DNA of 64,000 nucleotides, from assembly GCF_024022995.1 (NCBI RefSeq), contig NZ_CP099582.1:62001-126000 (forward strand), in the 5' to 3' direction. Below the pieces are notes generated by a model. That model did no database searches and was not told the DNA's origin. It saw only the letters and a program-made list of their open reading frames with translations. A program made the translations under genes and the position numbers. Source of the stretch: Thermococcus aggregans (GTDB taxonomy: Archaea; Methanobacteriota_B; Thermococci; Thermococcales; Thermococcaceae). How positions within the stretch are numbered: position 1 is the first letter of the stretch; each line of letters starts with the position of its first letter. This document shows, one piece after another, positions 1 through 64,000 of this stretch.

Positions 1-335
1 TAGCTTTAGTATTCCCAATGGAGCAGTATGAAAGCTTTCTGCTGCTCATAGGAGGAGCCTTCGTGTCCTTAGCAGCAATAATGATAACCGACTACTTCCT
101 TGTAAGAAAAACCTACGTCCCAGAGGAGCTGCTTGATGAAAACGGCCCATTTGCCGGATATAATCTAAAAGCAATAGCGATCTGGGGAATAGGCTTTGCA
201 TTCTATATGGGCCTAGCCATAGAGGGGCTTTTTGGAATCCATATTCCAATGTTAAGCGAGCTTGGCTTTAAACTTGGCTCTAGTATTCCAACGTTCATAC
301 TTGTAAGCCTTCTCTACTACCTTTTCGGGAGGTAA
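1..335 (+). CDS. cytX: C-terminal end of an NCS1-family permease, probable CytX hydroxymethylpyrimidine transporter (partial)
   Basis: The frame is open from the window edge (first whole codon at 3) to the TAA at 333-335, so only the last ~110 residues are present. It has three hydrophobic segments. The motif ITDYFLVRK followed by a short loop is typical of the last third of NCS1 nucleobase permeases. The next genes (tenA, thiM, thiE, thiD) are all thiamine salvage, which points to the CytX branch that imports hydroxymethylpyrimidine across the cytoplasmic membrane. The stop is 5 bases before the tenA start, so the genes are cotranscribed. Family assignment is good; substrate is inferred from context. 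Confidence 0.75.
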   Translation, partial: ALVFPMEQYESFLLLIGGAFVSLAAIMITDYFLVRKTYVPEELLDENGPFAGYNLKAIAIWGIGFAFYMGLAIEGLFGIHIPMLSELGFKLGSSIPTFILVSLLYYLFGR

Positions 336-340
336 AGAAA

Positions 341-994
341 ATGAAGGTTAGCGATGCTCTAAGACAAAGGGCAGATTACATCTGGCAGAAAATACTAAAT
401 CATCCTTTTGTAGTCGAATTATACCAAGGCACGCTGCCAATTGAAAAGTTCAAATTTTATGTGCTTCAAGACTACAACTATCTTGTGGGACTAACGAGAA
501 CTTTAACAATAATTGCCTCTAAAAGCGACTTTGATCTCATGAGAAAAGTCCTAAAGCTGGCTCAGGAGGAAGCCAGCACTGAACTTGCCAACTATGAAAG
601 GCTCTTAGAAGAATTAGGACTCACAATCGAAGATGCAGTTAGAGAGGAACCCAGCCCAACCAATTATGCATACATGAACTTCATGAATCTCATGGCATTT
701 TTAGGAACTCCTTACGAAGGCCTAGCTGCCATCATGCCTTGCTTCTGGAGTTATATGGAGATAGCCAGGTATCATGAAAGGTTATTGGAAACCAACGAAA
801 ATTCTCTCTACGTAAACTGGGCTAAGGTGTATCTCTCCAAGGAATATGTCGAACTTGTGGAGGATCTGAAAGGGTTGCTGGATAAAGCCAGTGAAATCGA
901 ATTTCATAAGCTAGAGAGCGTTTTCGAAAGAGCAAGTAAATATGAATACATGTTTTGGGACATGGCCTATAAGATGGAGAGGTGGCCCGTATGA
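341..994 (+). CDS. tenA: TenA-family aminopyrimidine aminohydrolase / thiaminase II
   Basis: A 217-residue all-helical TenA protein of usual family length. It releases hydroxymethylpyrimidine from degraded thiamine, feeding ThiD downstream. The key family residues are visible at the positions known from Bacillus TenA: Asp44 (in LQDYNYL), the catalytic Cys134 (in IMPCFWSYME) and a late Glu near 202 (in KYEYMFWDMAY). This makes it the cysteine-containing TenA_C type. A strong site, GGGAGGT at 328-334, precedes the ATG. Its stop overlaps the thiM start as ATGA at 991-994, so the two are probably translationally coupled. Confidence 0.93.
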   Translation: MKVSDALRQRADYIWQKILNHPFVVELYQGTLPIEKFKFYVLQDYNYLVGLTRTLTIIASKSDFDLMRKVLKLAQEEASTELANYERLLEELGLTIEDAVREEPSPTNYAYMNFMNLMAFLGTPYEGLAAIMPCFWSYMEIARYHERLLETNENSLYVNWAKVYLSKEYVELVEDLKGLLDKASEIEFHKLESVFERASKYEYMFWDMAYKMERWPV

Positions 995-1797
995 AGGTGG
1001 AATGGATTGGTAGAGCTTTAGAAAAGCTTAGAGAAAAGAAGCCCTTAGTGCACAATATAACCAACTACGTTGTCATGAACACCACGGCAAACGCTCTTCT
1101 GGCTATAGGAGCTTCCCCTGTTATAGCTCACGCAATAGAGGAGCTTGAGGATATGATAGCTCTGGCAGATGCCCTTGTAATAAACATCGGGACCCTCGAT
1201 GAGCATAAGATATATTCCATGCTCAAGGCAGTTGAAATTGCTAAGAACCTCAAAAAGCCCGTAATTTTAGATCCAGTTGGTGCTGGAGCAACAAAGCTAA
1301 GAACAAAGACCTCCCTAATGCTACTGGAAGTTGGAGATATAAGCGTAGTTAGGGGCAACTTTGGGGAGATGGCAGCCCTTCTTGGCGAGCAGGGGAAAAC
1401 CAGAGGGGTAGATTCTCTGACGTATGATAAGGAAGCCGCAAAAGACCTTGCAAAAGCAGTAGCTAAAGAGTTTGGAGTTATAGCGGCAGTTACCGGAGCT
1501 ATTGATTACGTAAGTGATGGGAGGAGAACTTATGCCATAGAAAATGGAACCCCAATGCTTGGGAGGGTAACGGGGACGGGATGCATGACCACCGCAATAA
1601 TAGGGGCGTTTTTAGCAGTTGAAGAACCCCTAAAGGCTTCTGTAGCCGGGTTAACAACTTTTGAGATTGCCGCAGAAAAGGCCTTTGAAGAGTCCCCTTA
1701 TCCGGGAAGCTTTCATGTGAAACTCTACGACTGGCTTTACAGAATTGATGGAGAGGTCATAAAAGAGAGAGCCAAGGTGAGGGAAGTTGAACCTTAG
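991..1797 (+). CDS. thiM: Hydroxyethylthiazole kinase
   Basis: A 268-residue ribokinase-fold kinase that phosphorylates 4-methyl-5-(2-hydroxyethyl)thiazole, the salvage route to the thiazole half of thiamine. The motifs PLVHNITNYVVMN (residues 18-30), LDPVGAG (93-99) and VTGTGCMTT (193-201, with Cys198 in the catalytic loop) are all intact. I chose the ATG at 991, preceded by GAGGTGG, over an in-frame GTG at 982, because it has the proper spacing and forms an ATGA overlap with tenA. Its 3' end overlaps thiE by 11 bases. Confidence 0.94.
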   Translation: MKVEWIGRALEKLREKKPLVHNITNYVVMNTTANALLAIGASPVIAHAIEELEDMIALADALVINIGTLDEHKIYSMLKAVEIAKNLKKPVILDPVGAGATKLRTKTSLMLLEVGDISVVRGNFGEMAALLGEQGKTRGVDSLTYDKEAAKDLAKAVAKEFGVIAAVTGAIDYVSDGRRTYAIENGTPMLGRVTGTGCMTTAIIGAFLAVEEPLKASVAGLTTFEIAAEKAFEESPYPGSFHVKLYDWLYRIDGEVIKERAKVREVEP

Positions 1798-2410
1798 GAA
1801 AAAGCTGAAGCTGTATGTTATCACTGATAGAAGGCTAAAACCAGAAGTAGAAAGTGTCAGGGAAGCCTTAGAAGGCGGTGCAACTTCAATTCAGCTGAGA
1901 ATAAAAAATGCCCCAACAAGAGAAATGATAGAAATTGGCAAGGAAATTAGGAAGCTGACAAGAGAATACGATGCCCTATACTTTGTAGATGACCGGTTAG
2001 ATGTAGTTCTGGCAACAGATGCAGATGGAGTTCAATTAGGCCCAGAAGATATGCCTATTTCCCTTGCTAAAGAGATAGCACCGAATCTTATAATCGGAGC
2101 ATCTGTTTACAGTTTAGAAGAAGCCCTAAAAGCAGAGGAGGAAGGAGCAGACTATCTGGGAGCAGGTTCCGTTTTTCCAACATCAACAAAAAAGGACGCA
2201 AAAGTTATTGGTCTAGAGGGTCTTAGGAAAATAGTGGAGTTGGTAAAAATTCCCGTTGTGGCGATAGGTGGCATAACTCACGAAAACATCAGGGAAGTTC
2301 TCAAAACCGGTGTAGATGGGATTGCAGTTATTTCTGCAATAATGGGGGCAGAAGATGTGAAAAGAGCCACGGAAGAAATGAGAAAAATTATAGAGGAGGT
2401 TCTCGGATAG
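1787..2410 (+). CDS. thiE: Thiamine-phosphate synthase ThiE
   Basis: A 207-residue TIM-barrel enzyme joining HMP-diphosphate and thiazole phosphate to thiamine monophosphate. Visible family motifs: LYVITDRR at the start, QLRIKNAPTREM for the diphosphate region, FVDDRLDVVLATDADGVQLG, GAGSVFPTSTKKDA and VVAIGGI. The start is the TTG at 1787, preceded by GGTGA at 1776-1780 and inside the end of thiM; no better in-frame start exists upstream. The operon also encodes a ThiN domain, which can do the same reaction, so this window has two apparent thiamine-phosphate synthases. Confidence 0.92.
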   Translation: MNLRKKLKLYVITDRRLKPEVESVREALEGGATSIQLRIKNAPTREMIEIGKEIRKLTREYDALYFVDDRLDVVLATDADGVQLGPEDMPISLAKEIAPNLIIGASVYSLEEALKAEEEGADYLGAGSVFPTSTKKDAKVIGLEGLRKIVELVKIPVVAIGGITHENIREVLKTGVDGIAVISAIMGAEDVKRATEEMRKIIEEVLG

Positions 2411-2421
2411 GGGGTGATAGA

Positions 2422-3762
2422 ATGATTAGAAAAGCTTTGACAATTGCTGGAAGTGATAGTGGAGGCGGAGCCGGGATAGAGGCAGACCTAAAGACTTTCT
2501 CCGCCTTCGGTGTTCACGGCTTAGTCGCAATAACTTCTGTAACAGCCCAAAACACCCAAGAGGTTAGGGCTATCTACGATGTTACACCGGAAGTAGTTGC
2601 AAAGCAAATAGAGGCCGTTGTGGAAGATATTGGAGTGGATGCTGCAAAGACAGGCATGCTGAGCAATGCCGAGATTATCAAAGCCGTTGCAAAGACCGTA
2701 AAAAAATATGACTTTCCCCTTGTGGTTGACCCTGTCATGATAGCCAAAAGCGGGGCGCCGTTGCTTAGGGAAGATGCTATGGACGCTTTGATTGAGAAGA
2801 TAATCCCCCTCGCAAAGGTGGTAACTCCCAACAGGCCAGAGGCTGAGAAGCTGAGCGGGATAAAGATTGAGAGCCTTGAGGATGCAAAGAAAGCCGCAAA
2901 GATCATCGTGGAAGAGCTGGGAGCTGAAGGGGCAATAGTAAAAGGAGGCCACTTGGGATTAAGTGAAGCTGTGGATGTGCTTTATTTTAACGGAGAATTC
3001 AAAGAATATAGGGCACCATTTGTCCAAGGCTGCACCCATGGCACAGGATGCTCTTTCTCTGCGGCAATAACGGCAAATTTGGCAAAGGGGAAGAAGCTCG
3101 AAGAGGCCGTTAGAATAGCAAAGAAGTTCATAACGATGGGAATCTACTACGGAGCGAAAATAGGGCACGGCCACTGCCCTGTTAACCAGAACGCCTGGAT
3201 AGAGATTCCAGCCGAAAAGTGGAGAGTTTACGAATCCCTAAGCAAGGCCGTTAAAGAACTCCTAACCCTTGAAAACCTTCCCAAATACGTCCCTGAGGTT
3301 GGTATGAACTTCGTTTACGCGTTGCCCAAGCTTTATGCAAAAGACAAGGATGACGTTGCTGGGGTCAAAGGACGGATAGTGAAGTTTGGAAACACCGTAA
3401 AGCCCGTAGGAGGAATAGAATTCGGAGCTTCAGATCACCTGGCAAGAGCGATTTTAACGTTCATGGAGTTCTTTCCCGAAGTCAGGAGTGCATTAAACTT
3501 GAAATACAGTGAGGAGCTCATCAAGAAAGCCTCCAGCTTGGGACTTAAAGTGTCCTTCTACGATAGAAGGGAAGAACCAGAAGAAATAAAAGCCAAAGAA
3601 GGCGGCACCATTCCATGGGGAATAAAAACCGCGATTGAAAGACTAAACGACAGGCCTGACGTGATTTATCACCTCGGGGACCGGGGCAAAGAGCCAATGA
3701 TCTTAATATTCGGCGAAAGCCCGGAAGTTACGTTGAAAAAATTAAAAATGCTCATTGGATGA
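2422..3762 (+). CDS. thiD: Bifunctional HMP/HMP-P kinase fused to ThiN (ThiDN)
   Basis: A 446-residue fusion. Residues 1 to about 265 are a ThiD kinase (AGSDSGGGAGIEADLKTFS at the start, DPVMIAKSG, TPNRPEAE, GTGCSFSAAI) that makes HMP diphosphate. The remaining ~175 residues are a ThiN domain, described in archaea as an alternative thiamine-phosphate synthase. The conserved ThiN segment has an Arg in KGRIVKFGN and a His in FGASDHLARA, the kind of residues reported essential in archaeal ThiN. GGGGGTGAT lies just before the ATG. It is the last gene of the salvage operon and converges on the M20 gene 19 bases further on. Confidence 0.93.
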   Translation: MIRKALTIAGSDSGGGAGIEADLKTFSAFGVHGLVAITSVTAQNTQEVRAIYDVTPEVVAKQIEAVVEDIGVDAAKTGMLSNAEIIKAVAKTVKKYDFPLVVDPVMIAKSGAPLLREDAMDALIEKIIPLAKVVTPNRPEAEKLSGIKIESLEDAKKAAKIIVEELGAEGAIVKGGHLGLSEAVDVLYFNGEFKEYRAPFVQGCTHGTGCSFSAAITANLAKGKKLEEAVRIAKKFITMGIYYGAKIGHGHCPVNQNAWIEIPAEKWRVYESLSKAVKELLTLENLPKYVPEVGMNFVYALPKLYAKDKDDVAGVKGRIVKFGNTVKPVGGIEFGASDHLARAILTFMEFFPEVRSALNLKYSEELIKKASSLGLKVSFYDRREEPEEIKAKEGGTIPWGIKTAIERLNDRPDVIYHLGDRGKEPMILIFGESPEVTLKKLKMLIG

Positions 3763-3781
3763 TTTTGTGGATTTTTGCTTT

Positions 3782-5182
3782 TTATTCCTTAAAAGTCTTT
3801 AAGTATTCCTCAATTTCGAATTCTTCTCGTTTAGTGCTAACTTCTAGCTTGTATTCAACTTTTGAGGGCAAGAATGGTTTATACTCCCAGCCCAAGCTTT
3901 GTTTTCTTGCTTTAAACTCTTCCCATGCTTTCTCTAAAATCGCTGGGGTCAGGAAAATATCTATTAACGACAAAGCCATTACCTTAGCTGCTGTAATCAT
4001 ACCTTCGTATCCTATTGAACTCCCAGAATACTTTGTAAACTCCAAACTGTGAGTAGGCGTTCCCATTGGGGCACACGCTGTCGTTAGTTGGCCAGAAGTT
4101 GGAACTATCCAGCTAACATCCCCTACATCCGTCGATGCGGTCATTCCCCTCCATTCCCCTCCTAGTTCCCACCCTTCAAATTTCCCAATACCTGTATGGA
4201 GCTTTTCTGTTTTTAAGGCATCTTTTGGGAACTTTGGAGGGCCTACTAGCTGTAGGTTTTCATAAACTACCGAGGACAACACTTTATTGGGCAATATCGG
4301 ATAACAAGCCCCCTTGCTGAATATCTCGACTTTTGTCCCAGTACCGATTGTAGCAGCTATTGCACATTCATCGACCTTTCTCGAAAGCTCTACAAAGTGC
4401 TTCATATCATACGATCTAACACCGAGTACAACTTCGGCAAAATCTGGCACTATATTTGGAGCATCACCTCCTTTGGTAATTATGTAGTGAATCCTATCCT
4501 TTTCCCATATGTGCTCCCGTAGAAATTCTATCGAATTTAGGAATAAAATTGCAGCGTCTAATGCGCTTTTTCCTTCCCAGGGAGTGCCCCCTGCGTGAGC
4601 GGATTTGCCATAGAATCTGTAAACTTTTAGCTCCGCTGCAGTTGAACTATCATAGCGAATCGCATTCTCCCAGTAAGGATGCCACTGAATAACCCCATCA
4701 AGTCCATTGAAGACTCCCTTAGCGGCCATTATTATTTTTCCCAAAACGACTTCCTCAGCAGGACACCCAAAGACTTTTACCGTTCCAGTTATATTGTGCT
4801 TTTCTAATACTTCTCTAACAGCTATCCCTGCAGCAACACTTGCAGTTCCAAGTAAGTTATGCCCACATCCATGACCAGGGTTACCTGATCCGTCTGGAGC
4901 TAAACCTGGTAAGGCATCGTATTCGGCTAAGAGACCCAGTACTGGTTTCCCTGATCCCCATGTGGCTACAAAGGCTGTAGGTAGGTCTGCTACACCTCTT
5001 TTAACTTCAAAATCGAACTCCTCCAGTGTATCTGCAAGTATTTTTGATGATTTGAATTCTTCAAACGCTAGCTCGGGGTGCTCCCATATATACTGAGCTA
5101 TTTCTACGAACTTTTCTTTGTTGCTGTCTATAAACGCTATGGCTTCCTGCTTCAGTATCTCTTTTAGTCTCGTTTCTTCCAT
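3782..5182 (-). CDS. M20-family amidohydrolase (AbgB/p-aminobenzoyl-glutamate hydrolase-like)
   Basis: A 466-residue M20 metallohydrolase with the usual catalytic domain (1 to ~190 and ~320 to the end) and an inserted dimerisation domain. Metal-site motifs are present: LLAEYDALPG, GHGCGHNLLG, CPAEEVVLGK and the later ASTDVGDVSW. The segment KSAHAGGTPWEGKSALDA is typical of the AbgB-like branch that cleaves N-acyl or amidated amino acids. It follows AroM by 28 bases, with GAGGTGG before its ATG, so it is the third listed gene of a DUF1177-AroM-M20 operon. The exact substrate is unknown. Confidence 0.88.
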   Translation of the reverse strand: MEETRLKEILKQEAIAFIDSNKEKFVEIAQYIWEHPELAFEEFKSSKILADTLEEFDFEVKRGVADLPTAFVATWGSGKPVLGLLAEYDALPGLAPDGSGNPGHGCGHNLLGTASVAAGIAVREVLEKHNITGTVKVFGCPAEEVVLGKIIMAAKGVFNGLDGVIQWHPYWENAIRYDSSTAAELKVYRFYGKSAHAGGTPWEGKSALDAAILFLNSIEFLREHIWEKDRIHYIITKGGDAPNIVPDFAEVVLGVRSYDMKHFVELSRKVDECAIAATIGTGTKVEIFSKGACYPILPNKVLSSVVYENLQLVGPPKFPKDALKTEKLHTGIGKFEGWELGGEWRGMTASTDVGDVSWIVPTSGQLTTACAPMGTPTHSLEFTKYSGSSIGYEGMITAAKVMALSLIDIFLTPAILEKAWEEFKARKQSLGWEYKPFLPSKVEYKLEVSTKREEFEIEEYLKTFKE

Positions 5183-5210
5183 AGAGCACCACCTCTAAAC
5201 AAATATGCCA

Positions 5211-5867
5211 TTACCCCTCCAAAAGCTCCCCAATAACCCTAGCCATTAATGTTCTGGGTAAAACGACAGGCTTCTTCGTGATTTCTTTCACAATTTTCTT
5301 AGAAGATAACGTGTACCCAATGCAGTCCATTACAATAAGATCACATTCTTTCAACTCTTGAGCAGCTTTTATGAAGTCCTCTTTCTTTCCAATGTAAGGA
5401 GAAACACTCTGAACTTTGAGATTTTCAGCAATTCCCTCCCACTTTCTTCGTGTCATTTCTACTTGATCAGGGTCCGGAACTATGACTCCAAGATTTGAAA
5501 CTCCTAGAGCGCTTACTGTTTTTAAAAGAAGTAAAGAAGGTTCAACAAGCAGTTTTCTCGATGTTAACTCCGGGAACTCCCCCGTGCAAAGAAATCCAAT
5601 GACGTCAACTTCCTCCTCTAGTTTCTTTATGCATTCCTGAAGTCTTTTGACGATTTTTTCTCTGCTGAGTCTAACCTGCGTACCATCCCTAAGCCTGCTC
5701 ACTAGAACATAATCACCCTCTTTTGGGGCCAATTCCTTGATTTCCTCAAGCGTTAAGCCATCCAAAGCCCCGCACTCGATGATCTCAGCATCTCCAAGAT
5801 ATGGCTTTATTTCTGGAACAACGTCAACTCTAGGCGATTGCCCTATCGTTATAAAGCCGACTTTCAT
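5211..5867 (-). CDS. AroM family protein
   Basis: A 218-residue protein of the AroM family (start MKVGFITIGQSPRVDVVPEI is diagnostic). AroM belongs to the Asp/Glu/hydantoin racemase-like fold. Two cysteines sit where that superfamily keeps its catalytic pair: GFLCTGEFPEL and VMDCIGYTLS. Biochemical function is not established; E. coli aroM was named for its position by an aromatic biosynthesis gene. I chose the ATG at 5867, preceded by GGGAGGAAG, over a TTG at 5882 that lies inside the upstream gene. The start follows the DUF1177 stop by one base, so the two are coupled. Confidence 0.86.
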   Translation of the reverse strand: MKVGFITIGQSPRVDVVPEIKPYLGDAEIIECGALDGLTLEEIKELAPKEGDYVLVSRLRDGTQVRLSREKIVKRLQECIKKLEEEVDVIGFLCTGEFPELTSRKLLVEPSLLLLKTVSALGVSNLGVIVPDPDQVEMTRRKWEGIAENLKVQSVSPYIGKKEDFIKAAQELKECDLIVMDCIGYTLSSKKIVKEITKKPVVLPRTLMARVIGELLEG

Positions 5868-5868
5868 T

Positions 5869-6801
5869 TTACTTCCTCCCAAGAGTCTGGAGGTGTTTCA
5901 TCGAGCCATAGAGCTCAACCAAGCGTTTGAATTCCTCCTCATCGTAGAACTTCACCTTACCCCTACCAAAGCCTTTAGCGACCTCAATACAGAACCTTGC
6001 TGCTTGCTCGATGTCCACTACGTGGCTAGCCCCAGTTGCACATCCTGGAACTGGAACCTCGGCAGTTATAGCAACTCCAACTACAGGAGCGTCTGTAGCG
6101 GTGGCTGGCTGTAAAATGCTGTTTATGTGATAAACTCCATTTCCATAGGGAGTTATGTCCTGCATTGTAATTGGCACTACCGCAGGCATTTTTCCAGTCA
6201 CATACTGCATTATGTCCAGCAGATCGTCGCTTACCCTTAATATCCAGCCTTCCTTTACGGTTGGGGTTATAGCAAAGCCCCTAACATTTATTATTCTGTT
6301 TCCTTTCGTGGTATCCACAGAAAGAATGGCATCCATTCTTGGATCGACTTCATATTTGTTCATTGTGGCCATGTCTACTGGGGAACCCATAAATGGAACA
6401 GGATCATGAGGCTGAGTGGGAGCATTTGGACAGATGTGTGTAGCAATTATCACGTCACCGTCTAAGATATCTCCGTTCCTCCTCATGTCAGCGAGCTTTA
6501 GGGCAACTGCTATTGCAGTTATTGCACCATCAGCATCTGAAACCAAGCCAATCATCTCGGGTCTTGCTCCAATTCCTCCCAATCTCCCAATTACTCCAAG
6601 TGTCGGGGCGTTTCCGCCGGAGAGTTTTCCGTTCTTTCCTGGCACGACGATCTTGATAAAGTCAGTGGAGCCTTTTTCTCCCTCTATTCTGTGAACTTCA
6701 ATGTTCTCTAAACCCCTTTCCCTGAGTATTTCCGCGACTTTTTCTCCGGTAACATATGCACTGTCCAACAACTCATATGCCTCTATTACTTGCTTCATCA
6801 T
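5869..6801 (-). CDS. DUF1177 domain-containing protein
   Basis: A 310-residue protein that I recognise as DUF1177 (motifs LGVIGRLGGIGARPEMIGLVSD, DGDVIIATHICPNAPTQPHD, GVAITAEVPVPGCATGASH). Family function is unknown. It has many conserved Asp, His and Cys residues, as expected of an enzyme. It lies directly before AroM and the M20 amidohydrolase. The linkage of these families suggests one pathway acting on an amide- or hydantoin-like compound; that is inference. Two Met codons open the frame (MMKQ); either could be used. A short frame of 38 codons ends 13 bases upstream and its end carries the GGGGGT ribosome binding site. Confidence 0.82.
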   Translation of the reverse strand: MMKQVIEAYELLDSAYVTGEKVAEILRERGLENIEVHRIEGEKGSTDFIKIVVPGKNGKLSGGNAPTLGVIGRLGGIGARPEMIGLVSDADGAITAIAVALKLADMRRNGDILDGDVIIATHICPNAPTQPHDPVPFMGSPVDMATMNKYEVDPRMDAILSVDTTKGNRIINVRGFAITPTVKEGWILRVSDDLLDIMQYVTGKMPAVVPITMQDITPYGNGVYHINSILQPATATDAPVVGVAITAEVPVPGCATGASHVVDIEQAARFCIEVAKGFGRGKVKFYDEEEFKRLVELYGSMKHLQTLGRK

Positions 6802-6814
6802 TTTCGCTTACCCC

Positions 6815-6931
6815 CTAAACAATCTTTTTTCCAATTATTTCTTCGACTTGCTTCAAAACTTCGGCATCCTTAACGCCGGCACCCAAAATAACGTGTTCCT
6901 TAGGTATTACAAGTTTATCTCTTAGTAACAT
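6815..6931 (-). CDS. Possible 38-aa small protein or leader peptide before DUF1177
   Basis: A 39-codon frame from ATG (6931-6929) to TAG (6817-6815), reading MLLRDKLVIPKEHVILGAGV and then a Lys/Glu-rich end. Composition looks protein-like. A TATA-like ATTTAAAACT lies at 6960-6951, placing the predicted transcript start about at the ATG. The frame would thus be leaderless, and no ribosome binding site is visible. The TAG is followed by GGGGGTAAG, which serves the DUF1177 start. It could be a real small protein, a leader peptide, or a remnant of a longer gene. I recognise no family. Confidence 0.45.
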   Translation of the reverse strand: MLLRDKLVIPKEHVILGAGVKDAEVLKQVEEIIGKKIV

Positions 6932-6950
6932 AACTACTAACTTGACATAA

Positions 6951-6960
6951 AGTTTTAAAT
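6951..6960 (-). promoter_or_regulatory. Probable TATA box for the DUF1177-AroM-M20 operon
   Basis: On the minus strand the sequence reads ATTTAAAACT, an archaeal TATA-like element about 25 bases before the ATG of the 38-codon frame. The rest of 6932-7161 is A/T-rich divergent promoter DNA. For the plus-strand CBS gene the best candidate is AAAATTTTAAG near 7119-7129. No clear operator repeat was seen. Confidence 0.4.
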
Positions 6961-7161
6961 CTCTTCCGTTGACGTAGTAAAGATAACTTGGCATTTCTTT
7001 CTGAAGACCATCTAAAACAAAAGCTAGAACAAAACTTAATCAGAAATTGTACTGTATATCTCGACCCTTATCGACAGAAGGTCAACCAAAGCTATTTCTT
7101 CTAATTTTATCTAAAGAGAAAATTTTAAGTAGAAAACAAACAAAAATTATAGGGGGTAAAC

Positions 7162-7716
7162 GTGAACAACCCTTCCCCAAGCAAACCCAGAAGCGCGAAA
7201 AGTAAAAAGATATCCATAATCATAGGTAAAAAACGCCATATAATGCTTCAACGAAAAGAGGAGCTGAGCCACAACATCAGGTACATCTCCAAGGTGCCTG
7301 TTAAATTAGTCATGGACAGAGAATTTTTAACTGTTCGCCCCGAAGATCCCCTAACAGTTCTAATCGGCAAATTCACAAGCGAAGAAACTTCTGCAGTAGT
7401 CGTTGATAAAGATGGGAAACTCCTTGGATTCATAACGATGAAAGACCTCCTACACTTTTTTGCAACGCCGAGAAGGTATTCAGTTGTCGGTTTAGGTTTG
7501 CTGAAAAAATACACTTTAACCCGTGCTTCTAGGGTAGAGGACATAATGGTAACAAAGCCGATAACCATCCACGTGGATGACAACATTGGGCAAGCTATTA
7601 AGCTTATGACGGAGACCGGAAAACACCACCTGCCCGTTATTGACGATGAAAAAAAGGTTCACGGCTTGCTGGAAGTTAAGGACATAATTCGGCTTATCAG
7701 AATTGTTGCGCTTTAA
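7162..7716 (+). CDS. Protein with paired CBS domains, probable antiporter partner
   Basis: A 184-residue protein. The first ~40 residues are Lys/Arg/Ser-rich, then come two CBS repeats (about 45-110 and 120-182) with motifs VRPEDPLTVLIGKF, SAVVVDKDGKLLGFITMKDL and HHLPVIDDEKKVHGLLEVKDI. CBS pairs bind adenosine nucleotides and commonly regulate transporters. The start is GTG at 7162 behind a strong AGGGGGT; the alternative ATG at 7243 has no site. The next gene, a cation antiporter, starts 19 bases past its stop, so it is cotranscribed. Regulation of the antiporters is inferred from operon position only. Confidence 0.8.
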   Translation: MNNPSPSKPRSAKSKKISIIIGKKRHIMLQRKEELSHNIRYISKVPVKLVMDREFLTVRPEDPLTVLIGKFTSEETSAVVVDKDGKLLGFITMKDLLHFFATPRRYSVVGLGLLKKYTLTRASRVEDIMVTKPITIHVDDNIGQAIKLMTETGKHHLPVIDDEKKVHGLLEVKDIIRLIRIVAL

Positions 7717-7735
7717 TCAGCGGGAGATGAAAAAC

Positions 7736-8878
7736 ATGGACGTGTTCCTTGAACTCGCAGTGATCCTAATAGTTGCTAAATTATTTGGATATCTAGCTAC
7801 AAAAGTCAAAATGCCGGGAGCCCTTGGTCAGCTTATTGGGGGAATGCTCATTGGATCCTCTGTTTTAAACATAGTAAGCTATTCTGAAGGAGTCCATTTA
7901 ATAAGTGAGATGGGCGTGGTTTTGCTTCTATTTCTTGCCGGTCTTGAAACTGATGTTGAAGAATTTAAGAGCGTTGGAGTGCCTGCTTTTCTTATCGCCC
8001 TTGGTGGGGTTGTGGTCCCTTTCGCAATGGGCTATTACATATCCGAATGGTTTGGGTATGGAAGAACTGAAGCCTTGTTTCTGGGGGGAATTTTGACAGC
8101 TACAAGCGTTGGATTAACCGCAAGCATCCTAATGGAAATGAAAAGACTCCGGACAAAGGAAGGGACGGCAATTTTAGCCAGTGCCGTCGTTGATGATGTC
8201 CTTGGAATTATAGTTCTCACGACTCTAATTGCCATGCACAGAAAGGGGCATGTGTACATAGAGGACCTAGGAATTTTAATTGGGGAAATAGCGGTGTTCT
8301 TTATAGTCAGCTGGCTTGTTGGAAAACCAATTGTTAAAGAAGTCCTGCTCCTCTCTGAAAGAATCGACTTACCGGAAACTTTAACAGCATTTGCCCTTGC
8401 TTTAACCCTTATTTTTGCATATATAGCTGAGCAGTTTAGGATAGCAGGAATAACCGGAGCTTATTTAGCAGGAGTGCTGATAGCACAAACAGATGAGGCA
8501 AAGAGAATTAGTGACAAGATGATAACCCTTTCCTACTCCCTTTTCGTTCCCGTCTTCCTCGTGGGAATTGGAATAAAGACCGACATTAAAGTTCTTTTAC
8601 ATGCAGGGGCGTTTGCAGTTCTATATTCCATAATAGCAATAATAGGGAAAATCTTAGGCTGTGGAGCAGGGGCATTGATAGCTAAATTTAAACCTAAAGA
8701 GGCCCTTAGAGTCGGCGTTGGAATGATTCCCAGAATGGAAGTTGCGCTAATTATGGCCAACGTCGCCCTTACTGAAGGCGTCTTTGACAATAAATTATTC
8801 TCAATTCCTGTAACAATGGTCATGCTGACGACGTTTATAACCCCCCCACTCCTGAAGTGGGTGTTCTCGAGGGATTAA
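7736..8878 (+). CDS. CPA2-family monovalent cation/proton antiporter (first of tandem pair)
   Basis: A 380-residue membrane protein with about 11-12 hydrophobic helices and no C-terminal TrkA domain, like NapA/KefB-type CPA2 exchangers. The ion-binding motif is ASAVVDDVLGI; the paired aspartates (DD) mark electrogenic Na+/H+ exchangers such as NapA. LPETLTAFALAL and the C-terminal GMIPRMEVALI are also family signatures. I chose ATG 7736 behind GGGAGATGA. It is one base from the next, paralogous antiporter gene. Ion specificity cannot be read from sequence. Confidence 0.87.
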   Translation: MDVFLELAVILIVAKLFGYLATKVKMPGALGQLIGGMLIGSSVLNIVSYSEGVHLISEMGVVLLLFLAGLETDVEEFKSVGVPAFLIALGGVVVPFAMGYYISEWFGYGRTEALFLGGILTATSVGLTASILMEMKRLRTKEGTAILASAVVDDVLGIIVLTTLIAMHRKGHVYIEDLGILIGEIAVFFIVSWLVGKPIVKEVLLLSERIDLPETLTAFALALTLIFAYIAEQFRIAGITGAYLAGVLIAQTDEAKRISDKMITLSYSLFVPVFLVGIGIKTDIKVLLHAGAFAVLYSIIAIIGKILGCGAGALIAKFKPKEALRVGVGMIPRMEVALIMANVALTEGVFDNKLFSIPVTMVMLTTFITPPLLKWVFSRD

Positions 8879-8879
8879 T

Positions 8880-10004
8880 ATGGAAACGCTTATTATGTTG
8901 GCTTTAATGCTGGCGATGGCAAAGCTCCTTGGATGGGTATTTGAAAAAATTGGCCAGCCTGTTGTTCTCGGTCAGATTCTTGGAGGACTGATTATAGGAG
9001 TTTTTGCAGAGAGCAACGAAACAATTAGAGAGTTCTCAAACCTTGGGGTTCTTTTACTCCTATTTCTTGCAGGTATTGAAAGCGACCTTCAAGAGTTTAG
9101 AAGGGTTGGGAGACCGAGTATCCTTGTCGCCGGTATTGGAGTTCTTTTCTCATTCATATTGGGATTTCTGGTAGCATATCCGTTTGTGGAGTTTCACGAG
9201 GCTCTGCTCTACGGTGCAATAATGACCCCCACGAGCGTCAGCATAACTGTAAGGGTTCTAATGGAGCTTAGAAGGCTTAGGACAAGGGAAGGCACTACTA
9301 TTCTGGCAGCTGCCGTTGTTGATGATGTTCTTGGAATCCTTGTTCTTACAGTGATCATCTCCCTACTCCGCGAGGGTAGCATAGATTACAGAACCATTGT
9401 GGAAATCCTCGTAGAGGTTAGTGGTTTTCTGGCCATATTCCTATACCTCGGCCCTGTATTTGCAGAGAAAGCTTTTAAGAGAATCTCGCACATAGATTTG
9501 CCCGAATCAACAACGGCATTTGCGATTGTATTTTTGATACTGTTTGCATATATGGCTGAGCACCTAAACCTTGCTTCCATCTTAGGGGCGTACATGGTAG
9601 GTCTCACCATAGGACAAACAAGCTACAAAAAGCAGGTTGAAGATCATGTAAGTATCTTGGGTTATTCCCTGTTTATACCCATCTTTTTTGTTGAAGTCGG
9701 TATGAGAATCGAACTAAGTTACATACGTTACGCAAGTCTCTTCGCAGTTCTCTATACCATTATGGCAGTAGTAAGCAAAATAGCTGGATGTGGACTTGGA
9801 GCATACTTGGCAGGCTTTGATTTCAAAGCATCCTTGAGAATTGGTATTGGCATGATCCCAAGACTTGGAGTGGAGCTTGCCATGTTAACAATAGCGCTGT
9901 CAAGTGGAATCATAGGTTCTGAGGCATTGACTATCGCAATCTTCATGGTGTTCGTAACCACTATACTAACACCGCCTTTACTGAAATGGGCATATAAAAG
10001 GTAA
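8880..10004 (+). CDS. CPA2-family monovalent cation/proton antiporter (second of tandem pair)
   Basis: A 374-residue paralogue of the preceding gene with the same layout: AAAVVDDVLGILVLT (paired aspartates), LPESTTAFAIVF and GMIPRLGVELAM. Its ATG begins one base after the upstream TAA, within GAGGGATTAAT, so the pair must be cotranscribed. It arose from the same ancestor as its neighbour, but the copies differ clearly across the helices, so the duplication is not recent. The two proteins could form a heterodimer, since CPA2 exchangers are dimers; that is an inference. Confidence 0.86.
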   Translation: METLIMLALMLAMAKLLGWVFEKIGQPVVLGQILGGLIIGVFAESNETIREFSNLGVLLLLFLAGIESDLQEFRRVGRPSILVAGIGVLFSFILGFLVAYPFVEFHEALLYGAIMTPTSVSITVRVLMELRRLRTREGTTILAAAVVDDVLGILVLTVIISLLREGSIDYRTIVEILVEVSGFLAIFLYLGPVFAEKAFKRISHIDLPESTTAFAIVFLILFAYMAEHLNLASILGAYMVGLTIGQTSYKKQVEDHVSILGYSLFIPIFFVEVGMRIELSYIRYASLFAVLYTIMAVVSKIAGCGLGAYLAGFDFKASLRIGIGMIPRLGVELAMLTIALSSGIIGSEALTIAIFMVFVTTILTPPLLKWAYKR

Positions 10005-10120
10005 ACCAATTGACAAACTTGTAGAAAATCTATAATCCCATTCACCAAAGATTCTAAGGGAAATTATTTATATTTGTTAAGGATGATAAATAAATAGGGT
10101 AAAGTCCAAAGGTGGATTTT

Positions 10121-10390
10121 ATGGTATATGTACTCGTTAAAGAAACGATATCAAAAGGGAAGCTGAAGGATTTGATAGTGCTAATAGGGGACAAAGAGAG
10201 AATAAACAACTTCATCTATGAAAACCTCAAAAAATTCTACAAGGATGGCGGGAGTTTTGTAAAGCGAAAAGAAACAGAAGATAGGCTTTACGAACTATGG
10301 GAGCTCCATAAACCAGATGGAGAAACTGTTGAGTTGCGATTTTATGTGTTCGGAGATGAGGACATAGACTCCATCAATATAATCGAATAA
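10121..10390 (+). CDS. Small hypothetical protein (89 aa)
   Basis: A soluble, charged 89-residue protein starting MVYVLVKETISKGKLKDLIV. I recognise no domain. The ATG at 10121 has GGTGG at 10111-10115; a GTG at 10112 inside that site is less likely. A TATA-like TTATTTATATT lies near 10064-10074, so it has its own promoter. Predicted alternating beta and alpha segments (VYVLVKE, LKDLIVLIG, VELRFYVFG) suggest a small alpha/beta fold. It stops 4 bases before the 3' end of tRNA-Gly on the other strand. Confidence 0.7.
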   Translation: MVYVLVKETISKGKLKDLIVLIGDKERINNFIYENLKKFYKDGGSFVKRKETEDRLYELWELHKPDGETVELRFYVFGDEDIDSINIIE

Positions 10391-10394
10391 AAGT

Positions 10395-10472
10395 TGGTGC
10401 GGTGGCCGGGATTTGAACCCGGGTCACCGGCTTGGGAGGCCGGTGTCCTAGACCAGGCTAGACTACCACCGC
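10395..10472 (-). tRNA. tRNA-Gly (CCC)
   Basis: On the minus strand a complete cloverleaf with encoded CCA (10397-10395) is visible. The acceptor stem GCGGTGG pairs with CCACCGC, the T loop contains GGTTCAAATCC, and the anticodon stem CCGGC/GCCGG encloses the loop CTCCCAA, giving anticodon CCC for glycine. There is no intron. It sits between a hypothetical gene and lrpA. Confidence 0.95.
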
Positions 10473-10507
10473 TCAACAACAAATAATGAGAAAAGGGTTT
10501 AAAAGCT

Positions 10508-10933
10508 TTACTTTAAGCGCTCCAGAATTATAGCGGGACAGACCTTCGTAACACCGTCAATTTTTCCTATTTTGTTTGACATTATATCCGCGAGATCCTC
10601 TCCGTCCTTTGCCCATATTTCTGCCATTATCATGTGATCGCCACTTGAAAGGTAAAGCTCCTTAACGAAATCAAACTCCTTTAGTTTATTAGCCACTTCA
10701 AACAGCTTTTCCGGCTTAGTATCGACTCCAGTTATGCTTATCAGATTGTACCCGAGTTTTTGAGGATGTACCCTGATCGTATACTGCTGTATAATGCCCT
10801 TTTCTTCTAAAGCCCTAACCCTCTTTCTTACAGCCGTCTCGCTTATGCCCAAAACCTTAGCTATTTCCGTGAAAGGCGTCCTAGCGTCTTTTGTTAACAT
10901 TTCAATTATTATCTTGTCCCTCTCATCTAGCAT
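10508..10933 (-). CDS. lrpA: Lrp/AsnC-family transcriptional regulator LrpA
   Basis: A 141-residue regulator with an N-terminal winged helix ([30 protein letters not shown], about 17-46) and a C-terminal RAM/ligand-binding domain ([16 protein letters not shown] onward). Length and sequence closely match the Pyrococcus furiosus LrpA that I recall, including [19 protein letters not shown] near the C-terminus. P. furiosus LrpA represses its own promoter, so autoregulation is likely. A possible TATA element, TTAATATACC, lies about 35 bases upstream of the ATG, and a GGGGGGAAG site precedes the start. It is probably monocistronic. Confidence 0.92.
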
Positions 10934-10986
10934 AAACTTCCCCCCGTAGTCATTTTGTCAAACAGGTATATTAACTTTGTTAAACC

Positions 10987-12246
10987 TTAGAGTTCATCTT
11001 TCAAACTTAATTTTGCAACAATTTCAACATGAGGAGTATGGGGAAACATATCAAGCCCGAGTATGCTTTCTATTGAGTACTCTTTTTTAAGCATTTCAAT
11101 ATTTTCAGCGAAGGTTTTAGGATTGCAAGAGACGTAAACTAAATTCTCGGGCAAATCGTTCAATATCTTCCTTATTAGCTTTGGATGTAGGCCGGCTCTC
11201 GGCGGATCGACTATGACCGTGTCATATGACCTTAAGCTTTCAACGTCTTTATCAGCGCCGACTCTAAACTCGGCATCAACGTTGTTTATTTCCACGTTTT
11301 TCTTAGCCATCTCGACTGCAAATGGGTTTATCTCAATGCCCTCCACCTTAAATCCTTTCTTGGCTAAGTATATTCCAAAAGTACCCACTCCCGAATAGAG
11401 ATCAAGTACCTTTTCACCTTCAACAAGTTCTGCCACTTTCTTTACGAGGTTAACCGCCTGATAAGAGTTTGTTTGGAAAAATGAGTTGGGGTGAATTAAG
11501 TAAGTCACGTTGTCAAGGGTCTCTCTAATGAATTCCTCCCCCCAGAACTTTTTTGGCTCACCATAAGAGACATCGCTTTTTGTATTGTTGATGCTCCAAT
11601 AAATGGAGTCAGCAAAACTAAAATACTGAGCAACTTCCTCTGGAAGTTCCCCCTCTGAAGTAACCAGATTCACCATAAGTTCCCCTGTGAATTTTCCTTC
11701 CCTAAGCACGATATATCTTAAAAATCCCTCACTTTTCTTTAAATCCCAAAGCTGAATACCAAAATCCTCTATAAACTCCCTCAAGGCATTCAACGCTTTC
11801 CTGCTGTTTTTTCCAAACACTTCACAATCTTCAATGTCAATTACATCCCACCAAGTTCCTCTTCTCCTAAACCCTATTCCCTTCGTGGTCGTCGCAACGT
11901 CAATTCTGTTTCGATGTCCATAAATTTTTGGAGATGGGACTACGTCTACTTCAGTGTTGAGGAGACGGGCAAGCTTCTCTTCTTTAAACTTTATCTGCTC
12001 TTCATAAGGGATATGCTGGAGCAAGCACCCTCCACACTGTCCAAAATACTGACAAACAGGGTCTGCTCTATTGGGAGAAAACTCAAGTATCTCATAGTCA
12101 TGGGCGACGAGCTTTTTCTTTTCCCTATGCCACTTCCTTATTTCAACTACGTCACCTGGAGAAGTAAAAGGAACCAATATTGTTTTTTTATCAACTCTCG
12201 CCTCGCCAAATCCTTCCTCGCTTAGTCTTTCTATCTTCACTTTCAT
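10987..12246 (-). CDS. TrmA/RlmD-type RNA (uracil-C5)-methyltransferase
   Basis: A 419-residue SAM-dependent enzyme that methylates C5 of a uridine in tRNA or 23S rRNA. It has an N-terminal TRAM domain (about 1-58), an Fe-S cluster region with CQYFGQCGGC (64-73) plus a later DCEVFG cysteine, and a Rossmann domain with LDLYSGVGTFGIYLA. The catalytic motifs are DPPRAGLHP and SCNPKTFAENI (nucleophilic Cys). Thermococcales carry paralogues for tRNA U54 and for rRNA; I cannot tell from sequence alone which one this is. The promoter is a CTTTTTATAC element near 12277-12268. Confidence 0.88.
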   Translation of the reverse strand: MKVKIERLSEEGFGEARVDKKTILVPFTSPGDVVEIRKWHREKKKLVAHDYEILEFSPNRADPVCQYFGQCGGCLLQHIPYEEQIKFKEEKLARLLNTEVDVVPSPKIYGHRNRIDVATTTKGIGFRRRGTWWDVIDIEDCEVFGKNSRKALNALREFIEDFGIQLWDLKKSEGFLRYIVLREGKFTGELMVNLVTSEGELPEEVAQYFSFADSIYWSINNTKSDVSYGEPKKFWGEEFIRETLDNVTYLIHPNSFFQTNSYQAVNLVKKVAELVEGEKVLDLYSGVGTFGIYLAKKGFKVEGIEINPFAVEMAKKNVEINNVDAEFRVGADKDVESLRSYDTVIVDPPRAGLHPKLIRKILNDLPENLVYVSCNPKTFAENIEMLKKEYSIESILGLDMFPHTPHVEIVAKLSLKDEL

Positions 12247-12386
12247 GTTTCAATGTTTTTTGAAGGTGTATAAAAAGATGCCGCCCCAATTTGGAAATTT
12301 TTTGCCATCATATTGTCACAATGCCAACTGAGTGAGGGGTAACCCTTATTAGTGATGAAGGGGGTAATAATAATGGTGTTTTCGTG

Positions 12387-12599
12387 ATGGTTGCTAGAAA
12401 AGATGTCATATACAAACTCCTAGCAACTAAGAAAAAAGCTACTTCTCTGCAGAAATTGAGTGAAGAACTTGAAACCCCTATGCCACAACTTTTGCGCACC
12501 TTGAAAAATTTAGAATCCGAGGGGCTTGTTGAAATATCCTTTGGAGAGAACAAGGCTACAATAATGGTAAAAGCAAAAACTATTGAGGATTACTTCTGA
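12387..12599 (+). CDS. Small winged-helix DNA-binding protein (70 aa)
   Basis: A 70-residue single wHTH domain: helices around [20 protein letters not shown] and [19 protein letters not shown], then a beta wing. This MarR/ArsR-like layout suggests a small DNA-binding regulator; the target is unknown. The chosen ATG overlaps the TGA of a four-codon frame (ATG 12373, reading MVFS) that carries the strong GGGGGT ribosome site at 12360-12365, so translation may be coupled to that mini-frame. Its 3' end overlaps the convergent pyrE end by 20 bases. Confidence 0.72.
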
Positions 12600-13158
12600 T
12601 TCTCTGCCTTTCCTTATATTCAAACAGTTCTCCAACGGTCACAAGGGAAATTAATGTATAGCCTTCCCTTGAGAGTGCCTCTTTTGCACCTTCTTCCCTG
12701 TCAACGACCACCATGATGGCAACGACCTTTGCGTCCTCTTCCTCCAAAGCTTTTGCGGCCCTTAAAACGCTATTTCCAGTCGTTGTGACGTCTTCCACTA
12801 AAAGAACCCTATCTCCTGCTTCCACAACCCCTTCAATCTGCCTTCCAGTACCGTAGCTTTTTTTCTTTTTACGCACGATCAGGATAGGCTTGCCCGTCTC
12901 CAAAGCCAGAGAAACGGCTATAGGCACTGCGCCCAACTCCGGCCCGGCTATTTTATCGTACTCAATGCCTAGCTCCTTAGCCTTTGAGCTCATAAGGGAG
13001 GCAATTAGCTTCAAAGCTTCGGGCTTGGTTATCAGCTTTTTAATGTTTATGTAGTAGTTACTCTCTTTCCCGGAGCTTAGAATGAAGTGGCCGAACTCTA
13101 TGGCTTTCTCTTTGAATATCATCTCGATGAGTTTAGCTTTTTTCTTTGACATTTCCAT
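12580..13158 (-). CDS. pyrE: Orotate phosphoribosyltransferase
   Basis: A 192-residue type I phosphoribosyltransferase joining orotate and PRPP to OMP, the fifth step of UMP synthesis. The PRPP loop [18 protein letters not shown] and the flexible-loop basic stretch [11 protein letters not shown] are clear. The ATG at 13158 (MEMSKKK) sits behind GGGGGGAT; an upstream TTG is less likely, and MSKKK six bases in is a possible alternative. It diverges from pyrBICKDF across a 77-base region, with one palindromic TATA element between them, so both arms could be controlled together. Confidence 0.93.
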
Positions 13159-13198
13159 GTAAATCCCCCCATCCATGCTCGAATATGTTAACAAAAAA

Positions 13199-14604
<1,406 letters not shown>

Positions 14605-14605
<1 letters not shown>

Positions 14606-15867
14606 TGGTCAAAATGATCATTAAAGGGGAAATACTCTCAAAGAGCTTCAAGGGGAATGGCTACATAGTAATCAAGGACGGGCTAATCAAGAGCGTCGGG
14701 CGGGAAAAGCCGAAGGGAAGCGTCGATATCGATGCAGAGGATAAGCTTGTTATTCCAGGTTTAATAGATATGCACGCTCATTTCAGGGAACCGGGATACG
14801 AGCATAGGGAGACAATAGAAACCGGTTCAAAGGCTGCCGCTCATGGGGGCGTCACAACCGTCGTCCTCATGCCAAACACGAATCCAGCGTTGGATAACCT
14901 CGAGACGATAAAGTACGTGAAAAAGAGGGCAGAGGAGATAGGGCTCGTTGACGTTCTCATAGCTGGAGCCATTACAAAGGGCAGAAAGGGGAAAGAGCTC
15001 ACGAATTTCAAAAAGCTTGCAGAGTACGTTGTGGGATTTAGTGACGATGGAACAACACCTCAAAGCTTCAAAATATTTTTGGAGGCCGCAAAGCTGGCAA
15101 AAAGTGTAAACAAGCCGATTTTAGACCACGCGGAGATAGAAGAGCTATCCGGAGGAAGCATGAGGGAAGGGAACTTCTCAAGGCTTTACGGCATAAGCGG
15201 GATTCCAGATGTGGCTGAATCAATAGCCGTTGCAAGGGATGTGGAGGTGGCAAGGTACACTGCCGCTCACATCCACATCCAGCACCTCTCAACAAAGGCC
15301 TCCGTGGAGATAGTTAGGGAAGGGAAGAAGAGAGGAATTCCGGTGTCGGCTGAAGTTACCCATCACCATCTCATTTTTAAGGACGAAGACCTGAAAGACC
15401 GCTCTCCATTTAAAAAAGTCAACCCTCCCCTGCCGAGGGAAGAAGACCAGGAAGAGCTCATAAAAGGGCTCCTCGATGGCACGATAGAGGTAATAGCCAG
15501 CGACCATGCGCCATACTCCCTTGAGGAAAAGAGCGTGGACATTGAAAAAGCCCCCTTTGGGATAAGCGGCATTGAGACCCTGCTTTCCTCTTTGATTTTG
15601 ATATCGAAGAGGCACGAGATTCCTTTTGAGGTTCTTCTGGAAAAGGTCACCTGCAATCCGGCAAAGCTGCTTAACCTTCCATTAAAAGGGGACATAAAAC
15701 CGGGATACAAGGCGGATATAGTTATCCTAGACCCGGACAAAGAGTGGAGGGTTACGGAGAAAAGCCTGTTCTCAAAGGGCAAGAACACTCCTTTCCTCGG
15801 GAAAAGACTCCCTGGAGTAGTTGAGATGACTCTCAAAGAGGGCAAAATACTATACCGGGGGGATTAA
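14605..15867 (+). CDS. pyrC: Dihydroorotase
   Basis: A 420-residue amidohydrolase closing the dihydroorotate ring. The metal motifs are DMHAHFREPGYEHRETIETG (HxH), later His residues in DHAEIEEL and AEVTHHHLIF, and the catalytic ASDHAPYSLEEK. The length fits class I dihydroorotases. The ATG at 14605 overlaps the pyrI stop (TGATG); a second ATG nine bases on (MIIKGEI) is equally possible because no strong ribosome site exists for either. It is followed closely by pyrK. Confidence 0.94.
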
Positions 15868-15868
15868 G

Positions 15869-16576
15869 TTGATTGAAGCGGAGCTTGTAGAAAAGAAAAT
15901 AGCAAGGGATTACGGTTTCTTTAAGTTTAAGCTTCAAGAAGAGCTGGAGAAACCCGATGCAGGACAGTTCGTAATGCTAAAAGCCTCTGACGAGCCAATT
16001 CTCGCAAAACCATTCTCCATCTATTCCTACAAAAACAGAGAGCTCACCCTTTTTATAAAGCGCGTTGGGAGGCTAACTGGAAAAATATTCTCCAGCCCCA
16101 TAGGAGGAGTGTTCTATGTAAGGGGACCCTATGGAGTGCCCTACATTGAAAAAATCAGCAAAGATAAAAAATACATCCTTATTGGAGGGGGAAGCGGAAT
16201 AGCACCTTTGAACTTCTTTTCAGAGCTTTATCCAAGGCTCGTTTACAAAAAGCTCTACGGGTTTAGGGAGAAATATATAAGGGAGCTTTTCGAAGATGAG
16301 GATCAGCAAAACCTTGTAATAGAGGAAGAAAGTGGAAAGACCGTTGTAGATGTGCTAATGGAAGTCTATTCAGAAGAGTTCGGGATTCTAGCGTGCGGTC
16401 CAGTTCCAATGTTGAAAAACCTTCCCTCAGGTTCATACGTCTCCCTTGAGGCCATAATGGGGTGTGGAATAGGAGCTTGCAAAAGCTGCGCCGTAAAGAC
16501 AAAGGAGGGCATTAAAACGGTTTGTAAAGACGGCCCACTCTTTAGGAAGGAGGAGGTACTATGGGAGTGGATTTAA
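15869..16576 (+). CDS. pyrK: Dihydroorotate dehydrogenase electron-transfer subunit
   Basis: A 235-residue ferredoxin-reductase-like protein that passes electrons from PyrD FMN through FAD and a [2Fe-2S] cluster to NAD+. It has FAD-binding KPFSIYSYKN, the NAD loop IGGGSGIAPLNFF, and the cluster ligands in GCGIGACKSCAV plus a last Cys in TVCKDGP. The start is a TTG at 15869 behind GGGGGGAT, one base after the pyrC stop. It overlaps pyrD by 16 bases. Pairing with PyrD defines a class 1B dehydrogenase. Confidence 0.92.
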   Translation: MIEAELVEKKIARDYGFFKFKLQEELEKPDAGQFVMLKASDEPILAKPFSIYSYKNRELTLFIKRVGRLTGKIFSSPIGGVFYVRGPYGVPYIEKISKDKKYILIGGGSGIAPLNFFSELYPRLVYKKLYGFREKYIRELFEDEDQQNLVIEEESGKTVVDVLMEVYSEEFGILACGPVPMLKNLPSGSYVSLEAIMGCGIGACKSCAVKTKEGIKTVCKDGPLFRKEEVLWEWI

Positions 16577-17535
16577 GCGTCGAGAGGTTTGGAATAAAGT
16601 TTGAGAATCCGCTAATCCTCGCCTCTGGACCGGCGGGATTCGGTTTTGAGCTTCTGCAGTATTTAGATCTCTCAAAGGTGGGCGCAATAACCCTGAAAAC
16701 CGTCACGTTAAATCCCAGAGAAGGGAATGCTCCTCCGAGGCTCGTTGATACACACGGAGGGATAATAAACTCCATAGGCCTCCAAAATCCCGGCATTGGG
16801 GAATTTATTAACAGTATTGCCCCAAGGCTTAAAGAGATCAAGACAATCAAGATTGGAAGCATCGCGGGATTCAGCGTAGAGGAATGGAAGGTTCTGGGAG
16901 AAGAGATGGACAAAATAAAAGAAATAAAGGCAATCGAGCTCGATCTTTCGTGCCCCAATGTAAAAGGAAAGAAGATGTGGGCCAAAGATGAGAAGCTCAC
17001 CCAAGAAGCGATAAAAGCCGTAAGGGAATCAACAGACAAGCCAATAATTGCCAAACTTGCACCGGATGTTACCGGTATAGTGGGAATAGCAAAGAAAGCT
17101 GTAGAGGCGGGAGCCGATGGTCTGAGCATTGGGAACACGATAGAGGCTATGCGAATAAACATCGAAACCGGATTGCCCGTTCTCAAACTCAAAACCGGCG
17201 GCTTGAGTGGTCCAGCTATAAAGCCCATTACACTCGCAAGGGTCTTTAAAGTGGCCGAAGCTTTAGATGTCCCTATTATAGGAATTGGGGGAGTTATGAA
17301 CTGGAAAGATGCTTTAGAGTATGCGATGGCAGGTGCATCGCTTATTGGAATAGGCACTGCCCTCATGATAAATCCCCAGTCTCCGCTCGAAATTTTAGAG
17401 GGCATTGAACGCTTCCTCAGGCAAAAGGGAATTGAGAGGTTTGAGGATATAGTCGGAATAGCTCACCGAGGTGGGTTCCGATGTTTATCAAAAAATACAG
17501 GAAAGCGAGGGATAAGAACGCTTCAATATTGGTAG
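16561..17535 (+). CDS. pyrD: Dihydroorotate dehydrogenase, class 1B catalytic subunit
   Basis: A 324-residue FMN TIM-barrel enzyme oxidising dihydroorotate to orotate, partner of PyrK. Key parts: NPLILASGPAGFG, the catalytic Cys in LDLSCPNVKG, AKLAPDVTG, SIGNTIEAM and the FMN phosphate site GIGGVMNWKDALEYAMAGAS. The usual class 1B protein ends soon after the segment reached at IVGIAHRG. Here about 19 further residues (Lys/Arg/Gly-rich) follow and overlap the first 55 bases of pyrF. The ATG has GGAGGT in front. Confidence 0.94.
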   Translation: MGVDLSVERFGIKFENPLILASGPAGFGFELLQYLDLSKVGAITLKTVTLNPREGNAPPRLVDTHGGIINSIGLQNPGIGEFINSIAPRLKEIKTIKIGSIAGFSVEEWKVLGEEMDKIKEIKAIELDLSCPNVKGKKMWAKDEKLTQEAIKAVRESTDKPIIAKLAPDVTGIVGIAKKAVEAGADGLSIGNTIEAMRINIETGLPVLKLKTGGLSGPAIKPITLARVFKVAEALDVPIIGIGGVMNWKDALEYAMAGASLIGIGTALMINPQSPLEILEGIERFLRQKGIERFEDIVGIAHRGGFRCLSKNTGKRGIRTLQYW

Positions 17536-18230
17536 TCGGTCTTGACAGCGACGTTGAAAGAATAAAGGGATTCGACAGCGTGCTGGAATTCAATGAGCAC
17601 ATTGTAAAAGAAACGGCTGACTTGGTTTGCGGGTATAAAATAAACATCGCGTTCTACGAGAAGCTCGGCTGGAAAGGATACAAGGAGCTCGAAGAGACGA
17701 TAGAACTCATAAAAAACGAAACGGATTTGCCGATAATACTCGATGCCAAAAGAGGTGACATAGGGAACACCGCAAGGGCTTATGCTGAGGCGTATTTCGA
17801 TAGGCTTGGAGTGGACTCGGTGACCGTTAATCCCTACATGGGGAGGGACTCAATAATCCCGTTTTTAGAGAAAGGACATGCGTTTATTCTGCTTCTAACG
17901 AGCAACAAATCCATTGGAGACGTTGAACTTCACGTCTATCCAAAGGTTCTTGAGCTCGCAAGAGAGCTGGAAAAGAGATACCCGAGCAAGGTAGGCATAG
18001 TGGTGGGGGCAACAAGAGAAGAATACGTAAGCGAAATCTCCAAAAGGAGCGGAGACCTTTCATGGCTAATTCCCGGCATTGGGGCTCAAGGAGGAAATCC
18101 AGAAATTCTCAGAGAATTGAAAGGGAAGGACGTTGTCGTCAACGTTTCAAGGGCCATCATATTTGCAGACAACGTGAGAAAAACGGCGGAGGAGTTTAGA
18201 GAGCTGCTTGCAAGGCAGTATTTCGATTAG
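17481..18230 (+). CDS. pyrF: Orotidine 5'-phosphate decarboxylase, type 2 subfamily
   Basis: A 249-residue OMP decarboxylase, last step to UMP. The catalytic tetrad motif is [33 protein letters not shown] and LLTSNKS are typical of the longer, mostly bacterial type 2 form. Most archaeal enzymes are about 210 residues and of type 1, so this copy may be of bacterial origin. The ATG at 17481 has GGTGGG and lies inside the 3' end of pyrD. It ends the pyr operon and overlaps the convergent phosphatase gene by 4 bases. Confidence 0.92.
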
Positions 18231-18928
18231 ATATACCCAAATTTTTCTAAAAGGTGCATAATTCCCTCCGCAGCACCTTCACCATAAGGCTTGCTCGTCA
18301 CATAATCCGCTTTCTTTTTAAGAATCTCTGGAGCTTGAGCTACCGCAATCTTGTATCCCACGACTTCAAAAGCGTCAAGATCGTTTTCGCCATCTCCAAT
18401 GTGAGCGACTTCCTTTGGGGTTATGCCCAAAATTTCGCACGCCTTCTTCAATCCTTCTCCCTTGTTTACGTGAGGCTGCTTTACGTGTATTGCGTATCCG
18501 CTATCAACCGCAACAAGATTTAAACCGAGTTCTCTTATAATCTCCCTAACGGCCTCAACGGGCACGGTTCTTTTTAGCACAAGTCCTGCTCTTCTCTCGC
18601 CGAATTTCATTGTGTCGCTCATCTCTGCTTGGGGATAGCGTTTTTTAAGTTCGCTCCACAAGATCATAGAATCTCCCATATCTCCAAGGAAAATTCTGTT
18701 GTTCTGCTTATCCCCTATAACACCTCCATCTTCAGCTATAAACGGCCCACTCGTCCCTATTAAGATGCTCGCAGTGTAAGCAAAGCATGCGCTGTTTCCG
18801 GTAACCAGCATAACGGGAAGTCCAACTTCTTCTGCTTTCCTAATTGCTTCAAGGGCTTTTTCATGAAGTTTTCTATCGGGATACGTTATCGTGCCGTCGA
18901 TATCTACAGATATCGCCTTAATCTTCAT
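18227..18928 (-). CDS. Phosphoglycolate phosphatase (archaeal HAD type)
   Basis: A 233-residue HAD hydrolase of the archaeal phosphoglycolate phosphatase / sucrose-phosphatase-like group with a C2 cap. Catalytic motif I is [13 protein letters not shown], motif II VTGNS, the Lys lies before [11 protein letters not shown], and motif III is [10 protein letters not shown]. The role is removal of 2-phosphoglycolate, but related enzymes act on several sugar phosphates. The ATG at 18928 has GGGTGA; a GTG nine bases upstream is part of that site. It follows truD closely. Confidence 0.88.
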
Positions 18929-18938
18929 CTTTCTCACC

Positions 18939-20204
18939 CTAATGGTCTTTCATGATTTCCCTCAAAAGGCTTGTGGCATAAACGCCCTTGGGCAAGAAAA
19001 ATCGGAAGATAAGCCCCTCATCAAATGCCCTGTATTTGAACTTCTTGGGCTTTATTAGCAGTTCTCTCCTCCCACCAGGCTCTGCCAGGATTTTTAGGTG
19101 CTTCATTTTAAAATCTTCAAGCGTTATCCCTTCTTCTTCCAGCACTTCCCTCTCAATTCTGCCCATTTCCCCGTCGGCAAGCCGTGATGCAAATCCGAAA
19201 ATTGGGCCCGTAACCATAGCTTCACCAGCTTTAATCTTTTCGTTCACAAACCTAAGAGTTCTTTCAGTAACTTTGAATGTCTTGCTTCTTATGGGAAGCC
19301 CATTCTTTACTTGACATACAATATCCCCCGGAAGGGCTTCATTGAGAGGCAGGCCTTCTTCAATTCTCCTTGAGAGCACTTTGTTGAAAAGATAAGACTG
19401 ATAGGAGTGTATGAATATCCTCACTATCGGCCTTGGAAGGACTGCAAAGGCTTTTTTCCAGCTCCTTGTTTCCTTGTATTTGTATAGCATAGCTCTCTCG
19501 TATCTTAAAAAGTTGGGGAACTCTTCTAGAGCTTTTTCCACGTCCCCACTTTCCAAAAAGTTTTTCCTCGCTTCATCTCCCATCATTTCACCAGTGTACT
19601 CTCCCAAAAACTTAAACGCCGCTTCTTCGAACTTCCCCTTCAAGAGGAGCTTTCCTACCTCGTGGTTAATGACCCTTTTTTCTCCAAAACGCTGGTAGCC
19701 AAAATAATTTGGAAAACCTCCCTTGAGTTTCAATTCGGCCAAGATTTCTTTAGTACGCTGCAGAGCAGTCTCGGGATCAACGTCCCTCACAACTATCCGA
19801 AAGTAATTTCCAAGAAGCATACCAAGTTTTAGTCTTCTCCCATATCCCACGAACTTCAATGATATGTCTTGGATATTCAATGAATCAAGCCGGCTTTTTA
19901 TTTCTTCCAGATTTTCCGTGCAGATGCTGATATACTGGTAAGTAACTGCATGCCTATCTTTAGTGCCTGCAAATCCAATGGATTTGTAATCTATGCCGAC
20001 TCTCTTTGCTATCTCTTTTATAGCCGCCATTGTTTCCCAGTTTCGTTTCTTGAGGAGATATATTAAGCAGCTGTCCCCTTTAAAGACGCTCTTCGGAATT
20101 TTTTCCTTCACTATAAAGTCCTCTGGGTAAGTTTTAATCCTCCCACCTATCCCTGGGAGTGAGCTCAAATACTTGAACTGAGCAAAAAATTCCTTATAGT
20201 CCAT
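18939..20204 (-). CDS. truD: tRNA pseudouridine(13) synthase TruD
   Basis: A 421-residue TruD-family synthase. The catalytic Asp is in [12 protein letters not shown], followed by family motifs [19 protein letters not shown] and [16 protein letters not shown]; the inserted TRUD domain accounts for the length. It isomerises a tRNA uridine (U13, and U35 in some archaeal tRNAs). I chose the ATG at 20204 (MDYKEFF) over a GTG at 20213 that abuts the pth2 stop. It lies between pth2 and the phosphatase gene, all close together on the minus strand. Confidence 0.92.
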
Positions 20205-20213
20205 TTTTACCAC

Positions 20214-20570
20214 TCACAGGAGCTTTAAATTTCCAGTAACCTTATCAACAATCTCTTCCGGTGCGGGACCAATTGCAAGACACGTTATTGTTCCAGGTGG
20301 AATTTCCGTTAAACCCGCGTCTCTTATCAATGCTGTTGGAAGACCTAGCTTTTCTGCCTGAGCCTTTAGCTCAAAAAGTTTTTCTTCGCATTCCACTTTC
20401 ACTACAACTTTCTTCTGTCCCTCATTAAACCATGCCTTAAACCATTCTGGTTTCTCTTTGTAAGCTTTGAAAGCCGCTGTAACTGCTCCATGGGCTACCT
20501 GAACTGCCAGTTTTCCTTTACTGAGCTTTAGATCAGTCCTAACTACCATGACCTGCTTATACTTGAACAT
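20214..20570 (-). CDS. pth2: Peptidyl-tRNA hydrolase Pth2
   Basis: A 118-residue protein with full Pth2 family length and motifs: [21 protein letters not shown] near the start, [12 protein letters not shown] and the end [20 protein letters not shown]. It releases peptides from tRNA in the cytosol, recycling stalled peptidyl-tRNA. Its stop is adjacent to truD, so the two translation-related genes form an operon. Confidence 0.95.
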
Positions 20571-20633
20571 CCTTCATCCCACAAATAACAAACAAAAAAG
20601 GTATATAAAAGTTAAAGGTTTAAGAAAAAGAGG

Positions 20634-22697
20634 TTAAGGTCGTGATTCCTCAGTAGCTTTTTCTTCGAGCTTCAATGATTCCTCTTTCTTAGGCAGTCCT
20701 CCAGGTCTTCTCTTCCTCTTTCCAAGCTCTTTAAGGACTTTTTCGTACTTTGATTTGAGATCCATATAGCTGTAAGCTAGGACTGCTGAAGCTATGAGGA
20801 ATAAGACAGTTAAAATTGGCCACCAGTTAATGCCTTTTTCCGGAGGTAGGTAATAGGAGCTTATATCCTTGAGCTTCTCTGCAAGCAGTTCCCTTGTTTT
20901 GTTGTCCACTTTTGCCAGAGTCGAATTTACATATTCTGGGAGCTCCTCTGGGGATGGGTAGACTTTGACTTCCTTAATTTCCACTGCTGGCGGGAGGGAG
21001 TTAACAATCACAAGGTTTCCAAAATTCTCTTCATGCCAGTTGCCAAGTGGGTCTTGGTAAACCAGCATTGCACTTATTATGGCATTATCTGGCTTTAGAA
21101 TCGCATACTCGCTTTCTAATGTTTTGGTTTCTCCTGCCTTCACATCCCCTACAAATAGTTCTGTCTCACCGTCAAGGCTATCTGGAAGGAGCAGTTTAAT
21201 TGTAGCATTTTTTATGAATTCATATTCAGCGTCTTTGCCTTCAGCAGAGACTGTGAACTTAAGCTTCACGGTCTTCTCCTGAGTATGGACATATGTGCTC
21301 CAGGTTCCATTGAAAGCTTCTCCAACTAAAGAAAGCTTTGGTAGACCATAAACGATGATCTGATTGATTGTATTTGATTTTATAATTTTCTTTTCTCCAG
21401 CTTCGTTGTAATACTGGACGTTCACTGTATCGAGCTTATAGCTTCCTACTTGGGTTGGTTTCAGCGTGTAAACTAGAACGGGCATTTTTGTAAAAGCATC
21501 AAGCATTTTTAGGTTCCAAGTTCCAATGCCACTTCTCAACTCAAAGCCATCTGGTATGGGAGCGGCAACATTAACATCAAATGCCTTACCCTTCCCTTGG
21601 TTTTCAACGTTGACAAAGACTATAAGCTCGTCTCCACCGAGGAGAAGCTCAGTCGAGCTGACGCTTAGTTCAACTTTTATGTCTGCTTCCCTAATGATTG
21701 GCTGAACTTCGGAACCTTGTGGGGCATACAATCTAACCTTCGTACGATTGTAACTTAAATCGACACTGTTCGGGGGAATTTCTACTCTGATAGGTACCTG
21801 AGATAACTGATACCCCGAGCCCTCTTTTACGGTAAACGTCTTTATTGGCTTGTTGTCCTTGTCAAAGACGCTGAAACTCGAGTAATATCCAACAGAGTTA
21901 AGCCTTAGCTTGTAAGTAGTTTGATTGATGCTGAATGTTAGTATTTCCCCAACATAAAGGATATCGTTATAGATAAGTTCTGTAGGCTCAGCGCCGACTT
22001 GCTGAGATTGCTCTTCACTAACTTGCGCTCTCTTTACTTGAAGTGAAGTTGCCGCATATTCTGGAATCCATATATCAAAGCTAACCTCATCATTTTTTGT
22101 AGAACTCTTGAGGTTTAGGTAGACATAAGGATAGTACGAGATTGTTTTTCCTGAAATCTCGGTAAGCTTGTATGGGATGCCGTAGCCCTTGCCTTCCGTA
22201 ATAGTCTGGGTAATTGTTTCATAAGGAAGGGTTATCTGGAATTTGGCACTGTCGTCATACGCTTCCACTACCTTTATCTTGATTTCTGGCAACCAAGAAG
22301 GCAATTGGTAAGTTTGTCCTTCACTTAGGGTTACGCTCTCCAGTTTTTTCAATGGGGATTCAAGTCTGAGGTACATCGTTTTTTCATCCGATTTTATCCA
22401 AGCAACTTTGACATAAAACATTGGATTGTCTTCAGTAGGAAATGGATAACTGTCTCCAACTCCAAGCACGGGAGTGGCACTTGGTTCACTTTCACCTTTT
22501 TCATAGATGTGAACGTTTACCTTAGTCCAAGAAGGATTAACATCCGCAAACTTGATTTCGTAGTTCCCAAAAATAACTGAATCCCCAAGACCAAGCTCTA
22601 TTAGAGTTACTTGGGCAGTTGAGGGTACTGCTGATTTAACAAGTGGCACAACAGACAGAATTAATAATCCAATAATGAGGACCGCAACTTTTCTCAT
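20634..22697 (-). CDS. Large exported, membrane-anchored beta-rich protein
   Basis: A 687-residue protein with a signal peptide (RKVAVLIIGLLILSVVPLVKSA), a long extracellular Ser/Thr/Val-rich beta region, one transmembrane helix near the C-terminus (WWPILTVLFLIASAVLAYSY) and a Lys/Arg/Glu-rich cytoplasmic tail (ELGKRKRRPGG). The middle contains a CARDB/COG1361-like segment (ELLLGGDELIVFVNVENQGKG, PIPDGFELRSG). This layout suits a cell-surface protein; binding partners are unknown. I chose ATG 22697 behind GGAGGAGGAAA rather than an upstream TTG. It lies between aspS and pth2 with gaps of about 60 bases. Confidence 0.8.
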   Translation of the reverse strand: MRKVAVLIIGLLILSVVPLVKSAVPSTAQVTLIELGLGDSVIFGNYEIKFADVNPSWTKVNVHIYEKGESEPSATPVLGVGDSYPFPTEDNPMFYVKVAWIKSDEKTMYLRLESPLKKLESVTLSEGQTYQLPSWLPEIKIKVVEAYDDSAKFQITLPYETITQTITEGKGYGIPYKLTEISGKTISYYPYVYLNLKSSTKNDEVSFDIWIPEYAATSLQVKRAQVSEEQSQQVGAEPTELIYNDILYVGEILTFSINQTTYKLRLNSVGYYSSFSVFDKDNKPIKTFTVKEGSGYQLSQVPIRVEIPPNSVDLSYNRTKVRLYAPQGSEVQPIIREADIKVELSVSSTELLLGGDELIVFVNVENQGKGKAFDVNVAAPIPDGFELRSGIGTWNLKMLDAFTKMPVLVYTLKPTQVGSYKLDTVNVQYYNEAGEKKIIKSNTINQIIVYGLPKLSLVGEAFNGTWSTYVHTQEKTVKLKFTVSAEGKDAEYEFIKNATIKLLLPDSLDGETELFVGDVKAGETKTLESEYAILKPDNAIISAMLVYQDPLGNWHEENFGNLVIVNSLPPAVEIKEVKVYPSPEELPEYVNSTLAKVDNKTRELLAEKLKDISSYYLPPEKGINWWPILTVLFLIASAVLAYSYMDLKSKYEKVLKELGKRKRRPGGLPKKEESLKLEEKATEESRP

Positions 22698-22759
22698 CGT
22701 TTCCTCCTCCAACAAATTTGTTTTCTAAAACCATAAAAAGATAAAATGGTATAAAGCTC

Positions 22760-24076
22760 TTATGGTTCTAACCGTCTCCTATCCCTTGGGAATAGGATAA
22801 CTTCCCTGATATTGTTCAAGTTGAGCATCTGCTTGAGCAGTCTCTCTGCCCCGAGACCAAAGCCTCCATGAGGCGGCATGCCATAGCGGAATGCCTTAAG
22901 ATAGAACTCAAAGCTCTCTACATTCAAGCCCTTTTCTGCAATTTGCGCCTTTAGTTTCTCATAACGGTGCTCCCTCTGTCCTCCGGAGGTTATCTCTACT
23001 CCCCTATACTCCAAGTCAAATGCCCTCGAGATTTCAGGCTTGTCATCGTATTTCATTATGTAGAATGGTTTTGCCTCACTTGGGTACTGGTAGATAAAGT
23101 ACAGATCTTCATCGTAGGTCTCTTTTACGTACTGACCAAGGAGCTTTTCTCCTTCAGTATCGATGTCTTCTCCCCATGGGATTTCCTTTCCAAGATCTTT
23201 GAGTATCTCAAGGGCTTGAGTGTATGTTATCCTCCTAAAAGGCAGTTTTGGTTCCTCAAGCTCGAAGTTTAAAATCTCGAGTTCCTTTTCGTTGTGCTCT
23301 CTAATGTAGTTAATCGTATAAGCAACGAGCCTCTCAAGGAGCTGCATAACTTCTTCCTCGCTCTCTATAAAGGCCATTTCAGCATCAATGCTCCAAGCTT
23401 CATTTAAGTGTCTTGTTGTGTTATGTTCCTCCGCTCTAAAGATTGGGGCTATTTCAAACACTCTGTCCAGTCCAGAGGCCATCATAATTTGCTTGTAAAG
23501 CTGTGGAGATTGCGCCAAAAAGGCATCTCTTTCAAAATACTTTATTGGGAAAAGCTCTGTGCCTCCTTCAGTTGCTGTGGCTATTATCTTGGGTGTGTGG
23601 ATTTCGATAAAACCTTCTTGGTAAAAGAAATCCCTTACTGCCCTAAAAACATTTGAGCGTATTTTGAATATTGCCAAGACCTCGGGTCTTCTTAAATCCA
23701 TAAACCTATTGTCGAGCCTTGTGTCAAGCTCAGCCTTAACCTTCCCTGTAGGGTCTAATGGAAGAGGAGATTCAGCTTTTGCTAGGATTTCAATTTTTTC
23801 TGGAATAATTTCGAACCCAAGCTTGGCCTTTGGTGTAAAGTTAACGACACCTTCAACTGCGATTACGTCTTCGTTGTTGAGCGTTGGAATAATGCGGAAA
23901 ATTTCTTCACTTACTTTCTTTTTTGGAGCTGTAATCTGCACTATACCTTCCCTATCCCTCAGCCAAACGAACTTTATTCCACCGAGATCTTTGACTTCAT
24001 GAACCCATCCTGCAACTTTCACTTTTTTCCCATTTAACTCTTCAGTTATTTGGCTCGAATAATGGGTTCTATACAT
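22760..24076 (-). CDS. aspS: Aspartyl-tRNA synthetase
   Basis: A 438-residue archaeal class IIb synthetase: OB-fold anticodon domain (1 to ~105), hinge, and catalytic domain. Class II motifs are [20 protein letters not shown] (motif 1 region), [22 protein letters not shown] (motif 2) and [14 protein letters not shown] (motif 3). The length equals the Thermococcus kodakarensis enzyme as I remember it. It follows the KH-domain gene by 26 bases. Confidence 0.96.
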
Positions 24077-24102
24077 ACCTAAACCTCCAATAAAATTAGA
24101 AG

Positions 24103-24612
24103 TCAGATGAAAGATATCTTGACATCAGTACCAGCTATCTTTGAAAGGATGTCTTCCAGAATCTCTTGTCTCTCGGGAAGCTTCTGCTTGTCTCTTCTCA
24201 TCACGAGCACTTTGTAATACTGCCCCTGTGGGGAGTATACAATGTTAACTCCAAAGACCCCCGCAGGGTATAGAAGATCCGTTGCGAGTTTCTTGAGATC
24301 CTCGGTACTTTTGATTTCTCTGCCTTCAATAACTCTAACTCTCTTTCCGAGTTCTCTCATGAGGAGCTTAATGTTTTTGCCTCCCTTCCCGATAACGAGG
24401 GGAACGTTTCCCTCCCCGACCATTATCACAACTAGGTCTCCTGCCTCAACGGCTTTCTTAAACTCAATGTCAGCGTCACCCAAGAGTTTATAGAGCATTC
24501 TTGATATTTTAACATCAAGCTCAGAAATCACTCCCTCTTGGAGCTTCTTTTCATCTGCCGGGCACAAAATATCCTCCGTTTTTAGACATACCTCACAGAT
24601 TGGCGCTTTCAT
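24103..24612 (-). CDS. NusA-like KH-domain protein with N-terminal cysteine motif
   Basis: A 169-residue protein. The N-terminus has a small cysteine cluster (CEVCLKTEDILC, about 6-17) that may bind zinc. Then follow KH-type segments, including the RNA-binding loop VIGKGGKNIKLLMREL and a second alpha/beta unit (DLLYPAGVFGVNIVYSPQGQYYKVLV). Archaeal NusA-like proteins consist of two KH domains; the extra cysteine motif is distinct. It is probably an RNA-binding translation or transcription factor, consistent with cotranscription with aspS. GGAGGTGG precedes the ATG. Confidence 0.78.
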   Translation of the reverse strand: MKAPICEVCLKTEDILCPADEKKLQEGVISELDVKISRMLYKLLGDADIEFKKAVEAGDLVVIMVGEGNVPLVIGKGGKNIKLLMRELGKRVRVIEGREIKSTEDLKKLATDLLYPAGVFGVNIVYSPQGQYYKVLVMRRDKQKLPERQEILEDILSKIAGTDVKISFI

Positions 24613-24740
24613 TAGCCCACCTCCTAGTTATTTGCAAAAAATGAACATGAGCTAACACTCTTTTGCAGATATTATTTAAAAACCTTATCCCCTTACAAAA
24701 GAGCCAAAATCGTAAGAAAATTAAGGCAAATATCGGCTCC

Positions 24741-25355
24741 TTAGAGCGTTCCTTCAATCTCCTTGAGGAGTCTCTCGATAAACTCTTCAACAAATTTGTG
24801 CCTTCCTTCAGCTAATTCCTTCGCAGTTTTTGTGTACATTAAATCCTTGAGCTTTAATATTTTCTCTTCAAAGTGCTTTATAGAAGCGTCTATATCTCTT
24901 CCGTGCTCTCCCGAATACATGAAAACTCTCGCGACACCTATTGCCCCTATTGCATCAAGCTTATCTGCATCACTGAGGATCTTCGCCTCGAGCGTCTGGG
25001 GTTCTGGTGGCCTTGAGAAGCGGTGAGCTTCGATTGCATGAACTACTTCGTCGACTTTGGGATACTTGAGCGACATCAAAAACCTGCGAGCAATCTTTGC
25101 GCTCTCCTTTGCATGATCCTCAACAATCCCCTTATCTTCTAGAGGTCTAGCAATATCATGAAGCAACGCTGCCAAAGCCAAAACTTCCAAATCTGCTCCT
25201 TCTGCCTTTCCAATATGTAAACAGAGGTTGAAAACTCTTTTTACGTGGGAAAATCCATGTGTTCCTTCCCGTTCAAAGAAGTTTTTAGCCAGCTCTTCAG
25301 CCTTTTTAATCAGGTTTATACTCTCTTTGTCTTGTATGTATTCCTCGATGTTCAT
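24741..25355 (-). CDS. HD-domain phosphohydrolase
   Basis: A 204-residue HD-superfamily protein. The metal residues are visible in GTHGFSHVKRVFNLCLHIG, LLHDIARPLEDKG (the HD pair), a later His in AIEAHRFSR and LSDADKLDAIGAIG (last Asp). It resembles the YedJ/uncharacterised HD phosphohydrolases; the substrate may be a nucleotide. It is the last gene of a six-gene minus-strand operon, 6 bases past the DUF4392 gene, with GGGTGAAG before the ATG. Confidence 0.85.
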   Translation of the reverse strand: MNIEEYIQDKESINLIKKAEELAKNFFEREGTHGFSHVKRVFNLCLHIGKAEGADLEVLALAALLHDIARPLEDKGIVEDHAKESAKIARRFLMSLKYPKVDEVVHAIEAHRFSRPPEPQTLEAKILSDADKLDAIGAIGVARVFMYSGEHGRDIDASIKHFEEKILKLKDLMYTKTAKELAEGRHKFVEEFIERLLKEIEGTL

Positions 25356-25361
25356 GCCACT

Positions 25362-26177
25362 TCACCCGATTTTATTTTCAACGATTGAATTAAGCATGGT
25401 TAAAAAGCTTTTATGGACTTCAAGAGGGATGCCATCAACGCTAAGCTCTGGTCTCTTGGTAATTCCATCTATAACTCCCGAAGAAACCAGGGCTTTCAAA
25501 ACTTTCTCTTCTTCCTCAATCCAATCCTTTATCATGTTCTCCCCAAGTTCAACAGATACCTGAGCAATTAGTCCATAAGCACCCCAGTTAGACACTGCAG
25601 AGAGGATTAAAGCATCAACCTCAACAACGCTACCTATCTTTTCGCCAAATTTTATGTGCTTACAAACCAAGTCCCATATATTTCCCATACCTATTTCATT
25701 CCCACCGTCCCCAATTCCAATTGTGGGAATTCCAAGTTCTCTAGCTTTCAAAAACAGCTCATCAAATGGAGGTACTTCTATTTCTAGGGCGCTCATGGAG
25801 TAATACTTCCCGTCCTTGGCTCTGCCAGGTGTTTCGACGCTTACCAAAAGGGAATAGTTTTCTACCAAAGAGGCGTGAGCAAAGTCAATTTTGAAGTCTT
25901 TAAGAGCTTCTTGAATCTTTTTACACGTTAATATCTCAGCTTTTCCTCCTAATTTTTCAACGGTTCTGTAAAGTGCCAAGGCCCCAGGAGGGCCATCTGT
26001 TTCAGGTATCTGCATGGGAGGAATTGGAAAGCAGGAAACAATTAAAACTCTGTCAATGTTTTCCAAAAACAAAGAGGTAGCATTTTTTAGAAAGTCAAAG
26101 TTGCGTTTGCGGTATTCAAGATAAAGCCTAATGACGTTCCTTCCATAGAGATCGGTGTTTATTAGATGTGCTATCAT
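25362..26177 (-). CDS. DUF4392 / D-glutamate cyclase-like protein
   Basis: A 271-residue protein of the DUF4392 family, related to the C-terminal domain of D-glutamate cyclase. It shows FPIPPMQIPETDGPPGALAL near the start and the diagnostic GIPTIGIGDGGNEIGMGNI. Conserved Asp, Glu and Gly residues suggest a metal-dependent enzyme. The vertebrate relative turns D-glutamate into 5-oxoproline; whether the archaeal protein does the same is unknown. GAGGAATGA lies just ahead of the start, and the upstream small gene stops 3 bases before it. Confidence 0.82.
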   Translation of the reverse strand: MIAHLINTDLYGRNVIRLYLEYRKRNFDFLKNATSLFLENIDRVLIVSCFPIPPMQIPETDGPPGALALYRTVEKLGGKAEILTCKKIQEALKDFKIDFAHASLVENYSLLVSVETPGRAKDGKYYSMSALEIEVPPFDELFLKARELGIPTIGIGDGGNEIGMGNIWDLVCKHIKFGEKIGSVVEVDALILSAVSNWGAYGLIAQVSVELGENMIKDWIEEEEKVLKALVSSGVIDGITKRPELSVDGIPLEVHKSFLTMLNSIVENKIG

Positions 26178-26180
26178 ACT

Positions 26181-26360
26181 TCATTCCTCGATTTCGTATG
26201 CTATTATCCTAACTTTCTTACCTTTTATTGTCTCCTTGAGAAGCCACCATAGCTCGGTTGGAATTTCTTGCCTGTGGGTCAACTTATCACCGCTTTCAAG
26301 CTCTACAGTTTTTTCTTCATATTTGATGAAGATCCCCTCTTTATTGAATACCTCCCTCAT
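26181..26360 (-). CDS. Small conserved-looking protein (59 aa)
   Basis: A 60-codon frame from ATG (26360-26358) to TGA (26183-26181), reading MREVFNKEGIFIKYEEKTVE, then a segment with the Trp pair PTELWWLLK, ending IIAYEIEE. The ATG overlaps the HAD gene's TGA as ATGA and is preceded by a strong GGGGGGTT; its stop lies 3 bases before the DUF4392 start. These joints, and a strand-and-helix composition with two Trp residues, argue that it is a real operon member. I recognise no family. Products this short are often left out of annotation. Confidence 0.72.
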   Translation of the reverse strand: MREVFNKEGIFIKYEEKTVELESGDKLTHRQEIPTELWWLLKETIKGKKVRIIAYEIEE

Positions 26361-27001
26361 CTTAAACCCCCCAGGATTTTTCTTAACTGATAAAGGCCCC
26401 TAATTTCAAAATCTGCAAAGTTATAATCTTCCGATTCATCCCTATTTATCCATACTGCAAGCATTCCAACATTTTTTGCCCCATAAACATCTTGATAAAG
26501 ATTATCCCCAATCATCATGGCGTCCTGTGGATCAACATTTAGTTTCTCACAGGCATATAAAAATATTTTAGGATCGGGCTTTACGGTCTTTACGTCGTCT
26601 CTAGTTACAACCACATCAAAGTACTTATCAAGCTTCGTTATTCTCAGCTTTAACTTCTGGTATTCTGGACCGCTGGTTATTACACCGAGCTTGTACCCTT
26701 CCTCTTTTAACCATTCCAGAGTCGGCTTCACGTCAGGGAAAACACGAATCTTGTGGGGATATGCCCTCAAGAGTTCCTCATATTTAAAATTCAGTCCAAA
26801 GCTCTCAAAAAAGAAGTTCCAGTCATGCCATTCGTAAGTGTTCCTTCTCTCAGAAAGCTCTCTAAGGAATTTTAATCGAGCGTCTCCTCTGGAAATTCCC
26901 AACTTTTTTGAAAGCATCTCATAAACCTGTGGAAGAAAAAGCATCACAAGCGGCATTTCACTTAAAAGTGTTTCATCTATGTCAAAAAAGATGGCTTCCA
27001 T
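26357..27001 (-). CDS. HAD-family hydrolase
   Basis: A 214-residue HAD hydrolase with a helical C1 cap. Motif I is IFFDIDETLL, motif II VITSGP, the Lys motif VKPDPKIF and motif III MIGDNLYQDVYGA, all complete, so it should be an active phosphatase. It resembles archaeal HADs annotated as phosphoglycolate or glyceraldehyde-3-phosphate phosphatase-like; the substrate is uncertain. Its ATG lies one base after the TAA of the FtsZ-like gene, and it overlaps the 59-residue gene, so it is embedded in a tight operon. Confidence 0.87.
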   Translation of the reverse strand: MEAIFFDIDETLLSEMPLVMLFLPQVYEMLSKKLGISRGDARLKFLRELSERRNTYEWHDWNFFFESFGLNFKYEELLRAYPHKIRVFPDVKPTLEWLKEEGYKLGVITSGPEYQKLKLRITKLDKYFDVVVTRDDVKTVKPDPKIFLYACEKLNVDPQDAMMIGDNLYQDVYGAKNVGMLAVWINRDESEDYNFADFEIRGLYQLRKILGGLR

Positions 27002-27002
27002 T

Positions 27003-27758
27003 TTACCACCTCTTGATTAACAACGAAAGGATTTCCACATTATTCTCTAACCCCTCCTCCATTTTTATTCCCCATATTATATCCTTTTCTTTCAAGAGCT
27101 TTTGAAACGTTTCGAGTATTTTGTGGGCATAGCTCAGAGGAACTTTTTCACCTACTAAGATGTTTACCAAGCCTTTGTCCCATATTCCCCAGTGCCAGTC
27201 GAAATCAATTTTCCTCAAAAGGCGGAGTATACCTATGTTGCTTCCTTTTATCATAGTGAAGAAATCAGCGTAATCAACGTTAACCAGCATTTGGTTTTCC
27301 AAGTAGTAGTGGAGTCTTGTAAACATTAACCCTATGCTCCTAGCGGCCATTTGGAATGCCGAGTCAAGGGAAGAAGAAGTGTATTCATCTAAAAACTCCC
27401 ACAGCGAGTCATAAAAGATTGTATCAAAGTTCTCTGCCCACAGGGGTTTTTCTTCGTGAACAAGCTCCTTTTGAGGGGTGAGAATATACGCTAATTTAAG
27501 AGGTTTTTCCGGCAGGTATTCGAGAATAACCTGCATTATTTCAATATTTACGGGCTTATTTTCAAGTATAAACCACAAAATGGTATCTTCCGGAATGTTA
27601 TAGAATAAATCCTTGAGATTCTGACGAAAAGAAGACTTTCCAAGCAAATAATAAGTTGGGTTTATTACCACCTTTGAAGCTCCTTCTATACCAATGTTTT
27701 GAACTACCTTGCCCCCGTTGTTCCCAATTCCAATAAAAATGTAAGGAAAAGAGGACAT
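27003..27758 (-). CDS. Divergent FtsZ/tubulin-superfamily protein lacking the GTP-binding T4 motif
   Basis: A 251-residue protein that can be aligned by eye to FtsZ along its length. The N-terminus YIFIGIGNNGGKVVQNI (6-22) matches the T1 loop region; FDTIFYDSLWEFL (111-123) matches the FtsZ TDTLIVIPN helix region; LVNVDYADFFTMI (158-170) matches the T7 loop NxDxxD with Asn160, Asp162 and Asp165; and GLVNILVG followed by IIWGIKMEEGLENNVEILSL (196-246) matches the C-terminal domain. The GGGTGTG T4 loop is absent and the protein is about 100 residues shorter than FtsZ. The role is unknown; it may bind or modulate another FtsZ or form non-GTPase polymers. The ATG at 27758 follows the HPS-PHI stop at once. 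Homology is inferred from visual pattern only. Confidence 0.72.
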   Translation of the reverse strand: MSSFPYIFIGIGNNGGKVVQNIGIEGASKVVINPTYYLLGKSSFRQNLKDLFYNIPEDTILWFILENKPVNIEIMQVILEYLPEKPLKLAYILTPQKELVHEEKPLWAENFDTIFYDSLWEFLDEYTSSSLDSAFQMAARSIGLMFTRLHYYLENQMLVNVDYADFFTMIKGSNIGILRLLRKIDFDWHWGIWDKGLVNILVGEKVPLSYAHKILETFQKLLKEKDIIWGIKMEEGLENNVEILSLLIKRW

Positions 27759-27763
27759 GTAAA

Positions 27764-28984
27764 TCACTCTAAGGTTGCATGCTTTTTCCTCATATCCTTC
27801 TCGGTCTTTTGGAACGTTGCCATTAGCAGTGCTATGACGCCATCCAAAAACAGCATTGTTGAGTCTTCAAAGAGTGTACCCATTGGAGCAATCCACTTGT
27901 ATTCAGTGAGCATTTGCCTTGCTATGTAATCCGTTGGAATGTCGGCTTTTGTTCTTCCCGGAATTTCTACCACAACGTCGGCAAGTTTTCCGAGGGTTGA
28001 GTCCTTATAGGAGGTTATAGCAACAACTTTTCCACCCTGCTTCTTTGCGATTTCAGCAGCATCTACTATCGTTCTTGTTTCACCGCTTCCACTGATTGCA
28101 ATTAAGAGGTCACCCTCCTCAAAAGCGGGAGTAATTGTCTCACCAACGACGTAGACGTTAAAGTCAAGGTGCATTAGGCGCATTGCAAAGGCTTTTCCAA
28201 CCAAACCGCTCCTTCCAGCACCGTAGATGAATATCTTGTTTGCACTTATCATTGAGTCTATCATTCCCCTGACTTGCTCAAGCTTTAAAGAGTCAGCGAC
28301 CATGTTTATGTGTTCGGTAATATCCCTAATTGCTTTCCTTATTGTGACCATGTATTCACCCCAGAACAGATCAAGTATTTTTCTGGTAACTTCTTCAGGA
28401 TCCTTTGCCTTTGTTATTGCACTACCAACGATTACAATGGTAGCCCCCGCTTCAATAACCTTTGGGATTGTCTCTAAATTTAAGCCTCCCGCTACAGCAA
28501 CTGGGACTTTTACAGCTTTTACAACTTTTTCTAAATCCTCCAAGGGGTTCTTCCCTTGAGCTTGCTCATCTATACCTGTGTGGACTAAGATGTAGTGCAC
28601 ACCCATTTTTTCAAGTTCTTTGGCCCTCTTCACTTTGTCTTTAACGCCAATTAAATCGACCATTACTTTTATTCCGTACTTTCTCGCAACTGCTACGGCA
28701 TCTTTTATTGTTTTGTCATCAGCAACTCCAAGGATTGAGACTACATCAGCACCATGCCTTGCTGCCATTTCAACTTCAAGAGCACCTGTGTCCATAGTTT
28801 TTAAATCTGCCACAATTTTCCTGTCTGGGAATCTTCTCTTCATGAGTTCTACTGCCCTCATACCTTCTTTCTTTATTAAAGGAGTCCCTACTTCAAGCCA
28901 ATGAGCTCCACCACGAGCAGCTTTCTCTGCTATGGAAATCGCCTGCTCAATATCAGTTAAATCAAGCGCCACCTGCAAGATCAT
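27764..28984 (-). CDS. Fused 3-hexulose-6-phosphate synthase / 6-phospho-3-hexuloisomerase
   Basis: A 406-residue fusion. Residues 1 to about 210 are the HPS TIM barrel (VALDLTDIEQAI, ADLKTMDTGALEVEMAARHGAD, VAVAGGLNLETIP). Residues ~215 to the end are the PHI SIS domain (IYGAGRSGLVGKAFAMRL, ISGSGETRTIVDAA). In Thermococcales this fusion runs the ribulose monophosphate pathway backwards to make ribulose 5-phosphate, replacing the missing oxidative pentose phosphate pathway, and yields formaldehyde. It is the first gene of the six-gene operon, and its stop is within 6 bases of the FtsZ-like start. Confidence 0.95.
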   Translation of the reverse strand: MILQVALDLTDIEQAISIAEKAARGGAHWLEVGTPLIKKEGMRAVELMKRRFPDRKIVADLKTMDTGALEVEMAARHGADVVSILGVADDKTIKDAVAVARKYGIKVMVDLIGVKDKVKRAKELEKMGVHYILVHTGIDEQAQGKNPLEDLEKVVKAVKVPVAVAGGLNLETIPKVIEAGATIVIVGSAITKAKDPEEVTRKILDLFWGEYMVTIRKAIRDITEHINMVADSLKLEQVRGMIDSMISANKIFIYGAGRSGLVGKAFAMRLMHLDFNVYVVGETITPAFEEGDLLIAISGSGETRTIVDAAEIAKKQGGKVVAITSYKDSTLGKLADVVVEIPGRTKADIPTDYIARQMLTEYKWIAPMGTLFEDSTMLFLDGVIALLMATFQKTEKDMRKKHATLE

Positions 28985-29117
28985 CTTGACTTACCTCCTC
29001 GGTGATATTCAAGTTAACATCAAATTGGGTGCTTTTAACTTTAACTCTTCTACGACTAGATGGCAATTAGCTATAAATTTAAAAGGGACGACTCGAAAAT
29101 AGCCTTGGGGAGAAGAA

Positions 29118-29846
29118 ATGGTTACATTTATTCCTTTCGGAGAGAAACCCAATAAAGAGGGAGTTATGTATACTATAGAGTTACTAAAAAGGAACAAACT
29201 AATAGATGATTTTATGATAGTTGAATCAAATAACGTGGAGCTGCTCGCAGATAGAGTGCCACTAGACAAATGCTATATTATCGGGGAACATCTGGCAACA
29301 TATGGAATAATCAAAAGGATAAAGCCTCCCTCTATAATAAGCATTGACGCCCATACTGATTTAATGCATGATTACCTTGACCATGGTTCTTGGCTCGCTT
29401 ATGCTCTGGAGGAGAAAGCAGTAAACCGTGCAGCAGTAGTTGGACCTGTGTTGATGATACCAACAACTGAAGGGACTAGTTTATGGACAAGAAGGGTTAA
29501 AATTTTTCCCGCACTTCCGAGGAGCAAGAGATCAAGAGGAAAGTGGAAAGCGTATAAAAGCCTAAAAACATCTCCGATAGAGGAAATAATCGCTACCATG
29601 CGGAGATATCTTGGAGAAGAAATTTACCTAACAGTTGACATGGACGTTTTAAAGCCAGAGTACAAAATCGCCAGATTCCAACATGGCGAACTTAGCCTAG
29701 AAGAGTTGTTGGGGCTTATAGAGGAGATCAAGAAAAACTTCAAAATAATAGCATGCGATATAGCGGAGATTTCAGACAGGATAAAAAGATCAAAACTTGG
29801 AAAAAAAGCTTTAATTGAGGTTTACACAGCACTCATGGGTGAGTAA
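29118..29846 (+). CDS. Arginase/agmatinase-superfamily protein
   Basis: A 242-residue ureohydrolase-fold protein, shorter than typical agmatinases (about 280-300). Metal motifs are mostly kept: a His in IIGEHLATYG, IISIDAHTDLMHDYLDHGSW and LTVDMDVLKPEY. The usual DP after the last Asp pair is KP here. It may hydrolyse a guanidino compound, or have another deacetylase-like role; not determinable here. GGGGAGAAG precedes the ATG. It begins a three-gene operon with a UPF0148 protein and a small wHTH. Confidence 0.82.
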   Translation: MVTFIPFGEKPNKEGVMYTIELLKRNKLIDDFMIVESNNVELLADRVPLDKCYIIGEHLATYGIIKRIKPPSIISIDAHTDLMHDYLDHGSWLAYALEEKAVNRAAVVGPVLMIPTTEGTSLWTRRVKIFPALPRSKRSRGKWKAYKSLKTSPIEEIIATMRRYLGEEIYLTVDMDVLKPEYKIARFQHGELSLEELLGLIEEIKKNFKIIACDIAEISDRIKRSKLGKKALIEVYTALMGE

Positions 29847-29847
29847 A

Positions 29848-30168
29848 ATGGCACTAAGCGACAGAGAAATTAGGGAAATAATAACCCCACTTCTCTTATC
29901 TGGGGCAAAAATGCTTGATAAACATTGTCCAAAATGCGGATCCCCTCTCTTTGAACTAAACGGAAGGGTTTTTTGTCCAATTTGCGAGCACAGAAAAAAA
30001 GAAGAAAGTACAGAATTAAAGAGTATTGAAGAAAGTTTACTGGAAAAGCTGAAGGTATTGGCAAATAACCTTCCCGACGACATAGATGAATTAAAAAAGC
30101 ACTTAGAAGTTATGAAAATGATAGTAGAATTGTTGGAGAAATATAAGAAGATGGAGGAGATAAGATGA
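29848..30168 (+). CDS. UPF0148 (Sjogren's syndrome/scleroderma autoantigen 1-like) zinc-ribbon protein
   Basis: A 106-residue protein. A helix (LSDREIREIITPLLLSGAKM) precedes a zinc ribbon, CPKCGSPLFELNGRVFCPIC (residues 32-51 or so), and the rest is a charged helical or coiled-coil segment. This matches the UPF0148/Auto_anti-p27 family; archaeal function is unknown. The ATG at 29848 follows the arginase-like stop by one base, with GGTGAG in front. It overlaps the next gene by an ATGA joint. Confidence 0.86.
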   Translation: MALSDREIREIITPLLLSGAKMLDKHCPKCGSPLFELNGRVFCPICEHRKKEESTELKSIEESLLEKLKVLANNLPDDIDELKKHLEVMKMIVELLEKYKKMEEIR

Positions 30169-30374
30169 AGCACCTGAAAATTTTAAATGTTTTGACAAAA
30201 GAAATGACAACTGAAGAAATCGCAAAAGAGACTGGCATGAGTTTAGCTGAGACCAGAAGATTCTTACTCAGACTTCGGGAACAGGGAAAGGTTGAAAGCT
30301 TCGAGAGAGACGGAAAAATCTTTTGGAAGTTGAAAGAGAAAAGCAAAGAGGAGGAAGAGTTCAAGTATATCTAA
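30165..30374 (+). CDS. Small winged-helix protein (69 aa)
   Basis: A 69-residue single HTH: helix LKILNVLTKEMT, the turn TTEEIAKETGMSLAETRRFLLRLREQGKVE and a wing FERDGKIFWKL. It is likely a DNA-binding protein. Its start overlaps the UPF0148 stop (ATGA), indicating translational coupling, and its end overlaps the convergent trmBL2 end by 4 bases. The target is unknown; autoregulation of the operon is possible. Confidence 0.8.
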   Translation: MKHLKILNVLTKEMTTEEIAKETGMSLAETRRFLLRLREQGKVESFERDGKIFWKLKEKSKEEEEFKYI

Positions 30375-31165
30375 ACTTTCTCTGCTTTTTCCCAATATTC
30401 ATTGAATTTTCCTTTAAAGAGCTCAACTACTCTGAAGTCTTTTATCCATACTTGGGTTTCGTAATTGAAGTACCTTGCTGCCAAATCTTCCAAAGCAAAG
30501 AACACTTCCTCGTCACATATTAGCATGGGGAGTTCTATCTTGTCAAGCACCTTAAGTTCGAGCTTTCCTTCTTTGTAGTAGTCCATTAGTTTTGATGTCT
30601 CAATCCTTGGAAGCATCTGTTTGGACACTATTATTTTTGCTTTAACTCCCCTATCGATGGCCTTTGTTATCTCCTCGTCAAGGTTTGCCGCAATGTAACC
30701 ATTGTCCGCCAGCAGTATTTCTTTTTCAACTTCTTCAAACATCTCTTGAGTCTTGAGAGTCGAGTTCCTGATACCCCTGACTACCCATACTCTCTCGACA
30801 CCATATTTAGGAACTTCAGTTTCTATTAGTGGGGTCATTAGTTCTAGGAGCTCTTCCTTAGCTTTTTTCTTGGCTTCAAGTTCTTCTTTGACTCTCTCTT
30901 GCCAGTCCTCAATAAACTTCTCAAGAACGTTTTTAGGATGTACTGGTCTGTACTTGTTAGCTTTTCCTGGCTGGCTTAGTGCAAAACCTTTCTTTTCCAA
31001 ACTCCTCAAAACGTCGTAGGTTCTTGGAGCTGGCACTTCTGAAACGCTTGCAAGCTCTGCTGGTGTAAGAACTCCGAAGCCAACTAGTGCAACGTATGCC
31101 CTAGCCTCATATAAATTCAGTTCAAAATGTTCCTGCAAAAGTTCTACCATTCTTTCTTTCACCAT
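30371..31165 (-). CDS. trmBL2: Chromatin protein / transcription factor TrmBL2
   Basis: A 264-residue TrmB-family protein. The N-terminal wHTH (ELNLYEARAYVALVGFGVL to PRTYDVLRSLEKKGFAL) is followed by a coiled linker and a TrmB C-terminal domain with the strongly conserved ending ARYFNYETQVWIKDFRVVEL. The length equals Pyrococcus TrmBL2 as I remember it. TrmBL2 is an abundant DNA-coating protein of Thermococcales that represses many genes and lacks sugar binding. I chose ATG 31165 behind GAGGTGAT. The TATA element is TTTATATAG near 31207-31199, and the 240-base upstream region holds a 14-base palindrome. Confidence 0.94.
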   Translation of the reverse strand: MVKERMVELLQEHFELNLYEARAYVALVGFGVLTPAELASVSEVPAPRTYDVLRSLEKKGFALSQPGKANKYRPVHPKNVLEKFIEDWQERVKEELEAKKKAKEELLELMTPLIETEVPKYGVERVWVVRGIRNSTLKTQEMFEEVEKEILLADNGYIAANLDEEITKAIDRGVKAKIIVSKQMLPRIETSKLMDYYKEGKLELKVLDKIELPMLICDEEVFFALEDLAARYFNYETQVWIKDFRVVELFKGKFNEYWEKAEKV

Positions 31166-31264
31166 TTTAATCACCTCTTATATTTGTAAAATAGCCAACA
31201 ATCTATATAAATTTTTTCTTATTGGGTTTAGTTGCACTTTTTCTAATTGTAATTTTATTTTGAC

Positions 31265-31278
31265 TGCATAAATATGCA
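31265..31278. promoter_or_regulatory. Perfect inverted repeat TGCATA-AA-TATGCA upstream of trmBL2
   Basis: The sequence TGCATAAATATGCA is an inverted repeat with 6-base arms and a 2-base centre. It lies about 60 bases upstream of the trmBL2 TATA element, in an A/T-rich 240-base gap shared with the divergent Toprim gene. It may be a regulator site, but A/T-rich DNA makes such palindromes by chance fairly often. Confidence 0.3.
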
Positions 31279-31445
31279 ATTTTGTTACTATTAGAGTAGT
31301 TAAGAATACACAACAGAACACGTAACATGAATTTATGTATAACTTTATTATAGCTTAGTGTGTTTAAACAAAGTGCACGCTTTACCTAGTCTTCACTTCC
31401 CAAAACTTTATAATGCTGTCGAACTCTCACCATCATGACGGCAAC

Positions 31446-31826
31446 ATGTACGCCGAAAATTATAAAAGATTTGAGCAAATTATAAATAGGTTGCGAGAGT
31501 TTGAAGGTGTTATCCTCGTGGAAGGAATGCGAGACGAGGTAGCTTTACGGAAATTGGGGGTCAGAACGGAGATAATCAAGCTCTCCCGCTTACCATTGGC
31601 GGAGATTGCCCTAATAGCCTCTCACTATCATGATGTCATGATATTAACAGATTTCGACAGAAAAGGTGAAGAACTTGCAAGAAAGCTAGTCCAATATTTG
31701 GAAGGGTATAAGTGCAGAGTAGATACAGAGACGCGAAGAGAGCTCAAGAAGATAGCAAAAAAGGACATTAAGGGCATTGAGGATCTGTACTCCCTTTACC
31801 TTCGTGTTAGGGATCTCCGTTTCTGA
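31446..31826 (+). CDS. Small Toprim-domain protein (UPF0292-like)
   Basis: A 126-residue protein made of one Toprim fold: VILVEGMRDEVALRKLG (catalytic Glu) and MILTDFDRKGEELARKL (DxD). Such stand-alone Toprim proteins are conserved beside dnaG in archaea and are predicted nucleic-acid enzymes or 5S-maturation-like nucleases. I chose ATG 31446 (MYAENYKRF): the TTTATAAT element at 31404-31411 puts the transcript start after an earlier in-frame ATG at 31413. No ribosome site is visible, so the leader is short. It precedes dnaG by about 100 bases. Confidence 0.82.
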   Translation: MYAENYKRFEQIINRLREFEGVILVEGMRDEVALRKLGVRTEIIKLSRLPLAEIALIASHYHDVMILTDFDRKGEELARKLVQYLEGYKCRVDTETRRELKKIAKKDIKGIEDLYSLYLRVRDLRF

Positions 31827-31932
31827 CCCCCGAAAGGAGGGGTAAGGATTGAAAAGAAAAAAGGCCACAATCCATCAAATTTTGCTTGAGAAGCAAAGAA
31901 TGTTAAAAAAGAAAGGAGTAGAAGGTGATAGC

Positions 31933-33246
31933 ATGGCTGCAAAGGATGATTTTGGAACAACAAAATATGTAATTCACGCAGAATTCGAGGCCAACGGTAT
32001 TGTGGAAAGGCCTGATGTTGTAGGTGCTATTTTTGGACAGACTGAAGGTTTGCTTGGAGATGATTTGGATTTAAGAGAACTTCAAAAAACTGGGAGAATA
32101 GGAAGAATCAAAGTTGAAGTTCACACAAGGGCTGGAAAAAGTTACGGAACAATAACAATTCCGTCCAGCTTAGACAGAGTTGAGACTGCAATATTAGCAG
32201 CTGCCTTAGAAACAATAGATAGAATAGGACCTTCAGAAGCCAGAATTAGAGTAATAAGAATCGAGGACGTCAGGGCAACGAAGAGGAAATACATCATAGA
32301 GAGAGCAAAGGAAATACTTGAAACCCTTATGGAAGAGGAAATTCCAGAAACACAGGAAATTACTGAGGAGGTCAAGAAGGAAGTAAGAGCCAAGGAGCTC
32401 ATTGAATATGGTCCAGAGAAGCTTCCAGCTGGTCCGCATGTGCCATTCTCAGATTCAATAATTGTGGTTGAGGGCAGAGCGGACGTGCTTAATCTCTTAA
32501 AGCATGGAATCAAGAACGCCATAGCCGTTGAGGGAACATCCGTGCCAGAGACAATAATAAAACTCAGCAAAGAGAGAATCGTTACAGCTTTCACAGATGG
32601 AGATAGGGGAGGAGAGCTAATATTAAAGGAACTTCTCCAGGTGGCAGATATTGATTACGTGGCTAGAGCCCCAGAAGGAAAAGAAGTTGAAGAATTAACG
32701 AAGAAAGAAATCATAAAGGCACTAAGAAGCAAAGTTCCAGCAGAGCAAGTTATAAATGAGCTCTTTGCCAAAGGAAAGAGCTTTTACGAAATTGTTAAGG
32801 AGAGAGAACAACAAAGAGCCAGCCAGCAACAACCCGCAGAACCAAGACAAACAGAAAAGGCCGTTGAACCTCAAAAAGAAACCGTAAGAGAGACAAAAGT
32901 TGAAGTAAAGCCCCCAGCGAGGGAAGAAAAGTTTGTAAAGCCAATACAACCGCCCAAAGCTCCCGAACTAGAAGAATTCAAGGGATGGATTGAGAAAGTG
33001 AAAAAGGACTCCACAGCAATTCTCTTGGATGAGAACAAAAACGTGATTGCAGAAATACCAGTAAGAGACTTGCTTACCTCCCTAAACGACAAAGAAAACG
33101 TGCACGCAATAGTGTTTAACGGGATTATAACCCAGAGACTTATCGATATAGTAAGCGAGAAGGGAGTCAAATACTTAATAGGCGCAAGAAAAAGCAATGT
33201 TGTTAGAAGACCTATAGATCTTAAGATAATAACCTTTGCAGAATGA
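31933..33246 (+). CDS. dnaG: Archaeal DnaG primase-like protein
   Basis: A 437-residue archaeal DnaG: a conserved N-terminal domain (TTKYVIHAEFEANGIVERPD, GAIFGQTEGLLGDDLDLREL), a central Toprim domain (IIVVEGRADVLNLLKHG, TAFTDGDRGGELI) and a variable Gln/Pro/Lys-rich linker before a C-terminal module. The family associates with the archaeal exosome and has RNA-primase activity. I chose ATG 31933 behind GGTGAT. An in-frame TTG at 31849 with a very strong GGAGGGGT site would add 28 basic residues, so an extended form is possible. Confidence 0.92.
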   Translation: MAAKDDFGTTKYVIHAEFEANGIVERPDVVGAIFGQTEGLLGDDLDLRELQKTGRIGRIKVEVHTRAGKSYGTITIPSSLDRVETAILAAALETIDRIGPSEARIRVIRIEDVRATKRKYIIERAKEILETLMEEEIPETQEITEEVKKEVRAKELIEYGPEKLPAGPHVPFSDSIIVVEGRADVLNLLKHGIKNAIAVEGTSVPETIIKLSKERIVTAFTDGDRGGELILKELLQVADIDYVARAPEGKEVEELTKKEIIKALRSKVPAEQVINELFAKGKSFYEIVKEREQQRASQQQPAEPRQTEKAVEPQKETVRETKVEVKPPAREEKFVKPIQPPKAPELEEFKGWIEKVKKDSTAILLDENKNVIAEIPVRDLLTSLNDKENVHAIVFNGIITQRLIDIVSEKGVKYLIGARKSNVVRRPIDLKIITFAE

Positions 33247-33262
33247 AATGCCTCTTCTTCTC

Positions 33263-33268
33263 TTTTTT
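33263..33268 (+). terminator. T-run terminator after dnaG
   Basis: TTTTTT within CTCTTTTTTATTTAC, 17 bases past the dnaG stop, fits the oligo-T terminators of Thermococcales. The same 93-base gap has A-runs at 33328-33343 that act as T-runs for the convergent ribosomal operon, and a direct repeat CATAACCAG at 33279 and 33289. Confidence 0.5.
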
Positions 33269-33339
33269 ATTTACATTCCATAACCAGTCATAACCAGAAA
33301 TTGCTTTTTAAAATGAGTTTTTATAAAAAATAAAAAGAG

Positions 33340-33540
33340 TCACTTCTTGGCTCTCTGGAGCCTTGCCTCTTCAAAAGCCTTTGTCCATTTGAGTTTTCTC
33401 GGGTTCCTACCCATGAAGAAGTACCTTTCGCACTTCCTGGAGCAGAAGAAGTATACTCTTCCATCGTTTCTGACATACATCTTTCCAGTTCCCGGCTCGA
33501 ATTCCTTTCCACAGTATGAACATACGTTCCATCTTGCCAT
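33340..33540 (-). CDS. rpl24e: 50S ribosomal protein L24e
   Basis: A 66-residue ribosomal protein with the zinc-finger layout [20 protein letters not shown] and [19 protein letters not shown], i.e. two CxxC/CxxxC pairs. Family length is usual. It is the last gene of the L7Ae-S28e-L24e operon, starting 5 bases after the S28e stop with GGTGAT in front of the ATG. Confidence 0.97.
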
Positions 33541-33545
33541 TTACA

Positions 33546-33758
33546 TCACCTTCTTGCCTTAATTTCTCTTGCTTCTCTTTCTGTCTCTCTAAGGATGACT
33601 ATGTCACCAACCCTGACTGGACCCTTGACGTTTCTTCTAATAACTCTACCCTTGTCCATTCCTTCAAGAACGCGAACCTTTACTTGAGTAACCTCACCGG
33701 TAACTCCAGTTCTTCCTACAATCTCAATGACCTCTGCGGGATATCCCTCATCTGACAT
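33546..33758 (-). CDS. rps28e: 30S ribosomal protein S28e
   Basis: A 70-residue OB-fold ribosomal protein. The motifs [20 protein letters not shown] and [20 protein letters not shown], ending [13 protein letters not shown], are strongly conserved in archaea and eukaryotes. It is the middle gene of the L7Ae-S28e-L24e operon, the usual Thermococcales arrangement. Confidence 0.97.
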
Positions 33759-33829
33759 CTCTCACACCTCTAACCAAATTATAATAATGAAAGCTCGCTT
33801 ATTTCAAATGATAGTAAGGAAAGGGGAGC

Positions 33830-34201
33830 TCACTTAGCGAGCTCCCTTACTTTCATTGCAATTTCTTCAACGAGTTCGCGAGCCTTTCCAGGCTCGATTA
33901 TAGCAACGCTTGCGGCTGCGACTTCAATACCAGCAGCAGCTCCAAGTTCCTTCTTGCTTGGAACATAGATGTATGGTATTTCCTTCTCCTCACAGAGAGC
34001 TGGTAAGTGGGCAACGATCTCTTCTGGGTCAACATCCTCTGCAATTATTACAAGCTTTGCTTGTCCTCTCTCAACGGCTTTTGTTGTCTCGTTTGTACCT
34101 TTCCTAATTTTTCCGGTATCTCTTGCAATCTCAACTGCCTCGAGTGCTTTTTCCGCAAGCTCCTTTGGAACCTCAAACTTTACGTAACTTGGCTTCGCCA
34201 T
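33830..34201 (-). CDS. rpl7ae: 50S ribosomal protein L7Ae
   Basis: A 123-residue L7Ae protein. RNA-contact motifs are [20 protein letters not shown] and the [25 protein letters not shown] region. Besides the ribosome, it binds kink-turns in box C/D and H/ACA RNAs and RNase P. I chose ATG 34201 (MAKPSYVK) behind GGAGGGATG; an in-frame upstream start lies within that ribosome site. Its leader contains a C/D-like fold (34213-34247) that could let the protein repress its own mRNA. Confidence 0.97.
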
Positions 34202-34212
34202 TTTACATCCCT

Positions 34213-34247
34213 CCAAACTTCATCGTTCATCGAGTCATCAAGTTAGG
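34213..34247 (-). promoter_or_regulatory. Candidate kink-turn in the rpl7ae leader (autoregulatory L7Ae site)
   Basis: Read on the minus strand: CCTAACT, then box C-like TGATGA, an 11-base loop, box D-like ATGA, then AGTTTGG. CCTAACT and AGTTTGG pair with one U-U mismatch, directly flanking the C- and D-like boxes, as in a K-loop. The last two stem bases belong to the GGAGGG ribosome site (34214-34209), so L7Ae binding would hide it. Caveats: box D is ATGA rather than CTGA, and the TATA-like ATTTAAAAAG at 34269-34260 predicts a transcript start close to, or just inside, the outer stem. Confidence 0.45.
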
Positions 34248-34311
34248 GAAGGATACTTGCTTTTTAAATCTTTCCTTCTTAAGAAAAGCAAAAAGAAGAA
34301 AAGTGGGGAAG

Positions 34312-37164
34312 TCACCCCTCATATATTATGTATTCCTTATCTGCTATAAACACTGGCTCGACTCTTATTCCCCTTATCTCTACTTTATCTCCGTATTCGC
34401 TCTTGAGTTTCTCTATATAAGGCTGCACAACTTTTGGAAGACTTGCCTGTCCTTTGAAGTAAACTTCCCTATTGGAGGTGCTTAGCCCACTTGCAATTTT
34501 TTCATAGTGGATTATATCCATATGGGGTTCAAACGCAGCCTTGGGGTCATCCCTACTCTCCCCCTGAGTCCTTACCAGGTATATAACTGTGGCCCTAAGG
34601 TAAAGGTCTAGCTTAGAGTAGTCCTTTCTGAACCCAGCTTTCAATTCAAGTTCTCCGCTTTGTCCATCATTCAACACTCTTATTGGGCTAACAATCTTAC
34701 CGTTTACCTTGGGAGCTTCTGTAAGAGCTCCAACGGGACCTTTCTGGATAAGAACGAGCTGGTATTTTGTGGCGTTTGGTACTTTGAGTGTAACCTCTAT
34801 TGGGGTCTCGTTTAGATAGTTGATGTTAACGTTTTGGGCTATGATTTGTTCACTTACGAGGTTATTCCCATCGTAAGCCCTGAGCTTTATAGTAGCGTTT
34901 TTAACGTCTCTTCCAAATGCAGATATGTAAAGCTTGGCCCTGTACTCTCCGGGAGTAAGCTTTGAAACTGATTTCCAGGTGTTGTTTTCATAAATCTCGA
35001 TTTTATAAACCCCAAATGGGACGAATTCATAAGTTGCCAAATCTCCAGTGTTCTTTACGAGCCTAAAGTTGGAGAGTAGCTTTTGTGTAAAGTCTGCTTC
35101 AATGCTTACGGGAACACCAAATGCGAGCTTTAGGAAGTTGCTTGTTGCCACTTTATAATAAACAGCCATCGCATAGTTCGGGAATACATAAACCACATAC
35201 GGAAAGTCTCCTTTTCCTTCAATAACTTCCCCGGTTTGTATAATTACCGTCTGTACGGGTTCTCCTTGCTGGTTGCCCACTGTTATTACTGCCTTTTTCT
35301 GGCCTTCTTGCTCCACTATATGGAGTTGAAGCCCGTAGGGGCTGTAGAAAGCGTTTTCTCCGATTTTTTGCGTAAATGGTAGTATCATGCCCCTGTTGTC
35401 TCTTTCCTCCCTTGTTATTACTCCACCAAGATAGCTTATAGCGTTAAACTTAGCCCAGTCTTGAATCCATGCAATAAAATAGTTGAGCTGCCAGCTTTCG
35501 AAATCAACTTCACTCTTTGTACCATCGTTTGCCAAAAAGCGTGCTATTATGTAGTCTCTATCCCTCGCGTGACCTCCATCCGCACTTGCCCTCCTATTTC
35601 CAAGGAGAGAGCTTTCAATCCAATAGCCGTAATCCCACCAAGAAGTAGCGGTATCGTATTCGTTCGTGTTCTCCCTAAGCCACTTGAGGGTTTCTTCCCA
35701 GCTTGGACTTACTGCCTCTCCGCTAACTTTCGCTGAATTGTAGGTAGTGTTTGCTCCCACTACAGGAATTGGGACAAACAAGATGATTAACAATAGAGCA
35801 TAGAGGGCTTTTGTCGATGCCTTCTCCTGCATGTTTTCCACTATCTTAAACAGCTCTCCAATAAGAATTCCAAAAGTTAGCAAAACCGCTCCTGAAGCGA
35901 GGAATAGGAACCTTACTGCTGTCCACATAAGGTATATTGAGAGTCCGTAGAAGACCAAAATGAACAAGCTCTTCTCGTCCACATTGTTCTGCGTTAAAGC
36001 CCTTAAAAACCTAAATACAACTATTGCAATTCCAATAAGGGAGAGGAGGAATAGTGTTCCGTCGGTTCCTTTTATTGAATAGTACCTTTGAACATCGTCC
36101 CATTTCGTCTTTGCAAGCTCCTGAACAGTCTCGTAAACCTGAGTTGATTGATAGGCACCGCTCATGAGTGAGAATAGCTTTGGACCCACATAAAGGTAAG
36201 CCCCAGTAAAGCCTAAGAGCACTACAACTGCAACAACCGCGAATCTGTGGGTTTTGTCAGAGTAGTTGAGATATTTGCCGCCATAAAGCATTATTGCCGT
36301 GAGTAGCATCAAGCCGAGGAAAGCCTCAAAGGCGAACTTTATATGTCCCCCAACCTTCACGATTCCGCTCGGAGTCAATGCATAGCCGAGGAGCAGTATC
36401 GCCAAATACGCAGGGTAAAATTCCTTAACAAACCTCTTTACCTCATCAATCTTCCCAAAGACAAACGCCACAATTACATACACGCTCGCAAACCCCAAGA
36501 GCACCATGAGACCAAATGGGGAACCATTCCATACCGAAAGCATCGTAACTCCGGAGGCTACGAAGAGGGCTCCGAATACAGATTTCCTTTTGACATCTGT
36601 GGATTCGAGGTAATACAGCATGAACAGAACGGCATAGATAAAGAACATCAAAAACGGCCCATCACCTCTGGCGTTTCCTGAAAAGGTTCTTGTCCAGTGT
36701 GCTATTGAGAACATCATTGCTAAAGCTGCCCAAAGTCCTGCCCATTCTGAATGGAGTTTTTTCCCTAGGAAGTAGACCCCGATTATGCTGAAAAACCCAA
36801 CAAGCGGTGGCCACATCTTGAATACCTGTATCATTTCCAGCCCAAACAGAGAGAGGAACTTGTAAAGCAATGCTGGAATTATGTATAAACCTAGAGGCTC
36901 CCCAATGAGAGCACCAAACGGGGCATCAGCTAAGGGATAATACTTGGGAAGCCATTCCTTTATTGCAAGCTTGTATATCTCAAAATGATAGAACGTATCG
37001 GGATCTATGAAGTATTTTGTCTCTCCCGTTACAGCTCTAATCTTGTAGCCGATAAAGGCAATAATCACCACAAGCACGGGAAAAACGTAAAGCTTGATCT
37101 TCGAAAAATCTAAAGAGGAAGATTTTTCGCCTTTAGTTTTTTCTTTAACCTTTGTTCCAACCAT
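34312..37164 (-). CDS. aglB: Oligosaccharyltransferase AglB (STT3 type)
   Basis: A 950-residue membrane enzyme that moves the lipid-linked glycan to Asn in N-x-S/T sequons on the outer face of the membrane. The first half has about 12-13 transmembrane helices with the DxD-like segment FIDPDTFYHFEIYKLAIKEW in the first external loop. The signature WWDYG begins at residue 509 (TSWWDYGYWI), followed by the DGGHARDRDYIIARFL region and a long beta-rich globular domain. Length fits AglB-Long. I chose ATG 37164 behind GAGGTGATTGG. It follows glmS by 11 bases. Confidence 0.95.
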   Translation of the reverse strand: MVGTKVKEKTKGEKSSSLDFSKIKLYVFPVLVVIIAFIGYKIRAVTGETKYFIDPDTFYHFEIYKLAIKEWLPKYYPLADAPFGALIGEPLGLYIIPALLYKFLSLFGLEMIQVFKMWPPLVGFFSIIGVYFLGKKLHSEWAGLWAALAMMFSIAHWTRTFSGNARGDGPFLMFFIYAVLFMLYYLESTDVKRKSVFGALFVASGVTMLSVWNGSPFGLMVLLGFASVYVIVAFVFGKIDEVKRFVKEFYPAYLAILLLGYALTPSGIVKVGGHIKFAFEAFLGLMLLTAIMLYGGKYLNYSDKTHRFAVVAVVVLLGFTGAYLYVGPKLFSLMSGAYQSTQVYETVQELAKTKWDDVQRYYSIKGTDGTLFLLSLIGIAIVVFRFLRALTQNNVDEKSLFILVFYGLSIYLMWTAVRFLFLASGAVLLTFGILIGELFKIVENMQEKASTKALYALLLIILFVPIPVVGANTTYNSAKVSGEAVSPSWEETLKWLRENTNEYDTATSWWDYGYWIESSLLGNRRASADGGHARDRDYIIARFLANDGTKSEVDFESWQLNYFIAWIQDWAKFNAISYLGGVITREERDNRGMILPFTQKIGENAFYSPYGLQLHIVEQEGQKKAVITVGNQQGEPVQTVIIQTGEVIEGKGDFPYVVYVFPNYAMAVYYKVATSNFLKLAFGVPVSIEADFTQKLLSNFRLVKNTGDLATYEFVPFGVYKIEIYENNTWKSVSKLTPGEYRAKLYISAFGRDVKNATIKLRAYDGNNLVSEQIIAQNVNINYLNETPIEVTLKVPNATKYQLVLIQKGPVGALTEAPKVNGKIVSPIRVLNDGQSGELELKAGFRKDYSKLDLYLRATVIYLVRTQGESRDDPKAAFEPHMDIIHYEKIASGLSTSNREVYFKGQASLPKVVQPYIEKLKSEYGDKVEIRGIRVEPVFIADKEYIIYEG

Positions 37165-37175
37165 ATCCAATCACC

Positions 37176-38981
37176 TCATTCAACGGTAACTGACTTTGCA
37201 AGATTTCTAGGTTTATCAGGGTCGTTACCCCTCAACACAGCCAAGTGATAAGCAAGTAATTGAAGCGGTACTATATACACGATAGGACTCAAAAGTTCAT
37301 CTATTTTCGGCATCTTCAAAAAGATTTTGCTGACTTTTTCAAGCTCTTTGTTATCGCCCAAGCTTATTACAAGGCCTTTTCTTGCATTAACCTCTTGTAT
37401 GTTGGATATCATCTTGTCAAATGTCTTTCCACTGGGAGCAATGGCAACAACAGGAACTCCTTCCTCAATAAGCGCTAGAGGACCATGCTTAAGTTCCCCA
37501 GCTGAAAGGCCCTCTGCATGAATGTAGCTTATTTCCTTAAGTTTCAAAGCTCCCTCCAGAGCTGTTGCCACGTTGATTCCCCTGCCTATGTAGAAGAAGT
37601 CTCTCTTATCTACCAGCTCTTCGGCGAGGGATTTTATCTTATTCTCATATCCAAGAACTGCCTCAATATATTTCGGAAGTTCCAAAAGTTCTCTTTCGAG
37701 CTTCTTAAGGTAGTCTTCATCAGCAGTGTGGAGTATTTTAGCCAACGCTATTGCAAGCATTGTTAGAACTGTGAGCTGAGTTGTGTACGTCTTGGTTGCC
37801 GCTACACCTATCTCTGGGCCGGCGTGGGTGTAAATTACGAGATTACTCAGCCTAGTGGCCATGCTTCCAACAACGTTGACAACGCTGAGAACTTTTGCAC
37901 CCTTTCTTTTAGCTAATTTTATTGCCGCTAGCGTGTCAGCTGTCTCTCCGCTTTGTGTTATGGCAATCACGAGAGAGTCCTTATCGACTATGTCCTCAAA
38001 CTCATACCTAAACTCACTCGCCTCCTCAACAAGCACAGTTTTGTTTGCCAGTCTCTGCAAGAGGTATTTCGCAACGATTCCAGCATAGTATGAAGTCCCC
38101 ATAGCCACAACAAATATCTTTTCGTACTTTGCTATTTCTCTTGCTACCTGCTCTATTGTTTTCAAATTACCATAAATTGCTTCCTTTACCGCCTTCGGCT
38201 GTTCGTGGATCTCTTTAAGCATAAAGTGGGGATAACCTTGTTTTTCGGCCATTTCGAGAGTCCAATTAATCTCTTGGACTTCTTTTTTCTTTTCAGCTCC
38301 GGTCTTAAGGTCTTTCACTGTAAATGAGTTTTTACTAACCATCGCATATTCTCCGTCATCCAAAAACACGACCTTATTTGTGTAGGGCAAGAAAGCTGGA
38401 ATATCTGAAGCAGCAAACATCTCTCCTTCTCCAACTCCAAGAACTAGGGGGCTCTCGTTTCTGACAAAGTACAGATGCTCCTTATCTTCGGTATACATTA
38501 TTCCAAGGGCAAATGACCCCCTAAGCTTCAGCAACGCCTTGCGAAGGGCATCCTCAAAAGTTGGCGAGTCCTTCAAAAACTCTTCAAGTAGATGGGCTAT
38601 TACCTCTGTATCTGTGTCGCTCTTGAATTTATGCCCCTTTTTCTCAAGCTCACTTCTAAGCTCGAGGTAATTCTCAATTATTCCATTATGAACAACCGCT
38701 ATTTTTCCCGTGCAGTCGGTATGAGGATGAGCATTGATATCGTTAGGAATTCCATGGGTCGCCCACCTCGTATGACCGATACCTCTGTTGCCGGGCATTT
38801 CGTAAAGTTTGAGCTTCTCTTTAAGTTCATCAATCTTTCCGGCGCCTTTTTTTATGAAAAGCTCGCCTTCTTCCGTTACAATCCCAACTGAATCATACCC
38901 TCTGTATTCTAATCTTTTAAGACCTTCTACAAGGATTTTAGCGGCTTTTTTGTCTCCAATGTATCCTATTATACCGCACAT
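37176..38981 (-). CDS. glmS: Glutamine--fructose-6-phosphate aminotransferase (isomerizing)
   Basis: A 601-residue GlmS. The N-terminal glutaminase domain begins MCGIIGYIG with the catalytic Cys2, and HTRWATHG and DTEVIAHL follow. The isomerase half has two SIS domains ([56 protein letters not shown]) and ends [13 protein letters not shown], as active enzymes do. It makes glucosamine 6-phosphate for UDP-GlcNAc. It precedes aglB in one operon, linking hexosamine supply with N-glycosylation. Confidence 0.97.
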
Positions 38982-39234
38982 TGTGGTGCCCCCTCTTTGT
39001 ACTGTAAATCGTAATGGTCTAGCTAATTAATAAGGATTTCCATAAAACTGTTATCGCAATTGTTGCATCCTCACCCCATTTCACCTGTTTCTTTTGAGAT
39101 GTTGTTCAAAACGATTTTTTTGGTTTTTAAAGTCCGCAACAGTATGCAAGCACCAGAGAAAAAGGTAACCACACAAAAGAAGTTTCCAAAAAATCTTATA
39201 TATCCAATGCAACCTTAATATTTTGGGTGGGCCG

Positions 39235-39438
39235 ATGGATAAAAAACTGGATGAATTCATAAATGGGTCAATCAAATTAAAGGACGAAAATAAAGGTAAG
39301 GCTTCCAAGAAAAAGAGACTTAAATCAACCAAATTAGACAGGTTTCTACCCGATGAACACATAAACTATTTTAAAGCCCTCCGCATTGGCTCAAAAAGAA
39401 TTCAAAGGATAAAAATAGTTGAGATTCAGGACGACTAA
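39235..39438 (+). CDS. Small basic hypothetical protein (67 aa)
   Basis: A 67-residue protein starting MDKKLDEFINGSIKLKDENK, with a Lys-rich middle (KGKASKKKRLKSTK) and the ending RIQRIKIVEIQDD. I recognise no family. GGGTGGG lies before the ATG at 39235, and TTATATATCC at 39196-39205 is a good TATA element, so it is probably expressed alone. The basic middle suggests nucleic-acid contact, which is speculative. Its stop overlaps the convergent methyltransferase by 4 bases. Confidence 0.7.
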   Translation: MDKKLDEFINGSIKLKDENKGKASKKKRLKSTKLDRFLPDEHINYFKALRIGSKRIQRIKIVEIQDD

Positions 39439-40571
39439 TCAAGAGGTTCCGCTATTATTGCTTTGTCTTTAAACTTGAAGAGATAGGCTCTTTTTTCTCC
39501 GCTCAGACCTTGTTCAATTCTCTTCCTAAACTTCCAGTAATCTTTGTCCGGGATTGAAATTTTTAGAGTAACCCTGCCGTATCCTTCCTTCTTTAGGAAG
39601 TCGTTTATCTTAACTGGGTGGAAACTAAGCACCTTCCTCACAATGTAGCGCCTCTTGAAGTACTCACTCTTAACTTCCTCATCACTCGTTGCAATAGTCC
39701 TACGCTTTTCTCGGAGGAGCATCCATAAGTTGCCTTTCACAGCATGGAAGAGCTCGTTTATTAGGTCTGCATAGTCCACGCTCTGCGGGATTTCATATAG
39801 ATACTCCCTTACATCTTCACTCCATTCAACTATGTTCTCAAGACTCGGGTTGCTTTCAAGCCTAACTCCCTTGGGGAGCATAACTGCAGAACGCTCTGCT
39901 TTGGCCAATGGCTCAAAGTAAAAGGTTAGCCTGTTCAGTACTCCATAGAGATCTATGTACTCAAACTCCCCTTTCCATGGGACTCTTTCTCTCCTTATCT
40001 GGGGAGGAAGATCAAAGATAAAGGAATCTGTCCTATGCTTGTAAGCTTCATAAACTTCAAGCGGGCTCGGTAGGAGATCTTCGAGCCTTCTTTCAGGCAT
40101 TTCTGGAGGCCTTGCCGGATCGGAGAATATTACATCAGCATCAACCTGCTCAACAACTTCTTTGCTCAAGCTGTCTCCGTGGATAAAGGTTATCTTGTCC
40201 TTAACTCCATATTTCTCCGCATTTTTCATGGCATAGAACAGCTTTCTCTCATCAATATCTATAGCATAAGCTTTTTCCGCATATTTTGCGAAGAATATGA
40301 GCTGAATTCCAACTCCACAGCTTACATCTGCTATGCTCTTTGGTTTAACCCTCTTCGCCCTGTACTCGGCAACAATCTCATGCGTGGCATACCTAAGTCC
40401 TTCTAAGTCCATCCATAGGTCAGTTCTCGAGAACTTGTCCTTTGCCCTAATCCTAGCTCTGGCTATCTCAATTATTTCATCCGCATTTTCCTTCGGGAGT
40501 CTCGCCCTTATCTTTCTCTCATCCAAACCTCGCCTTATCATCTCAACAGTTTGCTCAATAAACTCCTCCAT
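39435..40571 (-). CDS. SAM-dependent methyltransferase with THUMP-like C-terminal region
   Basis: A 378-residue class I methyltransferase. An N-terminal helical segment (1-80) precedes SAM motif I (IADVSCGVGIQLIFFAKYA), the acidic motif II (AYAIDIDERKL) and the DPARPPEMPERR motif in place of the usual DPPY. The C-terminal ~100 residues (SFHPVKINDFLKKEGYGRVTLKISI) look like a THUMP-like or ferredoxin-like RNA-binding domain. The closest type known to me is the THUMP-like/Tgs1-related group acting on RNA; the substrate is unknown. Confidence 0.82.
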   Translation of the reverse strand: MEEFIEQTVEMIRRGLDERKIRARLPKENADEIIEIARARIRAKDKFSRTDLWMDLEGLRYATHEIVAEYRAKRVKPKSIADVSCGVGIQLIFFAKYAEKAYAIDIDERKLFYAMKNAEKYGVKDKITFIHGDSLSKEVVEQVDADVIFSDPARPPEMPERRLEDLLPSPLEVYEAYKHRTDSFIFDLPPQIRRERVPWKGEFEYIDLYGVLNRLTFYFEPLAKAERSAVMLPKGVRLESNPSLENIVEWSEDVREYLYEIPQSVDYADLINELFHAVKGNLWMLLREKRRTIATSDEEVKSEYFKRRYIVRKVLSFHPVKINDFLKKEGYGRVTLKISIPDKDYWKFRKRIEQGLSGEKRAYLFKFKDKAIIAEPLD

Positions 40572-40660
40572 CCTCTCACCGTTGTTCCATTTTCATTCAG
40601 TTTTTAAAGATTTATGGGAAATAATTTAAAGATGTCAGGGGAAATTTAGTGGGGGATGGC

Positions 40661-42208
40661 ATGAACCTTAGAAAAAAGCTCTACTTTGTTGCAGTAGCTG
40701 CGATAATAATCGGAACCTTTTGGTATTCGTATGAGAAGGCTTCGAGTGCAGAGCTCTATGACTACATTGGAGATGAAGTATGGTACGTTCCAGCGGCGAG
40801 GAACGTTCTCCACAGGCTCGGAGTTGAGCTTCACTACGTAAACGATACAACAAACTCGGAGGGGGTAAACATAATTTCAAGCGGAACCACGATTAAAGGG
40901 TATGTAAAGGTTTCTGCTTTTGGGCTTGAGTTCACAAAGCCCTATACAAGAGACGTCAACCCGCAAACGCCGGCGATTCTCTCAAAACTGGGCATAAAGC
41001 TCGAGTTTATTCCTTTAAGCAAAACTCGGCCGTTAGATTTTGATGAAGCCAAGTTTAAAATCGAAAGGATAGCGAGAAAATACAACTACACCTACTACAA
41101 ACCCTATTCCAATTTTGACGGAGTTTACTATGAAATTCCAAGGGAAAACATCGAGAAGTTTATAGAGGAAGTCAAAAGCATAGAGGGCGTTGAGATTGTA
41201 AAAGGGTTCCGCTATCCCGACAAAGAGAACATTCAAAACTACCTAAACACGGAACATCCATTTTTGGGGAAAGACATAATAATGCTGGGAATGCTGATAG
41301 AGGACAAACCCATCTTCTGGCGCCTGCCTGGATTGATAGAGCACGCCATAATAAACGTTCTTGTGTTCTTGGCTGCCTATAAAATCTCAAAGAGCTATCT
41401 TGCGGCGTTTATAGCGTTGATTTTCTCGGCTTTTGATCCCCTCTTATATGCCACTTCACTCGCTGCAATGCTCGATATACATGTGGCGTTCTTTACGGCG
41501 GTTTTTATGTATCTTCTGATTTCAGAGAAATACTACTCAAGCGGCCTTTCTATTGGCCTCGCAGCGGCTACAAAACTAAACGGTGCATTCCCCTATCCTG
41601 TTCTGCTTATAAAAAGCCTGAAGGATAAGATGAGAATAAAAGAGCTACTGCTCTCGGCATTCCTTTTACCATCAATTGGATTTTTGCTCCCGCAGATTAT
41701 GATAATAAAGGCAATAGGGTTTTTCCCATGGCTCTCTGAGTTTATCGGAAGCTTCGGATGGCATCTCAGCTACAAAGGAGACCATCCTGCGAACTCGCCT
41801 TTCTGGGAATGGTTCATAAGTCTCAAGCCTTTCCCATTCCACTACAATCCCGACATCTTTGCAGCCACAGATCCAATTTTGATGCTCTCGATGGTTGTGT
41901 TTATATTCGCGATCCCTTACGCTGCACTGAAAAGAAGAAAGCTCCTAGTGCCGTTTGGAATATTCTGGAGCACAATAGCTTTTTACGCCCTCCAGTGGAT
42001 CCTAGGTGGAAAAACCCAATTCAGCTTTTACGCGACTCCGTTAGTTCCTCCGGGCGCGGTAACTCTTGGAGTAATGGCATACGACATAATAAAATGGGAA
42101 TACTTCGAAAGGTCTATTAAAATGTACTGGGAATGGATAAAGGGTATCTTAGGATGGATAAAAGAAACTGCCAAGAGAATTAAGGCTTCTTTAAGAAGTC
42201 CAAAATAG
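40661..42208 (+). CDS. GT39/PMT-like membrane glycosyltransferase
   Basis: A 515-residue integral membrane protein with an N-terminal helix, a long external loop (about residues 30-205) and about nine further helices. The acidic motif GDEVWYVPAARNVL near residue 40 and NTEHPFLGKDIIMLGM after the large loop are hallmarks of the dolichyl-phosphate-mannose/PMT superfamily. It probably transfers a sugar from a dolichol carrier on the outer membrane face. GGGGGATGG precedes the ATG at 40661; a GTG at 40649 was rejected. Its 3' end overlaps rnhB by 29 bases. Confidence 0.8.
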   Translation: MNLRKKLYFVAVAAIIIGTFWYSYEKASSAELYDYIGDEVWYVPAARNVLHRLGVELHYVNDTTNSEGVNIISSGTTIKGYVKVSAFGLEFTKPYTRDVNPQTPAILSKLGIKLEFIPLSKTRPLDFDEAKFKIERIARKYNYTYYKPYSNFDGVYYEIPRENIEKFIEEVKSIEGVEIVKGFRYPDKENIQNYLNTEHPFLGKDIIMLGMLIEDKPIFWRLPGLIEHAIINVLVFLAAYKISKSYLAAFIALIFSAFDPLLYATSLAAMLDIHVAFFTAVFMYLLISEKYYSSGLSIGLAAATKLNGAFPYPVLLIKSLKDKMRIKELLLSAFLLPSIGFLLPQIMIIKAIGFFPWLSEFIGSFGWHLSYKGDHPANSPFWEWFISLKPFPFHYNPDIFAATDPILMLSMVVFIFAIPYAALKRRKLLVPFGIFWSTIAFYALQWILGGKTQFSFYATPLVPPGAVTLGVMAYDIIKWEYFERSIKMYWEWIKGILGWIKETAKRIKASLRSPK

Positions 42209-42863
42209 TGGGCTGACTTTTCTGTTTTTTCGTAACCTTCAACTTTTCTTCTATCTTTTTGAGGGTTTTCCAGCTTCTTCTAACTATTGGGGGAAACTCT
42301 CCGTGGACTTTGTAGTACTCTTCCAAAAACTTTCTCGTGATAGGATCACTTGGATATCCCGAACCTATTTCGCCGTAAACTTCCTTAAGCTCTTTTATCG
42401 CCCTATCGCGGGTAACCTTGGCAAGTATTGACGCAGCGGCTACTGGAATATACTTTGAGTCTGCCTTATGTTCGGCGATTATCTTTGGAGAGAAGGAAAG
42501 CTTTTCCCCTATTATATCCCCAAAGCGTTTCTCCTTGACATCCGCGGCATCTATGTAGAGCACATCAGGTTTGACTCTAAGGGAGTTTAACGCTTTGACA
42601 AAGTTTTCAATTTCGAATTCATTCATAGTCCCTTCCCTGCTGTCTATCTCCTCTGGGGAAAGCTGAAGGATGACATAATCGTCAACTATCTCTATGATAT
42701 CCTCAAAAAGTTCTTCCCTTCTTTTTGGAGTTAATTTTTTTGAATCCCTAACGCCTAAGACTTCGAGCTCTGCTACGCGGGATTCATCGACAACAACTGC
42801 TGCAATTACAAGAGGCCCTATAACAGGCCCTCTGCCGGCCTCATCTATTCCTCCCAGCTTCAT
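42180..42863 (-). CDS. rnhB: Ribonuclease HII
   Basis: A 227-residue RNase HII that cuts RNA in RNA-DNA hybrids. The active-site residues are visible: GGIDEAGRGPVIGPLVIAAV (Asp-Glu-Gly), YIDAADVKE and EHKADSKYIPVAAASILAKVTRD. The C-terminus (KVTKKQKSQPTILDFLKKP) resembles a PCNA-interacting QxxxLxxF-type tail, as in other archaeal RNase HII enzymes. It starts 5 bases after the znuB-like stop. Confidence 0.97.
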   Translation of the reverse strand: MKLGGIDEAGRGPVIGPLVIAAVVVDESRVAELEVLGVRDSKKLTPKRREELFEDIIEIVDDYVILQLSPEEIDSREGTMNEFEIENFVKALNSLRVKPDVLYIDAADVKEKRFGDIIGEKLSFSPKIIAEHKADSKYIPVAAASILAKVTRDRAIKELKEVYGEIGSGYPSDPITRKFLEEYYKVHGEFPPIVRRSWKTLKKIEEKLKVTKKQKSQPTILDFLKKP

Positions 42864-42867
42864 GTCA

Positions 42868-43689
42868 CTACCTCCTTAAGACTAAGATGCCATAGACAGC
42901 TCCCAGCATTATAGTGGTTATTCCACTTGGCGGGATGGCTGTTAGATAAGCCAGCACTATCGAAAGTACCTGCACCGAGAGAGTTAAGCCCAAGCTTATC
43001 CCAAGAATTTTTCTCAAGTCGTTGCTGAGCATCATGGCTATTGTTCCGGGCAAAACGGCCACAACTTGCAGGGTTATCAGCCCAACGGTTCTAACTATCA
43101 AAGCACCGCTGGCTCCGACAATGACGTAAAGGAGGGCAAGATAAAACTTTGCATTGCCCGAATAGCTCTCAAGACCCTCTGCGTCAAAGATGACGTAAAG
43201 GAAGTCGCGGTAAAATGCAAGCATAAGGAAGAATATTAAAGCTCCCCCTAAAACCAAAAACATCAGGTCGTTAAGAGTTATTAGAAAAAGCTCTCCGGTT
43301 AAATAAGATACTATGCTCTGAGAGAGAGCAAAGTAAGGTCTACTCGCCATAACCTTGTACAGGACTCCAAATGCCAACACTGTGGAGCCCGCTATAAAGC
43401 TCGCTATGACCCCTATGGCAGTATCACTGCTGAATCCCCTATTTTCAAGGAGGGCTATCAAGATAACGACAAAGATAGTAACTATCAAAGCCATCCACGT
43501 AATCAAGGATAAGTTCCCAAAAATCAGCCCAAGTATCATCCCCAAGATAGCTCCAAAGAGCAGAGAGTGAAAAGTGGCGTGGGTAAGAAAGGCTAGGCCC
43601 TTCATAGTTATGAGAGGACTTAACATACCCAGCAGGACACTAACCATAATCCCACTCAAAAGGGCTCTAAGAAGGTACTCTGGGATCAA
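42868..43689 (-). CDS. ABC-3 family metal transporter permease (ZnuB-like)
   Basis: A 273-residue permease with about eight helices of the ABC-3 family (SGIMVSVLLGMLSPLITMKGLAFLTHATFHS at the N-terminus). These carry Zn2+ or Mn2+. It overlaps the ATP-binding gene by 4 bases. No solute-binding protein is encoded next to the pair, so either it lies elsewhere or the metal-binding partner is shared. Ion specificity is unknown. Confidence 0.88.
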   Translation of the reverse strand: MIPEYLLRALLSGIMVSVLLGMLSPLITMKGLAFLTHATFHSLLFGAILGMILGLIFGNLSLITWMALIVTIFVVILIALLENRGFSSDTAIGVIASFIAGSTVLAFGVLYKVMASRPYFALSQSIVSYLTGELFLITLNDLMFLVLGGALIFFLMLAFYRDFLYVIFDAEGLESYSGNAKFYLALLYVIVGASGALIVRTVGLITLQVVAVLPGTIAMMLSNDLRKILGISLGLTLSVQVLSIVLAYLTAIPPSGITTIMLGAVYGILVLRR

Positions 43690-44480
43690 GTTCTATCCCT
43701 CCTATGGACGTGAACGTCTCCCGTAAAGCAGTACATCCTTTCTCCAACCTTAATCGCTTTGGATAAAGGCCCGTAAACTTGGGTAATTATCTCATCTCTT
43801 AAAACTTCCTCAGGAGTTCCAAAGGCTACAAGTCTCTTATTAATGAGCATTATCTTGTCTCCGATTTCCGTTAATGGATTCGGGTCGTGAGTTGTTATTA
43901 TCATCGTTAACCCCATCTCACGCTTTATTTTTGCAAGAACTGAAACAACCTCCACTCTAGCACTTGGATCCAAAGCAGACAAAGGCTCATCCAAAAGAAG
44001 AAGCCGAGGTTTTGAAACGAGAGCTCTCGCCAGCAACACTCTCTGCTTCTGTCCACCGCTGAGCTCTACAAACCTTTTGTTTTTTAAATCTCCAAGACCC
44101 ACGAATTCCAAAGCTTCTTCGGCTTCCTTCAATATTGGCTTTGGAATATTAAAGTGAATAAGACCCCTTTTATAGAGAGCCCCCATTGCGACTACTTCAA
44201 TTGCTTTCAAAGGCACGCGTTCATTTAATGAATAACTTTGAGGAACATAGGAAATTAAATCTCTAACCTCAGTAGGAGGCTTTCCAAAAACAAGAAGCTT
44301 GCCCTTGTAAGATTTATGAAGTCCCGCAATAGTTTTGAGAAGAGTTGTCTTTCCCGCACCATTAGGCCCCAGCAAAAGGAGGGTCTCTCCGCTATCTAGC
44401 TTAAAGGTAACGTCTTCAACCGCCTTGTAGTTGTTGTAATAAATCGTCAAATTCTCAGCTACTATCAATTTCTCACCCAC
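43686..44480 (-). CDS. Metal ABC transporter ATP-binding protein (ZnuC-like)
   Basis: A 264-residue ATPase: Walker A GPNGAGKTTLLKTIAG, Q loop ISYVPQSY, signature LSGGQKQRVLLARAL, Walker B LLLLDEPLSALDP and the switch His in ITTHDPNPL. It resembles ZnuC/MntB-type ATPases and pairs with the ABC-3 permease downstream. The C-terminal tail CFTGDVHVHRRDRT is His-rich and might sense metal; that is speculative. Confidence 0.9.
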   Translation of the reverse strand: MGEKLIVAENLTIYYNNYKAVEDVTFKLDSGETLLLLGPNGAGKTTLLKTIAGLHKSYKGKLLVFGKPPTEVRDLISYVPQSYSLNERVPLKAIEVVAMGALYKRGLIHFNIPKPILKEAEEALEFVGLGDLKNKRFVELSGGQKQRVLLARALVSKPRLLLLDEPLSALDPSARVEVVSVLAKIKREMGLTMIITTHDPNPLTEIGDKIMLINKRLVAFGTPEEVLRDEIITQVYGPLSKAIKVGERMYCFTGDVHVHRRDRT

Positions 44481-44516
44481 AATTAGGGTTACCTAAAAAA
44501 TTTAAAAAGGTTGCGA

Positions 44517-45155
44517 TTAAAGTCCGAAAGCTCCTTTAACCCCATTGATAACAAGCTGAACAGCCATTGAAGCCAATATAAGACCCATCATTCGTGTGAT
44601 AAGCCTTATTCCCACTCTACCCAACCTTTGCTGCACCTTTTCTGCAGACCTAAGCACTAGGTAAACTGAAAAACTTGCCACAAAAATTGCAAGAATTACG
44701 GCCGCTTTTCCCGAATAATCGACGTTTTTCGCCATAGGTATCATTACCGCCGTTATAGAACCGAGACCGGAGATTAGAGGGATTGCTAAGGGGATTATGG
44801 CAATCTCACTCAAAGTTACGGCCTCTTCTTCCTCTTCGTGGCTTATCTTCACGGTTGATAGGTTACCGCTTAGCATTTCCATAGCCATCCTGAAGAGCAA
44901 AATCCCTCCTGCGATTGCAAAAGCATCTATTGTGGAACCAAAGAACTTGAATATCCACTCTCCTACGAGTGCAAAAGTTGTCAAGGTAATGAGGACAGCC
45001 ACTGATGTTCTCTTTGCCAAGCTTATAATTCCTTCACGAGATTTGCATTGCTGGACAATAGAGAGAAACACTGGGACGGCACCAATAGGGTTCATTACTG
45101 CGAATAAAGTTCCAAACACATAAAGGAATGTTTTAAAGAACGAAATCATCTTCAT
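44517..45155 (-). CDS. MarC/SnatA-family membrane protein
   Basis: A 212-residue protein with six hydrophobic helices. [21 protein letters not shown] and AVMIPMAK are family signatures of MarC (UPF0056). A Thermococcus member, SnatA, was described as a neutral amino-acid transporter, so transport is likely. Its start overlaps the ftsY stop as ATGA, indicating coupled expression with the SRP receptor. Confidence 0.88.
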
Positions 45156-46054
45156 TCACCAAAAATCTTCTCCAGCATCCACTTTTCATCAAACGGCATT
45201 AAATCCTCATACCCCTGGCCAACCCCAACAAAAAGTATCGGAGCGCCAATGGCATGTGCTATGCTCAATGCCGCACCGCCCCTTGCATCTGCATCGAGTT
45301 TCGTTAAGATAACGCCATCGATTTTGACAGCTTCATTGAACTGCCTCGCCTGTTCTATTATCGCATTCCCAGCAAGTGCATCCCCTACGAATATGACCAA
45401 ATCTGGCTTTGTAACCCTGACTATTTTCTTCATTTCGTCCATGAGGTTTCTGTTCAGTTCGTTTCTTCCAGCAGTGTCAACCAAAACCACGTCAATGCCT
45501 CTTGCTTTTGCATGCTCTATGGCATCGTAAGCCACTGCAGCCGGGTCTGATTTGTAGCCATGTTTGATGACCTTAACACCAACCCTCTTAGCATGCTCCT
45601 CAATCTGCTCTATTGCCCCCGCTCTAAAGGTATCACTCGCAGCTATAACAACGCTTAAACCATTTTTCTTAAGCCAGTTGGCAAGTTTCGCTATTGTTGT
45701 TGTCTTTCCGCTTCCATTGAACCCTACAAAAACTATCACAAACGGCTTTTCTTTTTTTGATTTTATCATCTCAAGGAGATCTATGCGTTTTTCAGGCGTT
45801 AAAACTTCGAGAACGGCATCTCTAACGGCCTTTTCGACAATCTCCCTTTTGTTCGTACCTATTTTAACCTTTTGCCCAACGAGCTTCTGTTTTATTTTTT
45901 CTTTAAGTTCCTCCACAACCTCTAATGCCACATCTGCCTCCAAAAGCTCTAGCTCAAGATCCCAGAGTGCATTCTCGACGTCTTTTTCACTTATTTCAGT
46001 TTGGACAACTTTATCAACAAATGAGCTTAATTTCTCCTTAAGTTTTCCGAACAT
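45152..46054 (-). CDS. ftsY: Signal recognition particle receptor FtsY
   Basis: A 300-residue SRP GTPase. An N-terminal four-helix N domain (1 to ~95) precedes the G domain with [15 protein letters not shown] (G1), [10 protein letters not shown] (SRP insertion box), VLVDTAGR (G3) and [15 protein letters not shown] (G4/G5 region). It docks the ribosome-SRP complex at the membrane. The TATA element TTTATAAAT at 46096-46088 fits its promoter. Directly upstream on the same strand is a predicted C/D sRNA. Confidence 0.96.
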
Positions 46055-46099
46055 TCGTCCTCACCGGGGTTATGATTGCCGGACGAATTTATAAATATG

Positions 46100-46157
46100 A
46101 GCCTCAGCGATAGCTGGTGACATCACCCCTCAGTTCCGAAACCGTTCTTCATCGGCT
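46100..46157 (-). ncRNA. Predicted box C/D guide sRNA
   Basis: On the minus strand, in order: AGCC, box C-like GATGA (46153-46149), a 15-base guide, box D' CTGA (46133-46130), a 3-base spacer, box C' GTGATG (46126-46121), a 13-base guide, box D CTGA (46107-46104), then GGCT. AGCC and GGCT pair to close the terminal stem next to boxes C and D. Size (58 bases) and element spacing fit archaeal 2'-O-methylation guides. The guide before D' is AGAACGGTTTCGGAA; the one before D is TCACCAGCTATCG. Targets were not searched. Box C has C where T is usual. Confidence 0.72.
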
Positions 46158-46245
46158 ATCACATCTTACACCTCTCCACTTAAGGACTTTTTGCTGGAAA
46201 GAAAATTATAAAAGCTAAACGACAGACCATAGAAAGGGAGGCAAA

Positions 46246-47766
46246 TTGATCAGGGCTTTTGTGAATGGGAAAATATACCTATCTTTTAAACCGTTGAAAA
46301 CCGCAGAAGCAATAGTGGTAGGCAATGAAAAAGTTATTTACACTGGAGATAGTGAAAAGGCTCGCAAAATCGCAGAGGAACTTGGAGGAGAAGTTGTAGA
46401 CTTAAAGGGAAAAATCGTTATGCCGGGATTCATAGATTCCCATCTTCACCTAAGTTCTCTCGGGCAGTCTTTGAAAATGCTCAATCTAAAGGGAACAAAA
46501 AGCATAAAAGAGCTAAAGGAAAAGCTTAAGGAGTACGTCGGCAAAACGAATACAAGCTGGATTCTGGGCTTTGGATGGGATCAGGAGGAGCTTGGAAGGT
46601 ATCCCACAAAAAAAGATTTAGACGAGGTTGTTAACGATAAACCGGTGCTCTTGTATAGGACTTGTTTCCACGTAGCCCTTTTGAACACGAAGGCTATAGA
46701 AATTGTAGGCTTAGAAGAAGGAGAAGATGCAGACCCCGAAACAGGGATAGTAAAAGAAAATGCCCTGGAAAAGGTAAGAGAGGCCATAAACGAAGCCCTA
46801 ACGGTTGAAGATTACAAGCACTTTATCGAAGAAGGAGCAAAGTTCGTCCTTTCACAGGGAGTTACAAGTGTGGGATTCGTGAGCGTAAACAAGAAAAGCC
46901 TCAGAGCACTTTTAGAGCTGGACAAGGAAGGCAAGCTGCCTATTAGAGTGTTCGTATACCTAGATCCCTCCCTTCTCGAAGGGCTAAAAGATCTCAGCCT
47001 TACCAGAGGAGTTGGGAGTAAGAAAGTAAAGGTCATGGGGATAAAAGTTCTCGCCGATGGGAGCCTTGGGGCTCGGACAGCATGGCTTTCCGAACCATAT
47101 GAAGACTCTCCTACTACCGGGCACCCCAACATAAGCAAAGAAGAGTTGAGAGAGATAGTTCGGGAGGCACACCAACTAGGTCTTCAGATGGCAGTCCACG
47201 CAATAGGCGATAAAACCACTGACATGATCCTAGACATTTACGAAGAGTTTAGTGCTGAAAGAAACCGCATAGAACATGCATCAATTCTAAGGGAAGACCA
47301 AATAAAAAGGATGAAAAGGCTTGGAGTTGTTGCTTCGGTTCAGCCAAGGTTTGTAATAAGCGATTGGTGGGCAGTGAAGAGGGTTGGAAAAAGGAGGGCA
47401 AAGTGGGTTTATCCCTTCAAGAGCATGCTTGAAGAGGGAATCACAATAGGTTTTGGCACGGATTCTCCAATAGAGCCGGTGAACCCGTGGGAAAGCGTCT
47501 ATGCAGCGGTAACCCGGGGCAAATTTGAAGGCATTGAAACTTACGATTACACAAAAGACGAGTGCCTTTCCCTTGAAGAGAGCCTCCACAGCTATACCTA
47601 CGGTTCTGCCTACATAATGCATGCTGAAGATGAACTTGGAACACTTGAAAAGGGCAAATTTGGAGACTTCATTATAGTTGATCAGGATCCGTTTGAAGTT
47701 AAAGAAGAAGAGCTAAAAGACATAAAAGTCCTTGAAGTCTATGTATCCGGTTCAAAGAATTATTAG
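46246..47766 (+). CDS. Amidohydrolase family protein (COG1574/YtcJ-like)
   Basis: A 506-residue metal-dependent hydrolase. GFIDSHLHLSSLGQSL holds the HxH pair, later metal or active-site residues are in KVLADGSLGARTA, LQMAVHAIGDKTTDM, NRIEHAS and FGTDSPIEPVNPW. The family acts on exocyclic amide or imine bonds; the true substrate is not known. The start is a TTG at 46246 preceded by GGGAGG; no ATG fits. A TATA element AATTATAAAAG lies at 46203-46213. Its 3' end overlaps the convergent peptidase gene by 15 bases. Confidence 0.87.
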   Translation: MIRAFVNGKIYLSFKPLKTAEAIVVGNEKVIYTGDSEKARKIAEELGGEVVDLKGKIVMPGFIDSHLHLSSLGQSLKMLNLKGTKSIKELKEKLKEYVGKTNTSWILGFGWDQEELGRYPTKKDLDEVVNDKPVLLYRTCFHVALLNTKAIEIVGLEEGEDADPETGIVKENALEKVREAINEALTVEDYKHFIEEGAKFVLSQGVTSVGFVSVNKKSLRALLELDKEGKLPIRVFVYLDPSLLEGLKDLSLTRGVGSKKVKVMGIKVLADGSLGARTAWLSEPYEDSPTTGHPNISKEELREIVREAHQLGLQMAVHAIGDKTTDMILDIYEEFSAERNRIEHASILREDQIKRMKRLGVVASVQPRFVISDWWAVKRVGKRRAKWVYPFKSMLEEGITIGFGTDSPIEPVNPWESVYAAVTRGKFEGIETYDYTKDECLSLEESLHSYTYGSAYIMHAEDELGTLEKGKFGDFIIVDQDPFEVKEEELKDIKVLEVYVSGSKNY

Positions 47767-48819
47767 TTCTCTTTCAGCGTTTGTAAGCCTTTTTCCTTTT
47801 TTCTCTACAACAACGTCGTCTTCTATTCTTACACCGCCCAAATTGGGGACGTAAATGCCGGGTTCGATGGTAAACGTCATGCCGTTTTCAAGAACTCTCT
47901 CGTTTGTTTGGCTTATATAAGGCTCTTCATGGATTTCCAGACCCAATCCATGTCCCGTTCTGTGGATGAAGTACTCCCCATAGCCTTTACTGGCTATGTA
48001 ATTTCTTGCAGCCATGTCAACTTCTTTAGCTTTTATTCCTTCACGGACACTCTGGAAAGCCCTTTCTTGAGCTTCTTTAACGATCTCATAGATTTCCTTA
48101 AGCTTCTCGTTGGCATAGCCTATTGCCACAGTTCTTGTTATATCGGAGCAGTAACCCTTGTATCTTGCCCCAAAGTCGAGTATTACAAAGTCTCCACGCC
48201 TTATTTTCCTTTCACCGGGCGAATGATGGGGATTTGCGGCGTTTTTGCCAGAGGCAACTATTGGAGAAAAAGACACACCATCTGCTAGCTCCCTAATAAG
48301 GAACTCAATTTCCAACGCAACTTGCTTTTCGGTCTTTCCCACTAAGTCTCTGTTTATGATTTCATAAAAAACCTTATCTGCAATCTCAGCGGCCTTTTTC
48401 ATCAGCCTTATTTCTTTTTCACCCTTACGCATTCGCATCTCTTTTGTAACTGCACTCAGAGGATAAAAGGTGTAACCCTCTAAAAGCTGCTCAATACGAA
48501 TTAAGAAGCTTGCCCTCATTGTATCTTCAACCAAAATCCTGCCGCTTTTTAAGTTTAGGGAAGAAAGCACTCTTTCAAGAACCTCATAGGGATCCTCATC
48601 GTCCCCCCAGAACACTACGTTTTCCCATTCAACTTCATTTTCATAGAGCTTAGGGGCTATTAACACGCTCTCTCCATTTTTATTGACCACGAGAAGAAAC
48701 AGCCTTTCTTCAGTTGCTTGAGGTGCCATTCCAGTTAAATAATAGAGATTGCTACCGGGAGTTATCAGTGCACCATCATACTCCTCGAGGGCTTCCAAGA
48801 ACTTTTTCATTCTGTCCAT
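47752..48819 (-). CDS. M24-family Xaa-Pro aminopeptidase/dipeptidase
   Basis: A 355-residue creatinase-fold peptidase with an N-terminal domain (1 to ~120) and the pita-bread catalytic domain. The five metal ligands are visible: two Asp in VILDFGARYKGYCSDITRT, His in HRTGHGLGLEIHE, Glu in TFTIEPGIYV and Glu in GVRIEDDVVV. It cleaves X-Pro bonds during peptide degradation, important for this peptide-fermenting group. I chose ATG 48819 behind GGTGATTG; ATG 48810 is possible. Confidence 0.9.
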   Translation of the reverse strand: MDRMKKFLEALEEYDGALITPGSNLYYLTGMAPQATEERLFLLVVNKNGESVLIAPKLYENEVEWENVVFWGDDEDPYEVLERVLSSLNLKSGRILVEDTMRASFLIRIEQLLEGYTFYPLSAVTKEMRMRKGEKEIRLMKKAAEIADKVFYEIINRDLVGKTEKQVALEIEFLIRELADGVSFSPIVASGKNAANPHHSPGERKIRRGDFVILDFGARYKGYCSDITRTVAIGYANEKLKEIYEIVKEAQERAFQSVREGIKAKEVDMAARNYIASKGYGEYFIHRTGHGLGLEIHEEPYISQTNERVLENGMTFTIEPGIYVPNLGGVRIEDDVVVEKKGKRLTNAERELIIL

Positions 48820-48884
48820 GTGCAATCACCATATGAAACTTGCGGGCAAAATTTATAAGGCATTTCCCAAAAAGTTTCCTTGAT

Positions 48885-48962
48885 GCCCCGGTGGCCCAGT
48901 CTGGATAGGGCGCGAGGCTGCGGACCTCGAGGTCCGGGGTTCAAATCCCCGCCGGGGCGCCA
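48885..48962 (+). tRNA. tRNA-Arg (GCG)
   Basis: A complete cloverleaf with encoded CCA. The acceptor stem GCCCCGG pairs with CCGGGGC, the T arm is CGGGGTTCAAATCCCCG, and the anticodon stem CGAGG/CCTCG encloses CTGCGGA, giving anticodon GCG (arginine). AATTTATAAGG about 30 bases upstream is its TATA element. Confidence 0.95.
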
Positions 48963-49178
48963 ACAAAAATATCTTCTTACTTCCGTTGTTGTAATATAGA
49001 CATCCGAAAATTTTTGCAATAGATGGTCGTAATGTACCTAATCAATGCCATTCCCTAGAGAATAAAATGACCAAAAATTTTTAAATAACACCAAGTGATT
49101 AAAATATAGAGTGCTTCTTTCGGAGAGCTTCAGAGAATTAAAAACAATATATTCTAACAGACCAAGGAGGTGAAAGAG

Positions 49179-49268
49179 ATGATAGAAGACGCACTTATGC
49201 TCTATTTGATCAGCAATGCAAGAATCAACCAAGAAAAGAAAAAGAAACGAAAGCTCCTGCCCTTCTGA
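49179..49268 (+). CDS. Candidate 29-aa microprotein with strong expression signals
   Basis: A 30-codon frame, ATG 49179 to TGA 49266-49268, reading MIEDALMLYLISNARINQEK, then a Lys/Arg run and LLPF. The site GGAGGTGA at 49167-49174 is about as strong as any in the window, and TTTTTAAATAAC at 49078-49089 is a TATA element giving a leader of about 65 bases. A short helical N-terminus followed by a basic tail is predicted. The hairpin AGCTT-CGAA-AAGCT follows at 49277-49290. Whether it is translated is unproven; I recognise no family. Confidence 0.5.
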   Translation: MIEDALMLYLISNARINQEKKKKRKLLPF

Positions 49269-49342
49269 TTCCTTATAGCTTCGAAAAGCTTAAATACCTC
49301 TTTTTAGTAAATTAAAGTTAGAAAAAGTGAGGAGGTGATAAA

Positions 49343-50098
49343 ATGCCATACGTGGCAGTATTAGCAAATATCAACGGAAACTTCCCGGGACTTGTAAAAG
49401 CCCTTGGAAGAATCGAGGAGCTTAAGGAAGAAGGATACGAGATTGAAAAGTACTACATACTTGGAAACATCATTGGGCTGTTTCCCTATCCAAAGGAGGT
49501 TCTTGATGTTCTCGATGACCTAATCAAGAACAACAATGTAAAGATAATTCGTGGAGAGTTTGACCAGATAATAGCTATGAGCGACCCACATGCGGAGGGG
49601 CCAGAGTATATTGATGAACTTAACATTGAGCCCTACATAAAAGAGGCTTTAAAATACACATGGGAAAAGCTTGGCCACGAGGGAAGGGAGTTCATAAGAG
49701 ACTTGCCGATATATCTTGTAGACAAAATCGGTGAAAACGACATATTTGGAGTCTATGGGAGCCCATTAAATCCATTCGAAGGTAAGGTTCTTCCAGACCA
49801 GCCCACTACGTACTATGAAGCCATTATGAGACCGGTAAAAGACTATGAACTCCTATTAGTATCATCTCCAAAACTTCCTGTAAATGCCATGACAAGGTAC
49901 GGAAGGGTAGTGTGCCCAGGTAGCGTCGGATTTCCTCCCGGAAAGGAACACAAGGCAACTTTTGCCCTCATAAAGGTTGACAACCTGCACACAAAATTCG
50001 TAGAGGTTGACTACGACAAGAAGGTTATAGAGGATAAGATTAAAGCAGAAGGATTGCCAGAAGAGCTCATCAAAATCCTCTACCACGGAAAAGTTTGA
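49343..50098 (+). CDS. Calcineurin-like phosphoesterase-fold protein with lost metal ligands
   Basis: A 251-residue protein with the layout of YfcE/YvnB-like metallophosphoesterases but altered at each metal site. The usual SDIHGN is ANINGN (residues ~8-13), GDxxGYGP is GNIIGLFPYP, and RGNHD is RGEFD. The framework around them (CPGSVGFPPGKEHKATFALI at the end) is intact. It therefore keeps the fold but probably not the two-metal catalysis. It may bind a nucleotide or protein ligand. GGAGGTGAT lies just ahead of the ATG, and CTTAAATAC at 49289-49297 may be its TATA element. Confidence 0.8.
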   Translation: MPYVAVLANINGNFPGLVKALGRIEELKEEGYEIEKYYILGNIIGLFPYPKEVLDVLDDLIKNNNVKIIRGEFDQIIAMSDPHAEGPEYIDELNIEPYIKEALKYTWEKLGHEGREFIRDLPIYLVDKIGENDIFGVYGSPLNPFEGKVLPDQPTTYYEAIMRPVKDYELLLVSSPKLPVNAMTRYGRVVCPGSVGFPPGKEHKATFALIKVDNLHTKFVEVDYDKKVIEDKIKAEGLPEELIKILYHGKV

Positions 50099-51392
50099 TG
50101 AGATTTAGCATCTTCCCTATTTCTTTTCTGAAGAGCCACAAGTATATCATGAAAGCCAGTAGCAAAAGGCTTTTTGAAATAAATACAGTGGACTGCAACA
50201 GAATAGCTGCAACAAACTGAGCGTAACAGTCAAACGCTACTTTCAGCTTTTTGTTTGCCATGTAAAATGTCCCAATCAGTATTGAGAGGTATCCCAAGAA
50301 TAGCCCCAAAACCGCCCCATATTCCTTAAAGGGCTCAATTAACAGCAACCAGGCAATTAAAGAAACGCTTGCCCCCAACAGAGTTATAACAGTTCCTTCT
50401 TTCACATATTTTGTTGAATTCAATGCCACTATACTGGGGTTGTATGCTATATAAGTTTCCACCGCTATTAGAGCCAAGTAGAACTCACTGCCCAGGCGAA
50501 ACCCAAAGAGAATTGACAAAATCTCCCTGCCTACGAGTAAAAGAGAGAAAACAACCAAAGCTACTAGAAGAGAGAGTGTCTTTGTAGACTCTTCGGCAAG
50601 CCATTTTACGTACTCCATATCGTCTTTCCCGTATTTGTAAGAATACAACGGCATTATCGCCGATTGGAATACCTGCGGCAAGTAGGTTAGCAAAAATGCA
50701 GCCGAAAGAGAAGCTGAGACAATGCCGGCAACTTTAGGAGAAGCCAGCTTTTCACTTAGGAAATACGGCGCCTGAACAAGAAAAACTCCCGAGATTGTCC
50801 CAAGGAACGCAAAGCTGGAGTACTTCAAGAGAAGTTTGAATACATTAAGACTAGGTTTTCCAAACAATTTCTCCTTAAAAAGATATACAAATCCAAAAAT
50901 AGCTACTCCAGAAAGAAGACCAATATAAGGAAGGTAGTAATTTTCCGAAAAGAATCCCCCAATAAACAGAATAAACGCCCCTAACATTGCATAAGCGTAG
51001 ATCTCACCCCGATGAAGACCATAAATAAAGCTCCGAAACGTTAGCTGGAGCGCCCTCAAAACTGCTAAAATAGCCAGATAAAAGTTAAACGGGATCAAAG
51101 CTAAGCCAATGAAAGGAAAAGAAAACCCCAATACTGTCATGGACTTTATTTTTTCTATATCTCCCTTTCCCAAGAACTCGGAGGCGTACTTCCCCAAAGC
51201 CACAGCAAAAAAACTTAACGGAACAGCCAGTAAAAATGCCTGCGATATTAATGAATTTACCTTTCCTAAAACTTCTACGCCGAATCTCCTTGAAATAACT
51301 ATGCTGTAAATAAACCTGCTGAGGCCAAAAAGTGCCAAAGCCACGATACTCGCTATTGAGTGTCTTAGCATTACTTTTTTCTCGTAACTCAT
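50070..51392 (-). CDS. MOP-superfamily polysaccharide/lipid-linked oligosaccharide flippase
   Basis: A 440-residue membrane protein with about 12 helices. The N-terminal ALFGLSRFIYSIVISRRFGVEVLGKV and the paired-helix pattern fit the Wzx/MurJ-like MOP flippases. It probably moves lipid-linked sugar across the membrane, a role that suits the AglB and PMT-like enzymes elsewhere in the window. No good ribosome site precedes the ATG at 51392; ATG 51371 is an alternative. It lies 24 bases after the FUN14 gene and overlaps the convergent gene by 29 bases. Confidence 0.82.
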   Translation of the reverse strand: MSYEKKVMLRHSIASIVALALFGLSRFIYSIVISRRFGVEVLGKVNSLISQAFLLAVPLSFFAVALGKYASEFLGKGDIEKIKSMTVLGFSFPFIGLALIPFNFYLAILAVLRALQLTFRSFIYGLHRGEIYAYAMLGAFILFIGGFFSENYYLPYIGLLSGVAIFGFVYLFKEKLFGKPSLNVFKLLLKYSSFAFLGTISGVFLVQAPYFLSEKLASPKVAGIVSASLSAAFLLTYLPQVFQSAIMPLYSYKYGKDDMEYVKWLAEESTKTLSLLVALVVFSLLLVGREILSILFGFRLGSEFYLALIAVETYIAYNPSIVALNSTKYVKEGTVITLLGASVSLIAWLLLIEPFKEYGAVLGLFLGYLSILIGTFYMANKKLKVAFDCYAQFVAAILLQSTVFISKSLLLLAFMIYLWLFRKEIGKMLNLIKLFRGRGF

Positions 51393-51416
51393 GAAAGAAA
51401 ATAAATAACGCAGGAT

Positions 51417-51716
51417 TTAACCTTTGCGGAATCCCAGATAAAAGCCTGCAACAAATGCCCCTGTTCCGGGTAAAATCCCCTCCACTTTATCTGCAAGCGT
51501 TAAAGTCGAGGTAGTTGCGCTTTCTGCAAGGTTAAAGAGGGCATCAGTGTTTATCGTTATAACTCCCTTCTGCTGGAGCCAGAATAGACTCAATACATAT
51601 GCGCCTATCAATGTGAGCACTATTTTTATGAACTTCTTAAGCGCATAACCAGTTATAAAGCCGACAACAGCTCCAATCCCCATATCACCCACTATCCCAC
51701 TAACTTCAAAGTTCAT
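51417..51716 (-). CDS. FUN14-family membrane protein
   Basis: A 99-residue protein with three hydrophobic segments. The N-terminal GDMGIGAVVGFITGYALKKFIKI and C-terminal GTGAFVAGFYLGFRKG match the FUN14 family, known in eukaryotes from the mitophagy receptor FUNDC1; archaeal function is unknown. GGTGAGGT precedes the ATG. It is probably cotranscribed with the flippase gene. Confidence 0.86.
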   Translation of the reverse strand: MNFEVSGIVGDMGIGAVVGFITGYALKKFIKIVLTLIGAYVLSLFWLQQKGVITINTDALFNLAESATTSTLTLADKVEGILPGTGAFVAGFYLGFRKG

Positions 51717-51851
51717 TATACCTCACCGGTTGTATTTTTAGGTTTCCCTCATTAAAACACTTTTGTTTTCGACTTTTATAACGACAAAATGTTTAAATTG
51801 TATGAAAACAAGTATTTATAAGGCATAAAAGTTTTAAAATCAGATAATATG

Positions 51852-51868
51852 TATCATCGAGGGTGATA
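51852..51868. promoter_or_regulatory. Dyad TATCAT-CGAGG-GTGATA just before the padR start (near-match to the TGM)
   Basis: The 17-base element TATCATCGAGGGTGATA matches the Thermococcales glycolytic motif TATCAC-N5-GTGATA at 11 of 12 defined positions. Its right arm is also the GGGTGAT ribosome site of the PadR gene, which starts 4 bases on, so half of the match may be incidental. It could be an autoregulatory PadR operator or a weak Tgr site. Confidence 0.35.
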
Positions 51869-51871
51869 TAT

Positions 51872-52195
51872 ATGACAACTCCTATGGAGAGACTTAAGGA
51901 AAAGATGACAAAAGAAGTTCTGTGGATTTACATACTGAGACTGCTAAAGGATAGGCCCATGTACGCATACGAGCTCAAAAAGGAGATAAGGGAGAGATTT
52001 GGGTTTGAACCTGCTACAGTGAGTAGCTATGTGGTGCTCTACAAGCTTGAACACGATGGATATGTCACCTCAGAATGGCAGGAAAGCGAAACTGGAAAGC
52101 CCTCAAGGAAATATTACAAACTCACAAAAAAGGGAGAAAAACTCCTTGAGGATGGAATAAAATTTATAGAAGAAACATTAAACAAGCTTAAGTAA
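51872..52195 (+). CDS. PadR-family transcriptional regulator
   Basis: A 107-residue wHTH of PadR type: LRLLKDRPMYAYELKKEI, the recognition region FGFEPATVSSYVVLYKLEHDGYV, a wing ESETGKPSRKYYKLTKKG and a C-terminal dimerisation helix. It regulates an unknown gene, perhaps itself, through the dyad at its start. I chose ATG 51872 behind GGGTGAT; a GTG at 51863 lies inside that site. TATA-like TATTTATAAGG lies near 51813-51823. It diverges from FUN14. Confidence 0.87.
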   Translation: MTTPMERLKEKMTKEVLWIYILRLLKDRPMYAYELKKEIRERFGFEPATVSSYVVLYKLEHDGYVTSEWQESETGKPSRKYYKLTKKGEKLLEDGIKFIEETLNKLK

Positions 52196-52197
52196 CT

Positions 52198-52356
52198 CTA
52201 ACGTCCTGCTCCTCCTCTTGGCTCCTTAGCTTTTGGCCTCAATCCCTTGTATCCGCACTTTCTGCACTTCTCTGCTTTCCATGGGTTGGTAGCACCGCAC
52301 CTCATACATATATACTTCCTAAATATTCTTGCCTCTGCTTCAGGGAACCTCGCCAT
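52198..52356 (-). CDS. rpl40e: 50S ribosomal protein L40e
   Basis: A 52-residue zinc-ribbon ribosomal protein ([20 protein letters not shown], then a second CRKC pair in [17 protein letters not shown]). This gives the four-cysteine L40e layout and usual length. GGAGGGAT precedes the ATG at 52356; in-frame upstream codons are leader sequence. Its stop lies 2 bases past the convergent padR stop. Confidence 0.95.
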
Positions 52357-52473
52357 TTTAATCCCTCCATGATCTTGACTGTGTTCACTTACAAGCATTT
52401 CTTTTTAAGCTTTACCTTTTTTTATCCTTAATACCGAAAGCTTTTTAATCGAACTTTGCTCTTTCACTTATGA

Positions 52474-52561
52474 GCGGGGGTGCCCGAGCCTGGCCAAAGG
52501 GGCCGGACTTAAGATCCGGTGCCGTAGGGCTGCGCGGGTTCGAATCCCGTCCCCCGCACCA
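52474..52561 (+). tRNA. tRNA-Leu (TAA)
   Basis: A class II tRNA with a long variable arm and encoded CCA. The acceptor stem GCGGGGG pairs with CCCCCGC, the anticodon stem CCGGA/TCCGG encloses CTTAAGA, giving anticodon TAA (leucine), and the T arm is GCGGGTTCGAATCCCGT. CTTTTTAATCG near 52441 is a possible TATA element. Confidence 0.95.
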
Positions 52562-52789
52562 TTCCTTCAAAAGCAACCTTCTTTTTAGGAAACCTTAGAG
52601 AAGCAATCAACACTTCTCAGGTTATTATGTTAGTAACTTGCTACTTTGATACCCCTACTACAAATACAGCAACTTCTCAAGAATCATTTCATTCTACATC
52701 GGTGTTCAGTAAACAATAAACTTATCAGAATCCAGATATTTATTCTTAGTGCAAGACAAATATTTGGAGTAGTTAGTGAGGTGAGTTAA

Positions 52790-53902
52790 GTGGGATACAT
52801 CGTTATTAAGAATGGTAGCAAAGTTGAAATAATTGGAGAAGGCGATTTTTCAACTGACAAAGATGAAAAGTACCTGCATACCCTTGTTGAGAAGAATCCA
52901 CAGATAATTTTGAAAGAAATTACAGAAAATGACGTAGTTACATTGGCTAGTCATTTAAAACTACCAAGTGGTGGTGAGCTCGATTTATTATTAGTAGATT
53001 CTGCCGGAAATCTGATTTTAGTAGAGCTAAAAAAAGGAAAGGGACACAGAGAGGCTATTGCTCAATTGTTAGACTATGCTTCTGATTTGCAACAAATGAG
53101 TGAAAGTGAACTGTTCAGCTCCGCAAACGTAAAATTCCAATCTATAGAGGAAATATACAGACATTTCTATGCAAATGATGAGGAATTTAGTTATGATGAT
53201 TTCAAAAGAAACTTTTTGGAATCCCTCACGAATCCCAATAAAATTCAACTCTTATTGGTCTCTTATACCATTGGTGATGACACTCTAAGGCTTGCGGGGT
53301 GGCTTAGGAAGTTTGGAATAAAGATTCTCTGTGTGGAATTTGATTACTTCAAAAGTGAAAACAAAGAAATCTTTGTTCCAAAATTACGTGGTAGTATGGA
53401 AGAGACCGAAAGAATTGAGAGAAAAACAGAAACTCAAGAAAAATACTTGAGATTTTTTTCAGAGATCCTCTCAAGCTTCAAAGAGAGAAAACCTGGAGTA
53501 ACTGAAAGAAGGGCAACTACTGACAGCTGGCTACAGATACCTGCTGGCTTTAGTTCGGTTCATTTCGAGTGGCTTTTCCGAGGAAGAGAACCAAATAAGA
53601 TATTGGAAGTTGGCTTACACTTTGAAGACAAGAAAGAGGACTTTAACCAAATGCTACTTGATTATTTCAAATCAAAAGAAAGCGTTCTCAAAAAAGAGTT
53701 AGAAGCGGAAGATTTAAAATTTGGGAAGCTTGGGAGTAAATGGAGAAAAATTTACGTCGAAAAAATTGTTGGCAGTCTGGACAAAGCTTTAGAAAGTGAT
53801 GAAATAAAAGAGTGGGCTGTAAGAATGATGATAAAATTTTATGAAATTTTCAAGGAGAGTGGAGAAATAGAAAAAGCCATACAAGCAGTAAGGGAAACAT
53901 AA
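52790..53902 (+). CDS. Solitary PD-(D/E)XK nuclease-like protein (DUF4268-like C-terminus)
   Basis: A 370-residue protein. The N-terminal region (residues ~55-105) contains the nuclease core: ELDLLLVDSAGNLILVELKK (Asp, then ExK), followed by GHREAIAQLLDYASDL, as in NucS/DUF91-like endonucleases. The C-terminal ~170 residues look like a DUF4268-type domain. Such proteins are often accessory or defence-associated. The start is GTG 52790 behind GAGGTGAG. It lies about 230 bases past tRNA-Leu, is A/T-rich compared with neighbours, and has no partner gene, suggesting recent arrival. The target is unknown. Confidence 0.77.
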   Translation: MGYIVIKNGSKVEIIGEGDFSTDKDEKYLHTLVEKNPQIILKEITENDVVTLASHLKLPSGGELDLLLVDSAGNLILVELKKGKGHREAIAQLLDYASDLQQMSESELFSSANVKFQSIEEIYRHFYANDEEFSYDDFKRNFLESLTNPNKIQLLLVSYTIGDDTLRLAGWLRKFGIKILCVEFDYFKSENKEIFVPKLRGSMEETERIERKTETQEKYLRFFSEILSSFKERKPGVTERRATTDSWLQIPAGFSSVHFEWLFRGREPNKILEVGLHFEDKKEDFNQMLLDYFKSKESVLKKELEAEDLKFGKLGSKWRKIYVEKIVGSLDKALESDEIKEWAVRMMIKFYEIFKESGEIEKAIQAVRET

Positions 53903-54002
53903 GCACTTGTAGCAATCTTGGGCTAATTTTTTGCCCACGCAGTATTAATCAGCATTGAAGCTCAAGAGCTCCAGAATTCCTTAACTAAATAAAAAAGAGG
54001 AG

Positions 54003-54836
54003 TTAAAGCTTCCTCAAACTTGGGAACCAGACTTTTTTGCCTTTTTTCTCTTTCTCTTCGTCCCATTCGTGAAGGATTTTGACGGCTTCGCTTGCAACCA
54101 AAGCCGCTTCTTTTTCCCCGGCTTTTCCAAACTCATTTGTGATTCTATTCGCAAAGACCGCACAGACACAGCCGGCCCTGAGACCATAAATGTTCGCCAG
54201 AGTGTACAGTGTTGCAGCTTCCATCTCAAAGTTCGTAACTTTAGCCTGCCTTAGATCGTCTATAAGGTTCTTTGCAAAGCTTGGGAAGTAGCCGTTTAGA
54301 CCAGGCCTCGCTTGGCCTACGTAGAAGCTATCTGTGGAAGCTGTTATTCCCAGGTGGTATTTAACTCCCAAGGTCTCTGCGGCTTCAATTAAAGCTAGAG
54401 TAACCTCAATATCTGCACTTGCAGGGTACTCAACTCTTACATACTGTTTTGACGTTCCCTCAAGTCTAACGGCCGCTTTCGCTATTATCAAGTCCCCAAT
54501 TTCAATTCCGGGCTGGATTGCTCCTGTTGAACCGACCCTAATAAACGTGTCAGCACCTATTGCTGCCAATTCTTCTATCGCTATTGCCGTTGAAGGCCCA
54601 CCTATCCCCGTAGATGTAACGCTTATGGGAACTCCCTTGTATTTGCCGGTGTGAGTCCTATACTCTCTGTGAAATGCTATCTCCCTTGCTTCGTCCCATA
54701 GGGAGCTTATCTTAGGGACTCTCTCGGGATCACCCGGGAGAAGAACATACCTAGCAACATCACCGGGCTTACAGGCTATGTGGTATTGATACCCCTCTTC
54801 CGTTTGGGGTCTATCAGCAGGCATGAACTTCTTCAT
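54003..54836 (-). CDS. udp: Uridine phosphorylase
   Basis: A 277-residue PNP/UDP-family phosphorylase: phosphate site LLPGDPERVPKI, STGIGGPSTAIAIEEL, RVGSTGAIQPGIEIGDL and the nucleoside site VTNFEMEAATLYTLANIYG. It splits uridine into uracil and ribose 1-phosphate, feeding the archaeal pentose bisphosphate route. I chose ATG 54836 (MKKFMPADRP) behind GAGGTGAGG. It diverges from the threonine-synthase-like gene. Confidence 0.92.
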   Translation of the reverse strand: MKKFMPADRPQTEEGYQYHIACKPGDVARYVLLPGDPERVPKISSLWDEAREIAFHREYRTHTGKYKGVPISVTSTGIGGPSTAIAIEELAAIGADTFIRVGSTGAIQPGIEIGDLIIAKAAVRLEGTSKQYVRVEYPASADIEVTLALIEAAETLGVKYHLGITASTDSFYVGQARPGLNGYFPSFAKNLIDDLRQAKVTNFEMEAATLYTLANIYGLRAGCVCAVFANRITNEFGKAGEKEAALVASEAVKILHEWDEEKEKKGKKVWFPSLRKL

Positions 54837-54908
54837 TTCCCTCACCTCTACACGGATTTTGAAAAGGGATATATAAATAAAACCCTTACTCTAGAAAGGG
54901 GAGAGAAC

Positions 54909-55955
54909 ATGTTAAAATGTCTAAAATGTGGAAAAACTCATAGGGGCTTCAAAATTATGTGCGAATGCGGAGGAATCCTTGAATACATCGATGAGAAGAG
55001 TGGCAACTTCAACAGTTTGCTGAAAAGGCAATTCTTGGATATAAGGAGATACCTTAACTTTCTGCCCGCGAAAGAGGAATTTTTACCAAAATTGACACCC
55101 CCAGTGACCCCAATAGTGGAGAGAGAAATTAAGGGTGTCAAGGTTTTCTTTAAGCTTGATTATCTAATGCCCAGCGGCTCTTTTAAGGACAGGGGCACCT
55201 ATATTACCATTGCAAAGCTGAAAGAAGAAGGGATAAGAGAAGTAACACTTGATTCCTCAGGAAATGCCGCATTAAGCTTAGCGCTGTTTGCAAAGAGCGA
55301 GGGCATAAAAGCCCACCTTTTCATTCCAGAACACACAAGCGAAGGAAAAAAGAGACTCCTCAAGCTACTGGGAGCAGAAGTTCATGAAATCGAAGGCTCA
55401 AGAATGGAAGTGCACGAAAGGGCAAAGAATTACCAAGGAGGAGTCTACATCTCGCATTGGTACAACCCCTATTTTATCGAGGGCACAAAAACAGTCGCTT
55501 ACGAGGTTTATGAGCAGGTAGGGAGTTTAGACTATGCGTTAGCACCAACAGGGAGCGGAACTATGTTTTTGGGCATCTACAAAGGCTTCAAAGATTTAGA
55601 AAAGCTCGAAAAAGTAGGAATCCCCAAGATGGTTGCAGTTCAAGGGAAGGGATATGAAAGCTTATGCAAGAGGAGTGCTGAGAAAAGCCAGCTGGCGGAA
55701 GGAATAGCTATTCCCAACCCTCCAAGGAGGGAGCAAATGACTGAGGTGCTAAAGAATACAAAGGGAACATGCGTCTCCGTAGGCGACGAGGAAATAAAAA
55801 ATGCTCTTGAAGAGCTACTATCTATGGGATTCCTCGTTGAGCCAACTTCAGCGGTTACTTATGCAGGGTTTAAAGCGCTTTTAGAAAAGGAGTATTTCGA
55901 GAGAGGTTCGAGAGTGCTAATACCCCTCACCGGCTCGGGATTAAAGAACATTTAA
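54909..55955 (+). CDS. Threonine synthase-like PLP-dependent enzyme
   Basis: A 348-residue fold-type II PLP protein. A short N-terminal zinc-ribbon-like part (CLKCGKTHRGFKIMCECGG) precedes the PLP lysine in PSGSFKDRGTYITIAKL, the phosphate loop TGSGTMFLGIYKG and the end LIPLTGSGLKNI. These fit threonine synthase; archaeal paralogues with other substrates exist. GGGGAGAG precedes ATG 54909. The TAA stop directly abuts the 3' end of tRNA-Cys on the other strand. Confidence 0.86.
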   Translation: MLKCLKCGKTHRGFKIMCECGGILEYIDEKSGNFNSLLKRQFLDIRRYLNFLPAKEEFLPKLTPPVTPIVEREIKGVKVFFKLDYLMPSGSFKDRGTYITIAKLKEEGIREVTLDSSGNAALSLALFAKSEGIKAHLFIPEHTSEGKKRLLKLLGAEVHEIEGSRMEVHERAKNYQGGVYISHWYNPYFIEGTKTVAYEVYEQVGSLDYALAPTGSGTMFLGIYKGFKDLEKLEKVGIPKMVAVQGKGYESLCKRSAEKSQLAEGIAIPNPPRREQMTEVLKNTKGTCVSVGDEEIKNALEELLSMGFLVEPTSAVTYAGFKALLEKEYFERGSRVLIPLTGSGLKNI

Positions 55956-56030
55956 TGGAGCCGGGAGGGGGATTTGAACCCCCGTAAAGCGGATCTGCAG
56001 TCCGCCGCCTCACCTCTAGGCTATCCCGGC
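55956..56030 (-). tRNA. tRNA-Cys (GCA)
   Basis: On the minus strand the acceptor stem GCCGGGA pairs with TCCCGGC, CCA is encoded (55958-55956), and the anticodon stem GCGGA/TCCGC encloses CTGCAGA, giving GCA (cysteine). The T arm is GGGGGTTCAAATCCCCC. It is downstream of and probably cotranscribed with tRNA-Ser. Confidence 0.95.
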
Positions 56031-56052
56031 ATTTTACCCGAAGAAAATATTT

Positions 56053-56139
56053 TGGCGCCGCGGCGGGGATTTGAACCCCGGAGGGACAACGCCCACCGGC
56101 TTAGCAGGCCGGCGCCCTACCAGGCTAGGCTACCGCGGC
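56053..56139 (-). tRNA. tRNA-Ser (GCT)
   Basis: A class II tRNA on the minus strand with a long variable arm and encoded CCA. The acceptor stem GCCGCGG pairs with CCGCGGC, and the anticodon stem CCGGC/GCCGG encloses CTGCTAA, giving GCT (serine). The TATA element GATTTAAATACC lies about 30 bases upstream (near 56178-56167). Confidence 0.95.
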
Positions 56140-56476
56140 ATGTCCAACATTAAGGAGTTAAGGAGGGTATTTAAATCTTTCGCAAAAGGCAACGATATTG
56201 TCGAGAAACCTGGGCATTGCCTTTTCAGGTATCCAGCCATATTACCACATGAGTCTCAAACTGGTACGAACTTCAATTGAACAGAAACTTATAGAATTGC
56301 GGCCATAAATGTTGGAGTCTATTATTCGCGCGTTGATTCTGATTGAGCGGTTTTTAAGACTACAAAACGGGAAAATTCGTCCTATATGTTGTTATGTTGT
56401 TAAGAGAAAAATAAATTAAAAGAGCAACTTGACGAAACAGGAAGCTCTATCAGTCAGACAGGTGGTTCGCTCCCGA
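56140..56476. other. Gene-free stretch between tRNA-Ser and glycerol dehydrogenase
   Basis: A 337-base gap. The left end holds the tRNA-Ser promoter. The rest has no clear gene. A 36-residue plus-strand frame at 56309-56419 reads MLESIIRALILIERFLRLQN and continues with a Cys pair; it resembles a coding fragment and could be a relic, but it has no ribosome site and no family I recognise. No inverted repeats or target-site duplications were found by eye. Confidence 0.4.
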
Positions 56477-57607
56477 TCAGATAGTGCCTTCTTCCTTGAA
56501 CTTAGTTCCTATTGCGTCAGCAGCATTCAATGCGTTTATAACCATCTCCTTGGTAACTTTGAATGGCTCGTTGTGGATTGTTTCGCCTGGTGCCGTAGCC
56601 TTTTCAGCTACAATCTCGAGGTCGTCCTCTGATACATTTATTTCTTCTAGGGTCATTGGGAGACCAACTGCCTTGTAGAAGCTCAGCAGCTCCAATATAA
56701 CTTCTTTTGGCTGGTTCTCCAGAACGAGCTGAGTCAAGGTACCTATAGCTACAAGCTGTCCATGTGCACCGCGCACATGAGGTGCCGCTGTCAGTCCGTT
56801 GTGAATTGCATGTGCAGCAGCCAATCCTCCGGATTCGAAACCGAGACCACTCAGCAGGGTGTTCGCTTCTATAATCATCTCCAATGCGGGCGTGACTGCA
56901 TTCCTCTCACATGCCAGTATTGCTTCGGTTCCATACTTAGTTAACAATTCCCAGCACAATCTTGCGAGTGTCAAGGCAGTGTGTGTTGGCAACGCACCCT
57001 CTCTAAGACAGTTCTTGGATCTGCTGGCATAAACCGCTTCAGCCTCAAATTTTGTTGATGAAGCATCTCCCATTCCATATACTAAGAATTTTACTGGTGC
57101 ACGTGCTATTATCTCTGAGTCAACAATGACCAACGCCGGGTTGTATGGATAAAACTCGTATCTCTTAAAGACGTGGTTTTCGTCGTATACAACTGAAAGT
57201 GCACTACAGGGAGCATCTGTAGAAGCCACTGTGTTTATCAAAGCGACTTTAACGCCTAGTCTGTGGGCCACGAGTTTTGCCAAGTCCATAATTGACCCAC
57301 CGCCGACGCCAATGACAAAATCACATTCGGCGGCCTTTGCCTCTTCTACCAGTCTGTCCGCAGCTTCGTCAGTACAGTATTTTTCCTTATTTGAGTATGC
57401 ACCAACTTCACAGCCAGCTTCTGCTAGGGCAGTCCTTATTTGCTCTTCACACTGCTTTAATGAGGTCCTTCCTCCAATCAACAAAGCCCTCTTTCCACCA
57501 AGTAAGGGAATCCATCTGTGTAGTTTTTCTACGACTCTTGGACCCAGAACATACCTTGTTGGAGCTCCCAGAACTTTTGGTGTTTCATATATATTTTCCA
57601 AAGGCAT
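56477..57607 (-). CDS. gldA: Glycerol dehydrogenase-like Fe/Zn alcohol dehydrogenase (bacterial GldA type)
   Basis: A 376-residue polyol dehydrogenase of the GldA family. NAD site FVIGVGGGSIMDLAKLVAH, INTVASTDAPCSALSVVYD, metal ligands Asp in GMGDASSTKFEAEA, His in AAAHAIHNGLT and His in VRGAHGQLVA. It interconverts glycerol and dihydroxyacetone. The sequence looks like bacterial GldA rather than archaeal glycerol-1-phosphate dehydrogenase, whose substrate is phosphorylated. The TATA element CGTTTAAAATT lies near 57652-57642, and AGGGGGTAG precedes the ATG. The isolated location by tRNA genes suggests acquisition by transfer. Confidence 0.87.
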   Translation of the reverse strand: MPLENIYETPKVLGAPTRYVLGPRVVEKLHRWIPLLGGKRALLIGGRTSLKQCEEQIRTALAEAGCEVGAYSNKEKYCTDEAADRLVEEAKAAECDFVIGVGGGSIMDLAKLVAHRLGVKVALINTVASTDAPCSALSVVYDENHVFKRYEFYPYNPALVIVDSEIIARAPVKFLVYGMGDASSTKFEAEAVYASRSKNCLREGALPTHTALTLARLCWELLTKYGTEAILACERNAVTPALEMIIEANTLLSGLGFESGGLAAAHAIHNGLTAAPHVRGAHGQLVAIGTLTQLVLENQPKEVILELLSFYKAVGLPMTLEEINVSEDDLEIVAEKATAPGETIHNEPFKVTKEMVINALNAADAIGTKFKEEGTI

Positions 57608-57813
57608 ACAGTACTACCCCCTTTAAGCGTATTTGAGTTTTCATAAACTAATTTTAAACGTTTCTTCATAGGAATTAACAAAATGACCAATGACAACTTG
57701 TAAAACAAGAGTTCAAGATGTTGTGTCAAAGTCATACTGACAAGTATCTATTCTGAAAAGCGCTTGGCAAAAAGTTTATAAGATGGTTGTGCCCAAACGT
57801 TGGTAAGGGAAAT

Positions 57814-59268
57814 ATGACCTTTGCCGAGAAGTTTGACGTTGTTATAATAGGTGCAGGCCCTGCAGGCCTTTTTGCGGCATATGAGCTTGCAGAAAAAAGC
57901 AATCTGAAAATTGCGATTTTTGACGAAGGCGGAGATATAGAGCAGAGAACATGCCCCATGGACGAACTCGGCCACTGCATTGGGTGCAAGCCCTGTCATA
58001 TAATGAGCGGTGTAGGTGGCGCAGGTGGACTAAGTGATGGGACTATAAACTTAAGACCAGACATCGGAGGAGACCTAACAGAGCTTACAAAGGATGAAAA
58101 CTATTCTTGGCAGCTCGTTTGGGAAGTTGACCAAATATTCCTAAAGCACGGTGCTCCCAAGGGCGTTTACAAGGGAAATGAAGACGAAATCAGGGAATGG
58201 GAAAGAAGAGCTGCCCAAGCCGGAGTGAAATTTATACCAATAATCCAACGCCATATTGGTTCAGACCACACAAAGGAAGTCATAAAGAGCATTAAAGACT
58301 ATCTACAGTCCAAGGGAGTTAAGTTTATTCTATGGACAAAAGTTGAGGAATTTAACAAAGGAGAAATCAAGGCAAGAAGAGGAAAAGACGTATTTACAGT
58401 CAAGGCCAAGTACATAATAGTCGCCCCCGGCAGGGGAGGGGCAGAGTGGTTCCATGATGTTGCCCAAAAGATTGGACTAAAGGCCAGACACGGACCGATA
58501 GATGTGGGAGTTAGAGTGGAAGTGCCAGCGATAATAATGGAACCAATAACCAGAATAAACCATGATCCAAAGTTCCACATCTACACGGATACTTACGACG
58601 ATTTCGTGAGAACCTTCTGTACAAACCCGAATGGTTTTGTTGTCGAAGAAAAATATGACGGTTATGTCGGCGTGAACGGCCATTCCATGAGGGATAAAAA
58701 GAGCAACAACACCAATTTTGCATTTTTAACCAGAATTGAGCTTACCGAGCCAGTTGAAGATACCACTGCATACGGCAGAAGCATAGCCCAACTTGCCACC
58801 ACTATAGGCGGCGGAAGGCCAATACTTCAGAGGCTTGGCGACTTGAGGAGGGGGAGAAGAAGCACATGGAGCAGAATAAAGAAGAGCGACGTTGAGCCAA
58901 CTTTAAAACATGTTACTCCCGGAGATATAGCAATGGCATTGCCTCATAGAGTCGTGACAAACATCATTGAAGGGCTTGAGAGGCTCGACAAGGTAATTCC
59001 CGGTGTTGCGAGCGATCATACGTTGCTCTACGCTCCAGAGATAAAATACTATGCCATGAGAGTTGAAGTTAACGATCTACTCGAGACCAGCATAGAGAAC
59101 ATATTCGCTGCAGGAGACGGAGCTGGGCTAAGTAGAGACATAGTTAATGCCGCTGCTACGGGCCTTTTGGCTGCAAGAGGAGTATTGATCAAAGAAGGAT
59201 TATATACAGAGAGAGACTTTAAAAAGCCGGGCAATTGGAAGAAGACTGTTGAAAGCTTGGAGGCATAA
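57814..59268 (+). CDS. FAD-dependent oxidoreductase (COG2509 family)
   Basis: A 484-residue flavoprotein. The FAD dinucleotide fold is at the start (DVVIIGAGPAGLFAAYELAE), followed by a Cys-rich segment CPMDELGHCIGCKPC that may bind metal or an Fe-S cluster, then GVGGAGGLSDGTINL and the C-terminal FAD site NIFAAGDGAGLSRDIVNAAA. The family is widespread and uncharacterised. ATG 57814 was chosen; GTTTATAAGATG at 57775-57786 is its TATA element. ttuA follows 47 bases on. Confidence 0.88.
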   Translation: MTFAEKFDVVIIGAGPAGLFAAYELAEKSNLKIAIFDEGGDIEQRTCPMDELGHCIGCKPCHIMSGVGGAGGLSDGTINLRPDIGGDLTELTKDENYSWQLVWEVDQIFLKHGAPKGVYKGNEDEIREWERRAAQAGVKFIPIIQRHIGSDHTKEVIKSIKDYLQSKGVKFILWTKVEEFNKGEIKARRGKDVFTVKAKYIIVAPGRGGAEWFHDVAQKIGLKARHGPIDVGVRVEVPAIIMEPITRINHDPKFHIYTDTYDDFVRTFCTNPNGFVVEEKYDGYVGVNGHSMRDKKSNNTNFAFLTRIELTEPVEDTTAYGRSIAQLATTIGGGRPILQRLGDLRRGRRSTWSRIKKSDVEPTLKHVTPGDIAMALPHRVVTNIIEGLERLDKVIPGVASDHTLLYAPEIKYYAMRVEVNDLLETSIENIFAAGDGAGLSRDIVNAAATGLLAARGVLIKEGLYTERDFKKPGNWKKTVESLEA

Positions 59269-59315
59269 AGGCAAAGACTTAAATTTGCCTCCCTTTTTCT
59301 GATTTTGGTGAGACT

Positions 59316-60218
59316 ATGAAATGCAGGGTCTGCGGGGAGAAAGCATTTATAAAACTCCATTATCCAAAAATGTATCTTTGTGCTGATCACTTCGTGGAAT
59401 ATTTTGAGAGAAAGGTTAAGAGAACAATTGAAAGATACAAACTCCTAAAGCCGAATGAAAAAGTTCTTGTGGTCGTTAGCGGAGGAAAGGATTCAGCTGT
59501 TACCGCTTACGTCCTTAAAAAGCTCGGCTACAACGTGGAGTGCCTCCACATAAACCTCGGTATAGGTGAGTACTCAGAAAAAAGCGAGAGCTACGCTAAA
59601 AAGCAATGCGAACTTATAGGTGCACCGCTCCATATAGTTAGAGTCAAAGAGCTTTTGGGATGGGGAATTGGCGAAGTGAAGACTAGGAGACCAACATGCT
59701 CCTACTGTGGCCTTACAAAGCGCTACATTTTCAACAAATTTGCCCATGACAATGGATTCGACGTTATAGCAACGGGACACAATTTGGACGACGAGGCAAG
59801 CTTTATATTTTCCAACCTCATGAACTGGAACACTGAGTACCTTGCAAAGCAGGGGCCGCTTTTACCCGGGGAAGGAAAATTCGTAAGAAAAGTCAAGCCC
59901 CTCTACGAGCTTACCGAGAGAGAAGTGGTGGCCTATGCCCTTGCTGTTGGGATAGAATACATAATCGACGAATGTCCACACGCAAGAGGGGCAACGACAA
60001 TAGAGTACAAGCAGGTTTTGAATGAACTTGAGGAAAAAAGACCGGGCACAAAAATAAACTTCGTGAAAGGCTACCTAAGAAAGAGGCACTTGTTCGAAGT
60101 TGAACTTAAAAAAGTAGAGCTCAAGGAATGCAAGGTCTGTGGAATGCCGGCTCAAGGAGAAAAGTGCTCCTTCTGCAGATTTTGGCGTTTAGAGAAACCA
60201 ATAGACCTTAAAATTTGA
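59316..60218 (+). CDS. ttuA: tRNA 2-thiolation enzyme TtuA
   Basis: A 300-residue ATP-pyrophosphatase of the TtuA/Ncs6 family that makes 2-thiouridine at tRNA position 54 (thermostabilising 5-methyl-2-thiouridine). An N-terminal zinc finger (CRVCGEKA, YLCADHF) precedes the PP-loop VVVSGGKDSAVTAYV. The Fe-S cysteines are CSYCG (about 128 and 131) and DECPHARG (about 222). A C-terminal zinc finger has CKVCGMPAQGEKCSFC. All ligands are present, so it should be active. The m5U half of this modification may come from a TrmA-type enzyme such as 10987-12246. Confidence 0.94.
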   Translation: MKCRVCGEKAFIKLHYPKMYLCADHFVEYFERKVKRTIERYKLLKPNEKVLVVVSGGKDSAVTAYVLKKLGYNVECLHINLGIGEYSEKSESYAKKQCELIGAPLHIVRVKELLGWGIGEVKTRRPTCSYCGLTKRYIFNKFAHDNGFDVIATGHNLDDEASFIFSNLMNWNTEYLAKQGPLLPGEGKFVRKVKPLYELTEREVVAYALAVGIEYIIDECPHARGATTIEYKQVLNELEEKRPGTKINFVKGYLRKRHLFEVELKKVELKECKVCGMPAQGEKCSFCRFWRLEKPIDLKI

Positions 60219-60272
60219 ACACTTTTCTCTTTTTGAAACATGCCTCTCCAGAAAAACTTGAAAAAGAAAGAG

Positions 60273-62252
60273 TCAAAGCTCCCTAAACACTATTTTGAAC
60301 TCAAATTCTTTTTCCACTGGGAACAACAGAGTGTAGCTGACTCCTTGTTGTATGAAGTCCCATCCTGCCTCGCTCTGGCTTAGTGTCTTTATTGGGAACT
60401 TCCAGACCTTTGCTTCCCTATCGAGTTCTATCTTAACTTTCCCTATGCCGTATGGGTCGTTTACTTCAAACTCTTTTGCTTCAAATTCCTCTGGGCTTTC
60501 CATAACGCTGTGCACTGCTAAGTTTAGCTCTACCCCAAAGAGAGCCCTATAGGGCTTTTCAAGTGAAACCCTATAGTGGGCCATGAATCCATTTTCGTTT
60601 AGCTCTATTTTCTTTTCAACCTTGGCAGGTATTCTTTCCTCAACGTAGATACCACCGTTACGCCATAGCCTTATTCCGTCTTTCGCAATTTCGTATTCAT
60701 AGGGCTGGTTCACGAAATCGCCGAGCTCATGGTACTTTACAAGGCGGTAATTGTCGAGAGTCTCTTCAGGTTTGATAAAGTGGTCTTGAAGGATAGCCCT
60801 TAGCTGCCAGTCGTAGGCAAGTTCTCGCTTTATTTCCTCCGGAATCTTCTTTCCGATCTCGTGTATACTTGCAACGCCTTCTTCACTTTCCTCTTCAGGC
60901 GTCGCAGCTTCTGGCACTTCGTGGTAATGCTCCCATCTTCTTGGCAGGACGTCATTGTAGTTTACTGCCTTCCTCTTTGAGCTGAGCTCAAAGATGCTGC
61001 CTCCATAGTGGGGCTTTATTGTGGCGATAAAGTTGTCGTTTTCCAGCATGACCTCTTCTCTTCCGTCGAAATCGACATCAAGGATTTTATTTTCTGGCTT
61101 TAGATAGCTTTGAGCCTTTATTATGTTCTTCCACACTGCCCTCCTTAAATGGGGCAGATAAACGCCTCCAAAGACGCCATGCCAGTATGCATCGTTACAC
61201 TGCGCCTTGAGAATATATCTCCTCGCTTCGGGGTTTTCTCTAACGGCTTTGCTCACCATTAACATCCTTTTGTGCATAAAGTTGCTTTCTGGATACTTGA
61301 AAAAGAAGTTCTTCCATATTCCTCCCCTAACAAAAACCCTATAGCGTTCAAACTTCCCCTCTTTCTTCAGCTGCTCTACAAACTCTACGAAGAGTTTTGC
61401 CTGCTTTGCTGGAAGAGACCATTCGCCCATCTCAAAGTAAGAGGCAATTGGGAGATACACAAGTCCTCTCGGTTTAAACCTGCTTAGGTACTCGGTATAA
61501 GTCATGAGGTTAATCATTTCATTGCTTGTAACTGTATCAAAGAACTCCCTAAGCCAGCCCTTTTCATAAACCCACTCATACGTACCCGGCCATACTCCAA
61601 ACTTTTCACCATCGTCATGGAAGACAGCTACTTTTGAGGGATCATCACTTGCAAGGCTTTCCAAGTATTCGATAGTCTTCTTAACCGGGCGGAAGGGTAT
61701 CAGATAGCGCAACTTCTCATCTATTGGGAACACCGTTATGACGTCTCCTCCATCTTCTGTGTAGTACGGCCAGAAGAGCTCTTCTTTGCTCAACCCGGCG
61801 CTCATGAAGTGATAGTCATCAACGATTACATATTCAATCCCAGCCTCTCTGAGTGACTTTACAAGTTCTGGCTGCCAAACCCTTTCTGTGAGCCATACAC
61901 CTTTTGCATCGTAGCCCAGCTTTTTGGCGTAATCTTTTAGCATTTTTATTTGAACTAATCTGTCTTCCTTGGGAATTGCCGCCAAAACCGGCTCATAGAA
62001 TCCTGCAACGACAATCTCAAGCTGGCCTTTTTTTACAAGAGACCTGAGAAGATCGAGATAATCGGGTTTGTTTTCTTCAATCCACTCCAAAAGCGGCCCG
62101 CTAAAGTGGGCGTTTACTTTCATCTCTGGGAACTCTTCCAAGATTTCCATAAAAGGCCTGTAAGAGCGGTTATATGCTTCTTCGAACACCCAGCCAAAAT
62201 TGCCCAGTGGCTGATGATTGTGAATGCCAAATATGAAGTTTATTCTTTTCAT
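60273..62252 (-). CDS. jgt: GH57 4-alpha-glucanotransferase
   Basis: A 659-residue GH57 enzyme that transfers maltooligosaccharide chains and makes large cycloamyloses; length and sequence agree with the T. litoralis enzyme that I recall. The catalytic nucleophile is Glu123 (WLTERVWQPEL) and the acid/base Asp214 (FHDDGEKFG). The start IHNHQPLGNFGW is the GH57 HQP motif, and the C-terminal half is the beta-sandwich domain (GWDFIQQGVSYTLLFP). There is no signal peptide, so it acts in the cytoplasm. GGAGGTGG precedes the ATG. A perfect TGM lies between its TATA box and its start. Confidence 0.96.
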   Translation of the reverse strand: MKRINFIFGIHNHQPLGNFGWVFEEAYNRSYRPFMEILEEFPEMKVNAHFSGPLLEWIEENKPDYLDLLRSLVKKGQLEIVVAGFYEPVLAAIPKEDRLVQIKMLKDYAKKLGYDAKGVWLTERVWQPELVKSLREAGIEYVIVDDYHFMSAGLSKEELFWPYYTEDGGDVITVFPIDEKLRYLIPFRPVKKTIEYLESLASDDPSKVAVFHDDGEKFGVWPGTYEWVYEKGWLREFFDTVTSNEMINLMTYTEYLSRFKPRGLVYLPIASYFEMGEWSLPAKQAKLFVEFVEQLKKEGKFERYRVFVRGGIWKNFFFKYPESNFMHKRMLMVSKAVRENPEARRYILKAQCNDAYWHGVFGGVYLPHLRRAVWKNIIKAQSYLKPENKILDVDFDGREEVMLENDNFIATIKPHYGGSIFELSSKRKAVNYNDVLPRRWEHYHEVPEAATPEEESEEGVASIHEIGKKIPEEIKRELAYDWQLRAILQDHFIKPEETLDNYRLVKYHELGDFVNQPYEYEIAKDGIRLWRNGGIYVEERIPAKVEKKIELNENGFMAHYRVSLEKPYRALFGVELNLAVHSVMESPEEFEAKEFEVNDPYGIGKVKIELDREAKVWKFPIKTLSQSEAGWDFIQQGVSYTLLFPVEKEFEFKIVFREL

Positions 62253-62274
62253 CCATCCACCTCCACAAAAATGT

Positions 62275-62291
62275 TATCACTAAGAGTGATA
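62275..62291. promoter_or_regulatory. Perfect Thermococcales glycolytic motif (Tgr/TrmBL1 site)
   Basis: TATCACTAAGAGTGATA matches TATCAC-N5-GTGATA exactly. Relative to the 4-alpha-glucanotransferase (minus strand) it sits downstream of the TATA box TTTATATA at 62309-62302, the position reported to give repression when sugar is absent. Relative to the divergent exported protein it lies upstream of the TATA region, a position linked to activation under gluconeogenic conditions. Confidence 0.88.
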
Positions 62292-62301
62292 GTGAGAAAG
62301 G

Positions 62302-62312
62302 TATATAAATAT
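62302..62312. promoter_or_regulatory. Shared TATA region of the divergent starch-gene promoters
   Basis: TATATAAATAT at 62302-62312 reads as TTTATATA on the minus strand (transcription of the glucanotransferase) and TATATAAA on the plus strand. It is the only strong TATA element in the 113-base gap, so both genes may use it, with leaders of about 25 and 35 bases. Confidence 0.6.
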
Positions 62313-62344
62313 TTTATGCCCACATACCAACTGAGGTGAACAAA

Positions 62345-62361
62345 TATCACTCGGGGTGAAT
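62345..62361. promoter_or_regulatory. Degenerate second TGM before the exported-protein start
   Basis: TATCACTCGGGGTGAAT matches TATCAC-N5-GTGATA at 10 of 12 defined positions. It lies downstream of the TATA region for the plus-strand gene, ends 4 bases before its ATG and includes the GGGGTGA ribosome site. If Tgr binds it, the exported gene would be repressed without sugar, as the glucanotransferase is. Confidence 0.45.
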
Positions 62362-62365
62362 AAGA

Positions 62366-64000
62366 ATGAGGAAAAGTACGTCTTTGTGCATTGTTTTTTT
62401 AGTGGTTTTTAGTTTAGTGCCAGCAGCAAAATTTGTTAGTGCTCTCTATGGGACAAAAATTATCGATGGAAATCTAGATGATTGGGGAACATTGGACTTA
62501 ATCGGCCAAGCAAAAGACAACGGATTGGCAGGAGCAAAGCTCGATAAACTCTATGTTGCGTGGGACGATCAGTACCTATACATAGCTATAAAAACCAATA
62601 ATACCGAAAGTTGGGGCGTAGCTTATGGTATAGGCATTGACGTCGATCCAGGAACTGGAAACGGTTATACGGGGGGTACTTCTCCAAGTGATGCGTGGGG
62701 AAGGCACATAGGATTTGGAAGTGGCTATGCAGTTGATTACCAAATTTACTTTTGGTGGGACGGGAACACTGGTATGGGCTCCAACAACTTCATCACGTGG
62801 ACTGGCAGTGGATGGGACTATAAGAGTCTTGCAGACGTCGGTGCGAACTTTGCTTACACTGGGGATACATCCACTGGTCTTCAAGTTCTGGAGATTAAGA
62901 TTCCTTGGAATGCATTAGGCGGAAAGCCAAATAAGCTTGCTCTTATATCTTGGATTGCCGGTGGAAGTGAAAGTTCTGCTGTAAGCTCTGTTCCATGGGA
63001 CGTCACGCTAGAAAGCTTAGATCCTCCTTTTGCTTCTTGGTATGGAGGAGATGAATGGGGCGATAGTGATTATTTCACGGAGCTAGTAGAGGTACAAATA
63101 GCCCCAAAAACTATTGATGGAGACCTAAGTGATTGGGCAAGCTATGAGTTAGTTGGCGTTAGCACTTTAGACGGTCCCGATGGTGCAGATCTCGACAAAC
63201 TCTATGTCTCTTATGATGACCAATATCTATACATTGCCCTGACCACGAATAATACACAAAGCTGGGATGTGGCATATGGAATTGGAATAGATGTACTAGA
63301 CGGAGGATATACTGGAGATCAGGATTCTTGGGGAAGGAAAATTGCATTTTCTAGAGGAATCGATTATGAACTTTACTTCTGGTGGAGTGGTGGAGATGGG
63401 GCCATAACTTCAGCTAATTTCAATAGATACAATGGATACGTTGGAAACAACTATTGGGAAAGCTGGGATTATAATTTTGCGTCTTTTGACTATGCATATA
63501 CTGGCAACAGTAATGGACTCCAAACTTTAGAAATCCGGATTCCATGGAGTGCCCTAGGAGGGGGGGTTTCTCAAGTTGCATTAATAGCTTGGATTGCAGG
63601 AGGAGACGGAAGTTCAGCAGTTGATACAGTTCCCTTAGATCCTGCAGTTGATGGAAGTGATTGGACTGATCAGGATTACCTCTCAAACTTCGCCATAATC
63701 GAGATCCCAATTCCAAAACCCGAGCTCACAGTTAGCATCTCCTCAGATGTACTTGATGTAGAACAGTGGCAACCGGCTAACATAACAATCAAAGTCAAGA
63801 ATATAGGAGAAGTTGACGCCCAAAATGTCACCGTCCACCTCTATGATGGTAGCAACCTATTAAAGAGCTGGGTGGTCGATTTACCAGCCAACACAGAAGT
63901 TATTCTCACTTACCTGTACCCCTACTCAGAGGCTTGGGGAGTTCACACGTTGAAGGCTGTTGTAGATCCAGAAAACAAGATAGAGGAAGTAAATGAAGGT
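62366..64000 (+). CDS. Exported carbohydrate-binding protein with duplicated domain and CARDB domain (partial, runs off the window)
   Basis: Open for 545 codons to the window edge with no stop. A signal peptide (RKSTSLCIVFLVVFSLVPAA, cut after SA near 26) precedes two copies of a CBM9/DOMON-like sandwich, starting KIIDGNLDDW (residue 31) and KTIDGDLSDW (residue 248). Each copy has DQYLYIA, VAYGIGIDV, an aromatic Trp pair and a late LEIxIPW. From about residue 452 a CARDB-like domain follows (ANITIKVKNIGEVDAQNVTV). Similar modules occur on Thermococcales amylopullulanases and other starch-degrading proteins. It diverges from the glucanotransferase under a TGM-containing promoter, so a role in extracellular starch binding is likely; any catalytic domain lies beyond the window. 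Confidence 0.85.
   Translation, partial: MRKSTSLCIVFLVVFSLVPAAKFVSALYGTKIIDGNLDDWGTLDLIGQAKDNGLAGAKLDKLYVAWDDQYLYIAIKTNNTESWGVAYGIGIDVDPGTGNGYTGGTSPSDAWGRHIGFGSGYAVDYQIYFWWDGNTGMGSNNFITWTGSGWDYKSLADVGANFAYTGDTSTGLQVLEIKIPWNALGGKPNKLALISWIAGGSESSAVSSVPWDVTLESLDPPFASWYGGDEWGDSDYFTELVEVQIAPKTIDGDLSDWASYELVGVSTLDGPDGADLDKLYVSYDDQYLYIALTTNNTQSWDVAYGIGIDVLDGGYTGDQDSWGRKIAFSRGIDYELYFWWSGGDGAITSANFNRYNGYVGNNYWESWDYNFASFDYAYTGNSNGLQTLEIRIPWSALGGGVSQVALIAWIAGGDGSSAVDTVPLDPAVDGSDWTDQDYLSNFAIIEIPIPKPELTVSISSDVLDVEQWQPANITIKVKNIGEVDAQNVTVHLYDGSNLLKSWVVDLPANTEVILTYLYPYSEAWGVHTLKAVVDPENKIEEVNEG

Follow-up and report, generated by a model that had tools for sequence, protein, structure and literature searches.

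A remodelled FtsZ paralogue of Thermococcaceae that has lost the GTP-binding motifs and kept the T7 loop

In FtsZ, residues of T3, the Glu and Arg of T5, the Asn of T6 and the Asp of helix H7 contact the nucleotide. A degenerate FtsZ domain acting as a regulator of FtsZ is exemplified by plant ARC3, a eukaryotic, multi-domain protein that inhibits plastid FtsZ and offers a parallel for the role proposed here. The GTP-binding motif proper is T4, and the T7 loop lies at the subunit interface beside the nucleotide of the adjacent subunit and acts on its GTP (PMC12583498). Archaeal FtsZ paralogues without the GTP motif are already known (PMC2875224; PMC3684127). In Nmar_1262 of Nitrosopumilus maritimus the GTP-binding motif is replaced by AGKAGSA and the T7 loop is lost too (PMC3684127), which indicates that T7 is not retained by default once GTP binding is gone. 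FtsZl1, a divergent prokaryotic family of the FtsZ superfamily (Makarova and Koonin, 2010), has the GTP-binding loop and lacks the T6-H7 elements (PMC2875224).

The window analysed here is a stretch of 64,000 nucleotides from Thermococcus aggregans, in which the open reading frame at 27003..27758 (minus strand, ATG at 27758) encodes a real, conserved protein of 251 residues, a GTP-pocket-less FtsZ paralogue hereafter called the FtsZ-like protein; an earlier note on this DNA had its position, strand and length right. With archaeal FtsZ1 and FtsZ2 (compare M. jannaschii FtsZ, 1w58/1fsz) it shares the fold, the T1 glycines, the long H7, the T7 signature NxDxxD and the WG strand, but it lacks the nucleotide contacts of T3, T4, T5, T6 and H7 as well as H9 and the C-terminal tail, measures about 250 residues against roughly 370-420, and has a different gene neighbourhood. 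As those two proteins are described, it differs from Nmar_1262, which is without T7, by an invariant T7 (PMC3684127), and from FtsZl1, which keeps the GTP loop, by losing that loop and keeping H7-T7 (PMC2875224). The open-access literature, searched also by neighbouring locus tags, gave no account of this family or of a pattern with T4 lost and T7 invariant.

Homology, fold and loss of the nucleotide contacts

Taken as a single sequence, the FtsZ-like protein scores weakly against Pfam (E 0.14), NCBIfam (E 0.011) and the PDB (E 0.011), and its 15.1 bits to the FtsZ model TIGR00065 lie below the cut-off of 295.2. A family profile of 19 rows matches M. jannaschii FtsZ in hmmsearch (E 1.7e-7) in two segments, one covering H7-T7 and the other in the C-terminal domain, and a profile-profile comparison of 26 members with FtsZ1/FtsZ2 (hhalign) gives 97.7% and E 1.8e-12 over 237 columns, running end to end from T1 to the last strand. 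Controls with two neighbouring gene families, compared with FtsZ and with the FtsZ-like family, reached 0.0-0.2%. An AlphaFold2 model from a 26-row alignment (pLDDT 86, pTM 0.87) has its strands and helices in FtsZ order, with a long H7 (131-154), T7 loop, H8 and C-terminal domain sheet, the names of these elements being assigned in this analysis. All top 50 PDB matches of the model in Foldseek are FtsZ (best E 6.4e-12, probability 1.00), with query TM of 0.62-0.72 and a high rmsd of 5.5-7 A, indicating a domain placement that is unlike that of FtsZ or imprecise. The earlier note had proposed an FtsZ/tubulin-like protein to be checked by profile search and structure prediction; both place it in the tubulin/FtsZ superfamily, by significant profile homology that extends well beyond one short segment and by a predicted fold with a Rossmann-like N-terminal domain, H7 in the centre and a C-terminal domain.

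A joint alignment of 22 FtsZs, 39 diverse homologues of the FtsZ-like gene and 8 members of a further paralogue family (f3, below) shows which parts of the FtsZ machinery are conserved. The T1-like glycine loop G10-I-G-N-N-G15 (27714..27731, minus strand), within the GIGNNGG of residues 10-16 that had been read from the sequence, keeps G10 and G12 in 39/39 homologues and G15 in 38/39. T3 is deleted in all 39, and the T4 signature GGGTG[T/S]G occurs in none of them; residues 66-73 at the T4 position read ENKPVNIE instead of GGGTGTG (27540..27563, minus strand), with Asn (N71) at the place of Gly-5 of the motif in 39/39 homologues and also in 8/8 f3 paralogues. The T5 Glu and Arg, the T6 Asn and the H7 Asp are each lost in 39/39, the T5 region being the least certain stretch of the alignment. 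By contrast with these losses, the T7 loop (N160-V-D162-Y-A-D165, 27264..27281, minus strand) follows NxDxx[D/E] in every homologue, and its triad N160-D162-D165 is invariant. The 39 homologues have 49 invariant columns among themselves, and of the 57 columns invariant in the 22 FtsZs of the class Thermococci the FtsZ-like family keeps 11, three of which are the T7 Asn, Asp and Asp. The central claim of the earlier note, that the GTP-binding T4 motif is gone and T7 is retained, is thus borne out by profile, structure and conservation across 39 sequences; from the sequences, an inability to bind GTP is strongly suggested.

The C-terminal domain strand motif K225-D-I-I-W-G230 (27069..27086, minus strand) contains W229 and G230, which are invariant in FtsZ too. 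A C-terminal signature IIWGIKMEEGL had been reported and is present at residues 227-237, but it is not the end of the protein, as one more strand follows and finishes at the invariant W251. The C-terminal tail for membrane anchors is absent, the protein stopping at W251 within that last strand, with up to about 12 residues past this position in a few lineages. The description as a truncated FtsZ does not hold: the strands and helices of the core are in place, and what makes the protein shorter is deletions within the fold (T2-T3 region, helix H9) together with the missing tail; the protein is a remodelled FtsZ. In place of H9 there is a nearly invariant Trp-rich loop, FxWxWGxWxxG (residues 186-196, window 27171-27203), which is absent from FtsZ, has W188, W190, G191 and W193 invariant and is likely a family-specific interface.

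Operon context and distribution

The FtsZ-like gene lies on the minus strand between the genes for HPS-PHI, the bifunctional 3-hexulose-6-phosphate synthase/6-phospho-3-hexuloisomerase (27764..28984; NF041755, 555 bits against a cut-off of 500), and a HAD-family phosphatase (26357..27001; TIGR02253, 182.5 bits against 169.75, and synteny). From the HPS-PHI stop to the FtsZ-like ATG there are 5 nt, and from the FtsZ-like stop to the HAD ATG 1 nt, and the joints are similarly short in most of about 70 loci (HPS-PHI/FtsZ-like mostly 2-58 nt, FtsZ-like/HAD -4 to 17 nt). The order HPS-PHI, FtsZ-like, HAD is found in all intact loci examined that have all three genes, and the tight packing proposed from the window was confirmed. 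In some Thermococcus lineages a phosphoglycerate-mutase-like gene (about 235 residues, same strand) stands between the HPS-PHI and FtsZ-like genes (L043, 2380-3262; L088, 7150-8003), and L045 and L046 have a gap of like size at this position. Downstream of HAD and in the same orientation, the window encodes a protein with a D-glutamate-cyclase-like C-terminal domain (PF14336, 25362-26177), which is found there in most, not all, lineages.

Of the 94 Thermococcaceae genomes, 89 have the FtsZ-like gene; no other family of the class has it in this form. A motif-pattern search of GTDB species genomes returned Thermococcales only, plus one partial Prevotellaceae match of 23% identity that was set aside. 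At least three of the five absences look like assembly breaks: in G062 and G064 HPS-PHI is cut off by the end of a contig, and in G057 the match to HAD does not set in before residue 17, the pattern expected of a contig break. In the other two, G036 (69% complete) and G050, HPS-PHI is missing along with the FtsZ-like gene, so that no genome demonstrates a true loss of the FtsZ-like gene alone. With dN/dS of 0.05-0.09 against close relatives the gene is under purifying selection, and it is probably vertically inherited in Thermococcaceae. One genome, G070, holds a second, broken copy (L058, contig C2), with an HPS-PHI remnant ahead and HAD behind, and an intact operon elsewhere.

Possible roles of the FtsZ-like protein

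At FtsZ and tubulin interfaces a GTP face meets a T7 face; the FtsZ-like protein gave up the former and holds the latter invariant, making it a natural separation-of-function case for the control of filament ends. The reading we prefer, at a probability of about 0.4, is that it would regulate the division filament by capping its end and promoting hydrolysis there, and would be made alongside sugar-phosphate enzymes. The capper or regulator of a polymer that the earlier note had proposed is soundly inferred from the selective retention of T7. The protein would fold without nucleotide, dock by its T7/C-terminal-domain face on a GTP-loaded subunit of FtsZ1 or FtsZ2, at the end that exposes the nucleotide, and supply the catalytic Asn and Asp to the GTP of this partner; because its upper face is rebuilt, it would accept no further subunit and the filament end would be capped. 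Co-production with pentose-phosphate enzymes could link division to the supply of sugar phosphates or nucleotides. Since T7 acts on the GTP of a neighbour and the protein's own site is gone, the retention of T7 points to a GTP-bound partner, and, judged by sequence conservation, the FtsZ-like protein most probably still meets the GTP-bound face of FtsZ. Capping is also favoured by the proteins encoded in the same genome, namely canonical FtsZ1 and FtsZ2 (L060, L061) and a CetZ-like protein, names that we assign by similarity. Against capping, the T7 residues may be kept for structure, where they cap helix H8; the replacement of H9 by the Trp-rich loop means that the lower face is perhaps not FtsZ-like throughout; a C-terminal tail for SepF-type recruitment is missing; and the gene is linked to sugar-phosphate enzymes rather than to division genes. 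The gene is near-universal in a family that has genetic tools (T. kodakarensis) and in which the control of division is poorly known, and the operon offers a testable link from central sugar metabolism to division.

The metabolic operon and the invariant residues around the former pocket would allow the protein to sense a ligand or to partner an enzyme. The loops that border the former pocket, a set picked post hoc after the alignment had been seen, have 11/37 residues invariant, against 7/87 elsewhere in the N-terminal domain (Fisher p 0.004); the invariant ones include N71, P95, E98, W107, Y116, D117 and S118 and could accommodate a new ligand or partner. It is conceivable, if somewhat unlikely, that the site at the C-terminal edge of the beta sheet now binds another ligand, for instance a sugar phosphate from the neighbouring enzymes, and that the protein is a metabolite sensor, which may still signal to FtsZ by its T7 face. 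The Asn that replaces the T4 Gly in both families and the company of HPS-PHI and a phosphatase agree with such a sensor, but these invariants could equally form a protein interface.

The fixed gene order, the FtsZ-like/HAD gaps of at most 17 nt and the lack of any division-gene linkage at the loci fit an unlikely alternative, in which the FtsZ fold was co-opted to scaffold or regulate HPS-PHI and/or the HAD phosphatase without any role in filaments, T7 being structural. A scaffold would not be expected to keep precisely the Asn-x-Asp-x-x-Asp that works in trans on GTP, and in some lineages the phosphoglycerate mutase gene separates HPS-PHI from the FtsZ-like gene. It is quite unlikely that capping and sensing are combined, so that an FtsZ capper or GTPase activator with only the T7 half of the interface senses the sugar phosphate of the operon in its rebuilt pocket; if true, pentose supply would be coupled to cell division, with a parallel in the sister family. 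Improbable, too, is an adaptor that does not itself polymerise, or a protein binding FtsZ/CetZ filaments laterally, by a face other than T7, such as the Trp-rich loop (188-193), whose invariant residues absent from FtsZ speak for it, as this leaves the invariant T7 triad unexplained. Chance resemblance or a decaying FtsZ pseudogene, to which the weak single-sequence matches and the broken copy in G070 might point, is rejected as next to impossible in view of the profile match and its hhalign controls, the predicted structure, the 49 invariant columns, the low dN/dS and the near-universal presence in the family.

A second paralogue family without T4

A 309-residue FtsZ paralogue is found, besides canonical FtsZs, in 9 of 10 genomes of f3, which belongs to the same class (L096, 1969-2895; L098, 1021-1947; family members in L096-L098 and L130-L134). 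T4, T5 and T6 are lost in it and the T7 Asn, Asp and Asp (NIDFAD) are kept in 8/8, so that it repeats the pattern of the FtsZ-like protein, including the Asn at T4, a recurrence that counts for the capping role. It retains the T2-T3 length and the H9 region, which the FtsZ-like protein does not, and its neighbouring genes encode a Ham1-type NTPase and a ribosomal protein instead of HPS-PHI. The tree unites it with the FtsZ-like family (97/95), with branch lengths of 4.8 and 2.0 changes per column that make the grouping tentative and long-branch attraction possible; the Asn that both have at T4 is consistent with the grouping. A third FtsZ of genome G112 in family f4 (L099, 1457-2440) has canonical GGGTGSG and T7 motifs, takes a basal position to the GTP-less families in the tree and possibly resembles the ancestor of both.
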